Source: Moraxella ovis (GTDB lineage: Bacteria; Pseudomonadota; Gammaproteobacteria; Pseudomonadales; Moraxellaceae). Taken from it: 64,000 nucleotides of DNA. The position numbers and the translations under genes are program-made. The stretch spans positions 1,302,001-1,366,000 of the forward strand of contig NZ_UGPW01000001.1 in the NCBI RefSeq assembly GCF_900453105.1, in the 5' to 3' direction. Every line of letters starts with the position of its first letter. Position 1 is the first letter of the stretch. Positions 1-64,000 of the stretch are shown here, in pieces. The notes beneath the pieces were generated by a model. It was not told the origin of the DNA and searched no databases. It saw nothing but the letters and a program-made list of their open reading frames with translations.

Positions 1-144
1 GGCGTATTCGTTTTGCAAAAAAACACGCAAATCATCCATAACAGGCGATAATAATATATCCGCTAAGGCAAATTTCCAATCATCGGGTAATTGTACTTTG
101 TTTAAGGCGGTTAATTGGTCGGGGGTGAGTTCTTGGCTGTGCAT
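1..144 (-). CDS. ung: Uracil-DNA glycosylase, N-terminal fragment (cut by window edge)
   Basis: The first 48 codons of a leftward gene run off the window edge. The start is MHSQELTPDQL, followed by a segment reading WKFALADILLSPVMDDLRVF. This resembles the N-terminus of Acinetobacter-type family 1 uracil-DNA glycosylases (WK..L.DFLL.PEMD.LR.FL), which remove uracil from DNA in base excision repair. The catalytic GQDPYH motif lies outside the window, so the call rests on the N-terminal match alone. It sits 39 bases downstream of the RDD gene on the same strand and could be co-transcribed with it. The ATG at 142-144 has only a weak ribosome site. Confidence 0.72.
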   Translation of the reverse strand, partial: MHSQELTPDQLTALNKVQLPDDWKFALADILLSPVMDDLRVFLQNEYA

Positions 145-183
145 AGGTATATTGGGATATTTCAATAAAATCAGACAGATTGA

Positions 184-1137
184 TCACAACCTGCCCGAAC
201 GGGTGTTATTTTTGGTTTTATCCAGCTGGCTTGGGTGCGCCTTAACCACAATGGTATTGGCAATTCTGTCATGCCAGCCCTGCTTTTTATCATTCGTCGA
301 CGCCATAAAATAATTCACACCCACCAGTACCAATGCCAGGTTAAATGGCATCGCAGATGCTATCCAATAAATCACCACAAGCAGAAGCGTGCGCACACCC
401 ACTAATGACGTAAAAGGCGGAATTTTTTTTGTGCTTTGGCTGACCGCTCGGATGCCCATGACTAATTTACCAAATGATTGACCGCGCACCACAATCAAGA
501 TCAACTGTATCAATATGAATCCACCCACCATCATCAGCGTCATCATCGCCACTTGGCTTGGTATCTGCTCAGCGAGAGTCTGGGCATATGTCATGCGTGA
601 TTCAAAGCTGCCGGTGGTCATCTTCTGCTGATCAGGGTTTAGCTTAACCATCGCTGATAAGAATGGCAAAAATGCAATGATGAATAGCACAAGATTAATC
701 GCCAATGCCAAGAATCGACTGCCAATCGAAGCATAAACCACTTCATTGGCATTAGTTGTCGATGACACCTTAGAAAATGCTGGTGTAGACTTAGGTGGCA
801 GCATGGTCGATGGCTCGACAGGCTTACGACCGTAGAGCTCAGCAACACTAACTCGCTGATCTTTTTCTGATTTAAAATCAACATTATCGCCAAAGCCACG
901 CTGACTTGATGGCTGGGCTGACTGATTGGCTGACTGATTGGCTGACTGCAAATTGGTGGTGTTTGGCTGGTAACTTAGTTGACCACCAGTAACATCGCCA
1001 ATTTTTTGCCAGCCATTCATTCCCGCATGCCACATCAAATCATCAAGAACCACCGCTCCTGATGAAAGCATGATATTGACCTCTTCGAGAGTGTATGGAC
1101 CTGCTTGAACTTTATTTCTAGCTAAAAAAATTTTCAT
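184..1137 (-). CDS. RDD-family membrane protein with N-terminal GYF_2 domain
   Basis: A 317-residue protein. Residues 1-50 (MKIFLARN...GPYTLEEV...WHAGMNGWQKI) match the GYF_2/DUF4339 fold, a small cytoplasmic module. A low-complexity Gln/Ser/Ala linker follows (about 60-80). From about residue 130 the RDD domain begins (VYASIGSRFLALAINLVLF), with several hydrophobic segments and the typical QSFGKLVMGIR and GWHDRIANTIVV motifs. RDD proteins are inner-membrane proteins, some implicated in ion or solute transport, but no substrate can be read here. A candidate promoter lies just upstream and ung follows 39 bases downstream. The linker is encoded by a 12-base tandem repeat. Confident on domains, not on function. 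Confidence 0.85.
   Translation of the reverse strand: MKIFLARNKVQAGPYTLEEVNIMLSSGAVVLDDLMWHAGMNGWQKIGDVTGGQLSYQPNTTNLQSANQSANQSAQPSSQRGFGDNVDFKSEKDQRVSVAELYGRKPVEPSTMLPPKSTPAFSKVSSTTNANEVVYASIGSRFLALAINLVLFIIAFLPFLSAMVKLNPDQQKMTTGSFESRMTYAQTLAEQIPSQVAMMTLMMVGGFILIQLILIVVRGQSFGKLVMGIRAVSQSTKKIPPFTSLVGVRTLLLVVIYWIASAMPFNLALVLVGVNYFMASTNDKKQGWHDRIANTIVVKAHPSQLDKTKNNTRSGRL
916..951. repeat. 12-base tandem repeat inside the RDD gene
   Basis: The unit GGCTGACTGATT occurs at 916-927 and 928-939, with a third partly degenerate copy at 940-951 (ends GCAA). On the coding strand it gives repeated Ser-Ala-Asn-Gln in the linker between the GYF and RDD domains. The unit is a multiple of three, so copy-number change would alter linker length without breaking the frame. 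Confidence 0.8.
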
Positions 1138-1165
1138 TTTACTGTCGTCATGATGAAATTTTTTT

Positions 1166-1194
1166 ATTTTAAACGAAAATGTGGCAAGTTACAA
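1166..1194 (-). promoter_or_regulatory. Candidate sigma-70 promoter for the RDD gene
   Basis: On the minus strand a -35-like TTGTAA (1189-1194) and a -10-like TAAAAT (1166-1171) are separated by 17 bases, about 30 bases ahead of the RDD start codon. The match is good but the surroundings are AT-rich, so chance is possible. Confidence 0.45.
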
Positions 1195-1471
1195 TAATTG
1201 AATGTGAATTTTCTCAATGAACAAATTTCGTCTGATGATGATTTGTTTTCTTAGTTTTTCATTTAATGTCATGAGTGCAGGATTAATGAAACATAACAAG
1301 TTAAATTGATTGCTGATATGACTTGAATGATGTATTGCACCCCCACCCATCATGACATATTTAAACAACATTGATGCTGTTTCATCACACATTGATTTGG
1401 TGATGACAATCCAAAAAAACAGTTGAAATGACCTTCCGTCATGACGGTGCATCACACACCTTACACCAATA
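1195..1471. other. AT-rich gap between MFS transporter and RDD gene, no convincing gene
   Basis: Part of a 334-base stretch without a supported gene. It holds a 12-base palindrome CCGTCATGACGG at 1436-1447 and a G/C run near 1340. An 88-codon frame on the minus strand has no family resemblance and poor composition, so it is not called. No strong terminator is visible after the MFS gene, so some read-through into the RDD gene is possible. Confidence 0.5.
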
Positions 1472-2671
1472 CTATCTTTTTATCAATAACTTTAACAAAA
1501 AAATAATCACCATATGAACAGCTGCCAATACTGCACAATATAAACAAATCTGGGCATAATCTGCTATATTTTTTGGTACAATCCATAAACTTGTAACCAA
1601 TGAACCAACAGCATCTCCTGCCAAAAAAGCAGTTTGGGTAAAGCCCAAAGCCATCGCCAAAGTTGCTTTATCAAGAAATTCATATTCTAATACTTCTTCA
1701 AAAGATGAAGATAATCCAGTAAATGCACTTCTCGCCAAAGTTGCTAACACCAGCACCCAAAGAGCCAAACCATAATACAAGCCAAAAGACATTAGCAAAA
1801 AAGACAAAATATAACCCATCATTGCAACAAAAAATCCAATAAAAGGCATATTTTTAAATTTGTTATTATATTTCAATAATAGCATATTTACCAAAATAGA
1901 CATAACGGTCGTCATCAGATAAATAAATACCGACTTAGATTCGGAAACACCATACTCCACAAACATCAAAATCAAGTAAGGCTTAAATAAACCAACATAA
2001 AAACCAACAACAAAATTAGATAAAATAAACAAAATAGTAGATAAGGTTAAAATATTTTTTATGGATATTTTTTCTTTCGGCTTAATTGCTACCTTTTTCA
2101 ATTTATCAAACTTAATATTCTGATAGGCAAACACACTTGACATAAAAACAAAACCGCCTGCCATTAACAATAACCAAAAATAAATAGAACCAAATACATA
2201 CACCGCCAACGATACAAGACCCGTCCCAACCAACATAGCAATATTGACAATCATAGAACGCATTGCGGTTAATTTGGTGGTATTCTGGGTACTGTCTTCA
2301 GAAATTTGTAGAACCCAAGAGCGATTGGCGAGAATGGCAGTAGATGCACCAACACCTGCGATTATTGCCGTCATAACCGCAATGACTGGGTGCGTAAATA
2401 CCCGCATAGATAAAGCAAGGGCGTATAATAATAAAGCAAATAACAAGGCTTTGGCAAAACCAATTTTATCTACAAATATTCCATAAACAAAAGAAAACGC
2501 CCCTGTTACCGCCATAACCGAATATGCCATTCCGTAGGCGGAGATGGCGTTTTCATTTTTAAAATAAATTGGCATAGAAGCCAGTGATATTGCCATACCC
2601 ATCTGAAAAAAGAGCATAAAAAAAGCATACCGCTTTACATTTGGGTTAGCAAAAAAAATTTCTTTAATCAT
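1472..2671 (-). CDS. Major facilitator superfamily transporter, probable exporter
   Basis: A 399-residue hydrophobic protein with about 12 membrane segments, typical in length for an MFS 12-TM carrier. The pair YGIFVDKIGFAKALL after the second helix fits the MFS motif A loop. The central loop (about 190-205, KFDKLKKVAIKPKEKISIK) is basic, as expected for the cytoplasmic loop between the two six-helix halves. Codons are strongly AT-rich compared with ppsA or sthA. It starts with AAGAG before TTTTTTATG and faces away from the 22-codon micro-ORF at 2773, sharing about 100 bases of regulatory DNA. The substrate is unknown. By position it could export the micro-ORF product or protect against it; this is inference. 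Confidence 0.85.
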   Translation of the reverse strand: MIKEIFFANPNVKRYAFFMLFFQMGMAISLASMPIYFKNENAISAYGMAYSVMAVTGAFSFVYGIFVDKIGFAKALLFALLLYALALSMRVFTHPVIAVMTAIIAGVGASTAILANRSWVLQISEDSTQNTTKLTAMRSMIVNIAMLVGTGLVSLAVYVFGSIYFWLLLMAGGFVFMSSVFAYQNIKFDKLKKVAIKPKEKISIKNILTLSTILFILSNFVVGFYVGLFKPYLILMFVEYGVSESKSVFIYLMTTVMSILVNMLLLKYNNKFKNMPFIGFFVAMMGYILSFLLMSFGLYYGLALWVLVLATLARSAFTGLSSSFEEVLEYEFLDKATLAMALGFTQTAFLAGDAVGSLVTSLWIVPKNIADYAQICLYCAVLAAVHMVIIFLLKLLIKR

Positions 2672-2680
2672 AAAAAACTC

Positions 2681-2709
2681 TTGACTTTTTAAAAAATATA
2701 TTGTATATT
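2681..2709 (+). promoter_or_regulatory. Promoter of the micro-ORF
   Basis: TTGACT (2681-2686) and TATATT (2704-2709) are separated by exactly 17 bases, a near-consensus sigma-70 promoter reading right. The predicted transcription start falls at about 2716, next to the palindrome at 2717-2733. The leader before the micro-ORF would be about 57 nucleotides. Confidence 0.7.
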
Positions 2710-2716
2710 AAGAAAC

Positions 2717-2733
2717 GTCAGAAAAAATCTGAC
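2717..2733. promoter_or_regulatory. Perfect inverted repeat GTCAGA-A5-TCTGAC, candidate operator
   Basis: Two perfect 6-base arms separated by five A residues sit at the predicted start of the micro-ORF transcript and inside the region shared with the divergent MFS gene. The position suits a repressor site controlling both directions. It could instead be a short hairpin at the RNA 5' end that stabilises the message. Confidence 0.55.
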
Positions 2734-2772
2734 ATTTTGAAAAATTTTAACTCACTTGAAAAGGAGACTGCT

Positions 2773-2841
2773 ATGAAACTAGCAATTCAAGCGCCAGAAA
2801 TGAAAAAAGTCAATCATGATCTACTTTATCATATGAAGTAA
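2773..2841 (+). CDS. 22-codon micro-ORF with its own promoter and terminator
   Basis: The peptide starts MKLAIQAPEM and ends LLYHMK: 22 residues, with four lysines and three methionines. AAGGAG lies six bases before the ATG. A consensus-like promoter precedes it and a strong hairpin terminator follows 22 bases after the stop, so this looks like a complete dedicated transcription unit. It lies between a divergent MFS transporter and a convergent TPR-repeat gene. It is too short to assign to a family. After the TAA at 2839 the same frame stays open for 27 more codons to 2925 with protein-like content (ALAKDVETRL...), so it may be a 50-codon gene broken by a stop. Alternatives are a signalling or modified-peptide precursor, a leader peptide or a remnant. 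Confidence 0.5.
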   Translation: MKLAIQAPEMKKVNHDLLYHMK

Positions 2842-2862
2842 GCTTTAGCAAAAGATGTAGAA

Positions 2863-2896
2863 ACACGTCTAAATCGACATTTAGCCGTGTTTTATT
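2863..2896. terminator. Intrinsic terminator of the micro-ORF, overlapping the TPR gene end
   Basis: ACACG-T-CTAAAT, loop CGAC, ATTTAG-C-CGTGT, then TTTATT: 11 base pairs with one mismatch and a U-rich tail for rightward transcription. The leftward tail (TTTCTAC) is weaker. It overlaps the TAA of the convergent TPR gene at 2892-2894. Confidence 0.75.
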
Positions 2897-4523
2897 CAAA
2901 ATATAAAGAACTTAAAAATTCATAGTTTTGTTTTAAAATGTTATTATTGGGAAATTTAACCAGTGCTAATGATAAATAATCAAGGGCTTGCTTCTGATTA
3001 CCTTTACACAACTCTGTTTCCGCCAATAAACTAAAAGACTTTACAACCTCACTTTCATCAAAGCCAAATAATTCTTTATTTGTTACAAAATTCTTTAACA
3101 CCGCTTCTAAATCAGGACAACAATCTTGTTCTTTGGATAAAATTTTTGAGTAGAGAGCATCATTTAGATACATTAAAGACTTTTTAGGATCAAGACACAA
3201 TTTATAAGCATAATAATAGTTAAATGCTGAATCTAAATACAATGTTTTTTGTAATTGCCAATAAGCAAGGTTTGCCCAGTTTTGATGACTGTAAGGGTTG
3301 ATTAATGTTGTCTGTCTGCAACTAAAAATCGCAGAATCTATATCATTTAAATAACCATAAACTCTTGCCAAATCCAAATAATAAGTATCCATTAACTTAT
3401 CTTTATCCAAAAGTTTATTTAAAGAGATGATGGCATTATTATAATCGCCAAGCCTTTCATAACATTGAGCCAAATTGTACACCAAAACAGAACAATACAA
3501 TTCTAATTTTTCTTCTCCATCAATGATCGATATATTGTCAATTTGAGCAATACAATCTATCATTAAATTTTTTGCCTCTTCTATTTTATTATTTCGAAAT
3601 AAAATCAAAGCATACCCATTACGATTAAATAAAGCTGAAAAAATTGCATTTGGAACATTATTTAGATACTCATCAGAGCTTGTAATTTCATTATAGGCTT
3701 GATTCAATAAAGACTCTGACTTTTCTATACTTTGAAGTTCTTTACTGTGTACTCTAGCATATAGCATAGCCTTAGAATATCTAGAACCATTTTTGTATTT
3801 TTCAATATTATTGTTATTTAATATTAAATCTAAATAATATTCAGACATTATTGGATTTCTTAGCATTTGTTCAGATATAGAAAGAGTATTCCATAAATCA
3901 GAATCGCTATAAAAATTCTTAACAAAATTACAGATATTTTTTGCAGTCAAAGCATCGCCAGCATTTAAATATTCAAGTGAGATATTAATTAAATCATCAT
4001 ACAAACCCTTATCAAAATCACTTTTTCCATTGGATTTTAGTGTACTTAATTTATTATATAAATTTTCATCATTTTGATTTTTATCTGAATTTAAAGAGTA
4101 ATTATGCTGAATTTTACAGGAAACCTCCCAACCGCCAAATTTTTGAGCCATCTCAAAAAACCTCTGGCTAAATTCATCCAAATAAGAGTTGCATACAACA
4201 TAGACAGATAATTTTTCTCCATCAATGTTTTTGTTGATATAGTCAATAATCTTAGCGTATACCGAATCCAAAACATTTTTGGTTCTATAACGAATTCTTT
4301 GCTCCAAAGGAATTTTTTCTGTCAAACTAAGATTGCACTGATAAAAATTAGATTTTACAACCATATCAGTGGGATAAAACAGATATAGACTTTTAGATAG
4401 ACTTGGATCAAAGTTTTGTTCATTCAGACCCAGTTTTCTAAACAAATCTTTTACAGAAGAGAAAGCAATGACATTTCTAGTATCGTGATGAACAACCAAT
4501 TCCAATTTTTTAACTTCAACCAT
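2892..4523 (-). CDS. TPR-repeat protein of unknown function
   Basis: 543 residues from the preferred ATG at 4523. An in-frame ATG at 4535 adds four residues, but its codon overlaps the GGAG that serves 4523. The first 140 residues (VEVKKLELVVHHDTRNVIAF...) form a domain I do not recognise and show no obvious helix-turn-helix. From about residue 175 to the end are degenerate tetratricopeptide-like helix pairs, for example YNLAQCYERLGDYNNAIISL, an LINPYSHQNWANLAYWQL segment, and a last repeat with KGNQKQALDYLSLAL. There is no signal peptide, so it is probably cytoplasmic. It is very AT-rich, like the MFS gene, and unlike the flanking housekeeping genes. TPR proteins bind peptides or proteins, and the nearest small product is the convergent 22-codon ORF. 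Function not assigned. Confidence 0.8.
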   Translation of the reverse strand: MVEVKKLELVVHHDTRNVIAFSSVKDLFRKLGLNEQNFDPSLSKSLYLFYPTDMVVKSNFYQCNLSLTEKIPLEQRIRYRTKNVLDSVYAKIIDYINKNIDGEKLSVYVVCNSYLDEFSQRFFEMAQKFGGWEVSCKIQHNYSLNSDKNQNDENLYNKLSTLKSNGKSDFDKGLYDDLINISLEYLNAGDALTAKNICNFVKNFYSDSDLWNTLSISEQMLRNPIMSEYYLDLILNNNNIEKYKNGSRYSKAMLYARVHSKELQSIEKSESLLNQAYNEITSSDEYLNNVPNAIFSALFNRNGYALILFRNNKIEEAKNLMIDCIAQIDNISIIDGEEKLELYCSVLVYNLAQCYERLGDYNNAIISLNKLLDKDKLMDTYYLDLARVYGYLNDIDSAIFSCRQTTLINPYSHQNWANLAYWQLQKTLYLDSAFNYYYAYKLCLDPKKSLMYLNDALYSKILSKEQDCCPDLEAVLKNFVTNKELFGFDESEVVKSFSLLAETELCKGNQKQALDYLSLALVKFPNNNILKQNYEFLSSLYFE

Positions 4524-4557
4524 AAAAAACTCCATTAAGCTAAGAATGGTTCCAATA

Positions 4558-4586
4558 CTTATATCATAACATAGTTATAAAGTCAA
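4558..4586 (-). promoter_or_regulatory. Promoter of the TPR gene
   Basis: On the minus strand TTGACT (4581-4586), a 17-base spacer and TATAAG (4558-4563). The -35 hexamer and spacing are the same as at the micro-ORF promoter. The leader is about 28 nucleotides. Confidence 0.65.
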
Positions 4587-4607
4587 CAAAAATTTATTGT
4601 ATTGTAT

Positions 4608-4656
4608 AAAAAATCCTGCAAGCCCTATTTTTGCAACAAAAACAAGACTTGCAGGA
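4608..4656 (-). terminator. Terminator of ppsA
   Basis: Inverted repeat TCCTGCAAG / CTTGCAGGA (4614-4622 and 4648-4656) with a 25-base loop, followed on the minus strand by six T residues. It lies 18 bases past the ppsA stop. Confidence 0.7.
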
Positions 4657-4673
4657 AAACAACAAATTTTTAA

Positions 4674-7037
4674 TTACTTATCCTTTGCTAAAAATAACCA
4701 AGTATCAAGTACGCTATCAGGGTTTAGTGATACTGAGCTGATACCCTGCTCCATGAGCCATTTGGCAAGGTCTGGGTGGTCGGACGGTCCTTGACCGCAA
4801 ATGCCGACATATTTGCCTTGCTTGCGACACGCTTCAATCGCCATGCCAAGCAGTTTTTTGACCGCAGGGTCTCGCTCATCAAACAAGTGCGACACGATGC
4901 CACTATCACGGTCAAGCCCTAGCGTAAGCTGAGTTAGGTCGTTTGAACCGATTGAAAAACCGTCAAAGTATTGTAAGAATTCATCGGCAAGCAAGGCATT
5001 GGTTGGCAGCTCGCACATCATGATGATCTCAAGAGAATTCTCGCCACGTTTTAGCCCATTTTTTTCAAGTAATTCAATGACTTGGCGGGCTTCGCCTGTG
5101 GTACGCACAAACGGAATCATGATTTTTACGTTGGTTAGCCCCATGTCATCACGGACGTATTTCAACGCACGGCATTCAAGCTCAAAGCAATCACGGAAAT
5201 TGTCCGAAATATAACGGCTCGCCCCACGGAAACCGAGCATGGGGTTTTCTTCGTGTGGTTCGTACAACTTACCGCCGATTAGGTTGGCGTATTCGTTGGA
5301 TTTAAAATCGCTCATACGCACGATGACAGGCTTGTCTTTAAATGCCACGGCAAGCGTTGAGATGCCTTCGATGAGTTTGTTGATATAAAACTCCACAGGC
5401 GAGTTGTACCCTGCGATACGCTCAAACACTTGGGCTTGGGTCTCTTGGGGCAAGGTGTCCACGTTAAGCAAGGCTTTTGGGTGTACGCCAATCATGCGGT
5501 TGATGATAAATTCTAAGCGAGCCAAGCCCACGCCTTCGTTCGGGATTTGGGCAAAGTCAAAGGCACGGTCGGGGTTGCCCACGTTCATCATGACCTTAAA
5601 GCCAAGCTTGGGCATACTGGCGACAGAATTTTTTTGTACCTCAAAATCCAAAACACCGTCATAAATAAAGCCTGTATCCCCTTCGGCACACGATACCGTT
5701 ACCGCCTGTCCGTCCGTCAAAAGCTCGGTGGCATTACCACAACCGACAATGGCAGGTACGCCAAGCTCACGAGCGATAATCGCCGCATGGCAGGTACGTC
5801 CGCCACGGTTGGTGATAATCGCACTGGCACGCTTCATCACAGGTTCCCAATCGGGGTCGGTCATATCAGACACCAGTACATCGCCGTCTTGAACTTTGCT
5901 CATCTCGTTCAAATTCGTTACGATACGCACCTTGCCTGCACCGACACGCTGACCAATAGAACGCCCTTCGCATAGCACTTTTGCCCCCTTGCTATTGATG
6001 ACGTAACGCTCCATGCTGGTTTTGTCTTGGCGAGATTTGACGGTCTCGGGGCGAGCTTGTACGATGAAAAGCTCGTTAGTATCGCCGTCTTTTGCCCACT
6101 CAATGTCCATAGGACAGCCGTAGTGTTTTTCAATGATAAGGGCTTGTTTGGCAAGGCGAGTTAGCTCATCGGTATTTAGGGCAAACTGCTGACGGTCGGC
6201 TTTTTCTACGTCCACGATTTTGGTTGAGCGTTTGGTCGTGCCTTCATCGCCATAGACCATTTTGATGTGTTTTGAGCCAAGATTTCGGCGAACCACGGCA
6301 GGGCGATTTTCTGCCAATAATTTTTTGGATAAATAAAACTCATCAGGGTTTACCGCCCCTTGCACCACCATTTCGCCCAAGCCATAGCTTGCCGTGATAA
6401 ATACCACGTCATTAAATCCGCTTTCGGTGTCAAGCGTAAACATCACGCCAGACGTGCCCGTCTCCGAGCGTACCATACGCTGAACGCCTGCCGACAACGC
6501 CACGCCTGCGTGTTCAAAGCCTTTGTGTACACGATAGGCAATCGCACGGTCGTTATAAAGGCTTGCAAACACTTCTTTGATGGCAATCAGCACGTTGTCA
6601 ATACCACGAATGTTCAAAAATGTCTCTTGCTGACCTGCAAAAGACGCATCGGGCAAATCCTCGGCAGTCGCTGACGAACGCACCGCCACCGCCACATCTT
6701 GACCGCCTGTAAGCGCATCAAATGCCGTGCGAATCTCGTCTTCTAAGTCTTTTGGCAATGCTTGGGCGATGACCCAACCACGCACTTTTGCCCCCACTTC
6801 GGCAAGTTTTTCGACATCATCAACGTCCAAGCCTTTTAGTTCGGCATTGATTTTGTCAAGCAAACCTGTTTCGTTCAAAAAGCGGTTAAACGCCTCTGCG
6901 GTCGTGGCAAAGCCGTTTGGCACAGACACACCAACATTGGCAAGATTGCTAATCATCTCGCCCAAAGACGCATTTTTACCACCGACAATCTCAACATCAT
7001 CTTTACCAAGTTTGTTAAAAGGGATAACTTGTGCCAT
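4674..7037 (-). CDS. ppsA: Phosphoenolpyruvate synthase (pyruvate, water dikinase)
   Basis: 787 residues, the usual length. It converts pyruvate, ATP and water to PEP, AMP and phosphate, the first step of gluconeogenesis from three-carbon acids. The N-terminal nucleotide-binding domain begins [12 protein letters not shown] and contains [20 protein letters not shown]. The swivelling domain carries the phospho-histidine motif [19 protein letters not shown] near residue 410-430. The C-terminal PEP/pyruvate barrel has [17 protein letters not shown] and ends with the catalytic Cys motif [12 protein letters not shown]. It is divergent from ppsR, the regulator of this very enzyme, with 245 bases between. 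The well-defined terminator downstream separates it from the AT-rich TPR gene. Confidence 0.97.
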
Positions 7038-7282
7038 ACGAACACCTTTTTTAATCTATGAAATTTGTCAAATTATAACGATAAATTGCTTAATACTCAA
7101 TGATATTTAATATAAAAATAATCATATTTATTAAAATAATACTATCTAATAAAAATATAATTTTAAGGATGTTTAATTGATTTAAATTTATGGCATAACA
7201 ATTTATTCAGCAGTCGCACGATGAGCGTATTTTATGATATACTTCTGTGTGATTTTATTAATTATATTCTTAAGGAGCTGAC

Positions 7283-8155
7283 ATGTACGTCCACACTCCC
7301 AATAATAACACACCCCCCCAAAATACCAAATTCGAACCCACACGAAGCGCGTTCTTTATCTCAGATGGTACTGCGATCACTGCCGAGACTTTGGGTCGCT
7401 CTCTACTAAGTCAGTTTGGCAATGTCAAATTTGACATCAAAATCATTCCCTATGTCGACAACGCTGAACTTGCCCAAGAAGCGGTGAAGCGTATCAATGA
7501 GGCGAATCACCTATCAGGACTCAAGCCTTTGGTGTTTGACACCATCGTCAGCGATGAGATTCGCACCATCATTAATGGCGCCGAAGCTACCAACCTAGAC
7601 ATCTATGAAGGCCTCATTAATCGCATCGCCAATGAGATCGGCGAGAAGCCCGACCCGCATTCAGGCATTGCACACGGCCATGTCGATAGTGACGACTATA
7701 AGGCACGTATTAATGCTGTTCACTTCGCCTTAGATAATGATGATGGCGCGCGCACGACGCACTATGATGGCGCTGACATTATCCTAGTGGGATTATCACG
7801 CTCAGGCAAGACGCCAACAAGTCTGTACCTAGCTTTACAGTTCGGCATTCGCGCCGCTAACTACCCTTTGACCGAAGATGACTTGGACAGTAGTAATCTG
7901 CCTAAAGTGCTACAGCCTTACCGTCATAAGCTATTTGGTCTAACCATTGACACCGAACGTCTGGTGCGTATCCGCCAAGAACGCAAAGCGGGCTCTCGCT
8001 ATGCGTCTCTTGCTCAGTGCCAGGAAGAACAGCGCGCCATCCAAGCCATCTACACCGCCCAAAAAATACCAAATCTTAATGTCTCTGAGATGAGCGTGGA
8101 AGAAATCGCCACGCGCATCCTGCAGATGACTGGACTTGCGCGCCGTATTGGTTAA
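7283..8155 (+). CDS. ppsR: PEP synthase regulatory protein (kinase/pyrophosphorylase, DUF299)
   Basis: 290 residues with AAGGAG seven bases before ATG. The family switches PEP synthase off by ADP-dependent phosphorylation of the enzyme and back on by Pi-dependent removal. The P-loop GLSRSGKT is at residues 170-177, followed by PTSLYLALQFGIRAANYPL, and RNA-free family hallmarks such as FFISDGTAITAETLG appear at residues 24-38. The first 18 residues are Asn/Pro/Thr-rich and absent from many relatives. It is transcribed away from ppsA, the classic neighbour arrangement. A lipoprotein gene follows 28 bases on. Confidence 0.94.
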   Translation: MYVHTPNNNTPPQNTKFEPTRSAFFISDGTAITAETLGRSLLSQFGNVKFDIKIIPYVDNAELAQEAVKRINEANHLSGLKPLVFDTIVSDEIRTIINGAEATNLDIYEGLINRIANEIGEKPDPHSGIAHGHVDSDDYKARINAVHFALDNDDGARTTHYDGADIILVGLSRSGKTPTSLYLALQFGIRAANYPLTEDDLDSSNLPKVLQPYRHKLFGLTIDTERLVRIRQERKAGSRYASLAQCQEEQRAIQAIYTAQKIPNLNVSEMSVEEIATRILQMTGLARRIG

Positions 8156-8183
8156 TATAGCAATAAAAAATTCAAGGTAGTTT

Positions 8184-8564
8184 ATGAAAAAATCAATCAA
8201 GCCACTTTATCTATTAACTTTATTGTCTGGCACCCTATTTATGAGCGCCTGCCAAAAATCACCGCCAGTACCCGAGCCACTTTATATCCCTAGCATCGCC
8301 CTTGGTGAAGCTTTGGTATTAGATGTACTGCCCAATCGCGCACCCTGCCAATCCACCACGCCAATGCAATGCCTGCTGGTAAAAAAAGAAGGCGCACCGA
8401 CAAGTGAAGTGTTTGGCATCGGTTATAACGACATTCATGGATTTGAGCCGCGTCAAGGTGTCAGTTATAAGATTCGCGTATATGAACAAATCGATGAAAA
8501 CACTGGTAAGCCAACTGTTGCTTGGCAGTTGAACGAAATTTTATCCCAACAAATCTCACGCTAA
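8184..8564 (+). CDS. DUF4377-type lipoprotein
   Basis: 126 residues. A lysine-rich start, a hydrophobic stretch and the lipobox LFMSAC place the lipidated Cys at residue 23, so it is predicted to be membrane-anchored and periplasmic. The mature part has the pattern C...MQCLLVKKEG..., then YNDIHGFEPRQGVSYKIRVYE, then a W..NEIL end. This fits DUF4377, a domain found in small secreted proteins, often with META domains. Function unknown. It lies between ppsR and sthA in the same direction (28 and 35 base gaps). Confidence 0.75.
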   Translation: MKKSIKPLYLLTLLSGTLFMSACQKSPPVPEPLYIPSIALGEALVLDVLPNRAPCQSTTPMQCLLVKKEGAPTSEVFGIGYNDIHGFEPRQGVSYKIRVYEQIDENTGKPTVAWQLNEILSQQISR

Positions 8565-8599
8565 ACATTACCAATAAATAAAGGAATAGGACATCATCC

Positions 8600-10174
8600 A
8601 TGTCAAAAAAACCAATAGCAAATACAGAACAAAGCAGTGTAAAAACTGCTGAGAATAATGAAATGCCAATCTTAACCCCAGTGACTGATGTTGATCATGA
8701 TCCAATCCATCAAAATCTCATCAGCCCGCTAGATGGTCAGCGCATTGAATTAAACAGCGAAAACAACACCAAATCACGAAAAAAACACGGCTATGAATAT
8801 GATGCCATCGTACTGGGCGCAGGCCCTGCCGGGGAAGCTGCCGCGATGAAGCTTGCCAAGTCAGGCATGAAAGTTGCCGTGATCGACCCACGCGAACAGG
8901 TTGGTGGTAACTGTGCTCATGTGGGCACCATTCCAAGTAAGGCCTTGCGTCAGTCGGTGTTTAACATCATTGGCATGCGCCGCGATCCGATTTTTAGCTC
9001 ATTTACAGACAACTTCCAGATTCCGCTAAATAAAGTACTCAGTAAAGCGCGCCGCGTTATTCTAAGTCAGGTAAATACCCATCGTCTGTTCTACGAGCGC
9101 AACCGCATTGAAGTCATTCACGGCTGGGGCAGCTTTCTAGATAAACACACCTTACAAATTGAAGAACCCACAGAAGAAGGCACCAAAAAAACCTTAACCT
9201 TCAACCAAGCAGTGATTGCAGTTGGTTCTCGCCCTTATCGTCCTGATTTTCTAGACTTCGATCATCCGCGCGTGTTCGATTCTGATAAAATCCTACAAAT
9301 GGATTATGTCGCGCGCAAAATCATCATTTATGGCGCCGGCGTGATCGGCTGTGAATACGCATCCATCTTTACCGGCCTAGGCTATGTTGTTGATCTGATT
9401 AACAATAAAGATCAGCTACTTAGCTATCTGGACGATGAGATCTCGGACGCGCTATCCCACGACTTCCGTCAGTTCGGTGTACGCATTCGTAACAACGAAG
9501 AAATCGACCATCTAGAGACGCACGATGATTGTGTTGTTCTACACCTAAAAAGTGGTAAAAAAATTAAATCTGACGCCATTCTTTGGTGTAATGGCCGCTC
9601 GGGTAATACCGACAGCCTAAACCTTGAAGCGGTCGGTTTAACCGCCAACAATCGTGGTCAGCTTGAAGTTGACAAGACTTATCGTACTGCCGCACCGCAC
9701 ATCTATGCCGTCGGTGATGTGATTGGTTGGCCATCACTAGCATCAGCCGCCTACGATCAAGGTAGGAATGCCGCGGGCTTTATGGTGGGTGACAAGCACG
9801 CAGAATTCATCACAAGTGTACCAACAGGGATCTACACTATCCCTGAAATCTCAAGCATCGGCGCCACCGAAGAAGACCTAACTCGTGATCAGATTCCTTA
9901 TGAAGTGGGTCAAGCATTCTTTAAACATCTAGCTCGCGCTCAAATCATCGGTGAACGCTCTGGCGTATTGAAGATTCTATTCCACCGTGAAACCCTTGAA
10001 ATCCTAGGCATACACTGCTACGGCAACCATGCATCTGAGATTATCCACATCGGTCAAGCTGTGATGAAATGCGGGCATACCTTGGAGTATTTCGTTACTA
10101 CGACATTTAACTATCCTACCATGGCTGAAGCCTACCGTGTGGCAGCCTTGAATGGATTAAACAGAATCTTTTAA
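8600..10174 (+). CDS. sthA: Soluble pyridine nucleotide transhydrogenase (Si-specific)
   Basis: Flavoprotein moving hydride between NADPH and NAD+. FAD site GAGPAGE at residues 73-79. The segment [17 protein letters not shown] replaces the redox-active CxxxxC of lipoamide dehydrogenases: only one Cys remains, as is typical of SthA. NAD(P) site [14 protein letters not shown] near residue 235, and [21 protein letters not shown]. At 524 residues it is about 60 longer than the usual 464-466. The excess is a hydrophilic N-terminus with no internal start that obviously fits better, since the next Met with coding support comes in the extension itself. The start has AAGGAATAGG upstream. Confidence 0.93.
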
Positions 10175-10185
10175 GGTTCATCATA

Positions 10186-10215
10186 AAAAAGCCCTAATTT
10201 AAATTAGGGCTTTTT
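10186..10215. terminator. Bidirectional terminator between sthA and mscS
   Basis: A near-perfect palindrome AAAAAGCCCTAATTT / AAATTAGGGCTTTTT lies in the gap between the convergent genes. It has A/T runs on both sides, so it can stop both transcripts. Confidence 0.9.
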
Positions 10216-10230
10216 GTTAATTCTATATAA

Positions 10231-11250
10231 TCAGCTATTTGATGCTGCACTTTTTTGTTCTTGTAATAGCTTAGACAGCCCTTCAACGCCTTGAATATGA
10301 ACCGTACGGTTCGGAAATGGAATATCCACACCGGATTCATCAAAGGCATATTTCACTTTCTCAAGCAAATCGCACTGCACATCAAACCAATCACCATTCT
10401 CTGTCCATACATATAAGGTCAAATCAACCGAGCTTTCAGAAAGTGCCGTCACGCGCACATTTGGCGCCGGATGCTTTAAAATTTTATCATGGCGCGACGC
10501 CACCGACAGCATCACCTCGCGCGCCTTTTGGATATCGCTGTGATAGCCAATACCCACCAACACATCAACACGGCGCGTCGGCAATGAGGTGTAGTTAGTG
10601 CTTGAATTCGTCATGATGTCGCCATTTGGGATGATGATCTCATGATTGGCAGGCGTTCTGATGCGTGTATTAACCAGAGTAATGTCAATCACCGTACCCG
10701 TCTGACCTCCTACCTCTACATAATCTCCGCGTCCAAAAGGTCGAAAAATAACAATCATCACACCCGCTGCTAGGTTTGACAACTGATCCTTTAAGGACAT
10801 ACCAATCGCTACCGCTGCCGCACCCAATACCGCGACGAACGAGTTGGTATTAATACCGAGCTTATTCAGTGCCGCCAATAGCACCGCAACGATCATCACG
10901 CCATACAGAAGGTTATTAAGAAAATTCACCACCGTCTGATCAAGTCGGCTACGCTCCAGCATGCGGTTAATCACCGTCAGCACTCGCTTACCCACCCATT
11001 TACCCACAAAGAAGATAAGCAGCGCCAACAAGATATTAATGCCAAGCTCAACCCCATCATGAATCAATGTATGTATATCAATGGGCACACCCAAGAATTC
11101 AAGGGCGTGATTGGTGGTACCCTCCAATCCCTCAACCGTTGCAGCGGTAACTTCCTTGGCAACTTCTTTGGTGTTTTTGGTGGCTAGTTTTATCTCTTCT
11201 GCAGCCTTAATCACCGCCTCCGGTGTGACTGATTCTTTTGGTGTTGTCAT
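10231..11250 (-). CDS. mscS: Small-conductance mechanosensitive channel (MscS family)
   Basis: 339 residues. After a 60-residue Ala/Glu/Thr/Lys-rich helical N-terminus come three membrane helices (about 70-90, 112-130, 137-160). The pore-lining TM3 contains the Gly/Ala-packed VLGAAAVAIGMSLKDQLSNLAAGVMI, followed by the beta domain GDYVEVGGQTGTV and PNGDIMTNSSTNYT. This is the classical MscS order. The channel releases solutes on hypo-osmotic shock. It ends with a charged tail. It is divergent from nothing immediate; cysG follows upstream on the same strand after a weak terminator. Confidence 0.93.
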   Translation of the reverse strand: MTTPKESVTPEAVIKAAEEIKLATKNTKEVAKEVTAATVEGLEGTTNHALEFLGVPIDIHTLIHDGVELGINILLALLIFFVGKWVGKRVLTVINRMLERSRLDQTVVNFLNNLLYGVMIVAVLLAALNKLGINTNSFVAVLGAAAVAIGMSLKDQLSNLAAGVMIVIFRPFGRGDYVEVGGQTGTVIDITLVNTRIRTPANHEIIIPNGDIMTNSSTNYTSLPTRRVDVLVGIGYHSDIQKAREVMLSVASRHDKILKHPAPNVRVTALSESSVDLTLYVWTENGDWFDVQCDLLEKVKYAFDESGVDIPFPNRTVHIQGVEGLSKLLQEQKSAASNS

Positions 11251-11338
11251 GATTAATTATTGATCCAATACAGTTATTATCAAAAGTCGTATTTTACCCC
11301 AATCCACACAAAAAATCATCTCAATCATCGCCCACCCA

Positions 11339-11371
11339 ATAAAAAAGCCACCTTCACTTTGGCAGCTTTGT
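11339..11371 (-). terminator. Probable terminator of cysG
   Basis: On the minus strand AAGCTGCC, an 8-base loop, GGTGGCTT and then TTTTTTATT. The stem is imperfect but the U-tract is good, about 20 bases after the cysG stop. Confidence 0.6.
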
Positions 11372-11390
11372 ATTAATCAGTTCCAAATAA

Positions 11391-12743
11391 TCATGGTCTA
11401 TATAATTTCACTACATTGCCCACGATAATGATGGCTGGCGCTGACAGTCCTGCCTGCTCGTTTTTGATGATAATGTCATCCAGCGTCCCCGTCAGAACTT
11501 GCTGTGTTGGTAGGCTTGCATTTGAGACGATGACAACGGGCGTATCAGCCGACAACCCTGAGACGAGCAGACTATCTACAATCTTACCCAGCGCATGCAG
11601 ACCCATATAGAACACCAAGGTTTCATCACTTTGATAGGTGCTTTTTAGACCATCAAAAGACTCACTAGTCTGATAGCACCCCGTCAAGAATCTCACCGAC
11701 GTCGCCACCCCTCGATGCGTGAGCGGGATGCCTGCATAGCTGCCCGCCGCCAACGCTGCCGTGATGCCACTCACCACCTGATACGGCACACCCGCTTCTT
11801 GACAAGCGATCATCTCTTCGCCTCCACGACCAAAAACAAAAGGATCGCCACCCTTTAGGCGCAGCACTCGCTTGCCTTGCTTGGCGTATTCTACGATTAG
11901 CTCATTGATTTGATCTTGAGTTTTGGCGTGGTCAGCGCGCTTTTTACCGACGAATATCTTATCACTGTCACGGCGACATAGATCCAAAATCTCATCAGAC
12001 ACCAATGCATCATACAGCACCACATCCGCCTGCTGCATGAGTCGTAGCGCCTTAAAGGTCAAAAGATCAGGATCGCCCGCACCTGCACCCACAATATACA
12101 CCTCACCCGCTTTGTCGTTATTTTTGACAAAATCATCCAATTCATCAGCCAGATGACCGACAATCTTATCCGCCAAGGCTCTGTTAAACACCCCTTCCCA
12201 GAAATGACGGCGCTCGGTGATTGTTGGTAGTTTATCCTTAACCGCCTGACGAAAATCCCCAGCAAGCTTGGCGATTCTACCGATACTAGATGGTATCTGA
12301 CTTTCTATCTTGGCGCGGATTAGTCTTGCCAAGACGGGTGCCTTACCATTACTAGACACGCCAATGACGATGGGATCTCTATCCACGATAGCTGGAAAAA
12401 TAAAATCGCACAAATCCGGCACATCCACCACATTGATGGCGATGCCGCGTACCTTAGCATCTGCATGCACCTGCACATTCAGCGCATGATCATCAGTGGC
12501 GCAGATGATAAAGCTAGGCTTACCAATTCCATCCAAATCGCCACTCTCATAAGGCTTATGTATGATGGCATGATTATTATCCTGTAGGAATTTCAAAAAC
12601 CCCTCATCAAAGCGCTTCGACAGCACCACAAGGCTCGCCCCTGCTTTATGCAAAAGACTGGCTTTTCTTTGGGCAACTTCACCGCCACCTATGATAAGAA
12701 CTCTTTGATGGCTTAAATTAAAAAACAAAGGCAGTGTATTCAT
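11391..12743 (-). CDS. cysG: Siroheme synthase, fused CysG
   Basis: 450 residues with the two expected halves. The N-terminal part (1-200) has the NAD-binding VLIIGGGEVAQRKASLL and is the precorrin-2 dehydrogenase/sirohydrochlorin ferrochelatase. The C-terminal part starts near 215 (VYIVGAGAGDPDLLTFKAL) and carries LRLKGGDPFVFGRGGEE, the SAM uroporphyrinogen-III methyltransferase. Together they make siroheme from uroporphyrinogen III, the cofactor of the sulfite reductase encoded just upstream (cysI). Order on the minus strand is cysI, DUF934, cysG, with 21 and 109 base gaps. Confidence 0.96.
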   Translation of the reverse strand: MNTLPLFFNLSHQRVLIIGGGEVAQRKASLLHKAGASLVVLSKRFDEGFLKFLQDNNHAIIHKPYESGDLDGIGKPSFIICATDDHALNVQVHADAKVRGIAINVVDVPDLCDFIFPAIVDRDPIVIGVSSNGKAPVLARLIRAKIESQIPSSIGRIAKLAGDFRQAVKDKLPTITERRHFWEGVFNRALADKIVGHLADELDDFVKNNDKAGEVYIVGAGAGDPDLLTFKALRLMQQADVVLYDALVSDEILDLCRRDSDKIFVGKKRADHAKTQDQINELIVEYAKQGKRVLRLKGGDPFVFGRGGEEMIACQEAGVPYQVVSGITAALAAGSYAGIPLTHRGVATSVRFLTGCYQTSESFDGLKSTYQSDETLVFYMGLHALGKIVDSLLVSGLSADTPVVIVSNASLPTQQVLTGTLDDIIIKNEQAGLSAPAIIIVGNVVKLYRP

Positions 12744-12852
12744 GACATTTCCACATTGATCATTGAATTATTGTAATTTTAGAAACAAAAATCCCCTCAA
12801 GGACGCCGATCATCATCAGCGCGCCTGTCTTTATTGAGGTTTGGATTATTAA

Positions 12853-13371
12853 TTAACGGAACATTGGCAGCGCGTCAGCAGTCGTGCCTGCATGCGCGGT
12901 TTTTAGGTCGTGTAGTGTGGTTTTTAGGGTGGTTACAAGCTCTGGTCGCACCGCAAACGCATTTGCACCTGACTTATAAAAATATGACGCCTGATCAAGC
13001 CCGAACTCGCCTGCGATGATGATCTCAGCATGTTCTCTTAGCTGCCGAAGCTGACGCACCAGGCTGAAAACTCGTCCATCCTTAAAGTCCGCCACATGCA
13101 CTACGAACAGGTTAATCAATGCCTCATCAAGTACAGATTCGATCTCTTTGATGGTATTGTCCGCTGTAACGAGCAGTCCACGCGTATCACGAAAGTCTGT
13201 TGGCGTACTCAGCAGCGTGCTATTGCCATCACCGCGCTCATTGATCTTCCCTAGATCAAGACCTGCATAGTTTGGCTCATCCGCACTGCTTGAAATCAAG
13301 AAAAACTCAGCCGTGCTTTCATGAACATTGGCATGGCTATCTACACTGATGATCGTTGTCAAGACACTCAT
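12853..13371 (-). CDS. DUF934 protein of the sulfite reductase cluster
   Basis: 172 residues. The segment INLFVVHVADFKDGRVFSLVRQLRQL, then an IAGEFGLDQASYFYKSGANAFAV-type segment, matches DUF934. This small protein is almost always encoded next to ferredoxin-type sulfite/nitrite reductase in proteobacteria, and its biochemical role is not established. The usual family motif fFtDGRgyS is present as FKDGRVFS. It starts 21 bases after cysI with AGGAG-like GAGATTGAA upstream, so the two are co-transcribed. No cysJ or cysH is present in the window. Confidence 0.85.
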   Translation of the reverse strand: MSVLTTIISVDSHANVHESTAEFFLISSSADEPNYAGLDLGKINERGDGNSTLLSTPTDFRDTRGLLVTADNTIKEIESVLDEALINLFVVHVADFKDGRVFSLVRQLRQLREHAEIIIAGEFGLDQASYFYKSGANAFAVRPELVTTLKTTLHDLKTAHAGTTADALPMFR

Positions 13372-13392
13372 TTCAATCTCCTTTTGGCTAAA

Positions 13393-15069
13393 TTAAGCGT
13401 AAACTGCCGCCTTAAATGGCGCAATACCTACGCGCTCCACCACCTGAGCAAAGCTCTCTACATGTTCATCGGTGGTGATACGCTCATTTTGATACACCTT
13501 AGCAATGATGTCAATGGTATTCGCCACCTCATCTGCCGCCACCGCACGCCCAAGAATCTGACCAAGTTTGGCATCCTCTGATGAGCTACCCCCAAGGCTG
13601 ATCTGATACCAGTGTTCGCCTTTTTTGTCCACGCCCAGAATGCCAATATCGCCCACATGATGGTGCGCACAGGCGTTCATGCAGCCTGACATGTTCAGGC
13701 GAATATCCCCAAGATCGTACAGATAGTCTAGGTCTTGGAATTGCTCTTCGATACTCTGAGCGATATTATGCGTGGTAGCATTTGCCAATGCGCAATAATC
13801 AAATCCTGGGCAGACCGTCATGTCAGTCAATGTACCGATATTGGCGCGGGCCAGATGCAGCTTGGATAACTCTTGCCAAAGCGCATACAAATCAGCAATC
13901 TTAACATCGCCCAGCACCAGATTCTGATGGTGTGTGGCACGAATCTCACCCAAACTATAAGCATCCGCCAGATCCGCCAGAGCAAACATCTGATCATCCG
14001 TCATGTCGCCTGATGGGACGTACTTGCCATTGATGATACCCGCCTTTAATGAGATCACCACCGCACGATAGCCAGCCACTTTATGAGCCACGGTATTATG
14101 CTCATACCAATTTTTAAAATTATCATCAACCAGATATTTTTGAAGCTGGTTTTGCGCTGCCAGTGGGTCGATTTTCTCATATGACGGTGCGGTAAAATAA
14201 CTCTCAGCCTTAGTAAAGTGCGCATCCGTCAAGGTAAGATCGCCATCTTTTAGGTGCTGCCATTCATCAGCGACTTTTTGGGCGAACACCTCCTTACCTA
14301 GACTCTCCACCAAGATTTTGATGCGTGCTTTATATTTATTATCACGACGACCTTCTAAATTGTAGACTCTCAAGATCGCATCAAGATAGCTTAGCAGATG
14401 CTCGCGCGGCAAGAACTCATTAATCACTTTACCAATAATAGGTGTACGCCCAAGACCGCCGCCCACGATGACCTCAAAGCCAATTTGACCGTCTTTTTTG
14501 ATGACGTGCAGACCAATGTCATGCACCTGCGTCGCAGCGCGGTCAGCCTTAGTGCCGATGACTGCAATTTTAAATTTGCGCGGCAAATAAGCAAACTCAG
14601 GGTGAAACGTACTCCACTGTCTAATGATCTCACAATAAGGCCTTGGATCGACCACTTCTTCGCTGTGAATGCCAGCGTACGGATCGGTCGTGGTATTGCG
14701 GATACAGTTGCCTGATGTTTGAATGGCATGCATCTGATGACTAGCAAGCTTCGCCAGAATGTCGGGCACTTCTTCAAGCTTTACCCAATTTAACTGCAAA
14801 TTGGTACGCGTGGTAAAGTGCGCATACCCTCTGTCAAAGTCACGCGCAATCTCAGCCAAAACACGCAGCTGATGGCTTGCCATCAAGCCATAAGGGATGG
14901 CGATGCGCAGCATGGGCGCATGACGCTGAATATAAAGTCCGTTTTGCAAGCGCAAGGGTAGAAACTGCTCTTCTGGCAACTCCCCTGCCAAAAAACGCTG
15001 CGTCTGATCTCGAAACTGCTCAACTCGTTCATCAACGATTTTTTGATCGGTATAAGAATATTGATACAT
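13393..15069 (-). CDS. cysI: Nitrite/sulfite reductase, siroheme and 4Fe-4S hemoprotein
   Basis: 558 residues. It reduces sulfite to sulfide with six electrons. Two ferredoxin-like half domains each precede a catalytic domain. The cluster/siroheme ligands are C420-x5-C426 (CPGFDYC) and C463-x3-C467 (GCMNAC). The substrate-site arginines and lysines are suggested by FTTRTNLQLNW and RDNKYKARIK. No flavoprotein subunit CysJ is adjacent, and the length fits the ferredoxin-dependent type. Nitrite as substrate cannot be excluded, but the linked cysG and DUF934 support sulfite assimilation. AAGGAAATTATC lies ahead of the ATG. Confidence 0.92.
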   Translation of the reverse strand: MYQYSYTDQKIVDERVEQFRDQTQRFLAGELPEEQFLPLRLQNGLYIQRHAPMLRIAIPYGLMASHQLRVLAEIARDFDRGYAHFTTRTNLQLNWVKLEEVPDILAKLASHQMHAIQTSGNCIRNTTTDPYAGIHSEEVVDPRPYCEIIRQWSTFHPEFAYLPRKFKIAVIGTKADRAATQVHDIGLHVIKKDGQIGFEVIVGGGLGRTPIIGKVINEFLPREHLLSYLDAILRVYNLEGRRDNKYKARIKILVESLGKEVFAQKVADEWQHLKDGDLTLTDAHFTKAESYFTAPSYEKIDPLAAQNQLQKYLVDDNFKNWYEHNTVAHKVAGYRAVVISLKAGIINGKYVPSGDMTDDQMFALADLADAYSLGEIRATHHQNLVLGDVKIADLYALWQELSKLHLARANIGTLTDMTVCPGFDYCALANATTHNIAQSIEEQFQDLDYLYDLGDIRLNMSGCMNACAHHHVGDIGILGVDKKGEHWYQISLGGSSSEDAKLGQILGRAVAADEVANTIDIIAKVYQNERITTDEHVESFAQVVERVGIAPFKAAVYA

Positions 15070-15608
15070 GATAATTTCCTTTGGCGGTCGGCTTAGGCGT
15101 CATGACGACTTTAGGATTGTCATGTTAAGCATTTCACGCCAAAATTTAAAATTCAAAAACGGCATATAGATAGCAAATATGAGCATAATCAACCATCCTT
15201 AGATCAAACTTTTCATTAAATCCAAGCATCAGCCATTCTATCACTCAAAAATAAAACCCAGAAAACAAACTTTTAAAGGAAATCAAAGAAAAAATCCATA
15301 CTAATTATAGTCATTGTATGTAATTTTTATATACATCTCTAGCCTGTGTGAATACCTTACGAGCTTTAAAATAATTTTAAGTAATGACTTCATTCCACCT
15401 GACAAACCAAAAGTTAAGTAAAATTTTATTAGTATTCAAAATGATGGATAAACACATTATTTGATTTGTGGTTTTGTGAATTTGTGGTAGAATAAGCGCA
15501 TTTCATCACGCCCAAAAATATTAGGGAAAATAAACGTTTTACATGTAAGAATGATCAGATTTGTTTTTCCATGAAAACCACTTTTTATCTACTTTCGATA
15601 AATCTGAT
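15070..15608. other. 539-base regulatory gap between cysI and the Nramp-like gene
   Basis: No gene seen. For cysI a TATAAT lies on the minus strand at 15304-15309 without a good -35. That implies a roughly 230-base leader and would fit an activator-dependent (CysB-like) promoter. For the transporter, TTGTGG (15466-15471), a 16-base spacer and TAGAAT (15488-15493) form a moderate rightward promoter. The region is AT-rich and no riboswitch consensus was recognised. Confidence 0.45.
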
Positions 15609-16862
15609 ATGACAATCGCACAAACCTCTGATAAAGCCCAAAAACTTACCTGGAAAGCCTTCGGGCCTGGCATTTTAATGGCATCTGCCGCCATTGGCGG
15701 TTCGCACCTTGTATCATCCACCCAAGCTGGGGCGTTGTATGGTTGGCAACTTGCCATTATGATCGTGCTTGCCAACTTTTTTAAATACCCTTTTTACCGC
15801 TTTGGCACAGAATACGCCTACAAAACAGGCGATAGTCTCGTGGCAGGTTACGCCAAAAAATCCAAAGCCTACCTTTGGGCATTTTTTGGCTTATCTGTCG
15901 TGTCAGGCGTGATTACCACAGGGGCAGTCGCCCTGCTCTGTGCGACCATTTTGGGCTTTATTCTGCCTTTTGAGCTAAATCCACTTATCCTGTCAATGAT
16001 TGTAATGACCGTCTCATGGGGGCTACTCATTGCAGGGCATTATAAGGTTTTGGATAATATCTCAAAGTGGATTATTCTGGCATTGACGGTTGCCACCATT
16101 TTGGCGGTCATCATCGCAGGTATGTCGCCAAAAGAAGTCGCCCCTGATTTTGTGCCAATGTCGCCTTGGAACTTGGCGTCTTTGGGCTTTATCATCGCTC
16201 TTATGGGTTGGATGCCTGCTCCGCTTGAATTTTCGGTCATTACATCTGTGTGGACTGCCAAAAAAATCCGCACCGACCACACAAGCCATTTTCAAGGCGT
16301 GGTAGATTTTAACGTAGGCTATTTTACATCGGCGATTTTGGCGTTATTTTTCTTGACGCTTGGCGTGTTTGTACAGTACGGCACAGGCGAAGAGATTGCC
16401 ACCAAAGGCGGCGCTTACATCGGTCAGCTTGTAGAGATGTACACAGAGACCATTGGCAATTGGTCAAAAATTCTCGTGGCATTCATCGCTTTTTTGTGTA
16501 TGTTTGGCACGGTCATCACGAGTGCGGACGGCTATGGGCGTACCAATGCCGAGAGTCTGTCGCTCATCAAAACAGGCACAACCGAGCTTACCGAAAAATA
16601 CGTCATGCGCTGGACGACCGCTATGATCATTGGTGGATTTATCTTGATTAATGTGTTTGCAGGACAAATGGCAAGCCTACTCAAATTTGCGATGATTAGC
16701 TCCTTTGTCTCCGCTCCGATTTTTGCCTACCTGAACTACTCGTTGGCAAAATCTGAAAACCTACTCACCCCAAAAATGAATATTTATGCCCTACTTGGCA
16801 TTGCCTTTTTGGCAGGATTTGCAGGCTCGTTTTTATTGCAGTTTTTTGGGATTATTGGATAA
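15609..16862 (+). CDS. Nramp-related divalent cation transporter, non-canonical binding motifs
   Basis: 417 residues from the ATG at 15609. A TTG at 15561 would add 16 residues without clear support. Eleven or so membrane helices and the Nramp fold are evident. However, the first helix reads GPGILMASAAIGGSHL, where canonical Nramp has DPGN, and the sixth-helix region reads GWMPAPLEF, where the canonical A..MP.N motif with metal-binding Met is expected. This fits Nramp-related proteins outside the MntH clade, whose substrates (such as Mg2+ in one characterised group) differ from Mn/Fe. It is a single-gene unit with its own terminator. Calling it MntH would be unsafe. Confidence 0.8.
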   Translation: MTIAQTSDKAQKLTWKAFGPGILMASAAIGGSHLVSSTQAGALYGWQLAIMIVLANFFKYPFYRFGTEYAYKTGDSLVAGYAKKSKAYLWAFFGLSVVSGVITTGAVALLCATILGFILPFELNPLILSMIVMTVSWGLLIAGHYKVLDNISKWIILALTVATILAVIIAGMSPKEVAPDFVPMSPWNLASLGFIIALMGWMPAPLEFSVITSVWTAKKIRTDHTSHFQGVVDFNVGYFTSAILALFFLTLGVFVQYGTGEEIATKGGAYIGQLVEMYTETIGNWSKILVAFIAFLCMFGTVITSADGYGRTNAESLSLIKTGTTELTEKYVMRWTTAMIIGGFILINVFAGQMASLLKFAMISSFVSAPIFAYLNYSLAKSENLLTPKMNIYALLGIAFLAGFAGSFLLQFFGIIG

Positions 16863-16877
16863 AAACAAAAACATCAA

Positions 16878-16907
16878 AAAGGGCGACAGCAATCGCCCTT
16901 TGTTTTT
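16878..16907. terminator. Terminator between Nramp-like gene and HTH-aminotransferase
   Basis: AAAGGGCGA, loop CAGCAA, TCGCCCTTT then GTTTTT. It lies between two convergent genes; the rightward U-tract is the better one. Confidence 0.85.
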
Positions 16908-16921
16908 AAAAGCACCCTGCC

Positions 16922-18493
16922 CTATTCTGTGCCAAATTCCTTACGCTTATTGGCAAAAAATCTATCCAGCCTATCCATCGCATCTTCCAAATCTATCAAA
17001 TTGGGCAGAAATACGACCCTAAAATGGTCTGGCTTATCCCAATTAAAGCCCGTACCCTGCACCATTAAGACTTTTTCTTGAATCAATAAATCCATCATGA
17101 ATTTCATGTCATTTTGGATGGGATAGACATCAAGGTCAATCTTGGCAAAACAGTAAAACGCCCCTTGCGGTTTGGTGCAGCTAATGCCCTTAATGGCATT
17201 TAAGCGAGAGACCGCCATCTCACGTTGTTTGTACAGTCGCCCTGTCGGTGCGGTCAACTCCTGCATGGACTGATAACCACCCATTGCCGTCTGTATGGCG
17301 TACTGAGCAGGCACATTGGCACACAGTCGCATACTGGCGAGCATGGTCAAGCCTTCTATAAAGTCGCCAGCATGGTCTTTTTTGCCCGACAACATGACCC
17401 AGCCTGAGCGATAGCCTGCAATGCGGTGTGATTTTGACAAGCCATTAAAGGTTAAAACCAGCGTCTTATCGGTAATCGTACACATGGGCGTATGCACAGC
17501 ATCATCATACAAAATACGGTCATAAATCTCGTCTGCCATGATAACCAAGCCATGTTTTACCGCCAAATCAGCAACCTGCTCTAAGATTTCCTTGCTATAT
17601 AATGCTCCTGTGGGGTTGTTGGGGTTGATGATGACAATGGCTTTGGTTTTGTCGGTGATTTTACTCTCAATATCCGCCAAATCAGGGTGCCAGTTGCCTT
17701 CTTCCACACAGCGATAATGCACCGCCCTGCCCCCTGCTAGGTTGGTGGACGCTGTCCACAGCGGATAATCAGGCATGGGAATAAGCACTTCATCGCCGTC
17801 ATCAAGCAGGGCTTGCAAGGTCATGACGATAAGCTCCGACACGCCATTGCCGATATACACATCATTGACATCGGTCGCTGACAGCAGTCCTTTGGCTTGA
17901 TAATATTGCAAGATTGCCTTGCGAGCTGAGAAAATCCCCTTAGAATCTGAGTAGCCAGACGCATTTTGCAAGTTCATCGCCACGTCTTGCACAATCTCAT
18001 CGGGGGGCAACAGCCCAAACGGTTCAGGATTGCCGATGTTGAGTTTGATGATACGCTGACCTTCGGCTTCCATGCGGTTGGCGGTTTGCAAAAGTTCGCC
18101 CCGAATGTCATAGCAGACGTTGGCAAGTTTGGCAGATTTTTTTAAAGGTTTCATGAGGGATACCTTGTGAGAATGGTTGTGTGAATTTGGTAAATTATCT
18201 TGTAAATCAATCTCTTGACTGGCATTATTGACGATTGGATTTACCGATACATTACCTGTCAAAAGATAATTTTCAGTCGTGCCTAGCACTTGGGCGACTA
18301 TGGGGAGCTTGCTACTTGTGATACCATTTTTATCGCATTCCCAATTGGCAATCGCTCCACGACTGACGGACGCACCGTGGGCGTTTAGCTTATCGGCTAG
18401 GGCTTGGGCGGATAATCCTAAGGATTTGCGGAGCTGTTTTAGGCGTTCGCCTTGCGTGGTGGGCGTATTTGGTGGGTGGGTGTCGTTGGTCAT
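16922..18493 (-). CDS. Fusion of HTH (Cro/C1-type) domain with AlaA-like aminotransferase
   Basis: 523 residues from the ATG at 18493; a TTG start at 18520 would run through the operator-like palindrome. Residues about 12-70 (GERLKQLRKSLGLSAQAL...SRGAIANWE) are an XRE-family helix-turn-helix. After a linker, residues from about 115 (MKPLKKSAKLANVCYDIRGE) to the end are a full class I PLP aminotransferase very like E. coli AlaA, the glutamate-pyruvate transaminase. It has INPNNPTGALYS, the aspartate in IMADEIYDRI and the PLP lysine in FNGLSKSHRIAGYRSGW. The order is inverted relative to MocR regulators, which use GntR-type HTH. The enzyme may regulate its own gene through the palindrome at 18500. 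Confident in both domains. Confidence 0.92.
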   Translation of the reverse strand: MTNDTHPPNTPTTQGERLKQLRKSLGLSAQALADKLNAHGASVSRGAIANWECDKNGITSSKLPIVAQVLGTTENYLLTGNVSVNPIVNNASQEIDLQDNLPNSHNHSHKVSLMKPLKKSAKLANVCYDIRGELLQTANRMEAEGQRIIKLNIGNPEPFGLLPPDEIVQDVAMNLQNASGYSDSKGIFSARKAILQYYQAKGLLSATDVNDVYIGNGVSELIVMTLQALLDDGDEVLIPMPDYPLWTASTNLAGGRAVHYRCVEEGNWHPDLADIESKITDKTKAIVIINPNNPTGALYSKEILEQVADLAVKHGLVIMADEIYDRILYDDAVHTPMCTITDKTLVLTFNGLSKSHRIAGYRSGWVMLSGKKDHAGDFIEGLTMLASMRLCANVPAQYAIQTAMGGYQSMQELTAPTGRLYKQREMAVSRLNAIKGISCTKPQGAFYCFAKIDLDVYPIQNDMKFMMDLLIQEKVLMVQGTGFNWDKPDHFRVVFLPNLIDLEDAMDRLDRFFANKRKEFGTE

Positions 18494-18499
18494 GGCGGT

Positions 18500-18522
18500 A
18501 ATTGCAAGTAAAAGTTGCAATT
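18500..18522. promoter_or_regulatory. Perfect palindrome upstream of the HTH-aminotransferase, likely operator
   Basis: Arms AATTGCAA and TTGCAATT, separated by 7 bases, end seven bases before the start codon. An 8-base-arm, 23-base symmetrical site is typical for a dimeric Cro/C1-type regulator, and the adjacent gene encodes such a domain. Autorepression is the simple reading; binding is not shown. Confidence 0.6.
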
Positions 18523-18720
18523 ATCATACAAGGCTTCGAATGGTTTTGCAAGAGAATTTTAAAGGCATGAATTTAACAAGCACTATTCTGATTGAACTTC
18601 ACCCCACCCACACAAATTTAGATAAATTAGATTTGCCTCATGCTTGTATTTGTACCAAACCCACCCCATTCAATATCAAGATTAAAAACTCAAACTCTGA
18701 CCTACTTATAAGGAAAATCC

Positions 18721-19146
18721 ATGCCCTTACCCGACCATAGCCTTAGCCCCGATGAAATTGCCCAATTAACTGAACAAGATTGGCAAAATCGCCTAACCGC
18801 TGACGAATATTACGTCTTACGCCAAAAAGGCACCGAGCGACCTTTTGCCGGCTTATATACCGATGTGTTTGAAACTGGTGTGTATCGTTGTAAGGGCTGT
18901 AATGCCAAGCTCTTTGACAGCGATAGCAAATACCACTCAGGCTGTGGCTGGCCCAGCTTTGATAAGACAATTAATGACACCGTGCTGACTGAGACACTGG
19001 ATTTATCTCACGGCATGAGACGTATTGAAGTTACTTGCAGCAACTGCGGCGGGCATTTGGGACACGTTTTTCCTGATGGTCCAAGAGAGACGACAGGCAT
19101 GAGATATTGCATCAACTCAATCGCCATTGATTTTGAACCCAATTAA
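18721..19146 (+). CDS. msrB: Peptide-methionine (R)-S-oxide reductase
   Basis: 141 residues. It repairs the R form of methionine sulfoxide. Zinc is held by C57, C60, C106 and C109 (RCKGC and TCSNCGGHLGHVF). The catalytic Cys is C130 in RYCIN, and C75 in HSGCGWPSF could act in recycling. AAGGAAAATCC precedes the ATG. gpx follows after 33 bases in the same direction, forming a small oxidative-damage unit. No signal peptide, so cytoplasmic. Confidence 0.96.
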   Translation: MPLPDHSLSPDEIAQLTEQDWQNRLTADEYYVLRQKGTERPFAGLYTDVFETGVYRCKGCNAKLFDSDSKYHSGCGWPSFDKTINDTVLTETLDLSHGMRRIEVTCSNCGGHLGHVFPDGPRETTGMRYCINSIAIDFEPN

Positions 19147-19179
19147 CACCAATCACTTGCAATCAGCTTGGAGATTTTT

Positions 19180-19659
19180 ATGTCTAGCATCTATGAATTT
19201 AGCGCCAATGATTTGACTGGTAATGTCGTACATTTTAAGGGTTTTGAAGGTAAGGTTTTGCTTATCGTCAATACTGCAAGCAAATGCGGCTTTACACCGC
19301 AATTTGCAGGCTTGCAAGAATTGCACACCAAATACCACGATAAGGGCTTAGTCGTGATCGGCTTTCCTTGCAATCAATTCGGCGCACAGGAGCCTCACGA
19401 AGGCGCAGAGATTGGCGAGTTCTGTCAAAAGAACTACGGCGTGGACTTTTTAATGATGGATAAAGTAGATGTGAACGGCGATCACGCCCATCCAATTTTT
19501 GATTTTCTAAAGCATGAGCAAGGTGGCATCTTAACCGATGCGATCAAGTGGAATTTTACCAAATTCTTGGTTGGTCGTGACGGTAAAGTGCTGGATCGTT
19601 ACGCACCGACCACCAAGCCACAAGACTTAGAAAAAGACATCGAGGCAGCTTTGGCGTAG
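19180..19659 (+). CDS. gpx: Glutathione peroxidase family protein (Cys type)
   Basis: 159 residues from the ATG at 19180, served by GGAG at 19170-19173; an upstream in-frame TTG is inside the ribosome site. The catalytic Cys is C36 in NTASKCGFTPQF. The partner Gln is in GFPCNQFGAQEP and the Trp/Asn in KWNFTKFLV. The protein lacks selenocysteine. Such bacterial proteins usually use thioredoxin and have the second Cys in FPCNQF. It detoxifies peroxides. It shares a transcription unit with msrB. No clear terminator, only an AT-rich tail. Confidence 0.94.
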   Translation: MSSIYEFSANDLTGNVVHFKGFEGKVLLIVNTASKCGFTPQFAGLQELHTKYHDKGLVVIGFPCNQFGAQEPHEGAEIGEFCQKNYGVDFLMMDKVDVNGDHAHPIFDFLKHEQGGILTDAIKWNFTKFLVGRDGKVLDRYAPTTKPQDLEKDIEAALA

Positions 19660-19728
19660 TTTTATTTTTTAAAATTATTTTAAAATCAATATTTTACATA
19701 AAATTTTAAAATTTTTTGAAAAAAGTAT

Positions 19729-19756
19729 TTGACACCCTGTCAAAAATCTATATAAT
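19729..19756 (+). promoter_or_regulatory. Strong promoter for the tRNA pair
   Basis: TTGACA (19729-19734) and TATAAT (19751-19756), both perfect consensus, are separated by 16 bases. The GC-rich ACGCACC after the -10 resembles stringent-control discriminators of stable RNA promoters. Confidence 0.88.
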
Positions 19757-19818
19757 ACGCACCACAACGAACGAACACGGTAGCGATAAGTTACTTAGTT
19801 CGAAAGTTAAAAGAACAT

Positions 19819-19894
19819 GGGCGGTTAGCTCAGTTGGTAGAGCGTCTGCCTTACAAGCAGAGGGTCAGCGGTTCGAATCCGTTACCGCCCACCA
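19819..19894 (+). tRNA. tRNA-Val (anticodon UAC)
   Basis: The cloverleaf starts GGGCGGT and closes ACCGCCC with discriminator A and encoded CCA. The anticodon stem TCTGC/GCAGA encloses loop CTTACAA, giving UAC. The T-loop is GGTTCGAATCC. Five bases separate it from tRNA-Asp, so both come from one transcript. Confidence 0.97.
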
Positions 19895-19899
19895 TGTTC

Positions 19900-19976
19900 G
19901 CAGCGGTAGTTCAGTTGGTTAGAATACCGGCCTGTCACGCCGGGGGTCGCGGGTTCGAGTCCCGTCCGCTGCGCCA
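19900..19976 (+). tRNA. tRNA-Asp (anticodon GUC)
   Basis: Acceptor GCAGCGG pairs with CCGCTGC, discriminator G, encoded CCA. Anticodon stem CCGGC/GCCGG encloses CTGTCAC, giving GUC. Part of the Val-Asp tandem. Confidence 0.97.
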
Positions 19977-19986
19977 TTATTCAAGA

Positions 19987-20020
19987 AACTCCAAATCTTC
20001 GGATTTGGAGTTTTTTTATT
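19987..20020 (+). terminator. Terminator of the tRNA operon
   Basis: ACTCCAAATC, tetraloop TTCG, GATTTGGAGT and then TTTTTTATT. Perfect 10-base stem, stable UUCG loop and long U-tract. Confidence 0.95.
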
Positions 20021-20104
20021 ATTTAACACCTCCTTTTGCTCGTTATTGAGCTTACTAATTATGCTATAATACCATTTTTTCAGCCATCTATTAAGACAGC
20101 TAAC

Positions 20105-21625
20105 ATGAGTGTTCAAACCTTTAATCCCAAAAACCCCAATCCCAATCTTAGTCCCAGTGAAGTTGGCTATCACCACAAAGCCAACCACAACCAAAACCGC
20201 ACCCTAGAAGAGTCGGCAAGTCTGATGCAGATTACTGAGCCTAGTGGCGGTTTATCCAGTGAGATTGTCAAAACGCCCAAAGTCGGGTTTGTATCCTTAG
20301 GTTGTCCCAAGGCACTGGTGGACAGTGAGCGGATTATTACCGAACTTACTCGTGAGGGCTACCAAGTCGCCAAGGATTATGACGGGGCGGATCTTGTGGT
20401 GGTAAACACCTGCGGATTTATTGAATCTGCCGTCCAAGAAAGCCTTGATGCCATTGGCGAGGCAATCACCAAAAACGGCAAGGTCATCGTAACAGGCTGT
20501 TTGGGTAAAGATGCCGAAAAAATCCGCACCATGCACCCTGCCGTATTGACGGTAACAGGGGCTCATGCCTATGATGAAGTGGTCAAAGCGGTAACGCACC
20601 ATGTGCCAAAACCTGCCAAATCAAAGACTTATGACCCCAAAATCGACCTTATCAATGACGCAGGCGTGAAGCTGACCCCTGCCCATTATGCGTATGTCAA
20701 AATCAGTGAAGGCTGTAATCATCGCTGTACTTTTTGTATCATTCCGTCCTTGCGTGGCGACTTGGTGTCTCGCACCATTGACAGCGTGATGAATGAAGCT
20801 GTTGCCCTAAAAAAAGCAGGGGTCAAAGAGCTACTTATCATCAGCCAAGACACGTCCGCTTATGGCGTGGATTTAAAATATAAAATGGCGTTTTGGCAAG
20901 GCGAACCGATAAAGACCAAGTTTTTTGATATGTGTCAAGCCTTAGCAAGGCTTGGCATTTGGGTGCGTTTGCATTATGTGTACCCTTATCCGCACGTGGA
21001 TAATGTGGTACAAATCATGGCGGACAGCATGAAAGCCAGTGGTGGTAAGGGTGGGCTACTGCCATATCTTGACATTCCCTTTCAGCACGCAAGCCCCAGT
21101 GTATTAAAGGCGATGAAACGCCCTGCCATGAGCGAAAATACCTTGGAGCGACTTGCCAAATGGCGGAAGATTTGCCCCCAGATTGTCATTCGTTCTACCT
21201 TTGTGGTGGGCTTTCCAGGGGAGACCGAAGAAGATTTTGAGTACTTGCTTGACTGGTTAAAACAAGCACGCCTTGACCGTGTGGGCTGTTTTACTTATTC
21301 AGAGATTGACGGGGCGGTAGCGAATGATTTGCCAAACCCTGTGCCAGAGCCTGTTAAGCAAGAGCGTTACGAGCGGTTTATGGCGGTCGCCCAACAAATC
21401 AGCGAAGAAAAATTGCAAGAAAAAGTCGGGCAAACGTTGGTGGTATTGGTAGATGAAATTGATACAGAAGAGAACATCGCCATTTGCCGTAGCTATGCCG
21501 ATGCCCCAGAGATTGACGGTCATGTCTATGTGGATAATATTGATGAGACAGTAAAAGTAGGGCAGTTTTTAACCGTTACCATTGATGAAGCCAGTGAGTA
21601 TGATTTGTTTGCCAGTTTTAAATAA
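20105..21625 (+). CDS. rimO: Ribosomal protein uS12 methylthiotransferase
   Basis: 506 residues from the ATG at 20105; an upstream TTG in the terminator region is unlikely. The radical-SAM enzyme adds a methylthio group to Asp88 of S12. The N-terminal UPF0004 domain begins [19 protein letters not shown] with three conserved Cys. The radical-SAM motif is [13 protein letters not shown] (C-x3-C-x2-C). A TRAM domain closes the protein ([10 protein letters not shown]...[12 protein letters not shown]). About 60 extra hydrophilic residues precede the first domain compared with E. coli RimO. Ends at a clear terminator. Confidence 0.95.
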
Positions 21626-21626
21626 T

Positions 21627-21666
21627 AAAATAAGCCCTAAATACTGTTTTAGGGCTTATTTTTATT
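21627..21666 (+). terminator. Terminator of rimO
   Basis: AATAAGCCCTAAA, short loop, TTTTAGGGCTTATT followed by TTTATT. Strong stem and U-tract, directly after the rimO stop. Confidence 0.9.
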
Positions 21667-21800
21667 GCTTGCATTTATCAAAATATGCAAAGCAAAGACT
21701 TTGGGTGCATCAACTCAATTTAAATCAAAAATCCTGCACTACATAAATAAAAAATGGTAAAATAATTCAATTTATCGATATATTAGCAAGGAACACTCTC

Positions 21801-22424
21801 ATGGTACTCATGATTGATAATTTTTGCAGTTTTACTTATAACATCGTACAGTATTTTGGAGAATTACAACAAGACATCAAGGTATTTCGTAATAACGAAA
21901 TTACCCTAGATGAGATTCGCGCACTGTCACCCAAGGCCATTATCTTAGGCCCTGGTCCTTGTAGCCCAACCGAGGCAGGTGTGACATTGCCGATTTTGGC
22001 TGAATTTAGCGGTCAGATCCCGATCCTAGGTGTCTGCCTAGGTCATCAAGCGATCGGGCAGGCTTTTGGTGGTGATGTGGTTCGCGCAGGTGAGGTCATG
22101 CATGGCAGATTATCACCTATTTATCATCATGATCAGGGAGTGTTTAGCGATCTACCAAGCCCATTTGATGCCACGCGCTACCACTCACTTGTCATCGACA
22201 GAAACACCCTGCCCGACTGCCTAGAGATCACCGCGTGGACTCAGAATTCTGATGGCTCAATGGAAGAGATCATGGGTGTTCGTCATAAGACATTAGATGT
22301 AGAGGGTGTTCAATTCCACCCAGAATCTATCCTAAGCGAGCACGGCTATCAGCTGTTTAATAATTTTTTGGTACGCTGCGGCCTTGCCAAGCTAAGCAAC
22401 GACAACCTACCACAAGTCGCCTAA
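21801..22424 (+). CDS. trpG: Anthranilate synthase amidotransferase component
   Basis: 207 residues, class I glutamine amidotransferase. It supplies ammonia to TrpE (not in this window) for anthranilate. Nucleophile C79 in [17 protein letters not shown], and the His/Glu pair in [19 protein letters not shown] precedes the ATG. Followed by trpD (32 bases) and trpC (29 bases): the split trpGDC arrangement of Moraxellaceae and Pseudomonas. It could also serve PabB, as TrpG does in several of these bacteria. Confidence 0.95.
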
Positions 22425-22456
22425 GCCATAGACAACGAATACAGTAAGGATGGATA

Positions 22457-23539
22457 ATGATTAACTTAAATAATATTAATACGCTTAGCGATGATGAGAT
22501 CGGTCAATTTTTAAGCCAAACGTTAAATACATTATTACAAGGCAAAAACCTAGACAGCGACACCATGCAGGGCGTAATGCTTGCCATCATGCATGGACGT
22601 TGCCCAGATGCACTGATGGGTGCCATCTTGGTGGCGCTACGCATCAAGGGCGAGAGCATTGATGAGATTACCGCCGCCGCCGCCGTGATGAGAAGACTGG
22701 CACATAACATCACATTAGATGATCTGACAAATGTGGTCGATATCGTGGGAACAGGTGGCGATGGCGCCAATCTATTTAACGTATCAACAGCAGCCACGTT
22801 CGTGGTATCCGCCAGTGGCGTTAAGGTCGCCAAGCACGGCAATCGCGGCGTCTCCACCAAGTCAGGCTCTTCAGACCTACTACAAACGCTTGGCGTACGT
22901 CTCGACTTGACCAATGACGAGATCATTCGCTGCATTCAAGAACAGCAATTAGGATTCTTATTCGCGCCCAACCATCATAAAGCCATGCGTCATGCCGTTG
23001 GTGTCCGCCAGCAGCTAAAAGCTCGTACGATCTTCAACGTCTTAGGCCCATTAACAAACCCTGCTGGTGTGGTTAATTCGGTCATCGGTGTATTTGATCA
23101 GTCTCTATGCGAACCGCTTGCCCACGCTCTAAAGAACCTTGGTTCAAAGCACGCAATTGTTGTGCATTCAGCCGATGGATTAGATGAATTTAGCTTGGCG
23201 GACGATAGTTTTGTGAGCGAACTAAAAGATGGCGTGGTTAGCAGTAACACCATCAGCCCTCGAGATGTCGGCATTGAACCACAAAGCCTTGACGGGCTAG
23301 ATGTATCATCTTCCAAAGATAGCCTAGAGCTCATCACCGCCGCCCTATCAGGGGCAAGCGATGATCAGCGCATCAAAAAAGCCCAAGATATCATTGCACT
23401 AAATTCAGGCGCAGCCATCTATGTCTCAGGCAAGGCAGACACCCTACAATCAGGCGTACAGATTGCCAAAGATACCATCGGCAGTGGCGCAGCATTAACC
23501 AAAATGCGTGAATTTGCCAAGTTTACCCAATCTTTATAA
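22457..23539 (+). CDS. trpD: Anthranilate phosphoribosyltransferase
   Basis: 360 residues. It transfers phosphoribose from PRPP to anthranilate, the second step of tryptophan synthesis. The PRPP-binding segment is DIVGTGGDGANLFNVST, followed by KHGNRGVSTKSGSSDLL. RTIFNVLGPLTNPA is also typical. Second gene of trpGDC, preceded by AAGGATGG. Confidence 0.97.
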   Translation: MINLNNINTLSDDEIGQFLSQTLNTLLQGKNLDSDTMQGVMLAIMHGRCPDALMGAILVALRIKGESIDEITAAAAVMRRLAHNITLDDLTNVVDIVGTGGDGANLFNVSTAATFVVSASGVKVAKHGNRGVSTKSGSSDLLQTLGVRLDLTNDEIIRCIQEQQLGFLFAPNHHKAMRHAVGVRQQLKARTIFNVLGPLTNPAGVVNSVIGVFDQSLCEPLAHALKNLGSKHAIVVHSADGLDEFSLADDSFVSELKDGVVSSNTISPRDVGIEPQSLDGLDVSSSKDSLELITAALSGASDDQRIKKAQDIIALNSGAAIYVSGKADTLQSGVQIAKDTIGSGAALTKMREFAKFTQSL

Positions 23540-23568
23540 TCTTATAAAACCATACATCAGGAATAATC

Positions 23569-24405
23569 ATGACAAGTTCGAGTACGCCAAGCATCCTCCA
23601 AAAAATCGTCACCACCAAGCATGAAGAAATCGCCGCCGCCAAGGCTTTGGTGAGCCAAGATGAACTCATCAGGCTTATTCGCCTTAATAACGACAAGCCA
23701 AGAGGCTTTGCCAATACCCTACGCGCTGTCAATACTACAGAAGGCAAGATTGGCGTCATCAGCGAAATCAAACAAGCCAGCCCATCAAAGGGCGTCATCT
23801 GTCAGAATTTCAATGCTGTCGATGCCGCCAAAGGCTATGAACAAGCAGGTGCAACATGCCTATCTGTACTGACCGATCGACAGTATTTTAAAGGTCATGA
23901 TCACTACATGATCAAAGCCAGAAATGTCACAAACTTACCCGTCCTGCGTAAAGATTTTATGGTGGATGAATACCACATCTACGAAAGCCGCGCCTTAGGC
24001 GCTGACTGCATTCTGCTGATCATGGCATGCCTAGATGACGAGACGGTTGCTCATCTACACAAGATCGCCATTGATCTGGGTATGGATGTACTGATCGAGA
24101 TTCACACCCAGCAAGAGCTAGAACGCGCACTTAAATTGCCCAAATCTACCCACAACATTTACGGTATCAACAACCGCGATCTGAATACTTTTAAGGTGGA
24201 TTTGGCGCATAGCATTCGTCTGTGCGAGCAGCTTTTTGCTGCATTGGGTGATGATGCTCTCGTGGTCAGCGAAAGCGGCATCAATGATGCCAATGACATT
24301 CATCTGATGCAAAAGAACAACATCCATCATTTCTTGATTGGTGAACAGTTCATGAAGACAGATGATGCTGGTGCAGCATTGGCAGAGCTACTAAGAAGCA
24401 TTTAA
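23569..24405 (+). CDS. trpC: Indole-3-glycerol-phosphate synthase
   Basis: 278 residues, TIM barrel. It closes the indole ring in tryptophan synthesis. Key segments: SEIKQASPSKGVI with the catalytic Lys, LRKDFMVDEYHIYE, YGINNRDLNTFKVDL and SESGINDANDI. No TrpF fusion. AGGAATAATC precedes the ATG. It ends 14 bases before an unusually long perfect hairpin. Confidence 0.97.
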   Translation: MTSSSTPSILQKIVTTKHEEIAAAKALVSQDELIRLIRLNNDKPRGFANTLRAVNTTEGKIGVISEIKQASPSKGVICQNFNAVDAAKGYEQAGATCLSVLTDRQYFKGHDHYMIKARNVTNLPVLRKDFMVDEYHIYESRALGADCILLIMACLDDETVAHLHKIAIDLGMDVLIEIHTQQELERALKLPKSTHNIYGINNRDLNTFKVDLAHSIRLCEQLFAALGDDALVVSESGINDANDIHLMQKNNIHHFLIGEQFMKTDDAGAALAELLRSI

Positions 24406-24419
24406 CGCATTAATGATTT

Positions 24420-24471
24420 AACCCGCCCAACAAAAGCGAATGGCGAGCCATTCGCTTTTGTTGGGCGGGTT
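24420..24471. terminator. 52-base perfect hairpin between trpC and marC
   Basis: A 24-base arm, loop CGAG and a perfect complementary 24-base arm, from AACCCGCCC to GGGCGGGTT. It lies between convergent genes and overlaps the marC stop codon (24470-24472), so it probably stops both transcripts. There is no U-tract on either side (AATTTAATA and TAAATCATT), unlike the other terminators in this window. Confidence 0.7.
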
Positions 24472-25099
24472 AATTTAATAAATCAGGAAAGATTGTTCTA
24501 AGTCCACTCACCAAGATCTCAACCGCCACTGCCGCAAGCAGCATACCCATGATACGACTTAGAATATTCAGTCCTGTATCACCCAAGAATCGACTGATAC
24601 GCCCTGCAGCCATCAAAGACAGATAACAGAACATGCTAATGCACAGCCCTGCCACCAAGATCGTACCAATCTCAAAAGCGCTCTTGACTTGGCTGCTATA
24701 AATGATCACCGTCGAGATACCGCCAGGGCCAATCATCATGGGGATGGCCAAAGGTACGACCGCCGAGGCTGTCAGCGATGAATTCACCTCAACTTCATCC
24801 TCATTAGGTTTGACGGGATTGCCGCCGCCATTCATCATATTAATGGCAATCAAGAATACTAAGACACCGCCAGCTACTTGGAACGACCCCACCGAGATGC
24901 CTAATAACTTCAGCAAACTCTCGCCAAGCAATGTAAAAAAACAAATCGTAATCAATACGGTCAAGCAGGCGATCTGCGCAACTCGTTTGCGATCTTGCGT
25001 GGTGCAGCCATTCGTGATGCTTAAGAATAGCCCAAGTGCGCTAAATGGATTGATCAGCACCACGAATGCCAGAATAATTTTAATGAGTTCGGTGTCCAT
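24470..25099 (-). CDS. MarC-family integral membrane protein
   Basis: 209 residues with six membrane helices. The start LIKIILAFVVLINPFSALGLFLSI and the second-half repeat VPLAIPMMIGPGGISTVIIYS are characteristic of the MarC/UPF0056 family. Despite the name, MarC is not shown to give antibiotic resistance, and its substrate is unknown. Divergent from queC (151 bases between). Confidence 0.9.
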   Translation of the reverse strand: MDTELIKIILAFVVLINPFSALGLFLSITNGCTTQDRKRVAQIACLTVLITICFFTLLGESLLKLLGISVGSFQVAGGVLVFLIAINMMNGGGNPVKPNEDEVEVNSSLTASAVVPLAIPMMIGPGGISTVIIYSSQVKSAFEIGTILVAGLCISMFCYLSLMAAGRISRFLGDTGLNILSRIMGMLLAAVAVEILVSGLRTIFPDLLN

Positions 25100-25250
25100 A
25101 ATACCCTATTCGGTAATTATTTATGTCGCTATTTACATCATGAAAAAAACTAGATATTGTAGCACAATCACACCCAAAATCTTACCAAAATCCGTGTTTT
25201 TGTGCTAAAATTCTGCAAAATTTTTAATCACATATTCATCATTTTATCTT

Positions 25251-25946
25251 ATGAACAGCGATTTCAAGAACCATCACGCCATCGTACTATTCTCAGGCGG
25301 TCTAGACTCCACCACCTGCCTATACTGGGCACAAGCTAATTTTAAAGACATCATCGCCATCAGCTTTCGTTATGGTCAGCGTCACTCCAGCGAACTGATC
25401 GCCGCCACCAAAATCACCAAACAGCTCGGCGTCTCACATCGCATCATCGACATCGATATCGCTCAACTTGGCGGATCAGCCCTGACCGATCAAAACATCG
25501 ACGTGCCTAACTATGACGCTGCATCAGATGCCGTGCCTGTGACCTATGTTCCTGCGCGTAACACCATATTCTTATCATACGCATTGGCAGCCGCCGAGGT
25601 CATGCAGGCTAATTATATCGTGATCGGTGTGAGTTCTGTCGATTTCTCAGGTTATCCTGATTGCCGCCCTGACTTTATCGAAGCCTTTGAGAACCTTGCC
25701 AATCTGGCCACTGTTGCAGGGCGTGCAGGCAATCGCCTGTCTGTCGTCGCGCCGCTACAGAATCTATCCAAGGCCCAGACCTTAGAGCTTGGTCTATCTT
25801 TGGGTGTGGACTATGGCAAGACGGTGTCCTGCTATCAAGCAGACAGTGATGGGCGCGCTTGCGGTGTGTGTGATAGCTGTGCACTGCGTCGCCAGGGATT
25901 CATCGATGCAGGTGTACCTGACCCAACTCGTTATCAGAATGCATAA
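25251..25946 (+). CDS. queC: 7-cyano-7-deazaguanine synthase
   Basis: 231 residues. It converts 7-carboxy-7-deazaguanine to preQ0 with ATP and ammonia, in the queuosine pathway. The PP-loop is [16 protein letters not shown] at residues 11-26. The zinc site is the C-terminal [17 protein letters not shown] cluster. Also [17 protein letters not shown]. The window shows no other queuosine gene and no recognisable preQ1 riboswitch in the 150-base leader. Ends at a good terminator. Confidence 0.96.
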
Positions 25947-25959
25947 CATCCCTTAGAAC

Positions 25960-25990
25960 GACAAATCATCTCGATTTGTCATTTTTTATT
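25960..25990 (+). terminator. Terminator of queC
   Basis: GACAAATC, loop ATCTC, GATTTGTC then ATTTTTTATT. It abuts the -35 box of the next promoter. Confidence 0.85.
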
Positions 25991-26018
25991 TGCATTTTCT
26001 CATGCAGTGTAATAAAAT
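25990..26018 (+). promoter_or_regulatory. Promoter of the SMR-TetR operon
   Basis: TTGCAT (25990-25995), 17-base spacer, TAAAAT (26013-26018). The operator-like element starts at the next base. Confidence 0.65.
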
Positions 26019-26032
26019 ACCGACCAGTTGGT
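26019..26032. promoter_or_regulatory. Candidate TetR-family operator
   Basis: ACCGAC-CA-GTTGGT is an inverted repeat with one mismatch, placed immediately after the -10 box. The core resembles GACC/GGTC-type sites of several TetR repressors (NemR-like). The second gene of the operon encodes a TetR-family protein, so autoregulated repression is likely. Binding is inferred. Confidence 0.55.
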
Positions 26033-26055
26033 TTTTTATTTGAGACATTTGCTAT

Positions 26056-26397
26056 ATGCAATTATCCACCGCTTACGCCCTGCTTGCTCTCGCCATCATC
26101 AGCGAAGTGACGGGTTCGACTTTTTTGGCAAAATCTGACGGATTTAGCAAACTCATCCCTACCAGCATTACGCTCGTTTGTTTTGCCATCGCTTTTTATC
26201 TACTTTCTCATGTCGTCAAGGTCATCCCTCTTGGCATGACTTATGCCATTTGGTCGGGTGTGGGTATTGTACTAACTGCTTTGATCGGTATGTTCGTATT
26301 GAAACAACCTCTAGACATCCCCGCCATGATAGGCATCGGCTTTATCATAGTCGGAGTGATCATCATGAACATCTTTTCAAGCTCTACCGCCCATTAA
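26056..26397 (+). CDS. Small multidrug resistance (SMR) transporter, EmrE-like
   Basis: 113 residues and four membrane helices. The essential proton/drug-binding Glu is E17 in LAIISEVTGSTFLAKS. The GMTYAIWSGVGIVLTALIG segment and C-terminal GIGFIIVGVIIMN match EmrE/QacE. It exports cationic drugs or guanidinium-like compounds by proton exchange as a dimer; the actual substrate cannot be told. A TetR regulator follows after 17 bases. Confidence 0.93.
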   Translation: MQLSTAYALLALAIISEVTGSTFLAKSDGFSKLIPTSITLVCFAIAFYLLSHVVKVIPLGMTYAIWSGVGIVLTALIGMFVLKQPLDIPAMIGIGFIIVGVIIMNIFSSSTAH

Positions 26398-26414
26398 TAA
26401 AATAAAGAAAACTC

Positions 26415-26999
26415 ATGGAAAATCAATCACTTGAATTATTCAACGAAAGCCAAAGCAAGCCAAAACGCAAAAACAACCCCGAGCTTCTACGCCACAGCAT
26501 CCTAATCGCCGCCAAAGACCTTATGCTGCAAGATGGTATCGCCAATCTGTCCATGCAAAAAGTCGCTGATGCGGCAGGCACGAGTAAAGGCGGGCTTTTT
26601 CATCACTTTAAAAACAAAGACGAGCTGATCTTATCGGTGCTTGAGCTGTTCATCGCACAGGTGAACACCGCCATAATGCAGCACATTAATGAGATGGGCG
26701 AAGCTAAAGGCGTGTTCACGCGCGCTTATGTAAGCGTGTTTTTTGAGAATACTGAGATTGGATTATCAAGTGACTGGTCAGGGTTGATTCGCGCGATGAA
26801 TGCCGAGAGCAAACTTGCCGCGTTGTGGGATTCATGGCTTCATCATAAGGTGGGCAGCTTTAGTCACACCGACAGTGACATTCGACTAACCGCCATACGT
26901 TACGCGGTTGATGGCGCGTGGTTAAACAACATTGATATAAAGGAATTGCCCGCCATTCGCGATTATCTGATGACACTGATTGATGACATTGTGCGCTAA
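26415..26999 (+). CDS. TetR-family transcriptional regulator
   Basis: 194 residues. After a charged 22-residue N-terminus, residues 24-70 form the TetR DNA-binding domain (LLRHSILIAAKDLMLQDGIA, then MQKVADAAGTSKGGLFHHFKNKDELI). The rest is a ligand-binding helical domain with no family name I can assign. It is encoded 17 bases after the SMR gene, so it likely represses its own operon and senses a pump substrate. It ends at a terminator. Confidence 0.93.
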   Translation: MENQSLELFNESQSKPKRKNNPELLRHSILIAAKDLMLQDGIANLSMQKVADAAGTSKGGLFHHFKNKDELILSVLELFIAQVNTAIMQHINEMGEAKGVFTRAYVSVFFENTEIGLSSDWSGLIRAMNAESKLAALWDSWLHHKVGSFSHTDSDIRLTAIRYAVDGAWLNNIDIKELPAIRDYLMTLIDDIVR

Positions 27000-27004
27000 C
27001 CAAT

Positions 27005-27036
27005 AAAAAACACCACCTAATCAAGCGGTGTTTTTT
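27005..27036. terminator. Terminator between tetR and the NCS2 permease
   Basis: AAAAAACACC, 12-base loop, GGTGTTTTTT. A/T runs on both sides suit the convergent genes. Confidence 0.85.
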
Positions 27037-27056
27037 ATTGTAAATCGATGGTCTAA

Positions 27057-28370
27057 TTAAATCGCATAACCCAGCGCATAGAACGCCACCAACGCCACAG
27101 CGATGATAACTGTACCGATGTTAAGCTGCTTAAACTCACCAGAGATCAGGCGACCTAATACCAACGCAGCAAAGCCCAACATGATGCCTGTTACGATGTT
27201 GGCAGTCAATATGATGAACACCGCACACACCAGACCACTCATCGCACCCACAAAGTCATCAAAATCAAGCTTTGAGACATTGCTTAGCATCAACAGACCC
27301 ACATGCATCAAGGCAGGCGCGGTCGCATAACCAGGCACTAAGAACGCCAATGGCTGGAAGAACAACATGAGCAAGAATAACACACCCACCACGATCGCGG
27401 TCAGACCTGTCTTACCGCCAACCGCCGTGCCCGCCGCTGATTCGATATACACCGCTGCAGGCGCCGTACCGAACAGACCAGAGAATACGCTAGAGACTGA
27501 GTCAGCTGTCAATGCCTTGCCGCCGCCGATGATCTGACCGTCTTTATCGATCAGTCCAGCTTGCCCTGCTACTGCACGGATCGTACCAGTCGCATCGAAC
27601 ACCGCCGTCATCACCAGAGCAAATACCGCTGGCAATACCGCTGCATTTAACGCGCCCATGATGTCAAGGTTTAGGAACAGTGATTCGCCTGTAACAGTTG
27701 GTAGCTTAAAGACTGAACCGCCAAATTTCACATTCGGGTCAAAAATCAGACCAATCACCGTAATGGCAATGATCACCCATAGAATACTGCCTTTTACCTG
27801 CTTACGCTCAAGGCCGATGATCGCAGCCAATCCAACCAAAGACATTACCACAGGAAAAGAAGTAAATTCGCCCATTTTTACAGGCAGGCCAGCATCATTC
27901 TTGATGACCAGACCCACACCGTTGGCAGCGATCAGCAGTAGAAACAGACCAATACCAATACCTGCGCCATGCGCAATTGAAATTGGCAGGTTACGCAGAA
28001 TCCACGCACGAATGCCCGTCACAGAGATAAGCGTGAACACCACACCCATCAAGAAAATCGCGCCCAGCGCCACAGGTACGCTGATGCCTTGACCTAATAC
28101 AAGGCTAAACGCCGTAAACGCCGTCAAGCTAATCGCACAACCGATCGCCATCGGCACATTCGCCCACAGACCGATTAAGATTGAGCCTAAGCCCGCCACC
28201 AAACAAGTCGCAATAAAGACCGACTCGGCAGGAAATCCTGCGTCGCTTAACATGTTCGGCACGACGATCAACGAATACACCATCGCCAAAAATGTCGTCA
28301 AGCCAGCGATGACTTCTTGACGCACAGAAGAGCCACGCTCCTCAATTTTTAGATAAGAAAGCAAAGACAT
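27057..28370 (-). CDS. NCS2/AzgA-type purine permease
   Basis: 437 residues with about 13-14 membrane segments. The start [31 protein letters not shown] and the [35 protein letters not shown] segment are typical of the AzgA branch (COG2252), proton-linked hypoxanthine/guanine/adenine uptake. Also [30 protein letters not shown]. The exact purine is not deducible. Single-gene unit, divergent from the peroxiredoxin gene. Confidence 0.92.
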
Positions 28371-28540
28371 AAAACGCCTATCAAGTTGCTAAGAATAATT
28401 TTAGGGTGCTAATTTTACTTCATAGACACATTTTTTACAATTTTTAACGAATAAATTTACAAAATTTTATGGCTCATTTGGTCGAAATTTTGACAAATAT
28501 TAGGTAAAATGGTCGTATTTTTAGATAATTTTAAAACAAT

Positions 28541-29017
28541 ATGAAAAACACTCAAGAAACCATCGCATTGCCTGACTTTGATGTGGCACTCGTGAAGAAT
28601 GACATTCAAAGCTCTGTCAACCTTAGCACTCTCATCCAGGACAGCGGTCGCGGATTGGTGCTATACTTTTATCCCAAGGATAACACCCAAGGCTGCTCGG
28701 TGCAGGCGGTTGATTTTAGCCACCTAAAAGAACAATTTGAGAACAAAGGCTATCAAATCATCGGCGTGTCTCGCGATGGCGTCAAGTCACATCAGAGCTT
28801 CATCACCAAAAAATCCCTCGACATCCCGCTTATCAGCGACCCTGATGAGAAGCTTTGCCAGTATTTTGATGTCATTAAAGAAAAAATGATGTATGGCAAG
28901 ACGCATCTTGGCGTGGTGCGCTCAACTTTCGTTTTTGATAACAGTGGACAAATGACGGCAAGCTATCGCAATGTAAAAGCCAAAGAACACGCCGAAAAGC
29001 TACTTGAGACCCTATAA
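28541..29017 (+). CDS. bcp: Peroxiredoxin of the PrxQ/Bcp group
   Basis: 158 residues. The peroxidatic motif PKDNTQGC (P-x3-T-x2-C) places C52. The usual PrxQ resolving Cys five residues later is Val, and none occurs at the alternative +36 position. The only other Cys is C106, which matches a non-essential Cys of E. coli Bcp. It may therefore act as a one-Cys enzyme or use C106 unusually. Thiol-dependent reduction of hydroperoxides is the family role. The glycosyltransferase gene begins 6 bases after the stop. Confidence 0.92.
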   Translation: MKNTQETIALPDFDVALVKNDIQSSVNLSTLIQDSGRGLVLYFYPKDNTQGCSVQAVDFSHLKEQFENKGYQIIGVSRDGVKSHQSFITKKSLDIPLISDPDEKLCQYFDVIKEKMMYGKTHLGVVRSTFVFDNSGQMTASYRNVKAKEHAEKLLETL

Positions 29018-29023
29018 AATCTC

Positions 29024-30229
29024 ATGAAAGTTATGCACTTATCATCATCGCTAAAGCATGATGAAGCCGAACGTGGCATCTATGCCATCACCCACGCCCT
29101 CATGCGCGCAGGTCATGAATCGATCGTCATCGGTGCCGCTCACGAAGAAGAAGAGCTGGTGACGCGCCTTATGCGTGATGACACCGTATATTATCAATTG
29201 CCCATGCCAAAAAAATCTTGGTGGGCGCTAAAAAACATCCTAAAACTTCGCCGAATCATCCAAGCGCACGAGCCTGACATCATTCATGTGCATTCGCGCA
29301 CGCCCGCATGGGTGCTACATTGGGCGCTGCATCGCACCCCAAAAGAAAAACGCCCAAAAATTGTCGCGACGATGTATGGTTTTTATCCGATGAATTCTTA
29401 TGCGCGTGCGCTTTTTTATTCCGACGTGATCATCACCGCCTCCAGAAGCATCGACAAATATCTACGCGCCAAGCTCGCCCAAAAAAAAGAAGAGCTCGAC
29501 ATCGAAGAATATCCCTTTGACATCGTGTGTGTGCGACGCGGTGTGGACATTCGCACTTATCCGTATCGCCATCACACATCCGTGTATTGGCTGCATAGTA
29601 TCTTTGCAGAACATCCAGAGCTTGAACACAAAAAATGGTTGCTATTCCCCACGCCTATCGGTGCAGAATACGGACAAGAATGGCTGGTTGATATCCTAGG
29701 CAACCTACAAGAAAAATTCCCCGACATTCACGCTATCATCGCAGAAGATAATGAGCCCAATTTATCCGACCAAGACGTCGCACACGAAGAATTCATCCAA
29801 CGACTGCACGCCTTAGGTCTGAACGGCAAAGTGACATTCATCGGCCGCAGACCACCCGACATGAAAGAATGGCTATCGTCAGCGAATGTCGTGCTTGCGC
29901 TGGCTAATCGCCCAGAGAGTATTGGCATCACCGCCCTACAGGCCATTCACCTTGGTACGCCGGTCATCGGCTGGGCAAAAGGAGCATTTGCTGACATTCT
30001 AAGCGCATTGTATCCACAAGGTCTAGTTAAAGAAGAGACCGCCGTCACACTCTGCAAAGCCGTCAAATCACACCTTCAGAACGGCTTGCGCCCTGCCATG
30101 ACCCACGAATATACCATCGATCAGATGATGGCGGAGACTTTGGCAGTCTATCAGTCGCTCACGCCTGACTGCAAGCTCGTCAAGACCGATCGCCATGATA
30201 ACCTTGTGTGCGTTCGGGCAAATGAATAA
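29024..30229 (+). CDS. Glycosyltransferase, GT4-like
   Basis: 401 residues. The GT-B architecture is visible: the N-terminal half has SSSLKHDEAERGIYAITHALMRAGHE and PDIIHVHSRTPAW. The C-terminal half has VTFIGRRPPDMKEWLSSANVVLALANRPESIGITALQAIHLGTPVIGW, including the donor-binding E..GI..LEA pattern (here ESIGITALQAI). The acceptor is unknown; surface polysaccharide or lipooligosaccharide is likely. It starts 6 bases after the bcp stop, so it is probably co-transcribed. Two or more hairpins follow. Confidence 0.85.
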   Translation: MKVMHLSSSLKHDEAERGIYAITHALMRAGHESIVIGAAHEEEELVTRLMRDDTVYYQLPMPKKSWWALKNILKLRRIIQAHEPDIIHVHSRTPAWVLHWALHRTPKEKRPKIVATMYGFYPMNSYARALFYSDVIITASRSIDKYLRAKLAQKKEELDIEEYPFDIVCVRRGVDIRTYPYRHHTSVYWLHSIFAEHPELEHKKWLLFPTPIGAEYGQEWLVDILGNLQEKFPDIHAIIAEDNEPNLSDQDVAHEEFIQRLHALGLNGKVTFIGRRPPDMKEWLSSANVVLALANRPESIGITALQAIHLGTPVIGWAKGAFADILSALYPQGLVKEETAVTLCKAVKSHLQNGLRPAMTHEYTIDQMMAETLAVYQSLTPDCKLVKTDRHDNLVCVRANE

Positions 30230-30710
30230 TACCGACTTAATCAAACGCGCGTCTCGATTACGCTTTAGATAGCGCAATGCACAATACACACTAACTTTGA
30301 TTTCATCCCCAATCAAAAACACCGCTAAATTAGCGGTGTTATTACAAAAAAATACCCAGCTTGGGTAACTGGGTGTGTGGGTAAATAGCATCCATCGCCG
30401 ATGACTCATCCTTTGGCAGCCATGCCTCATACCTCTATCCTAATGTGCGTATTATATTATCAAAAATTTGTCTATACCATCAGCCATTACCTCCACATCC
30501 TGTAAGCCATTTCTTACAAGGTTTAAACCGCTTTTAATAATTTAGACATTCAGCTATTTAATAACAAGTGCAGAAAAGCTTATTTTTTTGAGGATATTTA
30601 CCCAAAAAAGCTTGATTTTTTATTCATAACAGTGCATAGTTATGCGTTTAATTTGAATGGCGCTTGTTTTGCGACATTCATCCGTTTTTATTCATTCTAA
30701 GGTGGACACA
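30230..30710. other. 481-base gap between glycosyltransferase and asd
   Basis: Apart from the two hairpins at 30318-30380, it holds a stem TGTAAG/CTTACA near 30499-30520 and an AT-rich leader with AAGCTT repeats before asd. No gene and no recognisable lysine riboswitch. A 120-codon minus-strand frame overlapping the glycosyltransferase end has no coding character. Confidence 0.5.
30318..30340. terminator. Hairpin after the glycosyltransferase gene
   Basis: AACACCGCTAA-A-TTAGCGGTGTT, a perfect 11-base stem with a one-base centre. The leftward side has a T5 tract, the rightward side only ATTA. A second weaker stem (ACCCAG/CTGGGT) follows at about 30354-30380. Confidence 0.6.
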
Positions 30711-31841
30711 ATGGCAGAAAAATTGGTCGTAGGCTTGGTTGGTTGGCGTGGCATGGTTGGCTCTGTGCTGATGGCTCGCATGGTTGAAGAAGGTGATTTT
30801 AATCACATCACGCCTGTTTTTTTCTCAACCAGCAATGCAGGTGGCAAAGCGCCTGACTTCGGCGTAGATGTAGGCACCCTAAAAGACGCATCTGACATCA
30901 ACGAACTTGCCAAATGTGACGCCATCATCACCTGTCAAGGCGGCGACTATACCAAAGAAGTGCACGGCAAATTGCGCGCATCTGGCTGGAATGGCTACTG
31001 GATTGACGCAGCCAGCTCGCTTCGCATGGACGACAACGCCGTCATCATCCTAGATCCTGTTAACCGCAACGTCATCGACGACGCCATCGCTAATGGCAAA
31101 AAAGACTTCATCGGCGGCAACTGCACCGTTAGCCTAATGCTGATGGCGATTGGTGAACTATTCCGTCGCGGTTGGGTAGAATGGGTATCTGCCATGACTT
31201 ATCAAGCCGCTTCTGGCGCGGGTGCTAACAACATGCGCGAGCTTATCTCTGGCATGGGTGTATTACGCGACAGCGTGGCAGACAAGCTTGCTGACCCTGC
31301 CTCTGCCATCCTTGAAATCGACAAAACCATCGCCGACACTCAGCGCTCTGACACTTTTCCAAAACAACACTTCGGTGCTGTATTGGCAGGCAGTCTCATT
31401 CCTTATATCGACAGCCAGCTTGACAACGGTCAATCTCGCGAAGAATGGAAAGGTCAAGCTGAGACCAATAAGATCCTAGGCAACACAGATTCTGACATCA
31501 TTAACATCGATGGCATCTGTGTCCGCATCGGTGCAATGCGTTGTCACAGCCAAGCATTAACCATCAAGCTAACCAAAGATATCCCTCTTGCCGAGATTGA
31601 AGAAGCACTACGCCAAAGTGACAATCCTTGGCTAGATGTGGTTGAAAATGACAAACCTGCCAGCATGGAGCGACTCACGCCTGTGGCAGTAACGGGTACG
31701 CTGAATGTGGCTGTAGGTCGTCTTCGTAAGATGAACATGGGCGGCGAATACCTAACAGCCTTCACGGTGGGCGATCAGCTACTGTGGGGTGCTGCTGAGC
31801 CGCTACGTCGCATGCTTGCCATTATCCAAGGCCGCATCTAA
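30711..31841 (+). CDS. asd: Aspartate-semialdehyde dehydrogenase
   Basis: 376 residues from the ATG at 30711 with AAGGTGG upstream; a longer frame from 30657 lacks a ribosome site. It reduces aspartyl phosphate with NADPH, feeding lysine/diaminopimelate, threonine and methionine. NADP site [14 protein letters not shown] at the N-terminus, catalytic C138 in [10 protein letters not shown], and substrate segment [12 protein letters not shown]. Single-gene unit with its own terminator. Confidence 0.96.
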
Positions 31842-31865
31842 TCACTCAAGATGCCAAAAGCCATC

Positions 31866-31895
31866 AAAAAGCACGCAACATGAGCGTGCTTTTTG
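31866..31895 (+). terminator. Terminator of asd
   Basis: AAAAAGCACGC, 7-base loop, GCGTGCTTTTT. Perfect stem with U-tract. Confidence 0.92.
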
Positions 31896-31930
31896 TGTTA
31901 TGATACACCAAATTTTTATATTTACCACTC

Positions 31931-32893
31931 ATGACAGACATCACCCACATCATCTATGCAGGCGGAACATTCGGTAGTCATGGTACGCCATTATCACCCT
32001 TACCTGCCTATGTTTTTTTACCGACATTAAAACTAACATTGGCAGAACGATTGCCAAACATCACAACTGATATTCTCCCTAATGCCCTTATTAAGGACAG
32101 CAGCACCCTAACTCCTGCCGACTTTGTGACCTTGTACGGTACGATTTTGAAGGCTTATGGAGCAGGCGCGAGGCGTTTTGTACTTATTACAGGAACTGAC
32201 AGCTTAAGCTTTTTGGCGGCATTTTTGGCGAATGCCTTTGAAGGTAGTGACATCAGCCTTGTAATTACAGGCAGTATGCAGCCATTATTCATCGCTGAAA
32301 GTCCCAGTCATACCATCAATGATGACAGCGATGCATGGGTTAATCTTCGTGATGCCATCATTGCTACGACCGAACATAAAGGCGTGGCGGTGCAGTTTTA
32401 TCACAAACTTATGAATGCCAAAGACACCCAAAAAATCAACAGCCAACATCATGATGCCTTCATGGGCGAGTTAGCATCAAAACAAAATACCGACCAGACG
32501 GAATGTTTTGATGCTAAAGACGCATTGGGTAATTTACCCATCCTGACGGACAACGCCAAAAACACTCAAATCACTGCCATTTATTGCCTACCTAATGATG
32601 TGGCGAACCTTGAACATCAGCTCAGTCAGTTAAGTGAGCATACTCGAGCGGTCATCTTAATTGGGTTTGGTGCGGGCAATGTACCATCATCTGACAAGCT
32701 CATCACCGAGCTTCAGCGACTACTAGCCAAGCAAATCCCCGTTATCTGCACTACCATGTGTACTTTTGGCGGTACCAGCGCAGATTATGCGGCAGGCGCT
32801 TGGCAGTACCAGTATGGCGTATGCTCAAGCTCGCTTGGGATCGCTGGCATCTACGGACAAACTCTTTGGCAAATCCTACAACCAAACTCATAA
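31931..32893 (+). CDS. Type I-like L-asparaginase
   Basis: 320 residues without a signal peptide, so cytoplasmic. The first active-site segment YAGGTFGSHG carries the nucleophile threonine (T13). The second is TGTDSLSF (T89, D90), where most family members have TGTDT. A later ITGSMQPLF also fits. It hydrolyses asparagine to aspartate and ammonia; the family also includes glutaminases. truA starts 3 bases later, so they are co-transcribed. The central part (about 160-200) is variable and hydrophilic. Confidence 0.85.
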   Translation: MTDITHIIYAGGTFGSHGTPLSPLPAYVFLPTLKLTLAERLPNITTDILPNALIKDSSTLTPADFVTLYGTILKAYGAGARRFVLITGTDSLSFLAAFLANAFEGSDISLVITGSMQPLFIAESPSHTINDDSDAWVNLRDAIIATTEHKGVAVQFYHKLMNAKDTQKINSQHHDAFMGELASKQNTDQTECFDAKDALGNLPILTDNAKNTQITAIYCLPNDVANLEHQLSQLSEHTRAVILIGFGAGNVPSSDKLITELQRLLAKQIPVICTTMCTFGGTSADYAAGAWQYQYGVCSSSLGIAGIYGQTLWQILQPNS

Positions 32894-32896
32894 ACC

Positions 32897-33712
32897 ATGA
32901 ACGACCTAAGCATACAAACCTACGCCATCGGTGTTGAATTTATTGGTACAAATTATCGAGGCTGGCAGCGACAGCAGGAAGTTGATAGCATTCAGGCACG
33001 CCTTGAGTCTGCGCTATCCACCATCGCTAACGAGCCCATCGAGGTGATCGCTGCAGGGCGCACTGATGCAGGGGTGCATGCGGGCAATATGATCGCGCAT
33101 TTTACCACCGCCGCCAAGCGCACAGAATATAACTGGATGCGCGGCGCAAACACCCTGCTGCCAGACGACATTGCCCTGCGCTGGATTACGCCGATGCCCT
33201 CTGATTTTCATGCGCGCTTTGGGGCGATTGCGCGTCGTTATCGTTATGTCACACTAAATCAGCCCTATCGCCCTGCCATCCTACGCCATCAAGTAACGCA
33301 TGTCTTTGAGCTACTCGATAACGATAAGATGATACGAGCAAGCTCCCTTTTGGTCGGTACACATGATTTTAGTAGCTTTCGTGCAGCGGCTTGCCAGTCT
33401 AATCAGCCTGTACGCAATGTCTCACACGCCAATCTGTTTCAGCATGGGGCGTATCTGGTGCTAGACATTCAGGCGGATGGTTTTTTGCATCACATGGTGC
33501 GTAACATCATGGGCACGCTGTTCGCCATCGGCAAAGGCGAGCTTGAGATTGATGACATCACAAGGCTTATCGAAGCCAAAGATCGCACATTAGCACCACC
33601 AACCGCGTCTGCAGACGGTCTATATTTTATTAACGCATATTATCCCGATCGGTTTCAGACTCTGCTGCCAAACGTACCTCTAACCCCGCTTTGGCTTGGG
33701 CTGCCCGATTAA
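32897..33712 (+). CDS. truA: tRNA pseudouridine(38-40) synthase
   Basis: 271 residues. Catalytic aspartate D57 in AAGRTDAGVHAGNMIAHF. Further TruA signatures: GVEFIGTNYRGWQRQ, HDFSSFRAAACQS and QADGFLHHMVRNIMGTL. It modifies the anticodon arm of many tRNAs. Follows the asparaginase gene with a 3-base gap and ends at a strong terminator. Confidence 0.97.
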   Translation: MNDLSIQTYAIGVEFIGTNYRGWQRQQEVDSIQARLESALSTIANEPIEVIAAGRTDAGVHAGNMIAHFTTAAKRTEYNWMRGANTLLPDDIALRWITPMPSDFHARFGAIARRYRYVTLNQPYRPAILRHQVTHVFELLDNDKMIRASSLLVGTHDFSSFRAAACQSNQPVRNVSHANLFQHGAYLVLDIQADGFLHHMVRNIMGTLFAIGKGELEIDDITRLIEAKDRTLAPPTASADGLYFINAYYPDRFQTLLPNVPLTPLWLGLPD

Positions 33713-33718
33713 ACCAGC

Positions 33719-33747
33719 AAAAATCCCGCCAAATGACGGGATTTTTT
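33719..33747 (+). terminator. Terminator of truA
   Basis: AAAAATCCCG, loop CCAAATGA, CGGGATTTTTT. It also faces the end of the degraded dehydrogenase. Confidence 0.9.
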
Positions 33748-33766
33748 AGATCTATATGATATGAAA

Positions 33767-34465
33767 TTAATCATATTCGATGATAACTTTCACGGCTCCG
33801 GTTTGGTCAGCGTGCTTGAAGACATCATACGCTTTTTCCATCTCTGAGAATTTGAAATGAGGGTGGCTAATTTATCCATCGGTAGCCTACTGCATTCACA
33901 TGATTTTAGTAGCATGCCTGTGGTATTGGCATTCACAAGACCTGTGGTGATTTTAAGGTTCTTAATCCACAGCTTCTCAAGCGCAAAGCTCACAGGCTGA
34001 CCGTGCACGCCGACGTTGGCGATGTTACCACCTTCTTTGACAGACTGCTAGCAGATGTCCCAAGTCGCAGGAATACCCACCGATTCCATCGCACAGTCCA
34101 AACCGCGACCGTCAGTAATCTCAAGGATGCGAGCCACTGCGTCTTCTTTGCCTGAATTAATGGTGTGTCGCGCCCATTTCTTTTGCCATGCGCAGATTTG
34201 AAATTTTTGACCGCAGGGCCTACTTCCTCGACAATGCCAACACCTTCATGACCAAGGATTCGCCCATTCCAATCGCCTGTCTTGTCGCGAGCAGCCGCCT
34301 CAATCTCAGGGTTCTTGCCCTTCCAGATGCCAAATCCGTACCGCAAATGGTGGTCTTCGTCATGCGAATGATGGCATCAGTAGGGTCGATGATGGTTGGG
34401 ACGGGACGATCTTCAAAACGAATGTCGTTCTCACCGTAGTAGGTCATGGCTTTCATGGTAGTCAT
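33767..34465 (-). pseudogene. Decayed zinc-dependent alcohol dehydrogenase
   Basis: Translation in three frames recovers an MDR-family zinc alcohol dehydrogenase in order: MTTMKAMTYYGENDIRFEDR...TTICGTDL, then after a frameshift NGRILGHEGVGIVEEVGPAV, then a deletion of roughly 130 codons. After that come an AKEMGATHH piece, SGKEDAVARILE in another frame with a TAG where a Gln is expected (DIC-stop-QSV), NVGVHGQPVSFALEKLW, and a final frameshift into HFKFSEMEKAYDVF ending VIIEYD. At least three frameshifts, one stop and one large deletion make it non-functional. The N-terminal start and AAGGAG ribosome site remain intact. Confidence 0.88.
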
Positions 34466-34637
34466 AAGTTACTCCTTTGTAGGTCAAAAATTAACAACTT
34501 ATGTCATTACCATAACAAAATATTAGGTCGCTGTAAATTTAAAGTTTTATGAAAATATCAATAAAATCATTATGTTATATCATAATTAATGTGTCAATCC
34601 ACAACCTTGATTATTATCCCTATGCTTTTAAATAAGC

Positions 34638-36076
34638 CTACATTAAATCAGGAATGTCTTCGCACTTCATTTCAATACCCTTGCCTTCTAACAGCTCTTT
34701 TACCATCACTTTTCCACTTCATACATCGACAGACATCACCTCCATCGGGATAGTTGACCCAAAAGATATCACCACCTCAAACTGTTGCCTACTTGGACAT
34801 GGCGACATACCTTTTCATTAATCAACCAAGAGCCACCAATCTGCCTGCCCTGCTCATCAATATAAAATCCTCTGCCATCTTTTGAGACTTCAGCTCGACC
34901 TTAATGAAAGAAAAATGGCTTATCATACAGCACGTCAATCATCGGCTCTCCTGAGCGGTTAAGCATTCCGTGCTTTTTATTAATTTCAATCCCAATGCCC
35001 TTACCGGCATCAAAATAAGACATAGAAATACCGTGATATTTCGGCGGTATGATCAGCTTGCCCGACTTATCAGTTACCCCATATAAAGCCATCTCATCGC
35101 CATTCGCATCCCGACCATACACGACAACTTCTGCTAGCCCATGATAAAATCCATGCCTAAGACTGTGGTTAAACTGCATCAGAAGCTTGCCATCTGTGTT
35201 GATGTAGCCATAACGATCATCTTTTTTAATCACCGCAACACCATCATTAAACCCAAAAATAAAATCATAGTCAAAATCTGCCACGATTTGATTATGGATA
35301 TCCACCACTCCCCATCTACCATCTTGCTCTACAGGGAAAAGTCCTTCATCTCCTATGAAAATTTCATCATACATGAAAGCAATGATTTGCTTTCTGGATT
35401 TATCGATCACACCCCAACGACCACCTCTTTTAAATGGCAAATAGTCATGATAGGAACGGTCGGCATCCTCGAATTGATCAACAACCTGAAGATTAGCATC
35501 TAACAGTTGCACCTAATCACCCTTGCCAACCACAAAATACTCACCAAACCCGAAAATCTTATCATATTCAAAGGGAAGAATCTCACGATCATGATGGTCA
35601 ATCAGCCCACAATTACCATACCTGCCTTCAGCGCGCCGCTCCATCGCGACAATCAGCCCATTGACATCACTTAGCAAACCATATTTAGGCTGAATAATCA
35701 TCTATCCATGATGCATCATTCCATACTTGCCGTCTTTTATGATTTCATAATAAGAATCATCATGCGGCAATAGATGATCATACTCCATCGGCAAAATAAC
35801 ACGACCTAGACGATCTATCACACCCTCTTTCTCACCATTTGACACGCCAAACTCATCCTTGCCCAGCCGATGGATCTTACGATACTCTGGTGCGATCATC
35901 ACATCACCTATGACATCTACCAAGCCATGTTTCACGCCTTGATAAGATATCGAAACACCATCTTCAATACAGCCCACCCAGTCATAATCCCCCAAGGGCG
36001 GTCTATCACAAACCCATGCCGACGTCACCAGCACACCAGACATCATCAACAAAGCCAAAAATCTTATACCATCCAC
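34638..36076 (-). pseudogene. Decayed WG-repeat (KWG) protein
   Basis: A single frame from the ATG at 36076 encodes a signal-like N-terminus (FLALLMMSGVLVTSAWVC) and many WG/KWG-type repeats (for example DGKYGMMHHG, KHGMLNRSGEPMI, DDRYGYINTDGKLL). It is interrupted by TAG at 35702-35704, TAG at 35513-35515 and TAA at 34901-34903. Each time the same frame continues with good repeat sequence (for example AEVSKDGRGFYIDEQGRQI after the third). Near 34790 the frame shifts, and a later TGA precedes the tail ending KCEDIPDLM. The intact ancestor would have been about 475 residues, exported. Function of such proteins is unclear. Confidence 0.85.
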
Positions 36077-36191
36077 CTATCGATAACTTTATGTCATATT
36101 AACACACCCTGTCGCAAAAACAGCAAAAAACATAGCTTTTGATAAAAATATCGGCTATAATATCGCTTTCATTTTTTAACTTATTTGACTT

Positions 36192-36413
36192 ATGGCAAAA
36201 AAAGACGACATCATTGAATTTGAAGGCGAAGTCATTGACACGCTACCAAATACCCTATTTAAAGTCCGCCTTGACAACGGACATGAAATCATCGCACACA
36301 TCTCGGGCAAAATGCGCAAGCATTACATCCGTATCCTAACAGGTGACAAAGTCAAGGTTGAGATGACCCCTTATGATTTGTCAAAAGGTCGCATCACCTA
36401 CCGTGGCAAATAA
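36192..36413 (+). CDS. infA: Translation initiation factor IF-1
   Basis: 73 residues, the standard length plus one. It is an OB-fold protein that occupies the A site of the 30S subunit. The segments [19 protein letters not shown] and [20 protein letters not shown]...[13 protein letters not shown] are diagnostic. It stands alone here, with a terminator nine bases downstream. Confidence 0.98.
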
Positions 36414-36421
36414 TCATCCAG

Positions 36422-36447
36422 AACCCAAGTTTTTCTTGGGTTTTATT
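36422..36447 (+). terminator. Terminator of infA
   Basis: AACCCAAG, loop TTTTT, CTTGGGTTTTATT, ending two bases before the next ATG. The hydrolase gene therefore starts right at the U-tract. Read-through would give it translation, and otherwise its promoter must overlap infA. Confidence 0.8.
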
Positions 36448-36449
36448 CT

Positions 36450-37118
36450 ATGAGTAAGCCATTCACCCTGCTGATTCACGGGCTGCACATGAGTGGTCTG
36501 TATATGTATCCGTTGGCAAAAAAACTCTCTCAAGCAGGCTATCAGACTCACGCGCCTAGCTATCACAGTCTAACCAAATCCATCTCTGACCACAGTCAGA
36601 TACTGAACGACTGGCTAATACAAAACCACCCAAATGATCGACCACTGAATCTGGTCGGGCACAGTCTGGGTGGCTTGGTGATGCGTCATTTTTTGGCGAA
36701 TTTTGGTGAGGATTGGCAGGTTCACCGCTGCGTCACACTAGGTACACCGCATCAAGGAAGCATCTGTGCCAATTATGCCAATCGACTCTTTCCGCCTTTG
36801 GTTCAAAAAGCCTACCCCTTGGCACTCGATGGCAGCTGTGCACCACTGCCTGATGACATCGAGCTAGGTGTTATCGCTGGCAACCGCCCGATCGGGCTTG
36901 GCATGCCAATTTTATCTTATCACAACAGAAGACATCGCCTAGATGCCAATGCCAGACAGCATGACGGTACTGTCTATTTGTCTGAGACCTACCTGCCATC
37001 TGCTAAGGATTATCTAATTCTACCTGTGTCGCACACAGGGCTGATCACAGACAGAGCGACCGCGAGCCAAGTGATACATTTTCTAGAATTTGGTAAATTC
37101 TTAAAAAAATCCATTTAA
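36450..37118 (+). CDS. Alpha/beta hydrolase, lipase/PGAP1-like
   Basis: 222 residues. LLIHGLHMSG forms the oxyanion-hole region. The nucleophile is S72 in LVGHSLGGLVMRHFL, then VTLGTPHQGS, and the likely catalytic His is in LPVSHTGLI near residue 203. This is the pattern of small triacylglycerol-lipase-like esterases. There is no signal peptide, so intracellular. The substrate is unknown. Its start lies at the end of the infA terminator. Confidence 0.85.
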   Translation: MSKPFTLLIHGLHMSGLYMYPLAKKLSQAGYQTHAPSYHSLTKSISDHSQILNDWLIQNHPNDRPLNLVGHSLGGLVMRHFLANFGEDWQVHRCVTLGTPHQGSICANYANRLFPPLVQKAYPLALDGSCAPLPDDIELGVIAGNRPIGLGMPILSYHNRRHRLDANARQHDGTVYLSETYLPSAKDYLILPVSHTGLITDRATASQVIHFLEFGKFLKKSI

Positions 37119-37144
37119 AAACCACCTTTTATGAAGGTGGTTTT
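37117..37144. terminator. Terminator between the two hydrolase genes
   Basis: AAAACCACCTT, loop TTATG, AAGGTGGTTTT. It overlaps the last base pair of the rightward stop codon and sits between convergent genes. Confidence 0.85.
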
Positions 37145-37161
37145 GATTAATGCGGTTAGGG

Positions 37162-37857
37162 TTAGCTAAATATGCTTTTTATCCAAGCACCGATTGATTG
37201 AATCTGTGGCAGACACACTTGATGTGCCATAGGATATCTGTTAAATGTTGGCTTCAGTCCCAATTCCTCTAATTGCGCCTTGGCATTCACACCCAGAACC
37301 TTTGGCACCACATCATCATAATCTCCGTGGTCGATTTTCACACTGATATCGAGATTAGTCGAGACTTCCTGAATGCTATCTTTGCTGGCAAAATATGTCG
37401 ATAATGCCAATAGTCCACCGAGCTTATGCTTGGACGTTAGCACAGTATGATACGCCACCGCGCCGCCTTGCGAGAATCCTGCGATGATGATGTTCTGACT
37501 TGGCATACCTGATGCGATCTCACGCTCGATGAGCTTCTCGATGGCGCGCGCCGATGCTTCGATCTGTGTCACATCCACCTTTCTATCTAGGCTCATCTCA
37601 AGAATATCATACCACGCAGGCATGACATAGCCGCCATTGACCGTGACAGGAATTCTAGGTGCGTGCGGAAACACAAAGCGCACCGCCAAATCTCCCAACC
37701 CAAGTTCAGGCACAATAGGCTCAAAATCATTTCCGCTCGCGCCAAGACCATGCAGCCAAATCACGGTATGATTGATCGGCAAATTCTTGGGATTATGCTC
37801 TACGATCACACAGTCAAGCAATGCATCATTATTAATCAATTCACTCATTGTTATCAC
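37162..37857 (-). CDS. Carboxylesterase / acyl-protein thioesterase-like hydrolase
   Basis: 231 residues. VIWLHGLGASGNDFEPIVPEL begins the fold, then FVFPHAPRIPVTVNGGYVMPAWYDI, the nucleophile serine in IAGFSQGGAVAYHTVL, the Asp in DHGDYDDVVP and the His in YPMAHQVCLPQI. This set matches phospholipase/carboxylesterase (PF02230, EstB-like). Cytoplasmic. Natural substrate unknown. Confidence 0.92.
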   Translation of the reverse strand: MITMSELINNDALLDCVIVEHNPKNLPINHTVIWLHGLGASGNDFEPIVPELGLGDLAVRFVFPHAPRIPVTVNGGYVMPAWYDILEMSLDRKVDVTQIEASARAIEKLIEREIASGMPSQNIIIAGFSQGGAVAYHTVLTSKHKLGGLLALSTYFASKDSIQEVSTNLDISVKIDHGDYDDVVPKVLGVNAKAQLEELGLKPTFNRYPMAHQVCLPQIQSIGAWIKSIFS

Positions 37858-38019
37858 CCTTAATTAAAATTGACTTATCATAACACAAACACCCAACGAG
37901 ATAAATCATAAGCCACCTGCAAAATCATACACCTTTTACTTTTTCTTTGCCAAAATAAGCTCAAAAACCGTTATAATAAGTACATTTTTTGACTTTAATC
38001 AAATCATAGAGAGTATATC

Positions 38020-38922
38020 ATGCAGTGGAAAGGTCGCAGGCAAAGTAACAACATCGAGGATCGCCGTGGCGGTGGTGGCGCACGTAAAGTGGGCGGTGTT
38101 AGTATTTTTAGCTTAATCTTGGCGCTTATCGTGTGGAAAGTTTTTGGCATCAGTCCTGAGACCACCCTTGGCGTCGCTGAACAAATCACCCAAAACAATC
38201 AAAGCGCCCAAGCCCCCGCCCAAGAGACCGCTGATCAAGCCGAGACTCGAGAGTTTGTGGCGACAGTATTGGCAGACACCGAAGATGTCTGGACGCCAAT
38301 TTTCGCGCAGCTAGGTGGCACTTATCAGGCGCCCAAGCTTGTCATGTTCAGCGGCTCGGTGCAATCAGCCTGCGGTTCAGCGACATCAGCAAGCGGCCCC
38401 TTCTACTGCCCTGCCGATCAAAAAGTCTATCTTGACACCAGTTTCTTTAAGGCGATGCGCACACAGATGGGCATCTCTGGCGAGAAGAACAGCAGCGAGC
38501 TGACTCGCCAAGACCAAGCCGCAGACTTCGCACAGGCTTATGTGATCGCGCATGAAGTTGGTCACCATGTTCAGACTCTGCTAGGCATCTCAACAGAAGT
38601 GCGCCGCGCCCAAGCTAATGCCAGTGAAGCCGCCGCCAACAATCTATCCGTTCGCCAAGAACTACAAGCGGACTGCTTTGCTGGTCTGTGGGCAAGGCAT
38701 AACCACGAACGCACTCAATTCCTAGAAAAAGGCGACATCGAAGAGGCGTTAGATGCCGCTGAGAAGATCGGTGATGACTATCTACAGCACAAATCGCACG
38801 GCCATACCGTCCCTGATAGCTTCACACACGGTACAAGTGCTCAGCGTCAGCGCTGGTTCTACCGCGGTTTTGAGACTGGCGACATCAAACAATGCGACAC
38901 CTTCGCCACGCGCGAATTATAA
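38020..38922 (+). CDS. Membrane-anchored neutral zinc metallopeptidase (YpfJ/PF04228)
   Basis: 300 residues. The start MQWKGRRQSNNIEDRRGGGG and a single N-terminal membrane helix (about 27-43) are typical of the YpfJ family. The zinc motif is H178-E-V-G-H182 in VIAHEVGHHVQTLLGI. The third ligand is probably in the QELQADCFAGLWARH segment. The C-terminal TFATREL is conserved. The substrate has not been established for the family. It is followed by a terminator and an AAA ATPase gene. Confidence 0.92.
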   Translation: MQWKGRRQSNNIEDRRGGGGARKVGGVSIFSLILALIVWKVFGISPETTLGVAEQITQNNQSAQAPAQETADQAETREFVATVLADTEDVWTPIFAQLGGTYQAPKLVMFSGSVQSACGSATSASGPFYCPADQKVYLDTSFFKAMRTQMGISGEKNSSELTRQDQAADFAQAYVIAHEVGHHVQTLLGISTEVRRAQANASEAAANNLSVRQELQADCFAGLWARHNHERTQFLEKGDIEEALDAAEKIGDDYLQHKSHGHTVPDSFTHGTSAQRQRWFYRGFETGDIKQCDTFATREL

Positions 38923-38927
38923 TTAAC

Positions 38928-38953
38928 AATACCCCACTTTGGGGTATTTTATT
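38928..38953 (+). terminator. Terminator after the zinc peptidase gene
   Basis: AATACCCC, loop ACTTT, GGGGTATT then TTATT, directly before the ATG of the ATPase gene. Confidence 0.85.
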
Positions 38954-39847
38954 ATGGCTACTATCATGACAAACACATTCACCTTATCCGACGAATTAAC
39001 CGAACTACTAACTCAATTCCTAAGACAACGTACCACCAGAGCGATACACATTGACCCTGATGTACTGGCCTATCGCTGGGTGGGCGGCGAATCTGGTCAA
39101 TTAAGTCCGCTAGACGTGTCATTCCATCAAGATCTTGATGACCTGCTTGGCATCGACACCCAAAAACAAAAACTCATCGCCAACACACGTCAATTCCTAT
39201 CAGGACTGCCTGCCAACCACGTACTCATGACGGGCTCAAGAGGTGCGGGCAAATCATCACTCATTCGCGCCCTACTAAAGCACTACCACACCCAAGGGCT
39301 TCGTATCATCGAGGTGGCGCGTGATGACCTATTGCATCTTGATAAAATTCGCACCGCCATTAAAGCTTCACAATCACAGGGCAACACCAACCGCTATATC
39401 GTGTACTGTGATGATTTGGCATTCAACGCCCAAGATGAGAATTATCGCACCCTAAAGAGCGTACTAGATGGTGCGCTTGATAGCGAGCAAGATCGCCTGC
39501 TCGTCTATGCCACCAGCAACCGCCGCCACCTACTGCCACAAATGATGAAGGACAACGTAAACATCTATAACGGTCAGACAGATGAGGTGAATCCTTATGA
39601 GACCATCGAGGAGACGGTATCATTATCAGATCGCTTTGGTCTGTGGCTGTCATTTTATCCGATGAATCAAGAGCTGTACCTTGATATCGTGGCAAGCTAT
39701 CTCAATAAAGAAAACATCAACATGGACGATACGGCGCGCCAAGAAGCGCTAAAATGGGCGAGCACACGCGGCGGTCGTTCTGGGCGTATCGCTCATCAGT
39801 TTAGCCGTCATTGGATCGGTCAGCTAAAGCTTAATTCAAGCAGCTAG
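38954..39847 (+). CDS. AAA ATPase of the DUF815 family
   Basis: 298 residues from the ATG at 38954. A start at 38966 is also possible, and a longer frame runs through the terminator. The Walker A motif is TGSRGAGKSSLIRALL and Walker B is RYIVYCDDLAF. The segments HIDPDVLAYRW near the N-terminus and YATSNRRHLLPQ are DUF815 hallmarks. The family is widespread in proteobacteria without a defined role. Confidence 0.88.
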   Translation: MATIMTNTFTLSDELTELLTQFLRQRTTRAIHIDPDVLAYRWVGGESGQLSPLDVSFHQDLDDLLGIDTQKQKLIANTRQFLSGLPANHVLMTGSRGAGKSSLIRALLKHYHTQGLRIIEVARDDLLHLDKIRTAIKASQSQGNTNRYIVYCDDLAFNAQDENYRTLKSVLDGALDSEQDRLLVYATSNRRHLLPQMMKDNVNIYNGQTDEVNPYETIEETVSLSDRFGLWLSFYPMNQELYLDIVASYLNKENINMDDTARQEALKWASTRGGRSGRIAHQFSRHWIGQLKLNSSS

Positions 39848-39855
39848 TTAAACAC

Positions 39856-39891
39856 AAAAAATAAAGGCGATCATTGTCACCTTTATTTTTA
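39856..39891 (+). terminator. Terminator of the DUF815 ATPase gene
   Basis: AAAATAAAGG, loop, CCTTTATTTTTATTT. It faces the end of the peptide transporter cluster. Confidence 0.75.
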
Positions 39892-39943
39892 TTTCTGACA
39901 GTGTGATTATCGATACGCTAAGCATACGCATATCGCCAGCACA

Positions 39944-41542
39944 TCACGATAAGTTCGAAGCCTGTACCAGTACACGCGTATAGTCTTCTTTTGGCGCGTT
40001 AAATATCTGCTCTGCCGTACCCATCTCAACCACCTCGCCATGACTCATGACGATGACTCGGTCGGATAATGCCTTCACTACCGATAGATCATGGCTGATG
40101 AATATGTAGCTTAGTCCATATTTACGCTGCAAGTCATTCAATAGCTCAACAACAGTAATCTGAGTTGAACGGTCAAGCGCAGAAGTCGGCTCATCTAGGA
40201 GCACAAACTTCGGTTCAAGAATAATCGCTCGCGCAATCGCGATACGCTGACGCTGACCGCCAGAGAATTCATGAGGATAGCGATTAATCATGTTCGGTGA
40301 GAGATTTACCTCTTTTAGCATCTGCATGACACGCTGGCGACGCTCATCCTTATTCATGTGCGGATAATGCACCGTCAGACCCTCACCGATGATCTCACCC
40401 ACCGTCAGACGCGGTGATAGTGAATTAAATGGATCTTGGAACACCATTTGCATGTCTTTTTTGAGCAGCTTGCGCTCAGCATCACCCATCCGATTAATCT
40501 CTTTTCCATCAAAGCTGATCTTACCACGCGGCTCAATGATTTGCATGATGGCACGACCCAGTGTTGATTTGCCCGAGCCTGACTCACCAACGATACCCAG
40601 AGTCTCGCCTACTTTTAGGTTAAGTGAGATGCCTTTCACCGCGTTGAATACCTGGGTTGGCTTACCAAAGAAACTACGCTTAATTACATAATCAACCTCA
40701 ACATCATCAGCTGTGATCAGATTAGGCACATCCTCGCCTGGTGATTGTTTTTGGCTTTCAGGAATCGGAGTAAGCAACTCCACAGTATAAGGATGCTGCG
40801 GATTATTAAAGACCTCTTCGGTATTACCACGTTCGATGATCACACCATGCTGCATGACGCACACGTCATCGCTGTATCGCTTAACCAAGCGTAGATCATG
40901 AGAGATGAGAATAATTGCCATGCCCATGTCCCGCTGTAGCTCACGCATCAAATCCAAGATCTCTGCCTGCGTGGTTACATCCAGCGCTGTGGTCGGCTCA
41001 TCTGCAATCAGCAGATCAGGCTTATTAATAATTGCCATCGCAATCATGATGCGCTGCAGCTGACCGCCCGAGAATTCATGCGGATAGCTGTTTAATTTTT
41101 TATCTGCATTTGGAATTTTGACACGCTGTAGTGTCTCTAGTGCCATTTGGGCTGCCTGAGACTTGCTGATGCTTGGATTATGAATACTAATCGCTTCAGC
41201 GACTTGCTGCCCGATTTTCATGTATGGATTTAGCGATGTCATCGGCTCTTGGAAAATCATGCCAATACGCTTACCGCGAATCGTACGCATCTGCTGATCT
41301 GATAATGATAGAATCTCATGACCTTCAAAGACAATCGATGCATCATCGCCATATTTTACGATATTCTTTGGCAGCAGCTGCATGATCGCCATCGATGTGA
41401 CCGATTTGCCAGAGCCTGACTCACCCACGATGGCAAGCGTACGCCCGCGTTCAACCGAGAACGATGATGATTTGACCGCATGCACGAGCTCTTCGTCTGT
41501 TTTTAAATAAACATCCAGATTCTTAACTTCTAATAATGTCAT
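39944..41542 (-). CDS. oppD: Fused double ATPase of a peptide ABC importer (OppD-OppF in one chain)
   Basis: 532 residues with two complete ABC cassettes. Cassette 1: Walker A GESGSGKS near residue 37, signature [14 protein letters not shown]. Cassette 2: GESGSGKS near residue 320, signature [14 protein letters not shown], Walker [11 protein letters not shown]. The first signature has LQR in place of RQR. This layout is that of YejF/GsiA-type proteins, so one chain replaces OppD and OppF. The gene follows oppC after 9 bases. The symbol is by function only. Confidence 0.92.
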
Positions 41543-41551
41543 CGTTATGTC

Positions 41552-42445
41552 CTATTTATCCTTTGGATCCAATGCATCGCGCAGACCATCACCGATGAAG
41601 TTAAAACAAAACAAAGTAACCACCAAAAACACCGATGGAACCAGCAGCTGCCAAGGCGCTACCTGCATGTTTTGCGCACCTTCTTGAAGCAGTGCGCCCC
41701 AGCTGGTCATCGGCTCTTGTACACCCAAACCTAGAAAGCTTAAGAATGACTCAAACAAAATCATACCTGGCACGACCAAAGAAGCATAGACCACAACCAC
41801 GCCAAGCACGTTCGGGACGATGTGACGCGTGATGATTTTCCAGTTTGATAAACCTGTCACGTGCGCCGCTTCGATGAATTCTTTGTTTTTTAGGCTTAGA
41901 GTTTGACCGCGCACCATACGAGCCACATCAAGCCATGACACCAATCCAATCGCCACAAAAATCAAAAAGATATTACGGCCAAATAATGTCACCAAAAGAA
42001 TGACAAAAAACATGAATGGGAATGCACTTAATACTTCCAAAAAACGCATCATGAGCATATCGACCTTGCCGCCTGCATAGCCAGAGATAGCGCCATACAC
42101 CGTACCGATCAGCACAGCAACAAAGGCACCCGCGATGCCCACCATCAACGAAATACGACCACCGATCGCAACACGCACAAGCAAGTCGCGACCCAATGTA
42201 TCCGTGCCAAAGTAATGCCCTGTCGCCATCGATGGTGCTGATTGCATGTTCGCCCAGTCCGTATCAGCATAGCCAAATGGCATCAGCATCGGCGCAATGG
42301 TCACAAAAATAGCAATCAACACTAAGATAATAATGCTGGCAATCGCCGCCTTATTACGGCGAAAGCGTCGCCATGCGTCCTGCCATAGGCTGCGACCATT
42401 GATGTCAGTTGGTGCAGTTTGTATTGTGTTTGTAGTTACAGACAT
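41552..42445 (-). CDS. oppC: Peptide ABC transporter permease, OppC-like
   Basis: 297 residues. The N-terminal OppC_N segment (WQDAWRRFRRNKAAIASIIILV) precedes six membrane helices. The extracytoplasmic HYFGTDTLGRDLLVRVA is a signature of the family. The EAA loop is EAAHVTGLSNWKIITRHIVPNV. It pairs with OppB in the membrane. Tight spacing to oppB (12 bases) and to the ATPase (9 bases). Confidence 0.95.
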   Translation of the reverse strand: MSVTTNTIQTAPTDINGRSLWQDAWRRFRRNKAAIASIIILVLIAIFVTIAPMLMPFGYADTDWANMQSAPSMATGHYFGTDTLGRDLLVRVAIGGRISLMVGIAGAFVAVLIGTVYGAISGYAGGKVDMLMMRFLEVLSAFPFMFFVILLVTLFGRNIFLIFVAIGLVSWLDVARMVRGQTLSLKNKEFIEAAHVTGLSNWKIITRHIVPNVLGVVVVYASLVVPGMILFESFLSFLGLGVQEPMTSWGALLQEGAQNMQVAPWQLLVPSVFLVVTLFCFNFIGDGLRDALDPKDK

Positions 42446-42457
42446 AAAACAACCTTA

Positions 42458-43378
42458 TTAGTACTTGATTTTTGGATCAATCACGGTGTACAAGATATCC
42501 ACGATCGCGTTGAACACAATCGTCAGTACACCCACCAAAATCGTCAAACTCAGCACCAAACTATAATCACGGTTCAATGCACCCTCCACAAACAACCGAC
42601 CAATCCCCGGCAAGCCAAAAATCGTCTCAATCACGATCGAGCCTGTGATGATACCTACAAATGCAGGACCAAGGAATGAGATCACTGGCAACATCGCAGG
42701 ACGAAGTGCGTGCTTGAACACGATGTGCGATGTCGGCAATCCTTTGGCGCGTGCGGTACGAATGAATGAGCTGTTCATCACCTCAATCATCGAGCCACGC
42801 GTCACACGAGCGATGCTGGACGCATACGAGAGCGCGAGTGTGCCAACAGGTAGGATGAGGTATTTTAATGCGCCATCATTCCAACCACCTGCAGGCAGCC
42901 ATTTTAAGGTCACCGCAAAGATTAACACCAGTAGTGGCGCCTTCACAAAGCTTGGCATCACAACACCAGTCATCGCCACCGTCATGAGCGAATAATCAAA
43001 AAAGCTGTTCTGCTTCAAGGCAGCAATCACCCCAAGCGTCACACCAACCAACAGCGCAATAATAAACGCATATAGACCAATCTCAACAGATACCGGCAAA
43101 GAGTCAGCAAGCAGCGAATTGATGGTGTGGTCCTTATATTTAAAAGATGGACCAAAATCACCTTGAGCCAGCTGCTTTAGATAATTGCCATACTGTAGCC
43201 ACATGGGGTCATTAAGATTGTATTTGGCTTCGATGTTCGCCAAAACCGCAGGAGGAAGGTTGCGTTCGCCCGTAAAAGGACTGCCCGGCGCCAATCTCAT
43301 CATAAAAAACGAGATCGTAATCAGAGATAGCATGGTGGGGATCGCTTCAAGCGCACGTTTAAAAATCAACTTAAACAT
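42458..43378 (-). CDS. oppB: Peptide ABC transporter permease, OppB-like
   Basis: 306 residues, six membrane helices. The N-terminal KRALEAIPTMLSLITISFFMMRLAPGSPF and the EAA loop RTARAKGLPTSHIVFKHALRPAMLP are typical of OppB/DppB. First gene of the oppB-oppC-ATPase operon; a promoter-like TATAAT lies 160 bases upstream. Confidence 0.95.
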   Translation of the reverse strand: MFKLIFKRALEAIPTMLSLITISFFMMRLAPGSPFTGERNLPPAVLANIEAKYNLNDPMWLQYGNYLKQLAQGDFGPSFKYKDHTINSLLADSLPVSVEIGLYAFIIALLVGVTLGVIAALKQNSFFDYSLMTVAMTGVVMPSFVKAPLLVLIFAVTLKWLPAGGWNDGALKYLILPVGTLALSYASSIARVTRGSMIEVMNSSFIRTARAKGLPTSHIVFKHALRPAMLPVISFLGPAFVGIITGSIVIETIFGLPGIGRLFVEGALNRDYSLVLSLTILVGVLTIVFNAIVDILYTVIDPKIKY

Positions 43379-43727
43379 AAAAACCTCGTGTTTTGCACAT
43401 CCGCATTAGACACTTGTCATCCAGACAAGAATTCCTTGGATACACTCCTTTGTGATAGATTGGGGAAATCCACCAAATCCTTAATAATAACGCACAATAA
43501 ATAAGACAGCTGTGTTACTAATTTGTAAATTTTTGGTATTATACATGATTCCAATTAGTTTGTGTTAAGATTTGTCTGTATCAATTTATCAAGCAAAGCA
43601 TTTATTCAAAATCTTAAGAAATCAATCACTTATTATGATCTGTACTACAAATAAAAAACACATACTAATTTAGTATGTGTTTTTGGTGCCAATCCTAAGC
43701 ACTCAGTTTAAGATTGGTAAACTTTGA
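43379..43727. other. 349-base gap between oppA and oppB with terminator and second promoter
   Basis: No gene seen. It holds the oppA terminator at 43653-43686. For oppB a minus-strand TATAAT is at 43538-43543, with TTAACA about 19 bases upstream as a poor -35, and a well-placed AAGGAG at about 43440. The untranslated leader before oppB would be about 150 bases. Confidence 0.5.
43653..43686 (-). terminator. Terminator of oppA
   Basis: AAAAACACATACTAA / TTTAGTATGTGTTTTT, a long perfect stem with A/T runs on both sides. It stands between the binding-protein gene and its permease genes, so partial read-through would explain why oppA can be made in excess. Confidence 0.88.
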
Positions 43728-45395
43728 TTAATGCTTCAAGATTTTTAGGTCTTTTACATGCCACTGACCTTGTGGGTCATTGGTCGCAAATCCTGATACG
43801 TAAGGCTTAACCAGACGCGGTGCAACGTATTGATAAACAAAGATGGTCGCCGCTTCTTTATCCAGTACTTCTTCAGCTTGACGGTACAATTCAGCACGCT
43901 GCTCAGGTGTCACATCTGCGCCCAATGTCTGCGCCATGATAGCATCAAATGCAGGACTGTTGTATTTACCATAGTTGCTAGAGTCTGTCGATAGGAACGT
44001 ATTTAAGAAGGTAGACGCTTCGTTATAGTCAGCACACCAGCCACCACGAGACATTTGATGCTTCTGAGTTCTGCGTGTGTCTAGGTAAGTTTTCCATTCT
44101 TGGTTTGCCAGCGTCACATCCACGAATCCAAGCGCATCTTTCCAGAACGATGCTGCCGCCACCGCCAACGTCTTATGCTGCTCATTGGTGTTATACAGTA
44201 GTTCGAATTTTAGAGGATTTGATTCACTATAGCCTGCTTCATTTAGAAGCTTCTTCGCTTCTTCGATACGCTTGTCTTTGTCCCATGATTTCCACTCTGG
44301 CGTATGATTCTTGATGCCATTGGTGGCTTCAGGGGTGAATTGGTAGGCGACTTTTTGACCTTGACCTAGAATCTTATCCACGATGGTGTCACGATCTAGC
44401 ACCAACGACAGCGCACGGCGGACGCGCACGTCGTCGAACGGTGCTTTGGTGTGGTTAAATTCATAATAGTAGGTACATAATTTTGGTGAAACTTTTACTT
44501 CATCACCAAGCTCGCTTTGTAGCTGCTTGAACTGCGTCGGTGGCAATGCATCATCCGTAATATCAACTTCACCCGCCTTATAGCGCTGTACGTCAGTCGT
44601 ATCAGAACCGATCACCAATAGGGTAACTTTGTTGATGGTAGTATTGGCATCATCATAGTAGTTCGGGTTACGCTCAAGCACGATGCGCTCATTCACCTGC
44701 CACTCTTTTAGGGTGTACGGACCATTACCTACAAAGTTACCCACGCGTGTCCATTGATCACCCAGCGCTTCGACGACTTTTTGGTTCACAGGTTTTACTG
44801 AAGTGTGGAACAGCGCGTGTGGGAAATAAGGCACAGGCTCAGCCAAGGTGACTTCTAGCGTCTTATCATCGATCGCCTTTACGCCTAGTGTGTCAGGTTT
44901 TACTTTACCATCAACGATGTCTTGGGCGTTAACGACTTTTAGACCAGCCAGATAGGTTGCGTATGGAGACGCTGTGGCAGGATCCACCACACGGCGAAAA
45001 CTATAAACAAAATCGTGCGCAGTCACAGGATCGCCATTTGACCATTTGGCATCACGAAGTTTAAATACCCATACTTTATTGTCCTCAGATAACCATTCTG
45101 TCGCCATGCCTGGCACGGTGTTACCTTCTGTATCGGTGGTGGTTAGACCAACCAACATCTGACGTAGAATATTCGACTCTGGAACGCCGCCTACCTTGTG
45201 CGGATCTAGAGATTCAGGTTCTGCGGTATTATTGATAACAATTTCCTGTTTCTCTGCTAGGTCGCCTGCAGCCGGCGCGGCAGCATCCTGTTTATTCGCT
45301 TCGGTGGTGGTCGCAGCCTTGTCATCACCGCCACATCCTACTAATGCAGCACCCAAAGCAAGCAGTAGCGCTGATGGCATAAATTTGGTATTCAT
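43728..45395 (-). CDS. oppA: Oligopeptide-binding lipoprotein (SBP family 5)
   Basis: 555 residues from the ATG at 45395, which has AAGGAC upstream and starts a proper lipoprotein signal. An upstream start at 45494 would add 33 unlikely residues. Lipobox LGAALVGC with the lipidated Cys at 21, then a low-complexity Ala/Thr/Lys linker, then the SBP_bac_5 domain beginning NTAEPESLDPHKVGGVPESNI. Also AHDFVYSFRRVVDPATASPYA and ARLYRQAEEVLD-like RAELYRQAEEVL. Periplasmic receptor for peptides, delivering them to OppBC and the fused ATPase. Confidence 0.95.
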   Translation of the reverse strand: MNTKFMPSALLLALGAALVGCGGDDKAATTTEANKQDAAAPAAGDLAEKQEIVINNTAEPESLDPHKVGGVPESNILRQMLVGLTTTDTEGNTVPGMATEWLSEDNKVWVFKLRDAKWSNGDPVTAHDFVYSFRRVVDPATASPYATYLAGLKVVNAQDIVDGKVKPDTLGVKAIDDKTLEVTLAEPVPYFPHALFHTSVKPVNQKVVEALGDQWTRVGNFVGNGPYTLKEWQVNERIVLERNPNYYDDANTTINKVTLLVIGSDTTDVQRYKAGEVDITDDALPPTQFKQLQSELGDEVKVSPKLCTYYYEFNHTKAPFDDVRVRRALSLVLDRDTIVDKILGQGQKVAYQFTPEATNGIKNHTPEWKSWDKDKRIEEAKKLLNEAGYSESNPLKFELLYNTNEQHKTLAVAAASFWKDALGFVDVTLANQEWKTYLDTRRTQKHQMSRGGWCADYNEASTFLNTFLSTDSSNYGKYNSPAFDAIMAQTLGADVTPEQRAELYRQAEEVLDKEAATIFVYQYVAPRLVKPYVSGFATNDPQGQWHVKDLKILKH

Positions 45396-45584
45396 AGAAA
45401 TGTCCTTATGATGAGAAATAATTAAAAGCCATTGCCTTGGCAGATCGCCTAAATGACTAGACAATATATAACCGTAGAACCTGATAAAAGTCAAGAGTTT
45501 TGTTACAACTTTATGAAAATAAGTTGGGCTTTTACATTCATTTTGTTATGGTTTGATTGCCATACGTATTTTATTCATACCAAT

Positions 45585-45618
45585 AAAAAAACACACCTTA
45601 AATAAGGTGTGTTTTTTT
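45585..45618. terminator. Terminator of purA
   Basis: AAAAAAACACACCTTA / AAGGTGTGTTTTTTT with an AAT loop. It closes the hisZ-purA unit and insulates oppA. Confidence 0.92.
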
Positions 45619-45629
45619 ATGATTGATGA

Positions 45630-46928
<1,299 letters not shown>

Positions 46929-46968
46929 TCATTTAACAATTAATTTTCAAATTAGCGACAAATCAAAA

Positions 46969-48198
46969 TCAGTCATCACCGACCAATCGAACAGCCCAAC
47001 CATCAGCATCATCAAGATGCAACACGCCATCAATCTGGGCAGGTCTGTCATCAGCGGATAGCGGCTTGATAACAACACACCCTTCATCTTGTAAGGTTTT
47101 GATCTGCGCAGTTAGATCTTCTTTTTGGGTCTCGGTGCTATTAGTCAGATCCTCAAAGTCCACCACGATGATGGTGTCTTCTTGGAGTTCAACGAATTCA
47201 AGCAAGCGGTTAATATCCATACTAAAGCCACTCGCCTGTCGTCCTACCGTCGCACAAAAACGCCCACCACGAACCAAAGGCTGCGTCTGCATGGTAGATG
47301 ATTGATTCAGATAAACATTAAATACAATACCGGTATGATAGTGATAACCAGACAGCTCAGTCACATCAACACTCACCGTCATGCCAAGCGCTCTTATGTG
47401 CGCACCTAGTGTCGCCAGATCCTTAGTTGCATCTATGATGATCGGATCGTTCTGAGCTTTTTTGGAGAGTTTTACCAATAGATTATTGGCGTCTGGTGTC
47501 GCATCTTGAGCCAGATTATGCTTAGCAAGTACCAAAAAATCAGCGCCATCTGGCATGTCAGCACAGAACGCTTGAAGCGCTGGCAAGTCTTTTTTGTTAT
47601 ACAGCGCCATCAACTGATCACAAGCTGCCTCATCCAAGCCGTGCAGCTGCGTTAAGCTCTCAAAGATCGCCACATGACCCACATCCACATGAAGATCGCG
47701 GCGACTCATACCAATCTCATCTGTCAAGGCAGTGATAAGCTCCAACAAAGACAGCTCCACACCAACATCGCCCACCCCAAAAATCTCAGCGCCCAGCTGT
47801 AGCGGTGTACGCAGCCCAAACAATCCGTTCGGCAATGTCTTTAATACTTGTCCGATATAGCAGTAACGTGCCACACCTGTGCCATGCTGAGCATCGATGC
47901 GCGTGATCTGCGGTGTGATGTCCGCACGAACACCCATCGTACGTCCCGTCAGCTGATCAACGATCTTAAAGGTCTGGCGTTTTAGGTCTTCATCCGCCCC
48001 ACCAAGCAACGTCTCGGTGTATTCAATCAAAGGAGGCGACACAAGGCGATAGCCATGCGCCGTCAATACGAACAATAACGCATCGCGCAGACTTTCTTGT
48101 TTTTGAGCATCTTTAAATAGAACATCTGCCACACCATCGGGCAGTAGCCAATTCTGAGCATGGGTTTGAAGACTGGTGGAAGCGGTGCAAGCAGGCAC
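46969..48198 (-). CDS. hisZ: ATP phosphoribosyltransferase regulatory subunit
   Basis: 409 residues with a class II aminoacyl-tRNA-synthetase-like fold. WLLPDGVADVLFKDAQKQESLRDALL begins the domain, then RADITPQITRIDAQHG. It lacks the histidyl-tRNA synthetase anticodon domain and conserved histidine-binding motifs, as HisZ does. It activates the short form of HisG (not in this window). Together with purA this is a common gammaproteobacterial pair. Its start has no strong ribosome site; the upstream DNA is shared with corA. Confidence 0.93.
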   Translation of the reverse strand: MPACTASTSLQTHAQNWLLPDGVADVLFKDAQKQESLRDALLFVLTAHGYRLVSPPLIEYTETLLGGADEDLKRQTFKIVDQLTGRTMGVRADITPQITRIDAQHGTGVARYCYIGQVLKTLPNGLFGLRTPLQLGAEIFGVGDVGVELSLLELITALTDEIGMSRRDLHVDVGHVAIFESLTQLHGLDEAACDQLMALYNKKDLPALQAFCADMPDGADFLVLAKHNLAQDATPDANNLLVKLSKKAQNDPIIIDATKDLATLGAHIRALGMTVSVDVTELSGYHYHTGIVFNVYLNQSSTMQTQPLVRGGRFCATVGRQASGFSMDINRLLEFVELQEDTIIVVDFEDLTNSTETQKEDLTAQIKTLQDEGCVVIKPLSADDRPAQIDGVLHLDDADGWAVRLVGDD

Positions 48199-48500
48199 AA
48201 ATCACCCCTAAAAGCATAAAAAATACAATAAAAATAGCAAGTCATCACTTGCCAAATTAAAATAGAGAAAAAACAAACGGTTTTATGTGGTTTTTTCGTG
48301 CTTAGTGTACCATTAAATCACGCCCACGGCTAGGCTAAATTGCAAATTATTTTAAAAAACCATGAAAACCACCCAGCAAGAACACAGTCATGAATTTATA
48401 ATGAAAGTTAGCTAAAATGTTGCTATAATATGGCAATTTTATCCAGCATCTAAGTTTTGGCGTGGATAAGCTTCAAACATCAAGCACACAAGGGGGCGAC
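48199..48500. other. 302-base divergent promoter region between hisZ and corA
   Basis: No gene. TATAAT at 48424-48429 is the likely corA -10, with no good -35. The hisZ promoter is less clear. The region is AT-rich and shows no strong palindrome. Confidence 0.45.
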
Positions 48501-49799
48501 ATGCCGAACAAGCACGATACTGACGACATCCTAGCCCCAGCTGCACCCACAACCAGACCAGAACCGCATCGACCTGACACCATCGAAAGCTACCTAAAAG
48601 TTCAAACTAGCGAACACGACATTCGCCCCACCGATGGCGAGCTGGATTTTGGTGAAGAAGATGAAGACGAAGAAGAACTGGTCTTATCGGACAATCAAGA
48701 CAGCTACATCTACGGCGATGCTGACGCCACAGACGAAGACACCATCGAGACGATGACGGTGTATGACCCTGACGCTGATAGATTTGAAGACCTTGAAGAT
48801 TCTGGTGACAACGAAACCATCATCTGCTATTCGTATTCTAGAAAAACAGGCGAACCCATCGAACAGCTCGCCATTGATGACGTCAGTCGCGCACTCACCA
48901 ACAACAACCAATTCATCTGGCTAGGTCTTTACGATCCTAGCATTGAGACCGTTCAGGAAGTCAAGGATGCCTTCGACCTACACGAACTTGCCCTAGAAGA
49001 CGCCCTTGCCGACCATCAGCGTCCAAAGGTAGAAAGCTATGGCCATGACATGATCTTCGTGGTGGTACGTACCGCAAAGCTAGAAGACAATCAAATCCGC
49101 TACGGCACAACCGCGATATTCATGGGCAAGAACTTCATCATCAGCATTCGCCGTGGTGCATCCAACTCATACACCCCTGTGCGAGAGCATTATCATCGCC
49201 GCCCTGAACGTCTTCGCTTAGGCCCGATTTTCGTGCTGCACGCGATTTTGGACTTTATTGTCGATAACTATTTGCCGATTACTGACCGCTTGGGTAATTA
49301 CCTACGTGAACAAGAACGAAACATTTTTTCATCAGAATTTAGCCGTGATACACTACGAAGCCTGTATGAATTAAAATCACAATTGGTTCACATGCGCGCG
49401 GTCATTCTGCCCGTACAAGACGTGTGTAATTTCTTTATTAACCACAAAAAAAATGAGCTGATCTCAGCCTTTCCTGCTGCTGCCCAACCCTATTTTAGAG
49501 ACGTGAACGACCACCTGTTACGCTCGCTGGATGCGGTAAACGGACTTAACGAGATGCTGTCTGTCGCGATGAATACCTATACCACGATGGTTACCATGGG
49601 ACAGAACGACGTGGTTAGAAAGCTGGCCGCATGGGCAGGTATCGCGGCTGTACCGACTGCCATGGCAGGCATCTATGGCATGAACTTTGAATTCATGCCT
49701 GAGCTGACATGGCGTTATGGTTACTTCGCTGTGATTGGGCTGATTTTGGCGATTTGTATGTTTTTATATTATAAATTTCGCAATGCAGGCTGGCTATAA
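48501..49799 (+). CDS. corA: CorA-family magnesium/cobalt transporter with acidic N-terminus
   Basis: 432 residues from the ATG at 48501, which is preceded by AAGGGGG; a GTG 39 bases earlier lacks this. The first about 110 residues are strongly acidic (for example GEEDEDEEELVLSDNQD) and absent from E. coli CorA. Then comes the soluble funnel domain (FIWLGLYDPSIETVQEV and HELALEDALADHQRPKVE), the long stalk helix, and the two C-terminal membrane helices with the selectivity motif YGMNFEFMPEL (GMN). It makes a pentameric divalent cation channel. Confidence 0.93.
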   Translation: MPNKHDTDDILAPAAPTTRPEPHRPDTIESYLKVQTSEHDIRPTDGELDFGEEDEDEEELVLSDNQDSYIYGDADATDEDTIETMTVYDPDADRFEDLEDSGDNETIICYSYSRKTGEPIEQLAIDDVSRALTNNNQFIWLGLYDPSIETVQEVKDAFDLHELALEDALADHQRPKVESYGHDMIFVVVRTAKLEDNQIRYGTTAIFMGKNFIISIRRGASNSYTPVREHYHRRPERLRLGPIFVLHAILDFIVDNYLPITDRLGNYLREQERNIFSSEFSRDTLRSLYELKSQLVHMRAVILPVQDVCNFFINHKKNELISAFPAAAQPYFRDVNDHLLRSLDAVNGLNEMLSVAMNTYTTMVTMGQNDVVRKLAAWAGIAAVPTAMAGIYGMNFEFMPELTWRYGYFAVIGLILAICMFLYYKFRNAGWL

Positions 49800-49808
49800 G
49801 CATCAACA

Positions 49809-49833
49809 CAAAGGGCGTCAAACGCCCTTTTTC
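49809..49833. terminator. Terminator between corA and the TIGR03915 gene
   Basis: AAAGGGCGT, loop CAA, ACGCCCTTTTT. It serves corA and overlaps the stop region of the convergent gene. Confidence 0.85.
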
Positions 49834-50636
49834 TCGGTCAGATATTGCCAATACCGCCTTGGCAGCTGCGCGATGTGATGCTTAGGATTGATGCGCTCCT
49901 TGATGGTGACATGGCGAAAATACGCCTGCCATAGCCTTTGATATATCGGTTCGCGATCCGTGTGAATCACGGACGAATCTTCCAAGACCACTTCATCAAT
50001 CTGCGCAATCTCACGCACGCCTGCCGTAGGTTCTGTATGGTTATAAAAAATCCCATAACCTCGCACCACATCAAAGATTAGCCAACTCTGATCGGCAAAG
50101 CGCTTGGCAAAAAAATCACCTAGCAGCGGCAGCACATTAAAATCAGGGTTCACCTTAGCCAGATACACCCCTTGGGTGGTATCTTCAAACCTGACGAACG
50201 CCTGCATGCGATGGCGTTCACGACCTACTTTTTTGATGGCGATTAGAACCGCTTGCACATCAGGATGTGCGAAATTTTGCATAACTTTCTTGTTGGGATT
50301 ATCCAGCTGATACACCACAACACGAAACAGATGCGTATATATCTTGGCACCTTCTGACAAAAATGCCCACACCACGTCTCGCAGCGGCAAAATTTGCTTA
50401 ATCTTAATGAGAACGCGCGCCGCCTGCTCTTCATTATTCTCAATCCAAATCTCATTCGCCAAGAAATTCGGCACATGATCAAAAGACGACACGATCGATA
50501 ATGGCGATCTCGCCAATCGCTGCGCATACGCGTAGAACACTGCTGACAGCCAGCCCTCAAAGCTACCATCAAATATCAGCACCGTCTCATCAGCAGATTC
50601 CATCAATGATGGTTGGGAATAAGGTATCAATTGCAT
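49818..50636 (-). CDS. TIGR03915/DUF4130-type DNA metabolism protein
   Basis: 272 residues. LIFDGSFEGWLSAVFYAYAQR at the N-terminus and the C-terminal RHVTIKERINPKHHIAQLPRRYWQYLTE are typical of the family annotated as a probable DNA metabolism protein. Central RFADQSWLIFDVVRGYGIFYN. It always accompanies a radical-SAM protein (TIGR03916), here 15 bases upstream on the same strand. Function is not experimentally established to my knowledge. The radical-SAM partner and presumed DNA link come from family annotation. Confidence 0.85.
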   Translation of the reverse strand: MQLIPYSQPSLMESADETVLIFDGSFEGWLSAVFYAYAQRLARSPLSIVSSFDHVPNFLANEIWIENNEEQAARVLIKIKQILPLRDVVWAFLSEGAKIYTHLFRVVVYQLDNPNKKVMQNFAHPDVQAVLIAIKKVGRERHRMQAFVRFEDTTQGVYLAKVNPDFNVLPLLGDFFAKRFADQSWLIFDVVRGYGIFYNHTEPTAGVREIAQIDEVVLEDSSVIHTDREPIYQRLWQAYFRHVTIKERINPKHHIAQLPRRYWQYLTEKKGV

Positions 50637-50651
50637 GGTTTGATGAGTTAC

Positions 50652-51908
50652 TCAGAATAACGACAGCTGACCTGTGCGATGCTCGCTGAATTTGGTCTTG
50701 GTATTACCCATTAGCAGCTCACGGAAATTCTCACGCGTCAGATCATTGAGATAAGGATTAGGCACTGATAACGCCACAAAATACCGCGCTCGGTTCACTG
50801 CCGCACCCATCTGTTTAAGATGATCCAACGTCAGTGCAGTGAATTTGCGAGATTTGACGATTTTTTTGGCGGTACGCACACCAATGCCTGGCACACGAAG
50901 CACCATCTCATAAGGCGCGGTTTGAATATTGACAGGGAAATGCTCACGATGACGAATCGCCCAAGCCAATTTAGGATCGAATTGCAAATCCAAAAAAGGC
51001 GAATCTGCATCGACGATCTCATCAGCATGAAACCCATAAAAACGCATGAGCCAATCCGCCTGATATAGGCGATTTTCACGCACCAGTGGTACGGGCGTGC
51101 TGATGTCAGGCAGTCGTTTATCAGACAGCATGGGCACGTAGCCTGAATAATAGACACGTCTTAGCTCATATTTTTGATAAAAATGACTCGATAAGCGGAT
51201 GATCTGATGGTCAGTCTCACCCGTCGCACCGATGATAAACTGAGTGGATTGCCCTGCTGGCGTGAATTTAGGAGCGTGTTTATGGACTTTTTTTGACTCT
51301 TTGAATTGCACGATTTGCTCTTGCACCGTTTGCATGGGCGCTTTCATGTCGTCGTGGTTCTTCTCAGGTGCTAAGAGCGCAAGCCCTGATTTGGTCGGGA
51401 TTTCCATGTTTACCGAAAGGCGATCTGCATACAGCCCCGCTTCTTTCATCAGTTCATCGGACGCACCTGGAATGGTCTTTAGATGGATATAGCCTTGAAA
51501 TCTGTGCTCAGTGCGCAAGGTCTTGGCAACCCGCACAAGCCGCTCCATGGTGTAATCCGCATTCTTAAAAATCCCCGAACTCAAAAACAGCCCTTCGATA
51601 TAATTTCGCCGATAAAACTGCATGGTCAAATCCACCACTTCTTCAACGGTAAAAGCAGCGCGCGGCGTGTCATTACTGCGTCTAGACGTACAATAAGCGC
51701 AGTCATAGATGCAGTGATTGGTAAATAGGATCTTCAACAGCGACACACAGCGACCATCTTCGGTAAAACTGTGGCAAATCCCTGACTTAGAGGCATTGCC
51801 AAGACCGCCTGTGTTCTTGCGATTGCCACCGCTGGATGAGCAGGAGACATCATATTTAGCAGCATCCGCCAAGATAGAGAGCTTCTCTTCGATACGAGTA
51901 GGATTCAT
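50652..51908 (-). CDS. Putative DNA modification/repair radical-SAM protein (TIGR03916)
   Basis: 418 residues. The iron-sulfur motif is C66-x3-C70-x2-C73 in NHCIYDCAYCTSRR. Also AFTVEEVVDLTMQFYRRNYIEGLFLSSGIF, conserved in the family. The C-terminal part has a helix-hairpin-helix RVPGIGVRTAKKIVKSRKF (about 345-363), the usual basis for the DNA link. It begins a two-gene operon with the TIGR03915 gene. The reaction is unknown. Confidence 0.9.
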   Translation of the reverse strand: MNPTRIEEKLSILADAAKYDVSCSSSGGNRKNTGGLGNASKSGICHSFTEDGRCVSLLKILFTNHCIYDCAYCTSRRSNDTPRAAFTVEEVVDLTMQFYRRNYIEGLFLSSGIFKNADYTMERLVRVAKTLRTEHRFQGYIHLKTIPGASDELMKEAGLYADRLSVNMEIPTKSGLALLAPEKNHDDMKAPMQTVQEQIVQFKESKKVHKHAPKFTPAGQSTQFIIGATGETDHQIIRLSSHFYQKYELRRVYYSGYVPMLSDKRLPDISTPVPLVRENRLYQADWLMRFYGFHADEIVDADSPFLDLQFDPKLAWAIRHREHFPVNIQTAPYEMVLRVPGIGVRTAKKIVKSRKFTALTLDHLKQMGAAVNRARYFVALSVPNPYLNDLTRENFRELLMGNTKTKFSEHRTGQLSLF

Positions 51909-52096
51909 TAATCTTTCTTAGTTTTTTGTAGGTTTTGATAGATACGATTGGTATGAATTTATATTATTACTATAATATTTGCCGAACACGTCATTTAATA
52001 CATCCTGACTACTTCACTGTATATTGGGATGTTGATGATATTTTAAATTAAAATTTTGTTAAAATTTGTACATTGCTTGGTTTTTAAATTTTAACG

Positions 52097-52828
52097 TCAA
52101 ACGATAATTCCTGCACCGCTCCATCCAAAATCATGCACCACCTTACCAAAATCATCATCAATCGGAGCCATCACCGTGATACGCTTACCGCTCATGTCAT
52201 CAAATGCCAAAGTATGAGCGTGCAAAAGTAGCCTTGATACGCCCGTAAACTCTGCCACCGCACGATTTTGGGCGGTGTCGCCATGCGTGGTGTCGCCGAC
52301 AATGGGGTGAAATAGGTGCGTCATGTGTCGTCTTAGTTGGTGCTTTCGCCCTGTAATTGGGGTAAGTTTCACAAGACTATACCGAGATGTAGCGTATCTA
52401 TCCACCGAGACAAAGGGCATTTCGCACGTTGCCAAATTCTCATAATCAGTCATGGCGGACTGTGGCTCTTTGTCGCTACTGGCAAATTTATCGGCGATTT
52501 TATCAAGTTTGATTTTTAACGGATAATCAATCCGCCCACTACCCAAAAGATAGCCACGCACCACCGCCAGATAGGATTTATCTACCGTATGATGTTCAAA
52601 TTGCCCCGACAATGCCCGTGCCACGTCTGACGACTTAGCAAACAATAACACGCCCGATGTCGGGCGGTCTAGCCGATGAACAGGAAAAACGTGCTGCCCA
52701 AGCATATCACGCAAAACCGTCATCACAAATACCGTCTCATGCTTGTCAAGCCATGAGCGATGAACAAGCATACCAGCAGGTTTGTTTACCGCCACCATAT
52801 CATCATCTTGATATAAAATTTGTAGCAT
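52097..52828 (-). CDS. truC: tRNA pseudouridine(65) synthase
   Basis: 243 residues, RluA superfamily. Catalytic D54 in HRLDRPTSGVLLFAK. The start ILYQDDDMVAVNKPAGMLVHRSWLD with HRSWLD, and PITGRKHQLRRHMTHL, match TruC rather than RluA or RluD. No S4 domain. It modifies U65 of tRNA. Probably separately transcribed from holB, with 84 bases between. Confidence 0.92.
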   Translation of the reverse strand: MLQILYQDDDMVAVNKPAGMLVHRSWLDKHETVFVMTVLRDMLGQHVFPVHRLDRPTSGVLLFAKSSDVARALSGQFEHHTVDKSYLAVVRGYLLGSGRIDYPLKIKLDKIADKFASSDKEPQSAMTDYENLATCEMPFVSVDRYATSRYSLVKLTPITGRKHQLRRHMTHLFHPIVGDTTHGDTAQNRAVAEFTGVSRLLLHAHTLAFDDMSGKRITVMAPIDDDFGKVVHDFGWSGAGIIV

Positions 52829-52912
52829 TTTGCCATTTCCGATTTATTTCATTTATTAAATGTGTAAAATCATAAGAGCGTTGTGTTCGCCCCTACAATC
52901 GCAAACTAAGCG

Positions 52913-53923
52913 TTACAAATCTACCAACCGACAAAACAGCTCATCATACGCCATTTTGTCCTGCACGTTTTGCCCAACCGCCACCGCCATGTCATCAAGA
53001 CTTGCTAAAAAATTTTCTACCCGATCAAGGCTTAGATTGTCCGCCCCATTTATCAGCCCTGCCACATCCATGTCGGTATGAATGCTATCAAGCCCAAGCC
53101 CCACTCGCACCACGTCCATAAGCATGAGCCTTGTCAAAACGGCAAAATCAGCAAAACTCATCACGCCCTGCCAGTAGTCGCTGGCACTCACCGCCGACCG
53201 CTCGCCGTGCCTTAGGGTAAGCCATGTTTTTAGCCACAATACACGCTTACCAAACCACACCGCCTTTGGCAAATCCACCGCCTTTAATACCGCCCCGTCG
53301 GTGAGTGTCAAGGCAAGTCTGGCAAGACTCTCATCACCCAACACTCCACCTACATAAGCCAACGCCACATCATGAGCAACAGCCCCAAGCGGCAGGGCTT
53401 GCGCACGGCTTTTTATGGTAGGCATGAGTTTGGCAGGGTTGTCGCTGATGAGTATCAAATGCACGCCTGCCCGTGGCTCTTCTAAGGTTTTTAGCAGGGC
53501 ATTGCTCGCCCCAATCGTGAGACTGTCAGCATCATCTAGCACGATGAGCCGAACGCCATGCCCCTTGACGTGGCTATACTCCTGCAAGGCTCGCACATCA
53601 TCAATCTTAATGGACGACCGCTCACTCTCATCAGACGTAGGCAGGCTCTCGGACGGTAGCACCATGACATCAGGGTGCGTCCCTGCCATGAGCCAATGAC
53701 AGCTGTCGCACGCCCCACACGCCCCCTGTTCGCCCTTGTGTTGGCACAGTAGCCACGCCACAAACCGCCACACAAATTCACGCTTGCCAATGCCTGCCAT
53801 GCCACACGCCAACAGCCCATGCGGTAATTTATCGTCATAAAACTGACCGACCACCTGCTCCCAAGCCTGTGCTTGCCAAGGCAATAATGGAGCAAAATAG
53901 GGCAACTGTTCTTGTTCGTTCAT
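52913..53923 (-). CDS. holB: DNA polymerase III delta-prime subunit
   Basis: 336 residues. The nucleotide-binding region is GLLACGMAGIGKREFV. The zinc module is C60, C69, C72 and C75 (CQHKGEQGACGACDSC). Sensor-like KSRAQALPL and the clamp-loader RVIVLDDAD counterpart LIVLDDADSLTIGASNALLKTLEEP are also present. Part of the clamp loader. Starts 1 base after kdsB, so the two genes form an operon. Confidence 0.94.
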   Translation of the reverse strand: MNEQEQLPYFAPLLPWQAQAWEQVVGQFYDDKLPHGLLACGMAGIGKREFVWRFVAWLLCQHKGEQGACGACDSCHWLMAGTHPDVMVLPSESLPTSDESERSSIKIDDVRALQEYSHVKGHGVRLIVLDDADSLTIGASNALLKTLEEPRAGVHLILISDNPAKLMPTIKSRAQALPLGAVAHDVALAYVGGVLGDESLARLALTLTDGAVLKAVDLPKAVWFGKRVLWLKTWLTLRHGERSAVSASDYWQGVMSFADFAVLTRLMLMDVVRVGLGLDSIHTDMDVAGLINGADNLSLDRVENFLASLDDMAVAVGQNVQDKMAYDELFCRLVDL

Positions 53924-53924
53924 A

Positions 53925-54704
53925 TCAGAATTTTAAAAACTCATCAATCGGCATGGCATTTAGCCTATCCAAGTCTTCCTGCGTGTCCACCCCAAGCGGT
54001 AAGGCGACTTTGGCGACATCTATGGCGATTTTTTGTCCATTTTCTAAAATGCGAAGCTGTTCTAGGCTCTCCAAACGTTCCAATACGCCCTGCTCCCATG
54101 TGCCAAATTCCTTTAATAATTTGACCCGATACGCATAAAGCCCCAAATGACGATAGGCGTTTTTTGGTACATCGCCAAGCTCGCCTGTCAAATGAGCATC
54201 CCTGTCGTACGGCATGGGGCTACGGCTAAAATACAAGGCATTCTGGCGAGCGTGGACGACTTTTACCACCGAATTTTTATAAAAATCATCATAATTATCA
54301 ATCACTTCACACAAAGTCGCCATGACACAGTCAGAATTTTCCACCAAAAGATTTTTGGCTTGTTCTAGCAGTACAGGCGGTACAAGCGGTTCATCGCCTT
54401 GCATATTGATGACAATGTCATCATCCGCCAAACGCAAAATCTGTGCCACCTCGCCCAGTCTGTCCGTGCCTGATGCATACTCACCCGTCATCACCACAGG
54501 CACGCCCGCACACTCACACACCGCAAAAATCCGCTCATCGTCCGTTGCCACACACACGCTGTCGGCAAAAGTCGCTTGCAGGGCTTTTTGAGCTGTCCAG
54601 AGAATCATGGGCTTGCCATGCAAATCCAATAAAGGTTTGGCAGGTAGGCGAGTGGATTTGTAGCGGGCAGGGATAATGATGTGGGTTTTTGGTTGGGTTA
54701 TCAT
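53925..54704 (-). CDS. kdsB: 3-deoxy-manno-octulosonate cytidylyltransferase
   Basis: 259 residues. It activates Kdo with CTP for lipid A-core assembly. Signatures: IIPARYKSTRLPAKPLLDL at the N-terminus, ASGTDRLGEVA, INMQGDEPLVPP and the C-terminal GVDTQEDLDRLNAM. Upstream of holB with a 1-base gap. Its linkage to lpxK and msbA about 1.4 kb away fits envelope biogenesis. Confidence 0.97.
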   Translation of the reverse strand: MITQPKTHIIIPARYKSTRLPAKPLLDLHGKPMILWTAQKALQATFADSVCVATDDERIFAVCECAGVPVVMTGEYASGTDRLGEVAQILRLADDDIVINMQGDEPLVPPVLLEQAKNLLVENSDCVMATLCEVIDNYDDFYKNSVVKVVHARQNALYFSRSPMPYDRDAHLTGELGDVPKNAYRHLGLYAYRVKLLKEFGTWEQGVLERLESLEQLRILENGQKIAIDVAKVALPLGVDTQEDLDRLNAMPIDEFLKF

Positions 54705-54771
54705 GATTGTTCCATTGGGCTGTTTTGATGAATTAAACCTTTAAAATACGACATGAGCGATCAATAAAAAA

Positions 54772-55257
54772 TTACAAAAACAAAATATTGCCAGTATTAG
54801 GCTCTTTTAGGATAATTGTGCCATTGATTAAACCAAGTGCATAATCAAGTTCAGGATTGTTTTCTTTGGGAATGGGGCGAGATTTACCATTCTCATCAAT
54901 AGCAACAAAGGTAAACACCGCTTCGGTTACACATTCGTGATTACCTGAGCCGTCCTTAACTTGTTTTCGCCATACTTCCACTTTGACTTCCAAAGATGAA
55001 TTGCCCACACGAGTGCATTGCCCATAACAACACACAACATCACCCACCGACACAGGGCGTAAAAATACCATTTTATCCACCGACACCGTTACCACTCGTC
55101 CTTTGGCAATTTCTTTGGCAAGAATCGCTCCGCCCAAATCCATCTGCGACATAATCCAACCACCAAAAATATCGCCATTAGCATTAGTGTCAGCAGGCAT
55201 TGCCAAAGTTCGCATAACAAGACTACCTTGCGGAGCCTGTTTGATTTCATTTGTCAT
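54772..55257 (-). CDS. yciA: Acyl-CoA thioesterase, YciA-like hotdog protein
   Basis: 161 residues. MRTLAMPADTNANGDIFGGWIMSQMDLGGA with the catalytic Asp, and VDKMVFLRPVSVGDVV, match YciA/acyl-CoA thioesterase hotdog proteins. It releases fatty acids from CoA. Single domain, cytoplasmic. Its neighbours are envelope genes, but the substrate is not deducible. Confidence 0.92.
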   Translation of the reverse strand: MTNEIKQAPQGSLVMRTLAMPADTNANGDIFGGWIMSQMDLGGAILAKEIAKGRVVTVSVDKMVFLRPVSVGDVVCCYGQCTRVGNSSLEVKVEVWRKQVKDGSGNHECVTEAVFTFVAIDENGKSRPIPKENNPELDYALGLINGTIILKEPNTGNILFL

Positions 55258-55345
55258 GAGATTACCTCTTAATCTATAAAATGTTGTTTGTGATTTTAAA
55301 TGATGTACTTACAAAGATTTAATTAAGGATGTTTAGCCAAAGAAA

Positions 55346-56377
55346 TCAAGCAACATTAACCAATCCTAAAAGCACCCTATCCATCTCCCCATAAACACTT
55401 TCCGATAACACCGCTTGTACAGGTAATACCCAAATGTTATCAAAAATTGTATGGTCTGGGTGCGTATTAGCAAGCTCACGCAATTTAACCGCGTCTTTAC
55501 TGGTTGTGATGATTGGCAAATCGGTCAAATCCACCAAATCATCAAGGCTAAAATCATGATGATCGCCAAAGGATCTCTCCACCACATCAAAGCCCAAATC
55601 AGTCAGCGTTTTAAAAAAGCGGGCAGGATAGCCAATACCGCTTACCGCATAGACCTTTTGGGGTGGTAAAGTTTTATCATTTACCGATTTGTCATTTCCC
55701 AAAATTGGCATGGGATTGTTTGGGGCTAAGTGCATTAAAAGGGCATTATTATCATATTTCTCGGCTCGGCTATCATGATAAATTACGGTTGCACCATTTA
55801 GGCGGTCAAGCGGTTCACGCAAAAAGCCTTGTGGGAATAACTTCTCATTACCAAACCCACGCACACCGTCCACAACTATCCATTCTACATCTCGGTGTAG
55901 GGCGTAGTGTTGCAGTCCATCATCACTGATGATGAGTTGTAGGTTTGGGTAATTTTCAAGCAAAATCTCAATCGCCCCACCACGATTTGCCCCCACCGCC
56001 ATTGGCACGTTTGTACTTTGGACGATAAGGCACGGCTCATCGCCGACTTCTTTGGGGGTACTACCTTCACGAACCAACGCAGGGCGACTGTCCACCCGCC
56101 CATAGCCCCGACTTATCACGCCCACGTTTACGCCTTTGCCTTGTAAATATTTGACAAGGGCGATGATAAGTGGCGTTTTTCCACTACCGCCCACCGTAAT
56201 GTTGCCCACCACCATCACAGGAATGGGGGCGTGGTATTTGGCAAGTTTATCATTATCATACAAGGACTTACGCACACGCCCCACCACGCCATACAGAGCG
56301 GACAACGGGGCGAGCGTGGCAAGCATAGGGGAGTTGTCCTGCCATGCCTTTGTGATGAGAAGTTCTAGGTTTTTCAT
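55346..56377 (-). CDS. lpxK: Tetraacyldisaccharide 4'-kinase
   Basis: 343 residues. It adds the 4'-phosphate to make lipid IVA. Walker A is GNITVGGSGKTPLIIAL near residues 56-73, followed by NVGVISRGYGR, ISDDGLQHYALHRDVEW, and the C-terminal TTSKDAVKL. The start overlaps the msbA stop by 4 bases, a translational coupling typical of the msbA-lpxK pair. Confidence 0.96.
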   Translation of the reverse strand: MKNLELLITKAWQDNSPMLATLAPLSALYGVVGRVRKSLYDNDKLAKYHAPIPVMVVGNITVGGSGKTPLIIALVKYLQGKGVNVGVISRGYGRVDSRPALVREGSTPKEVGDEPCLIVQSTNVPMAVGANRGGAIEILLENYPNLQLIISDDGLQHYALHRDVEWIVVDGVRGFGNEKLFPQGFLREPLDRLNGATVIYHDSRAEKYDNNALLMHLAPNNPMPILGNDKSVNDKTLPPQKVYAVSGIGYPARFFKTLTDLGFDVVERSFGDHHDFSLDDLVDLTDLPIITTSKDAVKLRELANTHPDHTIFDNIWVLPVQAVLSESVYGEMDRVLLGLVNVA

Positions 56378-58164
56378 GCCTTACCCTGCTCGCTTTGCTC
56401 ATCAAAGGTGCGTTCGTACATGGTGCAATACATACCGCCTTTGGCAAACAGCTCGTCATGCGTGCCGATTTCCACGATTTGCCCTTTATCCATGACGATG
56501 ATACGGTCGGCGTTTTGAATGGTAGATAAACGATGAGCGATGACAAGCGTGGTACGACCGTGCATGACGGACTCCAACGCCTTTTGGATATAATACTCGC
56601 TTTCGTTGTCTAGGGCAGATGTGGCTTCGTCCAATATCAAAATTGGCGCATCTTTTAATAACGCCCGTGCGATAGACAGCCGTTGGCGTTGTCCGCCTGA
56701 CAGCTGCAAACCGTCCGAACCGATAAAGCTGTCATAGCCATTTGGCAAATCCATAATAAAATCATGAGCATAAGCCGATTTGCTTGCTTGTATGATGTCA
56801 TCACGGGATTTGGCGGATAATGCCCCATAAGCGATGTTATGAGCGACCGTATCCAAAAACAGCGTCACCTGCTGATTGACCATGGCAATCTGTTCACGCA
56901 AAGATGACAATTTAATCTCATCAATGGGCGTGCCGTCTATCAATATCTGCCCTGATGTCGGCGTGAGTGAACGAGTAAGTAAGTTCACCAGCGTGGTCTT
57001 GCCTGAGCCTGACCGCCCAACCACCGCCACAGTCTCGCCTGCCTTAATGTCAAGGTTAAAGCCCTTTATCGCCTGCGTGCCGCTTTCATAGGTTAGACTC
57101 ACATTCTCAAATCGAATATCGCCACGCAGCGCCGGGGTCAGCACGCCTATGTCACGCTCCTCTGGCATGTCAATCAGCTCAAAAATAGACACACCTGCGG
57201 CAATGCCTCTTTGTAGCTTTTGATTGACATCAGTCAGTGCCTTAACAGGGCGAGCAAGCAAACCTGCCGCCACCAAATAAGAGGCGAACTCCCCTGCGCT
57301 GGTATCGCCAAGCACCTCTGGGCGCAGCGACAACCAAATCACAAAACACATCCCTGTCGCCATCAGCAGCTGAATGACGGGCGAGTTAATGGCGGCAAGC
57401 ACGGTGATTTTTAGCCCTTTATTTAGGTTCTCTTTTGACGCCTTGTCAAATCGTTGCGATTCATAGACTTGTCCGCCATAGTTCTTCACCACTTGATAGC
57501 CCGTGATCGCCTCGTTAGTGATGTGACTGACCGCACTCATGGTGTCTTGAATGTCCATGGACAGCATGGCAAATCGCTTCGATACTTTTTTAATGATCCA
57601 AAAAATCGGCGGTACAATAATCATCAACACCAAAGTCAATCGCCAATTGGTATAAAACAAAAACCCAAACAACGCAATGACAGTCAAGCCATCTTTCAAT
57701 AATGTCGTGATGGATTCGGTGGTCGCTGCCGTCACCTGCTCCACGTCAAAGATCAGCTTCGATGAAATCGTACCAGCAGGGTTATTCAAATAAAATTCAG
57801 AAGGCAGTTTTAATAGCTTATTAAACACCTCCACGCGCAGCAGATATACCAAGCTACGCGCCATCAATGCTGCATAATAACCCCCCAAGAATGCACCAAC
57901 ACCACGCAAAAAGAACAGTAAAATCACCAAAAACGGGAACCAAAATTTGCGCACATTGTCGTTATTATTGATCGCTTCGATGATGTACTCAAGCAGCTTG
58001 GCACTCGCAACCTCGCCGCCTGCACTGATGGCAAAGCCAATCATCACCAAGATGAACGCCCACCAGTAAGGCTTAAGATACGACATCAGTCGTTTAAATA
58101 CGGCAAATTTATCGGCGCGTTCAAAGACTTGCTTGCAATTAGAAGTTGCTTGAGTTGTGTGCAT
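56374..58164 (-). CDS. msbA: Lipid A export permease/ATP-binding protein
   Basis: 596 residues. N-terminal six-helix ABC membrane domain (about 25-330), then a single ABC cassette with Walker A GRSGSGKTTLVNLL, signature QLSGGQRQRLSIARALL and Walker B ILILDEATSALD. It flips core-lipid A across the inner membrane as a homodimer. First gene of msbA-lpxK. Confidence 0.95.
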   Translation of the reverse strand: MHTTQATSNCKQVFERADKFAVFKRLMSYLKPYWWAFILVMIGFAISAGGEVASAKLLEYIIEAINNNDNVRKFWFPFLVILLFFLRGVGAFLGGYYAALMARSLVYLLRVEVFNKLLKLPSEFYLNNPAGTISSKLIFDVEQVTAATTESITTLLKDGLTVIALFGFLFYTNWRLTLVLMIIVPPIFWIIKKVSKRFAMLSMDIQDTMSAVSHITNEAITGYQVVKNYGGQVYESQRFDKASKENLNKGLKITVLAAINSPVIQLLMATGMCFVIWLSLRPEVLGDTSAGEFASYLVAAGLLARPVKALTDVNQKLQRGIAAGVSIFELIDMPEERDIGVLTPALRGDIRFENVSLTYESGTQAIKGFNLDIKAGETVAVVGRSGSGKTTLVNLLTRSLTPTSGQILIDGTPIDEIKLSSLREQIAMVNQQVTLFLDTVAHNIAYGALSAKSRDDIIQASKSAYAHDFIMDLPNGYDSFIGSDGLQLSGGQRQRLSIARALLKDAPILILDEATSALDNESEYYIQKALESVMHGRTTLVIAHRLSTIQNADRIIVMDKGQIVEIGTHDELFAKGGMYCTMYERTFDEQSEQGKA

Positions 58165-58260
58165 GATGGTCGTTTTTATGAATGTATTTGATGGATTTTG
58201 TTAATTTTAACAAAAAATAAAGGGGATTCGCCAAACTTCCTTGTTTGGCTTTTGTGATTT

Positions 58261-59313
58261 TTAGTTTAGTCCGAATTGTGATAACAGCCCTTGCAGCTCG
58301 TCATCATCATGGAAGAATATCTCAACACTACCTTTGCCGTCTTTACCTTGTTTTAGCTTGACGGTAGCACCTAATAGGTCGGACAGTTTTTGATTCATGG
58401 CTTTAATCTCATGACTGTCGGAGTTGATTTTTTTGGCAGGTTCGGGATTTAGGATGGATTTTACCAGCTTTTCGGCATCACGAACGGTCATCTTGCCGTC
58501 GATAATTTTTTTGGCGATGATGGGTTGTTGCTTGTCCGATAAGGACAGTAGCGTACGCGCGTGCCCCATGTCCAATAACCCTTCGGTCATGTAGCCCTTG
58601 ACAGTATCATGTAGGTTATTTAGGCGTAATAGGTTGGAGACGGTGGCGCGCGCTTTACCTACCACATCAGCGATCATCGCATGGCTCATGCCAAATTCGG
58701 TGTGGAATCTTTGGAGGGCGGCCGCCTGCTCAAGTACATTCAAATCCTCACGCTGAATATTCTCAATCAGCGCCAACGCGATGGCGATCTCATCTGACAG
58801 AACACGCTCAATGGCAGGAATCTCGGTCAGCCCTGCGATCTTAGCTGCGCGCCAACGACGTTCGCCCGCGATGATCTCGTGTGTGACGGCGTCGCTCGTC
58901 TTATCTTCATTAGACAACAGCGGACGGATGACGATCGGCTGCATCACGCCATGCTGGCGGATCGAATTGGCAAGCTCATTGAGCGCCTCTTCGTTCATGT
59001 CGCGACGTGGTTGATATTTGCCTGACTGTAGACGATCTGGGTGAATTTGTACGAGCGTGATTTGCTCGCCATCATTATCGTCCTGAGCGGGCTTGTCTTT
59101 TGATTTTTTATTGGGCTTTTTCTTGGTGATACCGACAGATTTGATGTCTTGCTCATCATCCAATAAGCTAAAATCCGCCTTGGTATCTACAGGCGCAGCC
59201 GTCTCTTCAGCTGCCATCAAGGCGCCAGCATCTGTGGCAATTCGCCTTTCTTTTTTTATGTTGCCCATCAGCGCATCTAAGCCACGCTTATCGCCAAGTC
59301 CACGTTTTTTCAT
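58261..59313 (-). CDS. parB: Chromosome partition protein ParB
   Basis: 350 residues from the ATG at 59313 (MKKRGLGDKRGLDALMGN), the usual ParB start; an ATG 36 bases upstream extends it without support. The N-terminal CTPase/ParB domain carries RDMNEEALNELANSIRQHGV and the GERRWRAAKIAG motif. The helix-turn-helix spans HAMIADVVGKARATVSNLLRL and the dimerisation region lies in the last 60 residues. A charged, Lys/Asp-rich linker lies at about 30-70. It binds parS; no parS palindrome was found by eye in this window. Third gene of rsmG-parA-parB. Confidence 0.94.
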   Translation of the reverse strand: MKKRGLGDKRGLDALMGNIKKERRIATDAGALMAAEETAAPVDTKADFSLLDDEQDIKSVGITKKKPNKKSKDKPAQDDNDGEQITLVQIHPDRLQSGKYQPRRDMNEEALNELANSIRQHGVMQPIVIRPLLSNEDKTSDAVTHEIIAGERRWRAAKIAGLTEIPAIERVLSDEIAIALALIENIQREDLNVLEQAAALQRFHTEFGMSHAMIADVVGKARATVSNLLRLNNLHDTVKGYMTEGLLDMGHARTLLSLSDKQQPIIAKKIIDGKMTVRDAEKLVKSILNPEPAKKINSDSHEIKAMNQKLSDLLGATVKLKQGKDGKGSVEIFFHDDDELQGLLSQFGLN

Positions 59314-59409
59314 GATGTTTCCCAAATCAAACCAAGAACCGCCCGCCATGAGTCAGTATATATAAAAGTCAAACGCCCTATTTTAGCATAATTTGCCCGA
59401 TATTGTCAG

Positions 59410-60228
59410 TTACCAATCGAACTGCGCACGCACTTTTGCCTTAAACAACTCAGGCTTCTCTGCCTGATCGATGACTTCATTCATTAAGGCATGATAAGCG
59501 ATTGCACCTTTGGATGATTTTTCATAACCAAAAATCGACTGGCCAAAGCTCGGTGCTTCAGCCAGACGTACGCTGCGCGGAATGACAGTCTTGTACAATA
59601 ATTCACCAAAATACCCTTCAAGTTCGGCAGACACGTCTTGTGCTAGAGTGTTGCGTCCATCGAACATCGTACGCACCACACCGCGCACATGCAGGTCAGG
59701 ATTGATATCTTTTAGGCGCTTGATGGTATCGATCAGATCAACCACACCCTCTAGTGCATAGTATTCGCATTGCATCGGGATGATGACATTCTTAGCGACG
59801 GCAAACGCATTCACAGTCAGCATGCTTAGGCTGGGTGCGCAGTCCATGATGACATAATCGTAGCCGAATTTTCCGCTCTTTTTAGCGGCTTTGATGGCTT
59901 TTTTTAATAAAAATGGTGCATCTTCCACATCTGCCAAAGACACGTCAATCCCTGCCAAATCTCGGTTAGCACCAACCATGTCAAACCCTGCAGGCGCGTC
60001 TTTTTGAATGACTTTATGGATTTTTGTGTTATCAAGCAGCACATCGACGATGCTTTTGTCCAGATCATTCTTATCCAGTCCCGTGCCCGTTGTGGCGTTA
60101 CCTTGTGAATCTAGATCAATGAGCAGTACCCTTTTTTTGCCGATGGTGGATAAAGCCGCCGCAAGGTTCACCGCAGTCGTTGTCTTGCCCACACCGCCTT
60201 TTTGGTTGGCGATTGCGATAATTTCCAT
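59410..60228 (-). CDS. parA: Chromosome partition ATPase ParA (Soj)
   Basis: 272 residues. The deviant Walker A KGGVGKTT is in residues 9-18, with VLLIDLDSQGNATTGTG, VIMDCAPSLSMLTVNA and TMFDGRNTLAQDVS. No N-terminal DNA-binding extension, so it is the chromosomal Soj type rather than plasmid Ia. It lies 30 bases after rsmG and 96 before parB. Confidence 0.96.
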   Translation of the reverse strand: MEIIAIANQKGGVGKTTTAVNLAAALSTIGKKRVLLIDLDSQGNATTGTGLDKNDLDKSIVDVLLDNTKIHKVIQKDAPAGFDMVGANRDLAGIDVSLADVEDAPFLLKKAIKAAKKSGKFGYDYVIMDCAPSLSMLTVNAFAVAKNVIIPMQCEYYALEGVVDLIDTIKRLKDINPDLHVRGVVRTMFDGRNTLAQDVSAELEGYFGELLYKTVIPRSVRLAEAPSFGQSIFGYEKSSKGAIAYHALMNEVIDQAEKPELFKAKVRAQFDW

Positions 60229-60258
60229 AAAATACCTTTTAAATCAATATATTAACTA

Positions 60259-60918
60259 TTATTTGGCTATCAAATACACCACACACCGCTCATCGCTCAT
60301 TTGTGGCACAAAAATGGGCTTCACATCAATTTGCCAATCTGCCAAATTTACCACATCATCGCTTGTTGGAGCTTTGCCTTTCATGGCATATAACACGCCG
60401 TCCGCCTTTAAATAGGGCTTGGCAAGATTGACAAAATCATCAAGACTGGCAAACGCCCGAGACGTAATGACATCAAACACCCCATCAAAATCCTCAATGC
60501 GACTTGCCACAGGATTGACGTTGGCAAGCCCCAATTCGCCCACCATTTGACGGATAAATCGCACCTTTTTGCCATTGCTATCTAAGGCGGTAACGTGCCA
60601 ATCAGGTCTCATAATGGCGATAATCACAGAAGGCAAACCTGCCCCTGTGCCAATGTCAAGCACGCTTACGCCTGATTTATCAGCAAACGGTAAATCCGCC
60701 ACGATTGCCAAACAGTCTAGAATATGCTTAATAAACGCCTCTTTTGGGGCGGTAATGGCAGTGAGATTATACGCCTTTGTCCAAAGCAAAAGATTATCCA
60801 AATAGCCGAGCAGTTGCTTTATTTGCACTTCACTAAATGTTAAATTTAGCTTATCAGAAACTCGCTCTAATTCATGAGCAAATTCGTCGGCATGGGCGGA
60901 TATTTTATGATAAGTCAT
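60259..60918 (-). CDS. rsmG: 16S rRNA (guanine527-N7)-methyltransferase
   Basis: 219 residues. The N-terminal VSDKLNLTFSEVQIKQLLGYLDNLLLWTKAYNLTA and the SAM motif VLDIGTGAGLPSVIIAI (about 83-99) are diagnostic, followed by LDSNGKKVRFIRQ and VTSRAFASLDDFVNL. It methylates G527 of 16S rRNA; loss gives low-level streptomycin resistance in other bacteria. First of rsmG-parA-parB. Confidence 0.96.
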   Translation of the reverse strand: MTYHKISAHADEFAHELERVSDKLNLTFSEVQIKQLLGYLDNLLLWTKAYNLTAITAPKEAFIKHILDCLAIVADLPFADKSGVSVLDIGTGAGLPSVIIAIMRPDWHVTALDSNGKKVRFIRQMVGELGLANVNPVASRIEDFDGVFDVITSRAFASLDDFVNLAKPYLKADGVLYAMKGKAPTSDDVVNLADWQIDVKPIFVPQMSDERCVVYLIAK

Positions 60919-61006
60919 TGTTATAAAGTCAAGTTAATTTCAAATCCCCTATTTTATCACGTTTTAATCTGTTAAAATATCCCTTTTTCATATTTTAATA
61001 ACAACA

Positions 61007-63391
61007 ATGACCGACCAATTCGCCCCTTACCGCCTGCCCCACACCGCCCTAAAACGCTACACCGACATCCACACCCTACCGCCCGACAGCACGCACGCAC
61101 GCCCTGCACTGCATAACTTTGGGCAACGCCGAGCCGTCAATGCCATACAGACCGCCCTTGACATCAAGGCAAACGGCTACCACGTCTTTGCCGTGGGCGA
61201 AAACGGGCTTGGTAAACGCACGCTCATCACGCGTCTGCTTGCCGAGCGTGCCAAACACGAGCCGACCCCGCCCGACTTGGTCTATGTGCATAATTTTGAC
61301 GCACCCCGCCACCCCATTGCACTTACCCTGCCAAGCGGTCAAGGGGCGATTTTTGCCAAGGACATGCACAAACTTTGGCATGACCTGTATAAAAAAATCA
61401 TCGCCAAATTTAATAGCATCAGCTACCAAAACAGCATTACCACCATTAAGCAATCCGCTCAAAAACAAGAAAGAAATTTGCTTGATGAAATCAATGCCAC
61501 CGCCAAAAGTCATAATTTGACCTTATTACATTCTGCCGACCAAAAAGCGGTATTTACCCCCATTGATGACAAAAAACCCATTAACAACACCGCCCTTGAT
61601 AAACTACAAAAAAAACTCACCAAAATAAATATAGAATTGGATAATTTAGATGATGAAGTCAATCAAAAAATAGACGAACTTCACGAAACACTTTTGATTA
61701 AAATCATCAAGCCATTATTTGCCCCAATTTTAAAAAAATATGTTACAAAATCTGATAAAAAAATCAGCCAATATTTAACCGACTATCAAAAAGATATTAT
61801 AGAAAATATCCTATTTATCGTAGAGTATGATGAAGACTTTATGGTAAAAACGGCAAATATCCCCAATCGCTATTATGTCAATGTGGCGGTAAGCCATACG
61901 CCAAATAGCGGTTCGCCCATTGTCTTTGAAGATATGCCGACCCACCCCAATCTGTTGGGGCATATTGAATACATCACTCAGCTTGGCACGATTTTAACGG
62001 ACGCAAGCATGATACGGGCAGGGGCATTGCATAAAGCCAATGGCGGATATTTATTATTAGAAGCGTCATCGCTATTAGAGCACCCCTATGCGTGGCAAGG
62101 GTTAAAGCGAGCCTTACAATCAAAATCGCTAAGCATATCAAGCCTAGAACAAATGCTAACCCTAACAGGCTCAGTATCTTTATCGCCTGACAGCACGCCA
62201 TTATCGGTAAAAGTGATATTATTGGGCGAGCCTGATTTATATTATGAATTATTAGAATTTGAACCTGAATTTAATAACCTATTTAAAATCCGAGCCGATT
62301 TTAATGACACCTTACCACGCAATCACGACAGCGAATTATTTATCACCCATAAAATCGCTGACATGATAAAAAAACAAGCATTGCCCACATTTGATAATAC
62401 TGCCTTTGGGGCGATATTGGACGAATTGTCCGTCTATGCTGATGATAAAGACAAATTGGATTTGCACAGCGACAGATTATTACAACTTGTGGTAGAATCA
62501 GCAAGGCAGTTTTATTTAAATCATTCTTATGACATTGATAATAAAAACAATGATAAAAATATTGCCAAAACTGTTAATAAAACCCACGTCCAAAATGCCT
62601 TAGATGACATTAAAGAACGTAAAGGCTATTTAAAAGAATTATATTGGCAAGAGATTCAAAACGGACAACAGCTTATCAATACCACAGGAAAAGTAGTCGG
62701 GCAAATCAACGCCTTGACCGTGATTGCCTATGCCGACAGCGAATTTGGCTTGCCTGCTCGCTTGACCGCACTCATCGCTCCTAAGTTTGGCACGGGCGAA
62801 ATCTTAGACATAGAGCGAGACGTGGAGCTTGGCGGAAGTCTGCACGCCAAGGGAATGCTGATTATGACGAGCTTTTTACGCTCATTATTTAGCCAATTTG
62901 CCGAGCTTAATTTCTCAGCAAGCCTTGCCTTTGAGCAAAGTTACGCCCACATTGACGGCGACAGTGCCACCCTTGCCGAATGTGCCGTGCTACTGTCCGC
63001 CCTTGCAAATGTGCCGATAAATCAATCACTTGCAATCACAGGCTCCATGAATCAGCTTGGGGACGCTCAGGCGATTGGCGGTGTGAACGAAAAAATCATT
63101 GGCTTTTTTGACGCTTGTGCTGAGCGTGGGCTTAACGGCGAGCAAGGCGTGATTATCCCAAAAACCAACATCGGACAGCTCATGCTCCCTGATAATGTCG
63201 TGGAGGCGGTAGAGCGTGGCGAGTTTCATGTTTATGCGGTGAGTAGCATTTATGAAGCGTTGTTTATTTTGACCGATATGCCGATTCATGATAAAAATAA
63301 AAAAGGCGATTATAAAAAGCATACGTTGTTTGGCAAAATCGTAAGACGGCTTATACAATGGGAAGATGATGATAATGAAGCCAAGAAATGA
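61007..63391 (+). CDS. Lon-like ATP-dependent protease (LonB/YcbZ type)
   Basis: 794 residues. The N-terminal LonB-type P-loop region reads VGENGLGKRTLITRL near residues 65-79, with an extended positively charged insertion at about 130-260. The proteolytic Lon domain has the Ser-Lys dyad S653 (HIDGDSATLAE) and K696 (GGVNEKIIGFF). Also RAGALHKANGGYLLLEA near 340, the AAA part. There is no Lon substrate-binding N-domain. The family occurs as a second Lon beside classic LonA in gammaproteobacteria; the substrate is unknown. The last four bases overlap a small downstream gene. Confidence 0.9.
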   Translation: MTDQFAPYRLPHTALKRYTDIHTLPPDSTHARPALHNFGQRRAVNAIQTALDIKANGYHVFAVGENGLGKRTLITRLLAERAKHEPTPPDLVYVHNFDAPRHPIALTLPSGQGAIFAKDMHKLWHDLYKKIIAKFNSISYQNSITTIKQSAQKQERNLLDEINATAKSHNLTLLHSADQKAVFTPIDDKKPINNTALDKLQKKLTKINIELDNLDDEVNQKIDELHETLLIKIIKPLFAPILKKYVTKSDKKISQYLTDYQKDIIENILFIVEYDEDFMVKTANIPNRYYVNVAVSHTPNSGSPIVFEDMPTHPNLLGHIEYITQLGTILTDASMIRAGALHKANGGYLLLEASSLLEHPYAWQGLKRALQSKSLSISSLEQMLTLTGSVSLSPDSTPLSVKVILLGEPDLYYELLEFEPEFNNLFKIRADFNDTLPRNHDSELFITHKIADMIKKQALPTFDNTAFGAILDELSVYADDKDKLDLHSDRLLQLVVESARQFYLNHSYDIDNKNNDKNIAKTVNKTHVQNALDDIKERKGYLKELYWQEIQNGQQLINTTGKVVGQINALTVIAYADSEFGLPARLTALIAPKFGTGEILDIERDVELGGSLHAKGMLIMTSFLRSLFSQFAELNFSASLAFEQSYAHIDGDSATLAECAVLLSALANVPINQSLAITGSMNQLGDAQAIGGVNEKIIGFFDACAERGLNGEQGVIIPKTNIGQLMLPDNVVEAVERGEFHVYAVSSIYEALFILTDMPIHDKNKKGDYKKHTLFGKIVRRLIQWEDDDNEAKK

Positions 63392-63543
63392 ATAATAAAA
63401 TAAAAGAATATAAAAGCATGATGTTTTGGCGAAATGTCTATGTATATAGCCCATTTATTGTCATGCCAACCGTTGTTTATTTTATTCAAAGCGGTTTTGC
63501 AATCATGGTTATTTTGTGGCTAGTCGAAAGGCGAGAATATTGA
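63388..63543 (+). CDS. 51-residue membrane protein coupled to the Lon-like gene
   Basis: The ATG overlaps the protease stop in an ATGA quartet, the pattern of translational coupling. The 51-residue product starts MNNKIKEYKSMMFW, is basic and hydrophilic for 12 residues, and then has two hydrophobic stretches (about 17-32 and 33-46, with SGFAIMVILWLVERREY at the end). No family recognised. Such a position suggests a membrane anchor or regulator for the protease, but this is inference. A chance ORF is possible; the ATGA overlap and clean membrane topology argue otherwise. Confidence 0.55.
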   Translation: MNNKIKEYKSMMFWRNVYVYSPFIVMPTVVYFIQSGFAIMVILWLVERREY

Positions 63544-63788
63544 TAAATTAAATCATCAATGATGAAATGAAAAATACCCTCTTGCAAAAGTAACAAGTTT
63601 AGATATTTAAAACACCAACTACATTTATCTAAGGTGGTTTTTTTATTTATAAGAGAAAGGTGTGATTTATGATGCGCTGATGTATGTTAAGGATGAACTC
63701 AAATACCAACAATAATACCAACAAAATCATGGATAGCAATAGATTATGACGGACTGCCAAAGACAAAAAAGGGCTTAAAGCCTAGAAA

Positions 63789-63829
63789 AATCAAGGGCTG
63801 TCGTACGATGACGGACAGCCCTTGATTGT
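63789..63829 (-). terminator. Terminator of tRNA-Pro
   Basis: AATCAAGGGCTGTC / GACAGCCCTTGATT, a 14-base perfect stem with a 12-base loop. On the minus strand it is followed by TTTTTC, so it ends the tRNA-Pro transcript. Confidence 0.88.
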
Positions 63830-63833
63830 TTAA

Positions 63834-63910
63834 TGGTCGGAGTGGCGGGATTCGAACTCGCGACCCCTTGCACCCCATGCAAGTGCGCTACCAAGCTGCG
63901 CTACACCCCG
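63834..63910 (-). tRNA. tRNA-Pro (anticodon GGG)
   Basis: Acceptor CGGGGTG / CACTCCG, discriminator A, encoded CCA (63834-63836). Anticodon stem CTTGC/GCAAG encloses ATGGGGT, giving GGG. T-loop GAGTTCGAATCCC. A promoter precedes and a terminator follows, so it is a single-tRNA unit. Confidence 0.95.
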
Positions 63911-63922
63911 AATAGGATTGCC

Positions 63923-63950
63923 ATTTTATCAAATTTCTGAGATTTTGCAA
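63923..63950 (-). promoter_or_regulatory. Promoter of tRNA-Pro
   Basis: On the minus strand TTGCAA (63945-63950), 16-base spacer, TAAAAT (63923-63928). It starts about 6-8 bases ahead of the mature 5' end. Confidence 0.6.
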
Positions 63951-64000
63951 GTGTTTTTACATGGCTTATGGCGCAAACTTATTCGCCTGACGATCAATAA

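Follow-up and report, generated by a model that had tools for sequence, protein, structure and literature searches.

In distant bacteria, and often on plasmids, a conserved micro-ORF occurs as one evolutionary unit with the genes for a TPR protein and an MFS exporter. No published description of such a cassette was found in the literature and reference libraries searched, and it may represent an undescribed family of peptide-making systems. The reading that we favor, to which we give an even chance, is that the unit is a compact cassette, spread horizontally, for the production and export of a ribosomal peptide, putatively RiPP- or microcin-like, with the TPR protein maturing or escorting the precursor.

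A low-GC block of three genes in Moraxella ovis

In the window, by which we mean the whole 64-kb stretch of DNA analyzed, the block at positions 1472 to 4523 consists of an MFS gene on the minus strand, a 22-codon ORF on the plus strand, and a TPR gene on the minus strand, with the following features:

1472..2671, minus strand: MFS exporter of 399 aa (PF07690, E value of 1.2e-12)
2681..2709, plus strand: sigma-70-like promoter site for the micro-ORF, TTGACT-17-TATATT (consensus match only)
2717..2733, plus strand: inverted repeat GTCAGA/TCTGAC upstream of the micro-ORF (read from the sequence)
2761..2766, plus strand: Shine-Dalgarno sequence AAGGAG (read from the sequence)
2773..2841, plus strand: micro-ORF of 22 aa, MKLAIQAPEMKKVNHDLLYHMK, the proposed precursor peptide (profile ranking with homologues)
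2860..2893, plus strand: terminator-like hairpin with a T-rich tail, where the micro-ORF and TPR genes converge (folding)
2892..4523, minus strand: TPR protein of 543 aa, the proposed peptide-binding maturation or escort factor (TPR fold, relatives, conservation)
3612..3629, minus strand: codons of the FNRNGY motif, residues 299 to 304 of the TPR protein (invariant in 16 of 16 aligned proteins)
4095..4523, minus strand: N-terminal domain of the TPR protein, residues 1 to 143 (alpha/beta AF2 model)

The block is flanked by a GYF/RDD-domain gene and ppsA, and adjoins a sugar-metabolism gene; five genes were scanned against families, the flanking ones being ppsA, the ppsA regulator, and the GYF/RDD-domain gene. 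Its GC content is 0.305 (0.340 for the MFS gene and 0.281 for the TPR gene) versus 0.452 for the window, and a value as low was seen in none of 122 same-size stepped stretches of the 64 kb and in none of 340 drawn from 400 kb of the genome. The initial annotation, which had placed the MFS gene, the 22-codon ORF, and the gene for the 543-residue TPR protein side by side in a block differing sharply in composition from its neighbors, is borne out in both respects. PADLOC models returned no family for the window TPR and MFS proteins or for the Klebsiella TPR protein and hydrolase; separately, the ATPase-TPR relative L051 matched PrimPol (E value of 1.2e-7) over its TPR part only.

The same annotation had taken the 22-codon ORF for a complete transcription unit, and the expected signals are present. 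The promoter-like site scores 10 of 12, the top score, shared by five sites (27 promoter-like sites in 3.6 kb; shuffles gave a mean of 18.4), and since it is tied with four others among the 27, the match alone is weak. The segment 2842 to 2900 folds at -13.3 kcal/mol (z of -2.78), with 3 of 200 shuffles being at least as stable; the hairpin at 2860 to 2893 is absent from the output of a simple terminator scan. In the window, the micro-ORF is probably transcribed on its own. Its 22-residue peptide ends in Lys and by inspection has no signal sequence.

The TPR gene has an alternative upstream ATG that would yield a protein of 547 aa; the start at 4523 is preferred because GGAG precedes it and the Acinetobacter homologue begins near there. 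As had been supposed, the protein combines a TPR fold with an unrecognized N-terminal domain: the latter gave neither a Pfam nor an HTH match, and its AF2 model (pLDDT of 85.8) is of the alpha/beta type with three strands. By profile comparison, the domain weakly matches the N-terminal part of ATPase-TPR relatives, and a Pfam scan of the N-domains recovered AAA_16 at an E value of about 0.09 in 2 of 16 relatives. Three relatives (L050 to L052) couple an ATPase-like N-terminus to TPRs, with AAA_16 E values of 0.00025 to 0.084, none of which reaches the curated cut-off, and are thereby reminiscent of STAND/AAA ATPase-TPR proteins; the window N-domain, unlike these, is short, and inspection of the window protein found no P-loop motif. 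No known catalytic motif was found in the TPR protein either. Conservation reaches 85% or more at 46 positions, 24 of them on helices A3 to A6 and 4 on B3 to B6, a count to be read with the fact that FNRNGY, on helix A4, was partly the search pattern (it served for loci L025 to L046). This clustering of conserved residues on helices A3 to A6 is the pattern that a peptide binder would show.

Distribution and linkage of the TPR and MFS genes

Relatives of the TPR protein occur in Acinetobacter, Pantoea, Klebsiella, Providencia, Vibrio, Listeria, Bacillus, Streptococcus, and lactobacilli, and further in Arthrobacter, Streptomyces, Streptobacillus, and others. A protein search with the TPR sequence returned 14 proteins, with entries named for Acinetobacter lwoffii, Arthrobacter, Leifsonia, and Alkalicoccobacillus among them; in plasmid records there were 16 matches, of which 3 spanned 80% or more of the query; and a profile scan of genome contigs turned up 22 loci. 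The window MFS protein belongs to the same family as the MFS genes adjoining these homologues; of 27 loci, 23 carry one (19 of 22 from the genome scan and 4 of 5 on plasmids, the latter 4 having seeded the MFS profile). No MFS gene of this family was matched in L017, where annotated ABC genes stand instead, or in L040, L041, and L044. Further, TPR and MFS distances correlate (r of 0.96 for 21 loci and of 0.82 for 15 distant loci), and none of 5,000 permutations reached as high a value for either set. The two genes are neighbors in many phyla, a point on which the initial annotation had staked its notion of a system.

Within its own genus, the cassette is rare. Of 22 genomes, one has an intact TPR gene and another, G004, a broken one, and remnants of about 40 residues persist in G001 and G009; across the host family, 3 of 299 genomes have a TPR match. 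The MFS gene, for which the named matches are from Moraxella, is open in 6 of the 22 genomes, 4 of which have no full-length TPR gene, intact or broken. A DNA search located the micro-ORF stretch in exactly the two of these six with a full-length TPR gene, intact or broken, and not in the four MFS-only genomes; around the MFS genes of these four, the peptide profile likewise found nothing convincing (best E values of 0.054 to 1.8). The best of these scores, at 0.054, is the TPR remnant itself. That the micro-ORF goes with the TPR gene and not with the MFS gene alone agrees with the earlier suggestion that the three genes act as one system.

The MFS tree places the window gene among genus genes that have no accompanying TPR gene or are of undefined context, and the Acinetobacter cassette MFS gene is the sister of this group (94/94). 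The topology reads as a loss of the TPR and peptide genes with retention of the exporter; another possibility is that the TPR and peptide genes may have been gained beside a resident MFS gene. An MFS gene open without a full-length TPR gene, as in the four genus genomes, is what would be expected of a retained immunity exporter, and general efflux pumps would be an equally good account of the orphan MFS genes.

The micropeptide family

Similar tiny ORFs were found by reading the gaps beside TPR genes in plasmid and genome loci of distant taxa. The initial annotation had made its case depend on the micro-ORF being kept where MFS and TPR genes co-occur, and an ORF of 19 to 29 codons could indeed be assigned by eye to 33 of 35 TPR loci, none being assigned in L041, whose contig begins within the TPR gene, and L044. 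The consensus approximates MKLIKxxPxxKKVxFSVMY(N/G), as seen in Streptomyces (MKLIKAAPAAKKVTFSVMYNAPV), Klebsiella (MKMIKRKPAAKRVDFSVMYNR), Seinonella (MKLIKSKAKAKKVNFAVMYGGKTQSQ, with a TTG start), and Acinetobacter (MKLLVSSPAIVKVSYKTAYALKVEA). In the L050 and L051 micropeptides, a segment of the KVRTTTPY/TVRTTTSY type is found, and a similar end is legible by eye at the cut record start of L052; the L047 to L049 peptides have a C-terminal Asn. Of the 13 plasmid loci to which a micro-ORF was assigned, 12 have no gene at that place in the gene tables, which are incomplete; the L053 micro-ORF sits inside a listed gene.

When 9,609 small ORFs were ranked with a profile of 24 foreign homologues, from which Moraxellaceae were left out, the Acinetobacter ORF came first and the window ORF, scored within a longer in-frame ORF, second, by a narrow margin (9.4 bits and an E value of 0.67, with third place at 9.2 bits and 0.79). 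Profiles built without a locus's own group placed the expected ORF at the top in 24 of 35 loci, among them the window (first of 226, E value of 0.016) and Acinetobacter (first of 205, E value of 0.002). Nine ORFs assigned by eye were not clearly first: that of L051 led at noise level (E value of 1.5), those of L046 and L048 ranked second, and those of L016, L045, L047, L049, L050, and L053 were outside the best two listed. The matching ORF of L035 occupies a frame that lacks the usual start segment.

Codon changes in the micro-ORFs favor synonymous sites, which we read as a coding signal, the mixed Bacillales set excepted. All six codon changes between the L025 and L026 micro-ORFs are synonymous (L027, with one residue change, was left out of the Arthrobacter codon count); the Streptomyces micro-ORFs show 53 synonymous changes versus 36, and the enterobacterial ones 91 versus 40 over all pairs, with a third-position excess in both. 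The mixed Bacillales set runs the opposite way, with 43 synonymous versus 80, and between the window and G004 micro-ORFs there are two residue changes and zero silent ones. In Exiguobacterium, three tandem copies differ in DNA and encode the same 20 residues. One column of the alignment is Tyr in 27 of 27 peptides. An encoded precursor peptide linked to partner genes, as is characteristic of RiPP systems, is accordingly indicated by the sequences.

Proposed function and alternatives

In the mechanism that we propose, the micro-ORF would yield a 22-residue precursor, which the TPR superhelix would bind along its conserved helix-A groove so as to mature or escort the peptide, while the MFS protein would export the product and protect the producer. 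The product would most likely be a small antibacterial peptide of the RiPP or microcin-like kind. Further partners might act on the peptide in some relatives. An S9-type hydrolase, which could trim or destroy it, is encoded in 15 of 27 loci (12 of 22 from the genome scan and 3 of 5 on plasmids, these 3 being the seeds of the hydrolase profile), and Pfam S9 matched 4 of 5 hydrolases tested. ThiF and O-methyltransferase, which could decorate it, occur together with an 83- to 84-residue protein in Exiguobacterium L047, the only locus where a ThiF gene was seen; L048 and L049 have a 77- to 78-residue protein and the O-methyltransferase. The initial statement that no modifying enzyme is present therefore stands for the five window genes scanned, among which none was recognized, and does not extend to these relatives.

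Microcin C-type clusters combine a tiny precursor gene with an MFS exporter and, in some cases, a serine-peptidase immunity gene. The precursor and exporter genes are paralleled here, as are, in L047, the ThiF-family gene and peptides ending in Asn. However, the five window genes scanned include no ThiF-like MccB adenylyltransferase, the window precursor is 22 aa long and ends in Lys rather than a C-terminal Asn, and the partner shared across loci is a TPR protein. In a review of ThiF RiPPs (PMC12250964), a word search found TPR mentioned 0 times. More generally, the short precursor ORF, the exporter, and, in relatives, the hydrolase, tailoring genes, and duplicated precursors recall RiPP clusters, but the cassette has no recognized core modifying enzyme. 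It is conceivable, as a more tentative extension, that the TPR protein, descended from ATPase-TPR proteins with loss of the P-loop, itself serves as the core enzyme or an obligatory chaperone in a new ribosomal-peptide class spanning at least five phyla, acting on a leaderless precursor of about 22 residues with a conserved FSVMY-type segment. If our interpretation is true, the small size of the precursor genes has kept a family of peptide products from notice, and the FNRNGY TPR protein would offer a handle for finding such precursors across phyla; it might also be a new kind of protein that processes peptides, and could lead to new antibacterial or signaling peptides.

The main rival is a signaling module, in which the exported peptide would be reimported and read by the TPR protein as a Rap-type receptor acting via its N-domain. 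The pairing of a short peptide gene with a TPR protein whose groove helices are conserved recalls RRNPP and Rap-Phr systems, and the predicted C-terminal TPR body agrees with RRNPP proteins at the level of fold. Nevertheless, we consider this unlikely, and the RRNPP-like receptor suggested by the initial annotation is disfavored: the N-domain has no HTH match and, with its three predicted strands, is not all-helical like the phosphatase-type domain of Rap, the peptide lacks a secretion signal by inspection, the cassette has a dedicated MFS exporter, no regulated target was seen, and the ThiF, O-methyltransferase, and S9-type partners suit biosynthesis better.

A peptide can also serve as the scaffold of a small molecule, as PqqA does for PQQ. 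The invariant tyrosine column, the peptide lengths of 19 to 29 aa, and the frequency of the hydrolase would suit a molecule derived from the conserved tyrosine region of the micropeptide and exported by the MFS protein; we regard this as rather improbable, as no radical SAM enzyme, ligase, or oxidase is a common partner in the loci viewed. Plasmid carriage and tight linkage would also be expected of a toxin-antidote pair, with the TPR protein neutralizing a toxic micropeptide that the MFS protein pumps out. We hold the chances of this to be slim; the retention in G004 of a putative micro-ORF despite a broken TPR gene counts weakly against it. Finally, that the micro-ORF is a mere regulatory leader or attenuator of the TPR gene is highly improbable: it does lie upstream on the same strand in most other loci, several of which have, by eye, an inverted repeat between the two genes, but the window and Acinetobacter have it downstream on the opposite strand, its residues are conserved beyond a mere open frame, and tandem copies occur.

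A second subfamily beside micropeptides

The loci L050, L051, L052 and L053 constitute a second subfamily, in which other TPR proteins have micropeptides as neighbours, MKKSMLKKLPKLNKKVRTTTPYQAA and MKVKVSEKQDTVRTTTSYVAG being examples. The TPR proteins of L050 to L052 possess an ATPase-like N-terminus, and the annotation of L051 additionally lists MFS, prolyl oligopeptidase and ATP-grasp genes.

Tandem copies and the region 5' of the micro-ORF

In an Exiguobacterium plasmid (L047, 4004-4299), three micro-ORFs are present in tandem, adjoined by ThiF and O-methyltransferase genes; the three copies differ in DNA and encode identical 20-residue products. Two identical micropeptides also occur in tandem in Streptacidiphilus (L029, at 5642 and 5798), with a single, synonymous base difference between the copies. 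In the window, the following was observed 5' of the micro-ORF:

2717-2733: short, perfect inverted repeat

It is possible that this repeat functions as a regulatory hairpin or an operator.

The Crocinitomix-type locus

At L044 (5244-5944), a locus with no MFS match, an ORF for a 44-residue peptide is found 5' of the Crocinitomix-type TPR gene, which is followed by a methyltransferase gene. Searches of NCBIfam and Pfam with this peptide returned no match; by eye, it contains an IKGG segment, and it brings to mind the GG-leader precursors of Bacteroidetes.

Decayed and irregular copies

The Acinetobacter lwoffii strain that has the cassette also harbours, on another plasmid, a second copy in a decayed state (L013, 5974-7592), in which no matching micro-ORF was seen. 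In Paenibacillus (L035, 5651-5731), the micropeptide segment is out of frame with the start bearing a good Shine-Dalgarno sequence, reflecting either a broken gene or a sequence error. In a Streptomyces finlayi plasmid (L055, 4796-5951), the micropeptide looks degenerate, and the TPR-type protein is shortened, with a DUF6235 match at its end.
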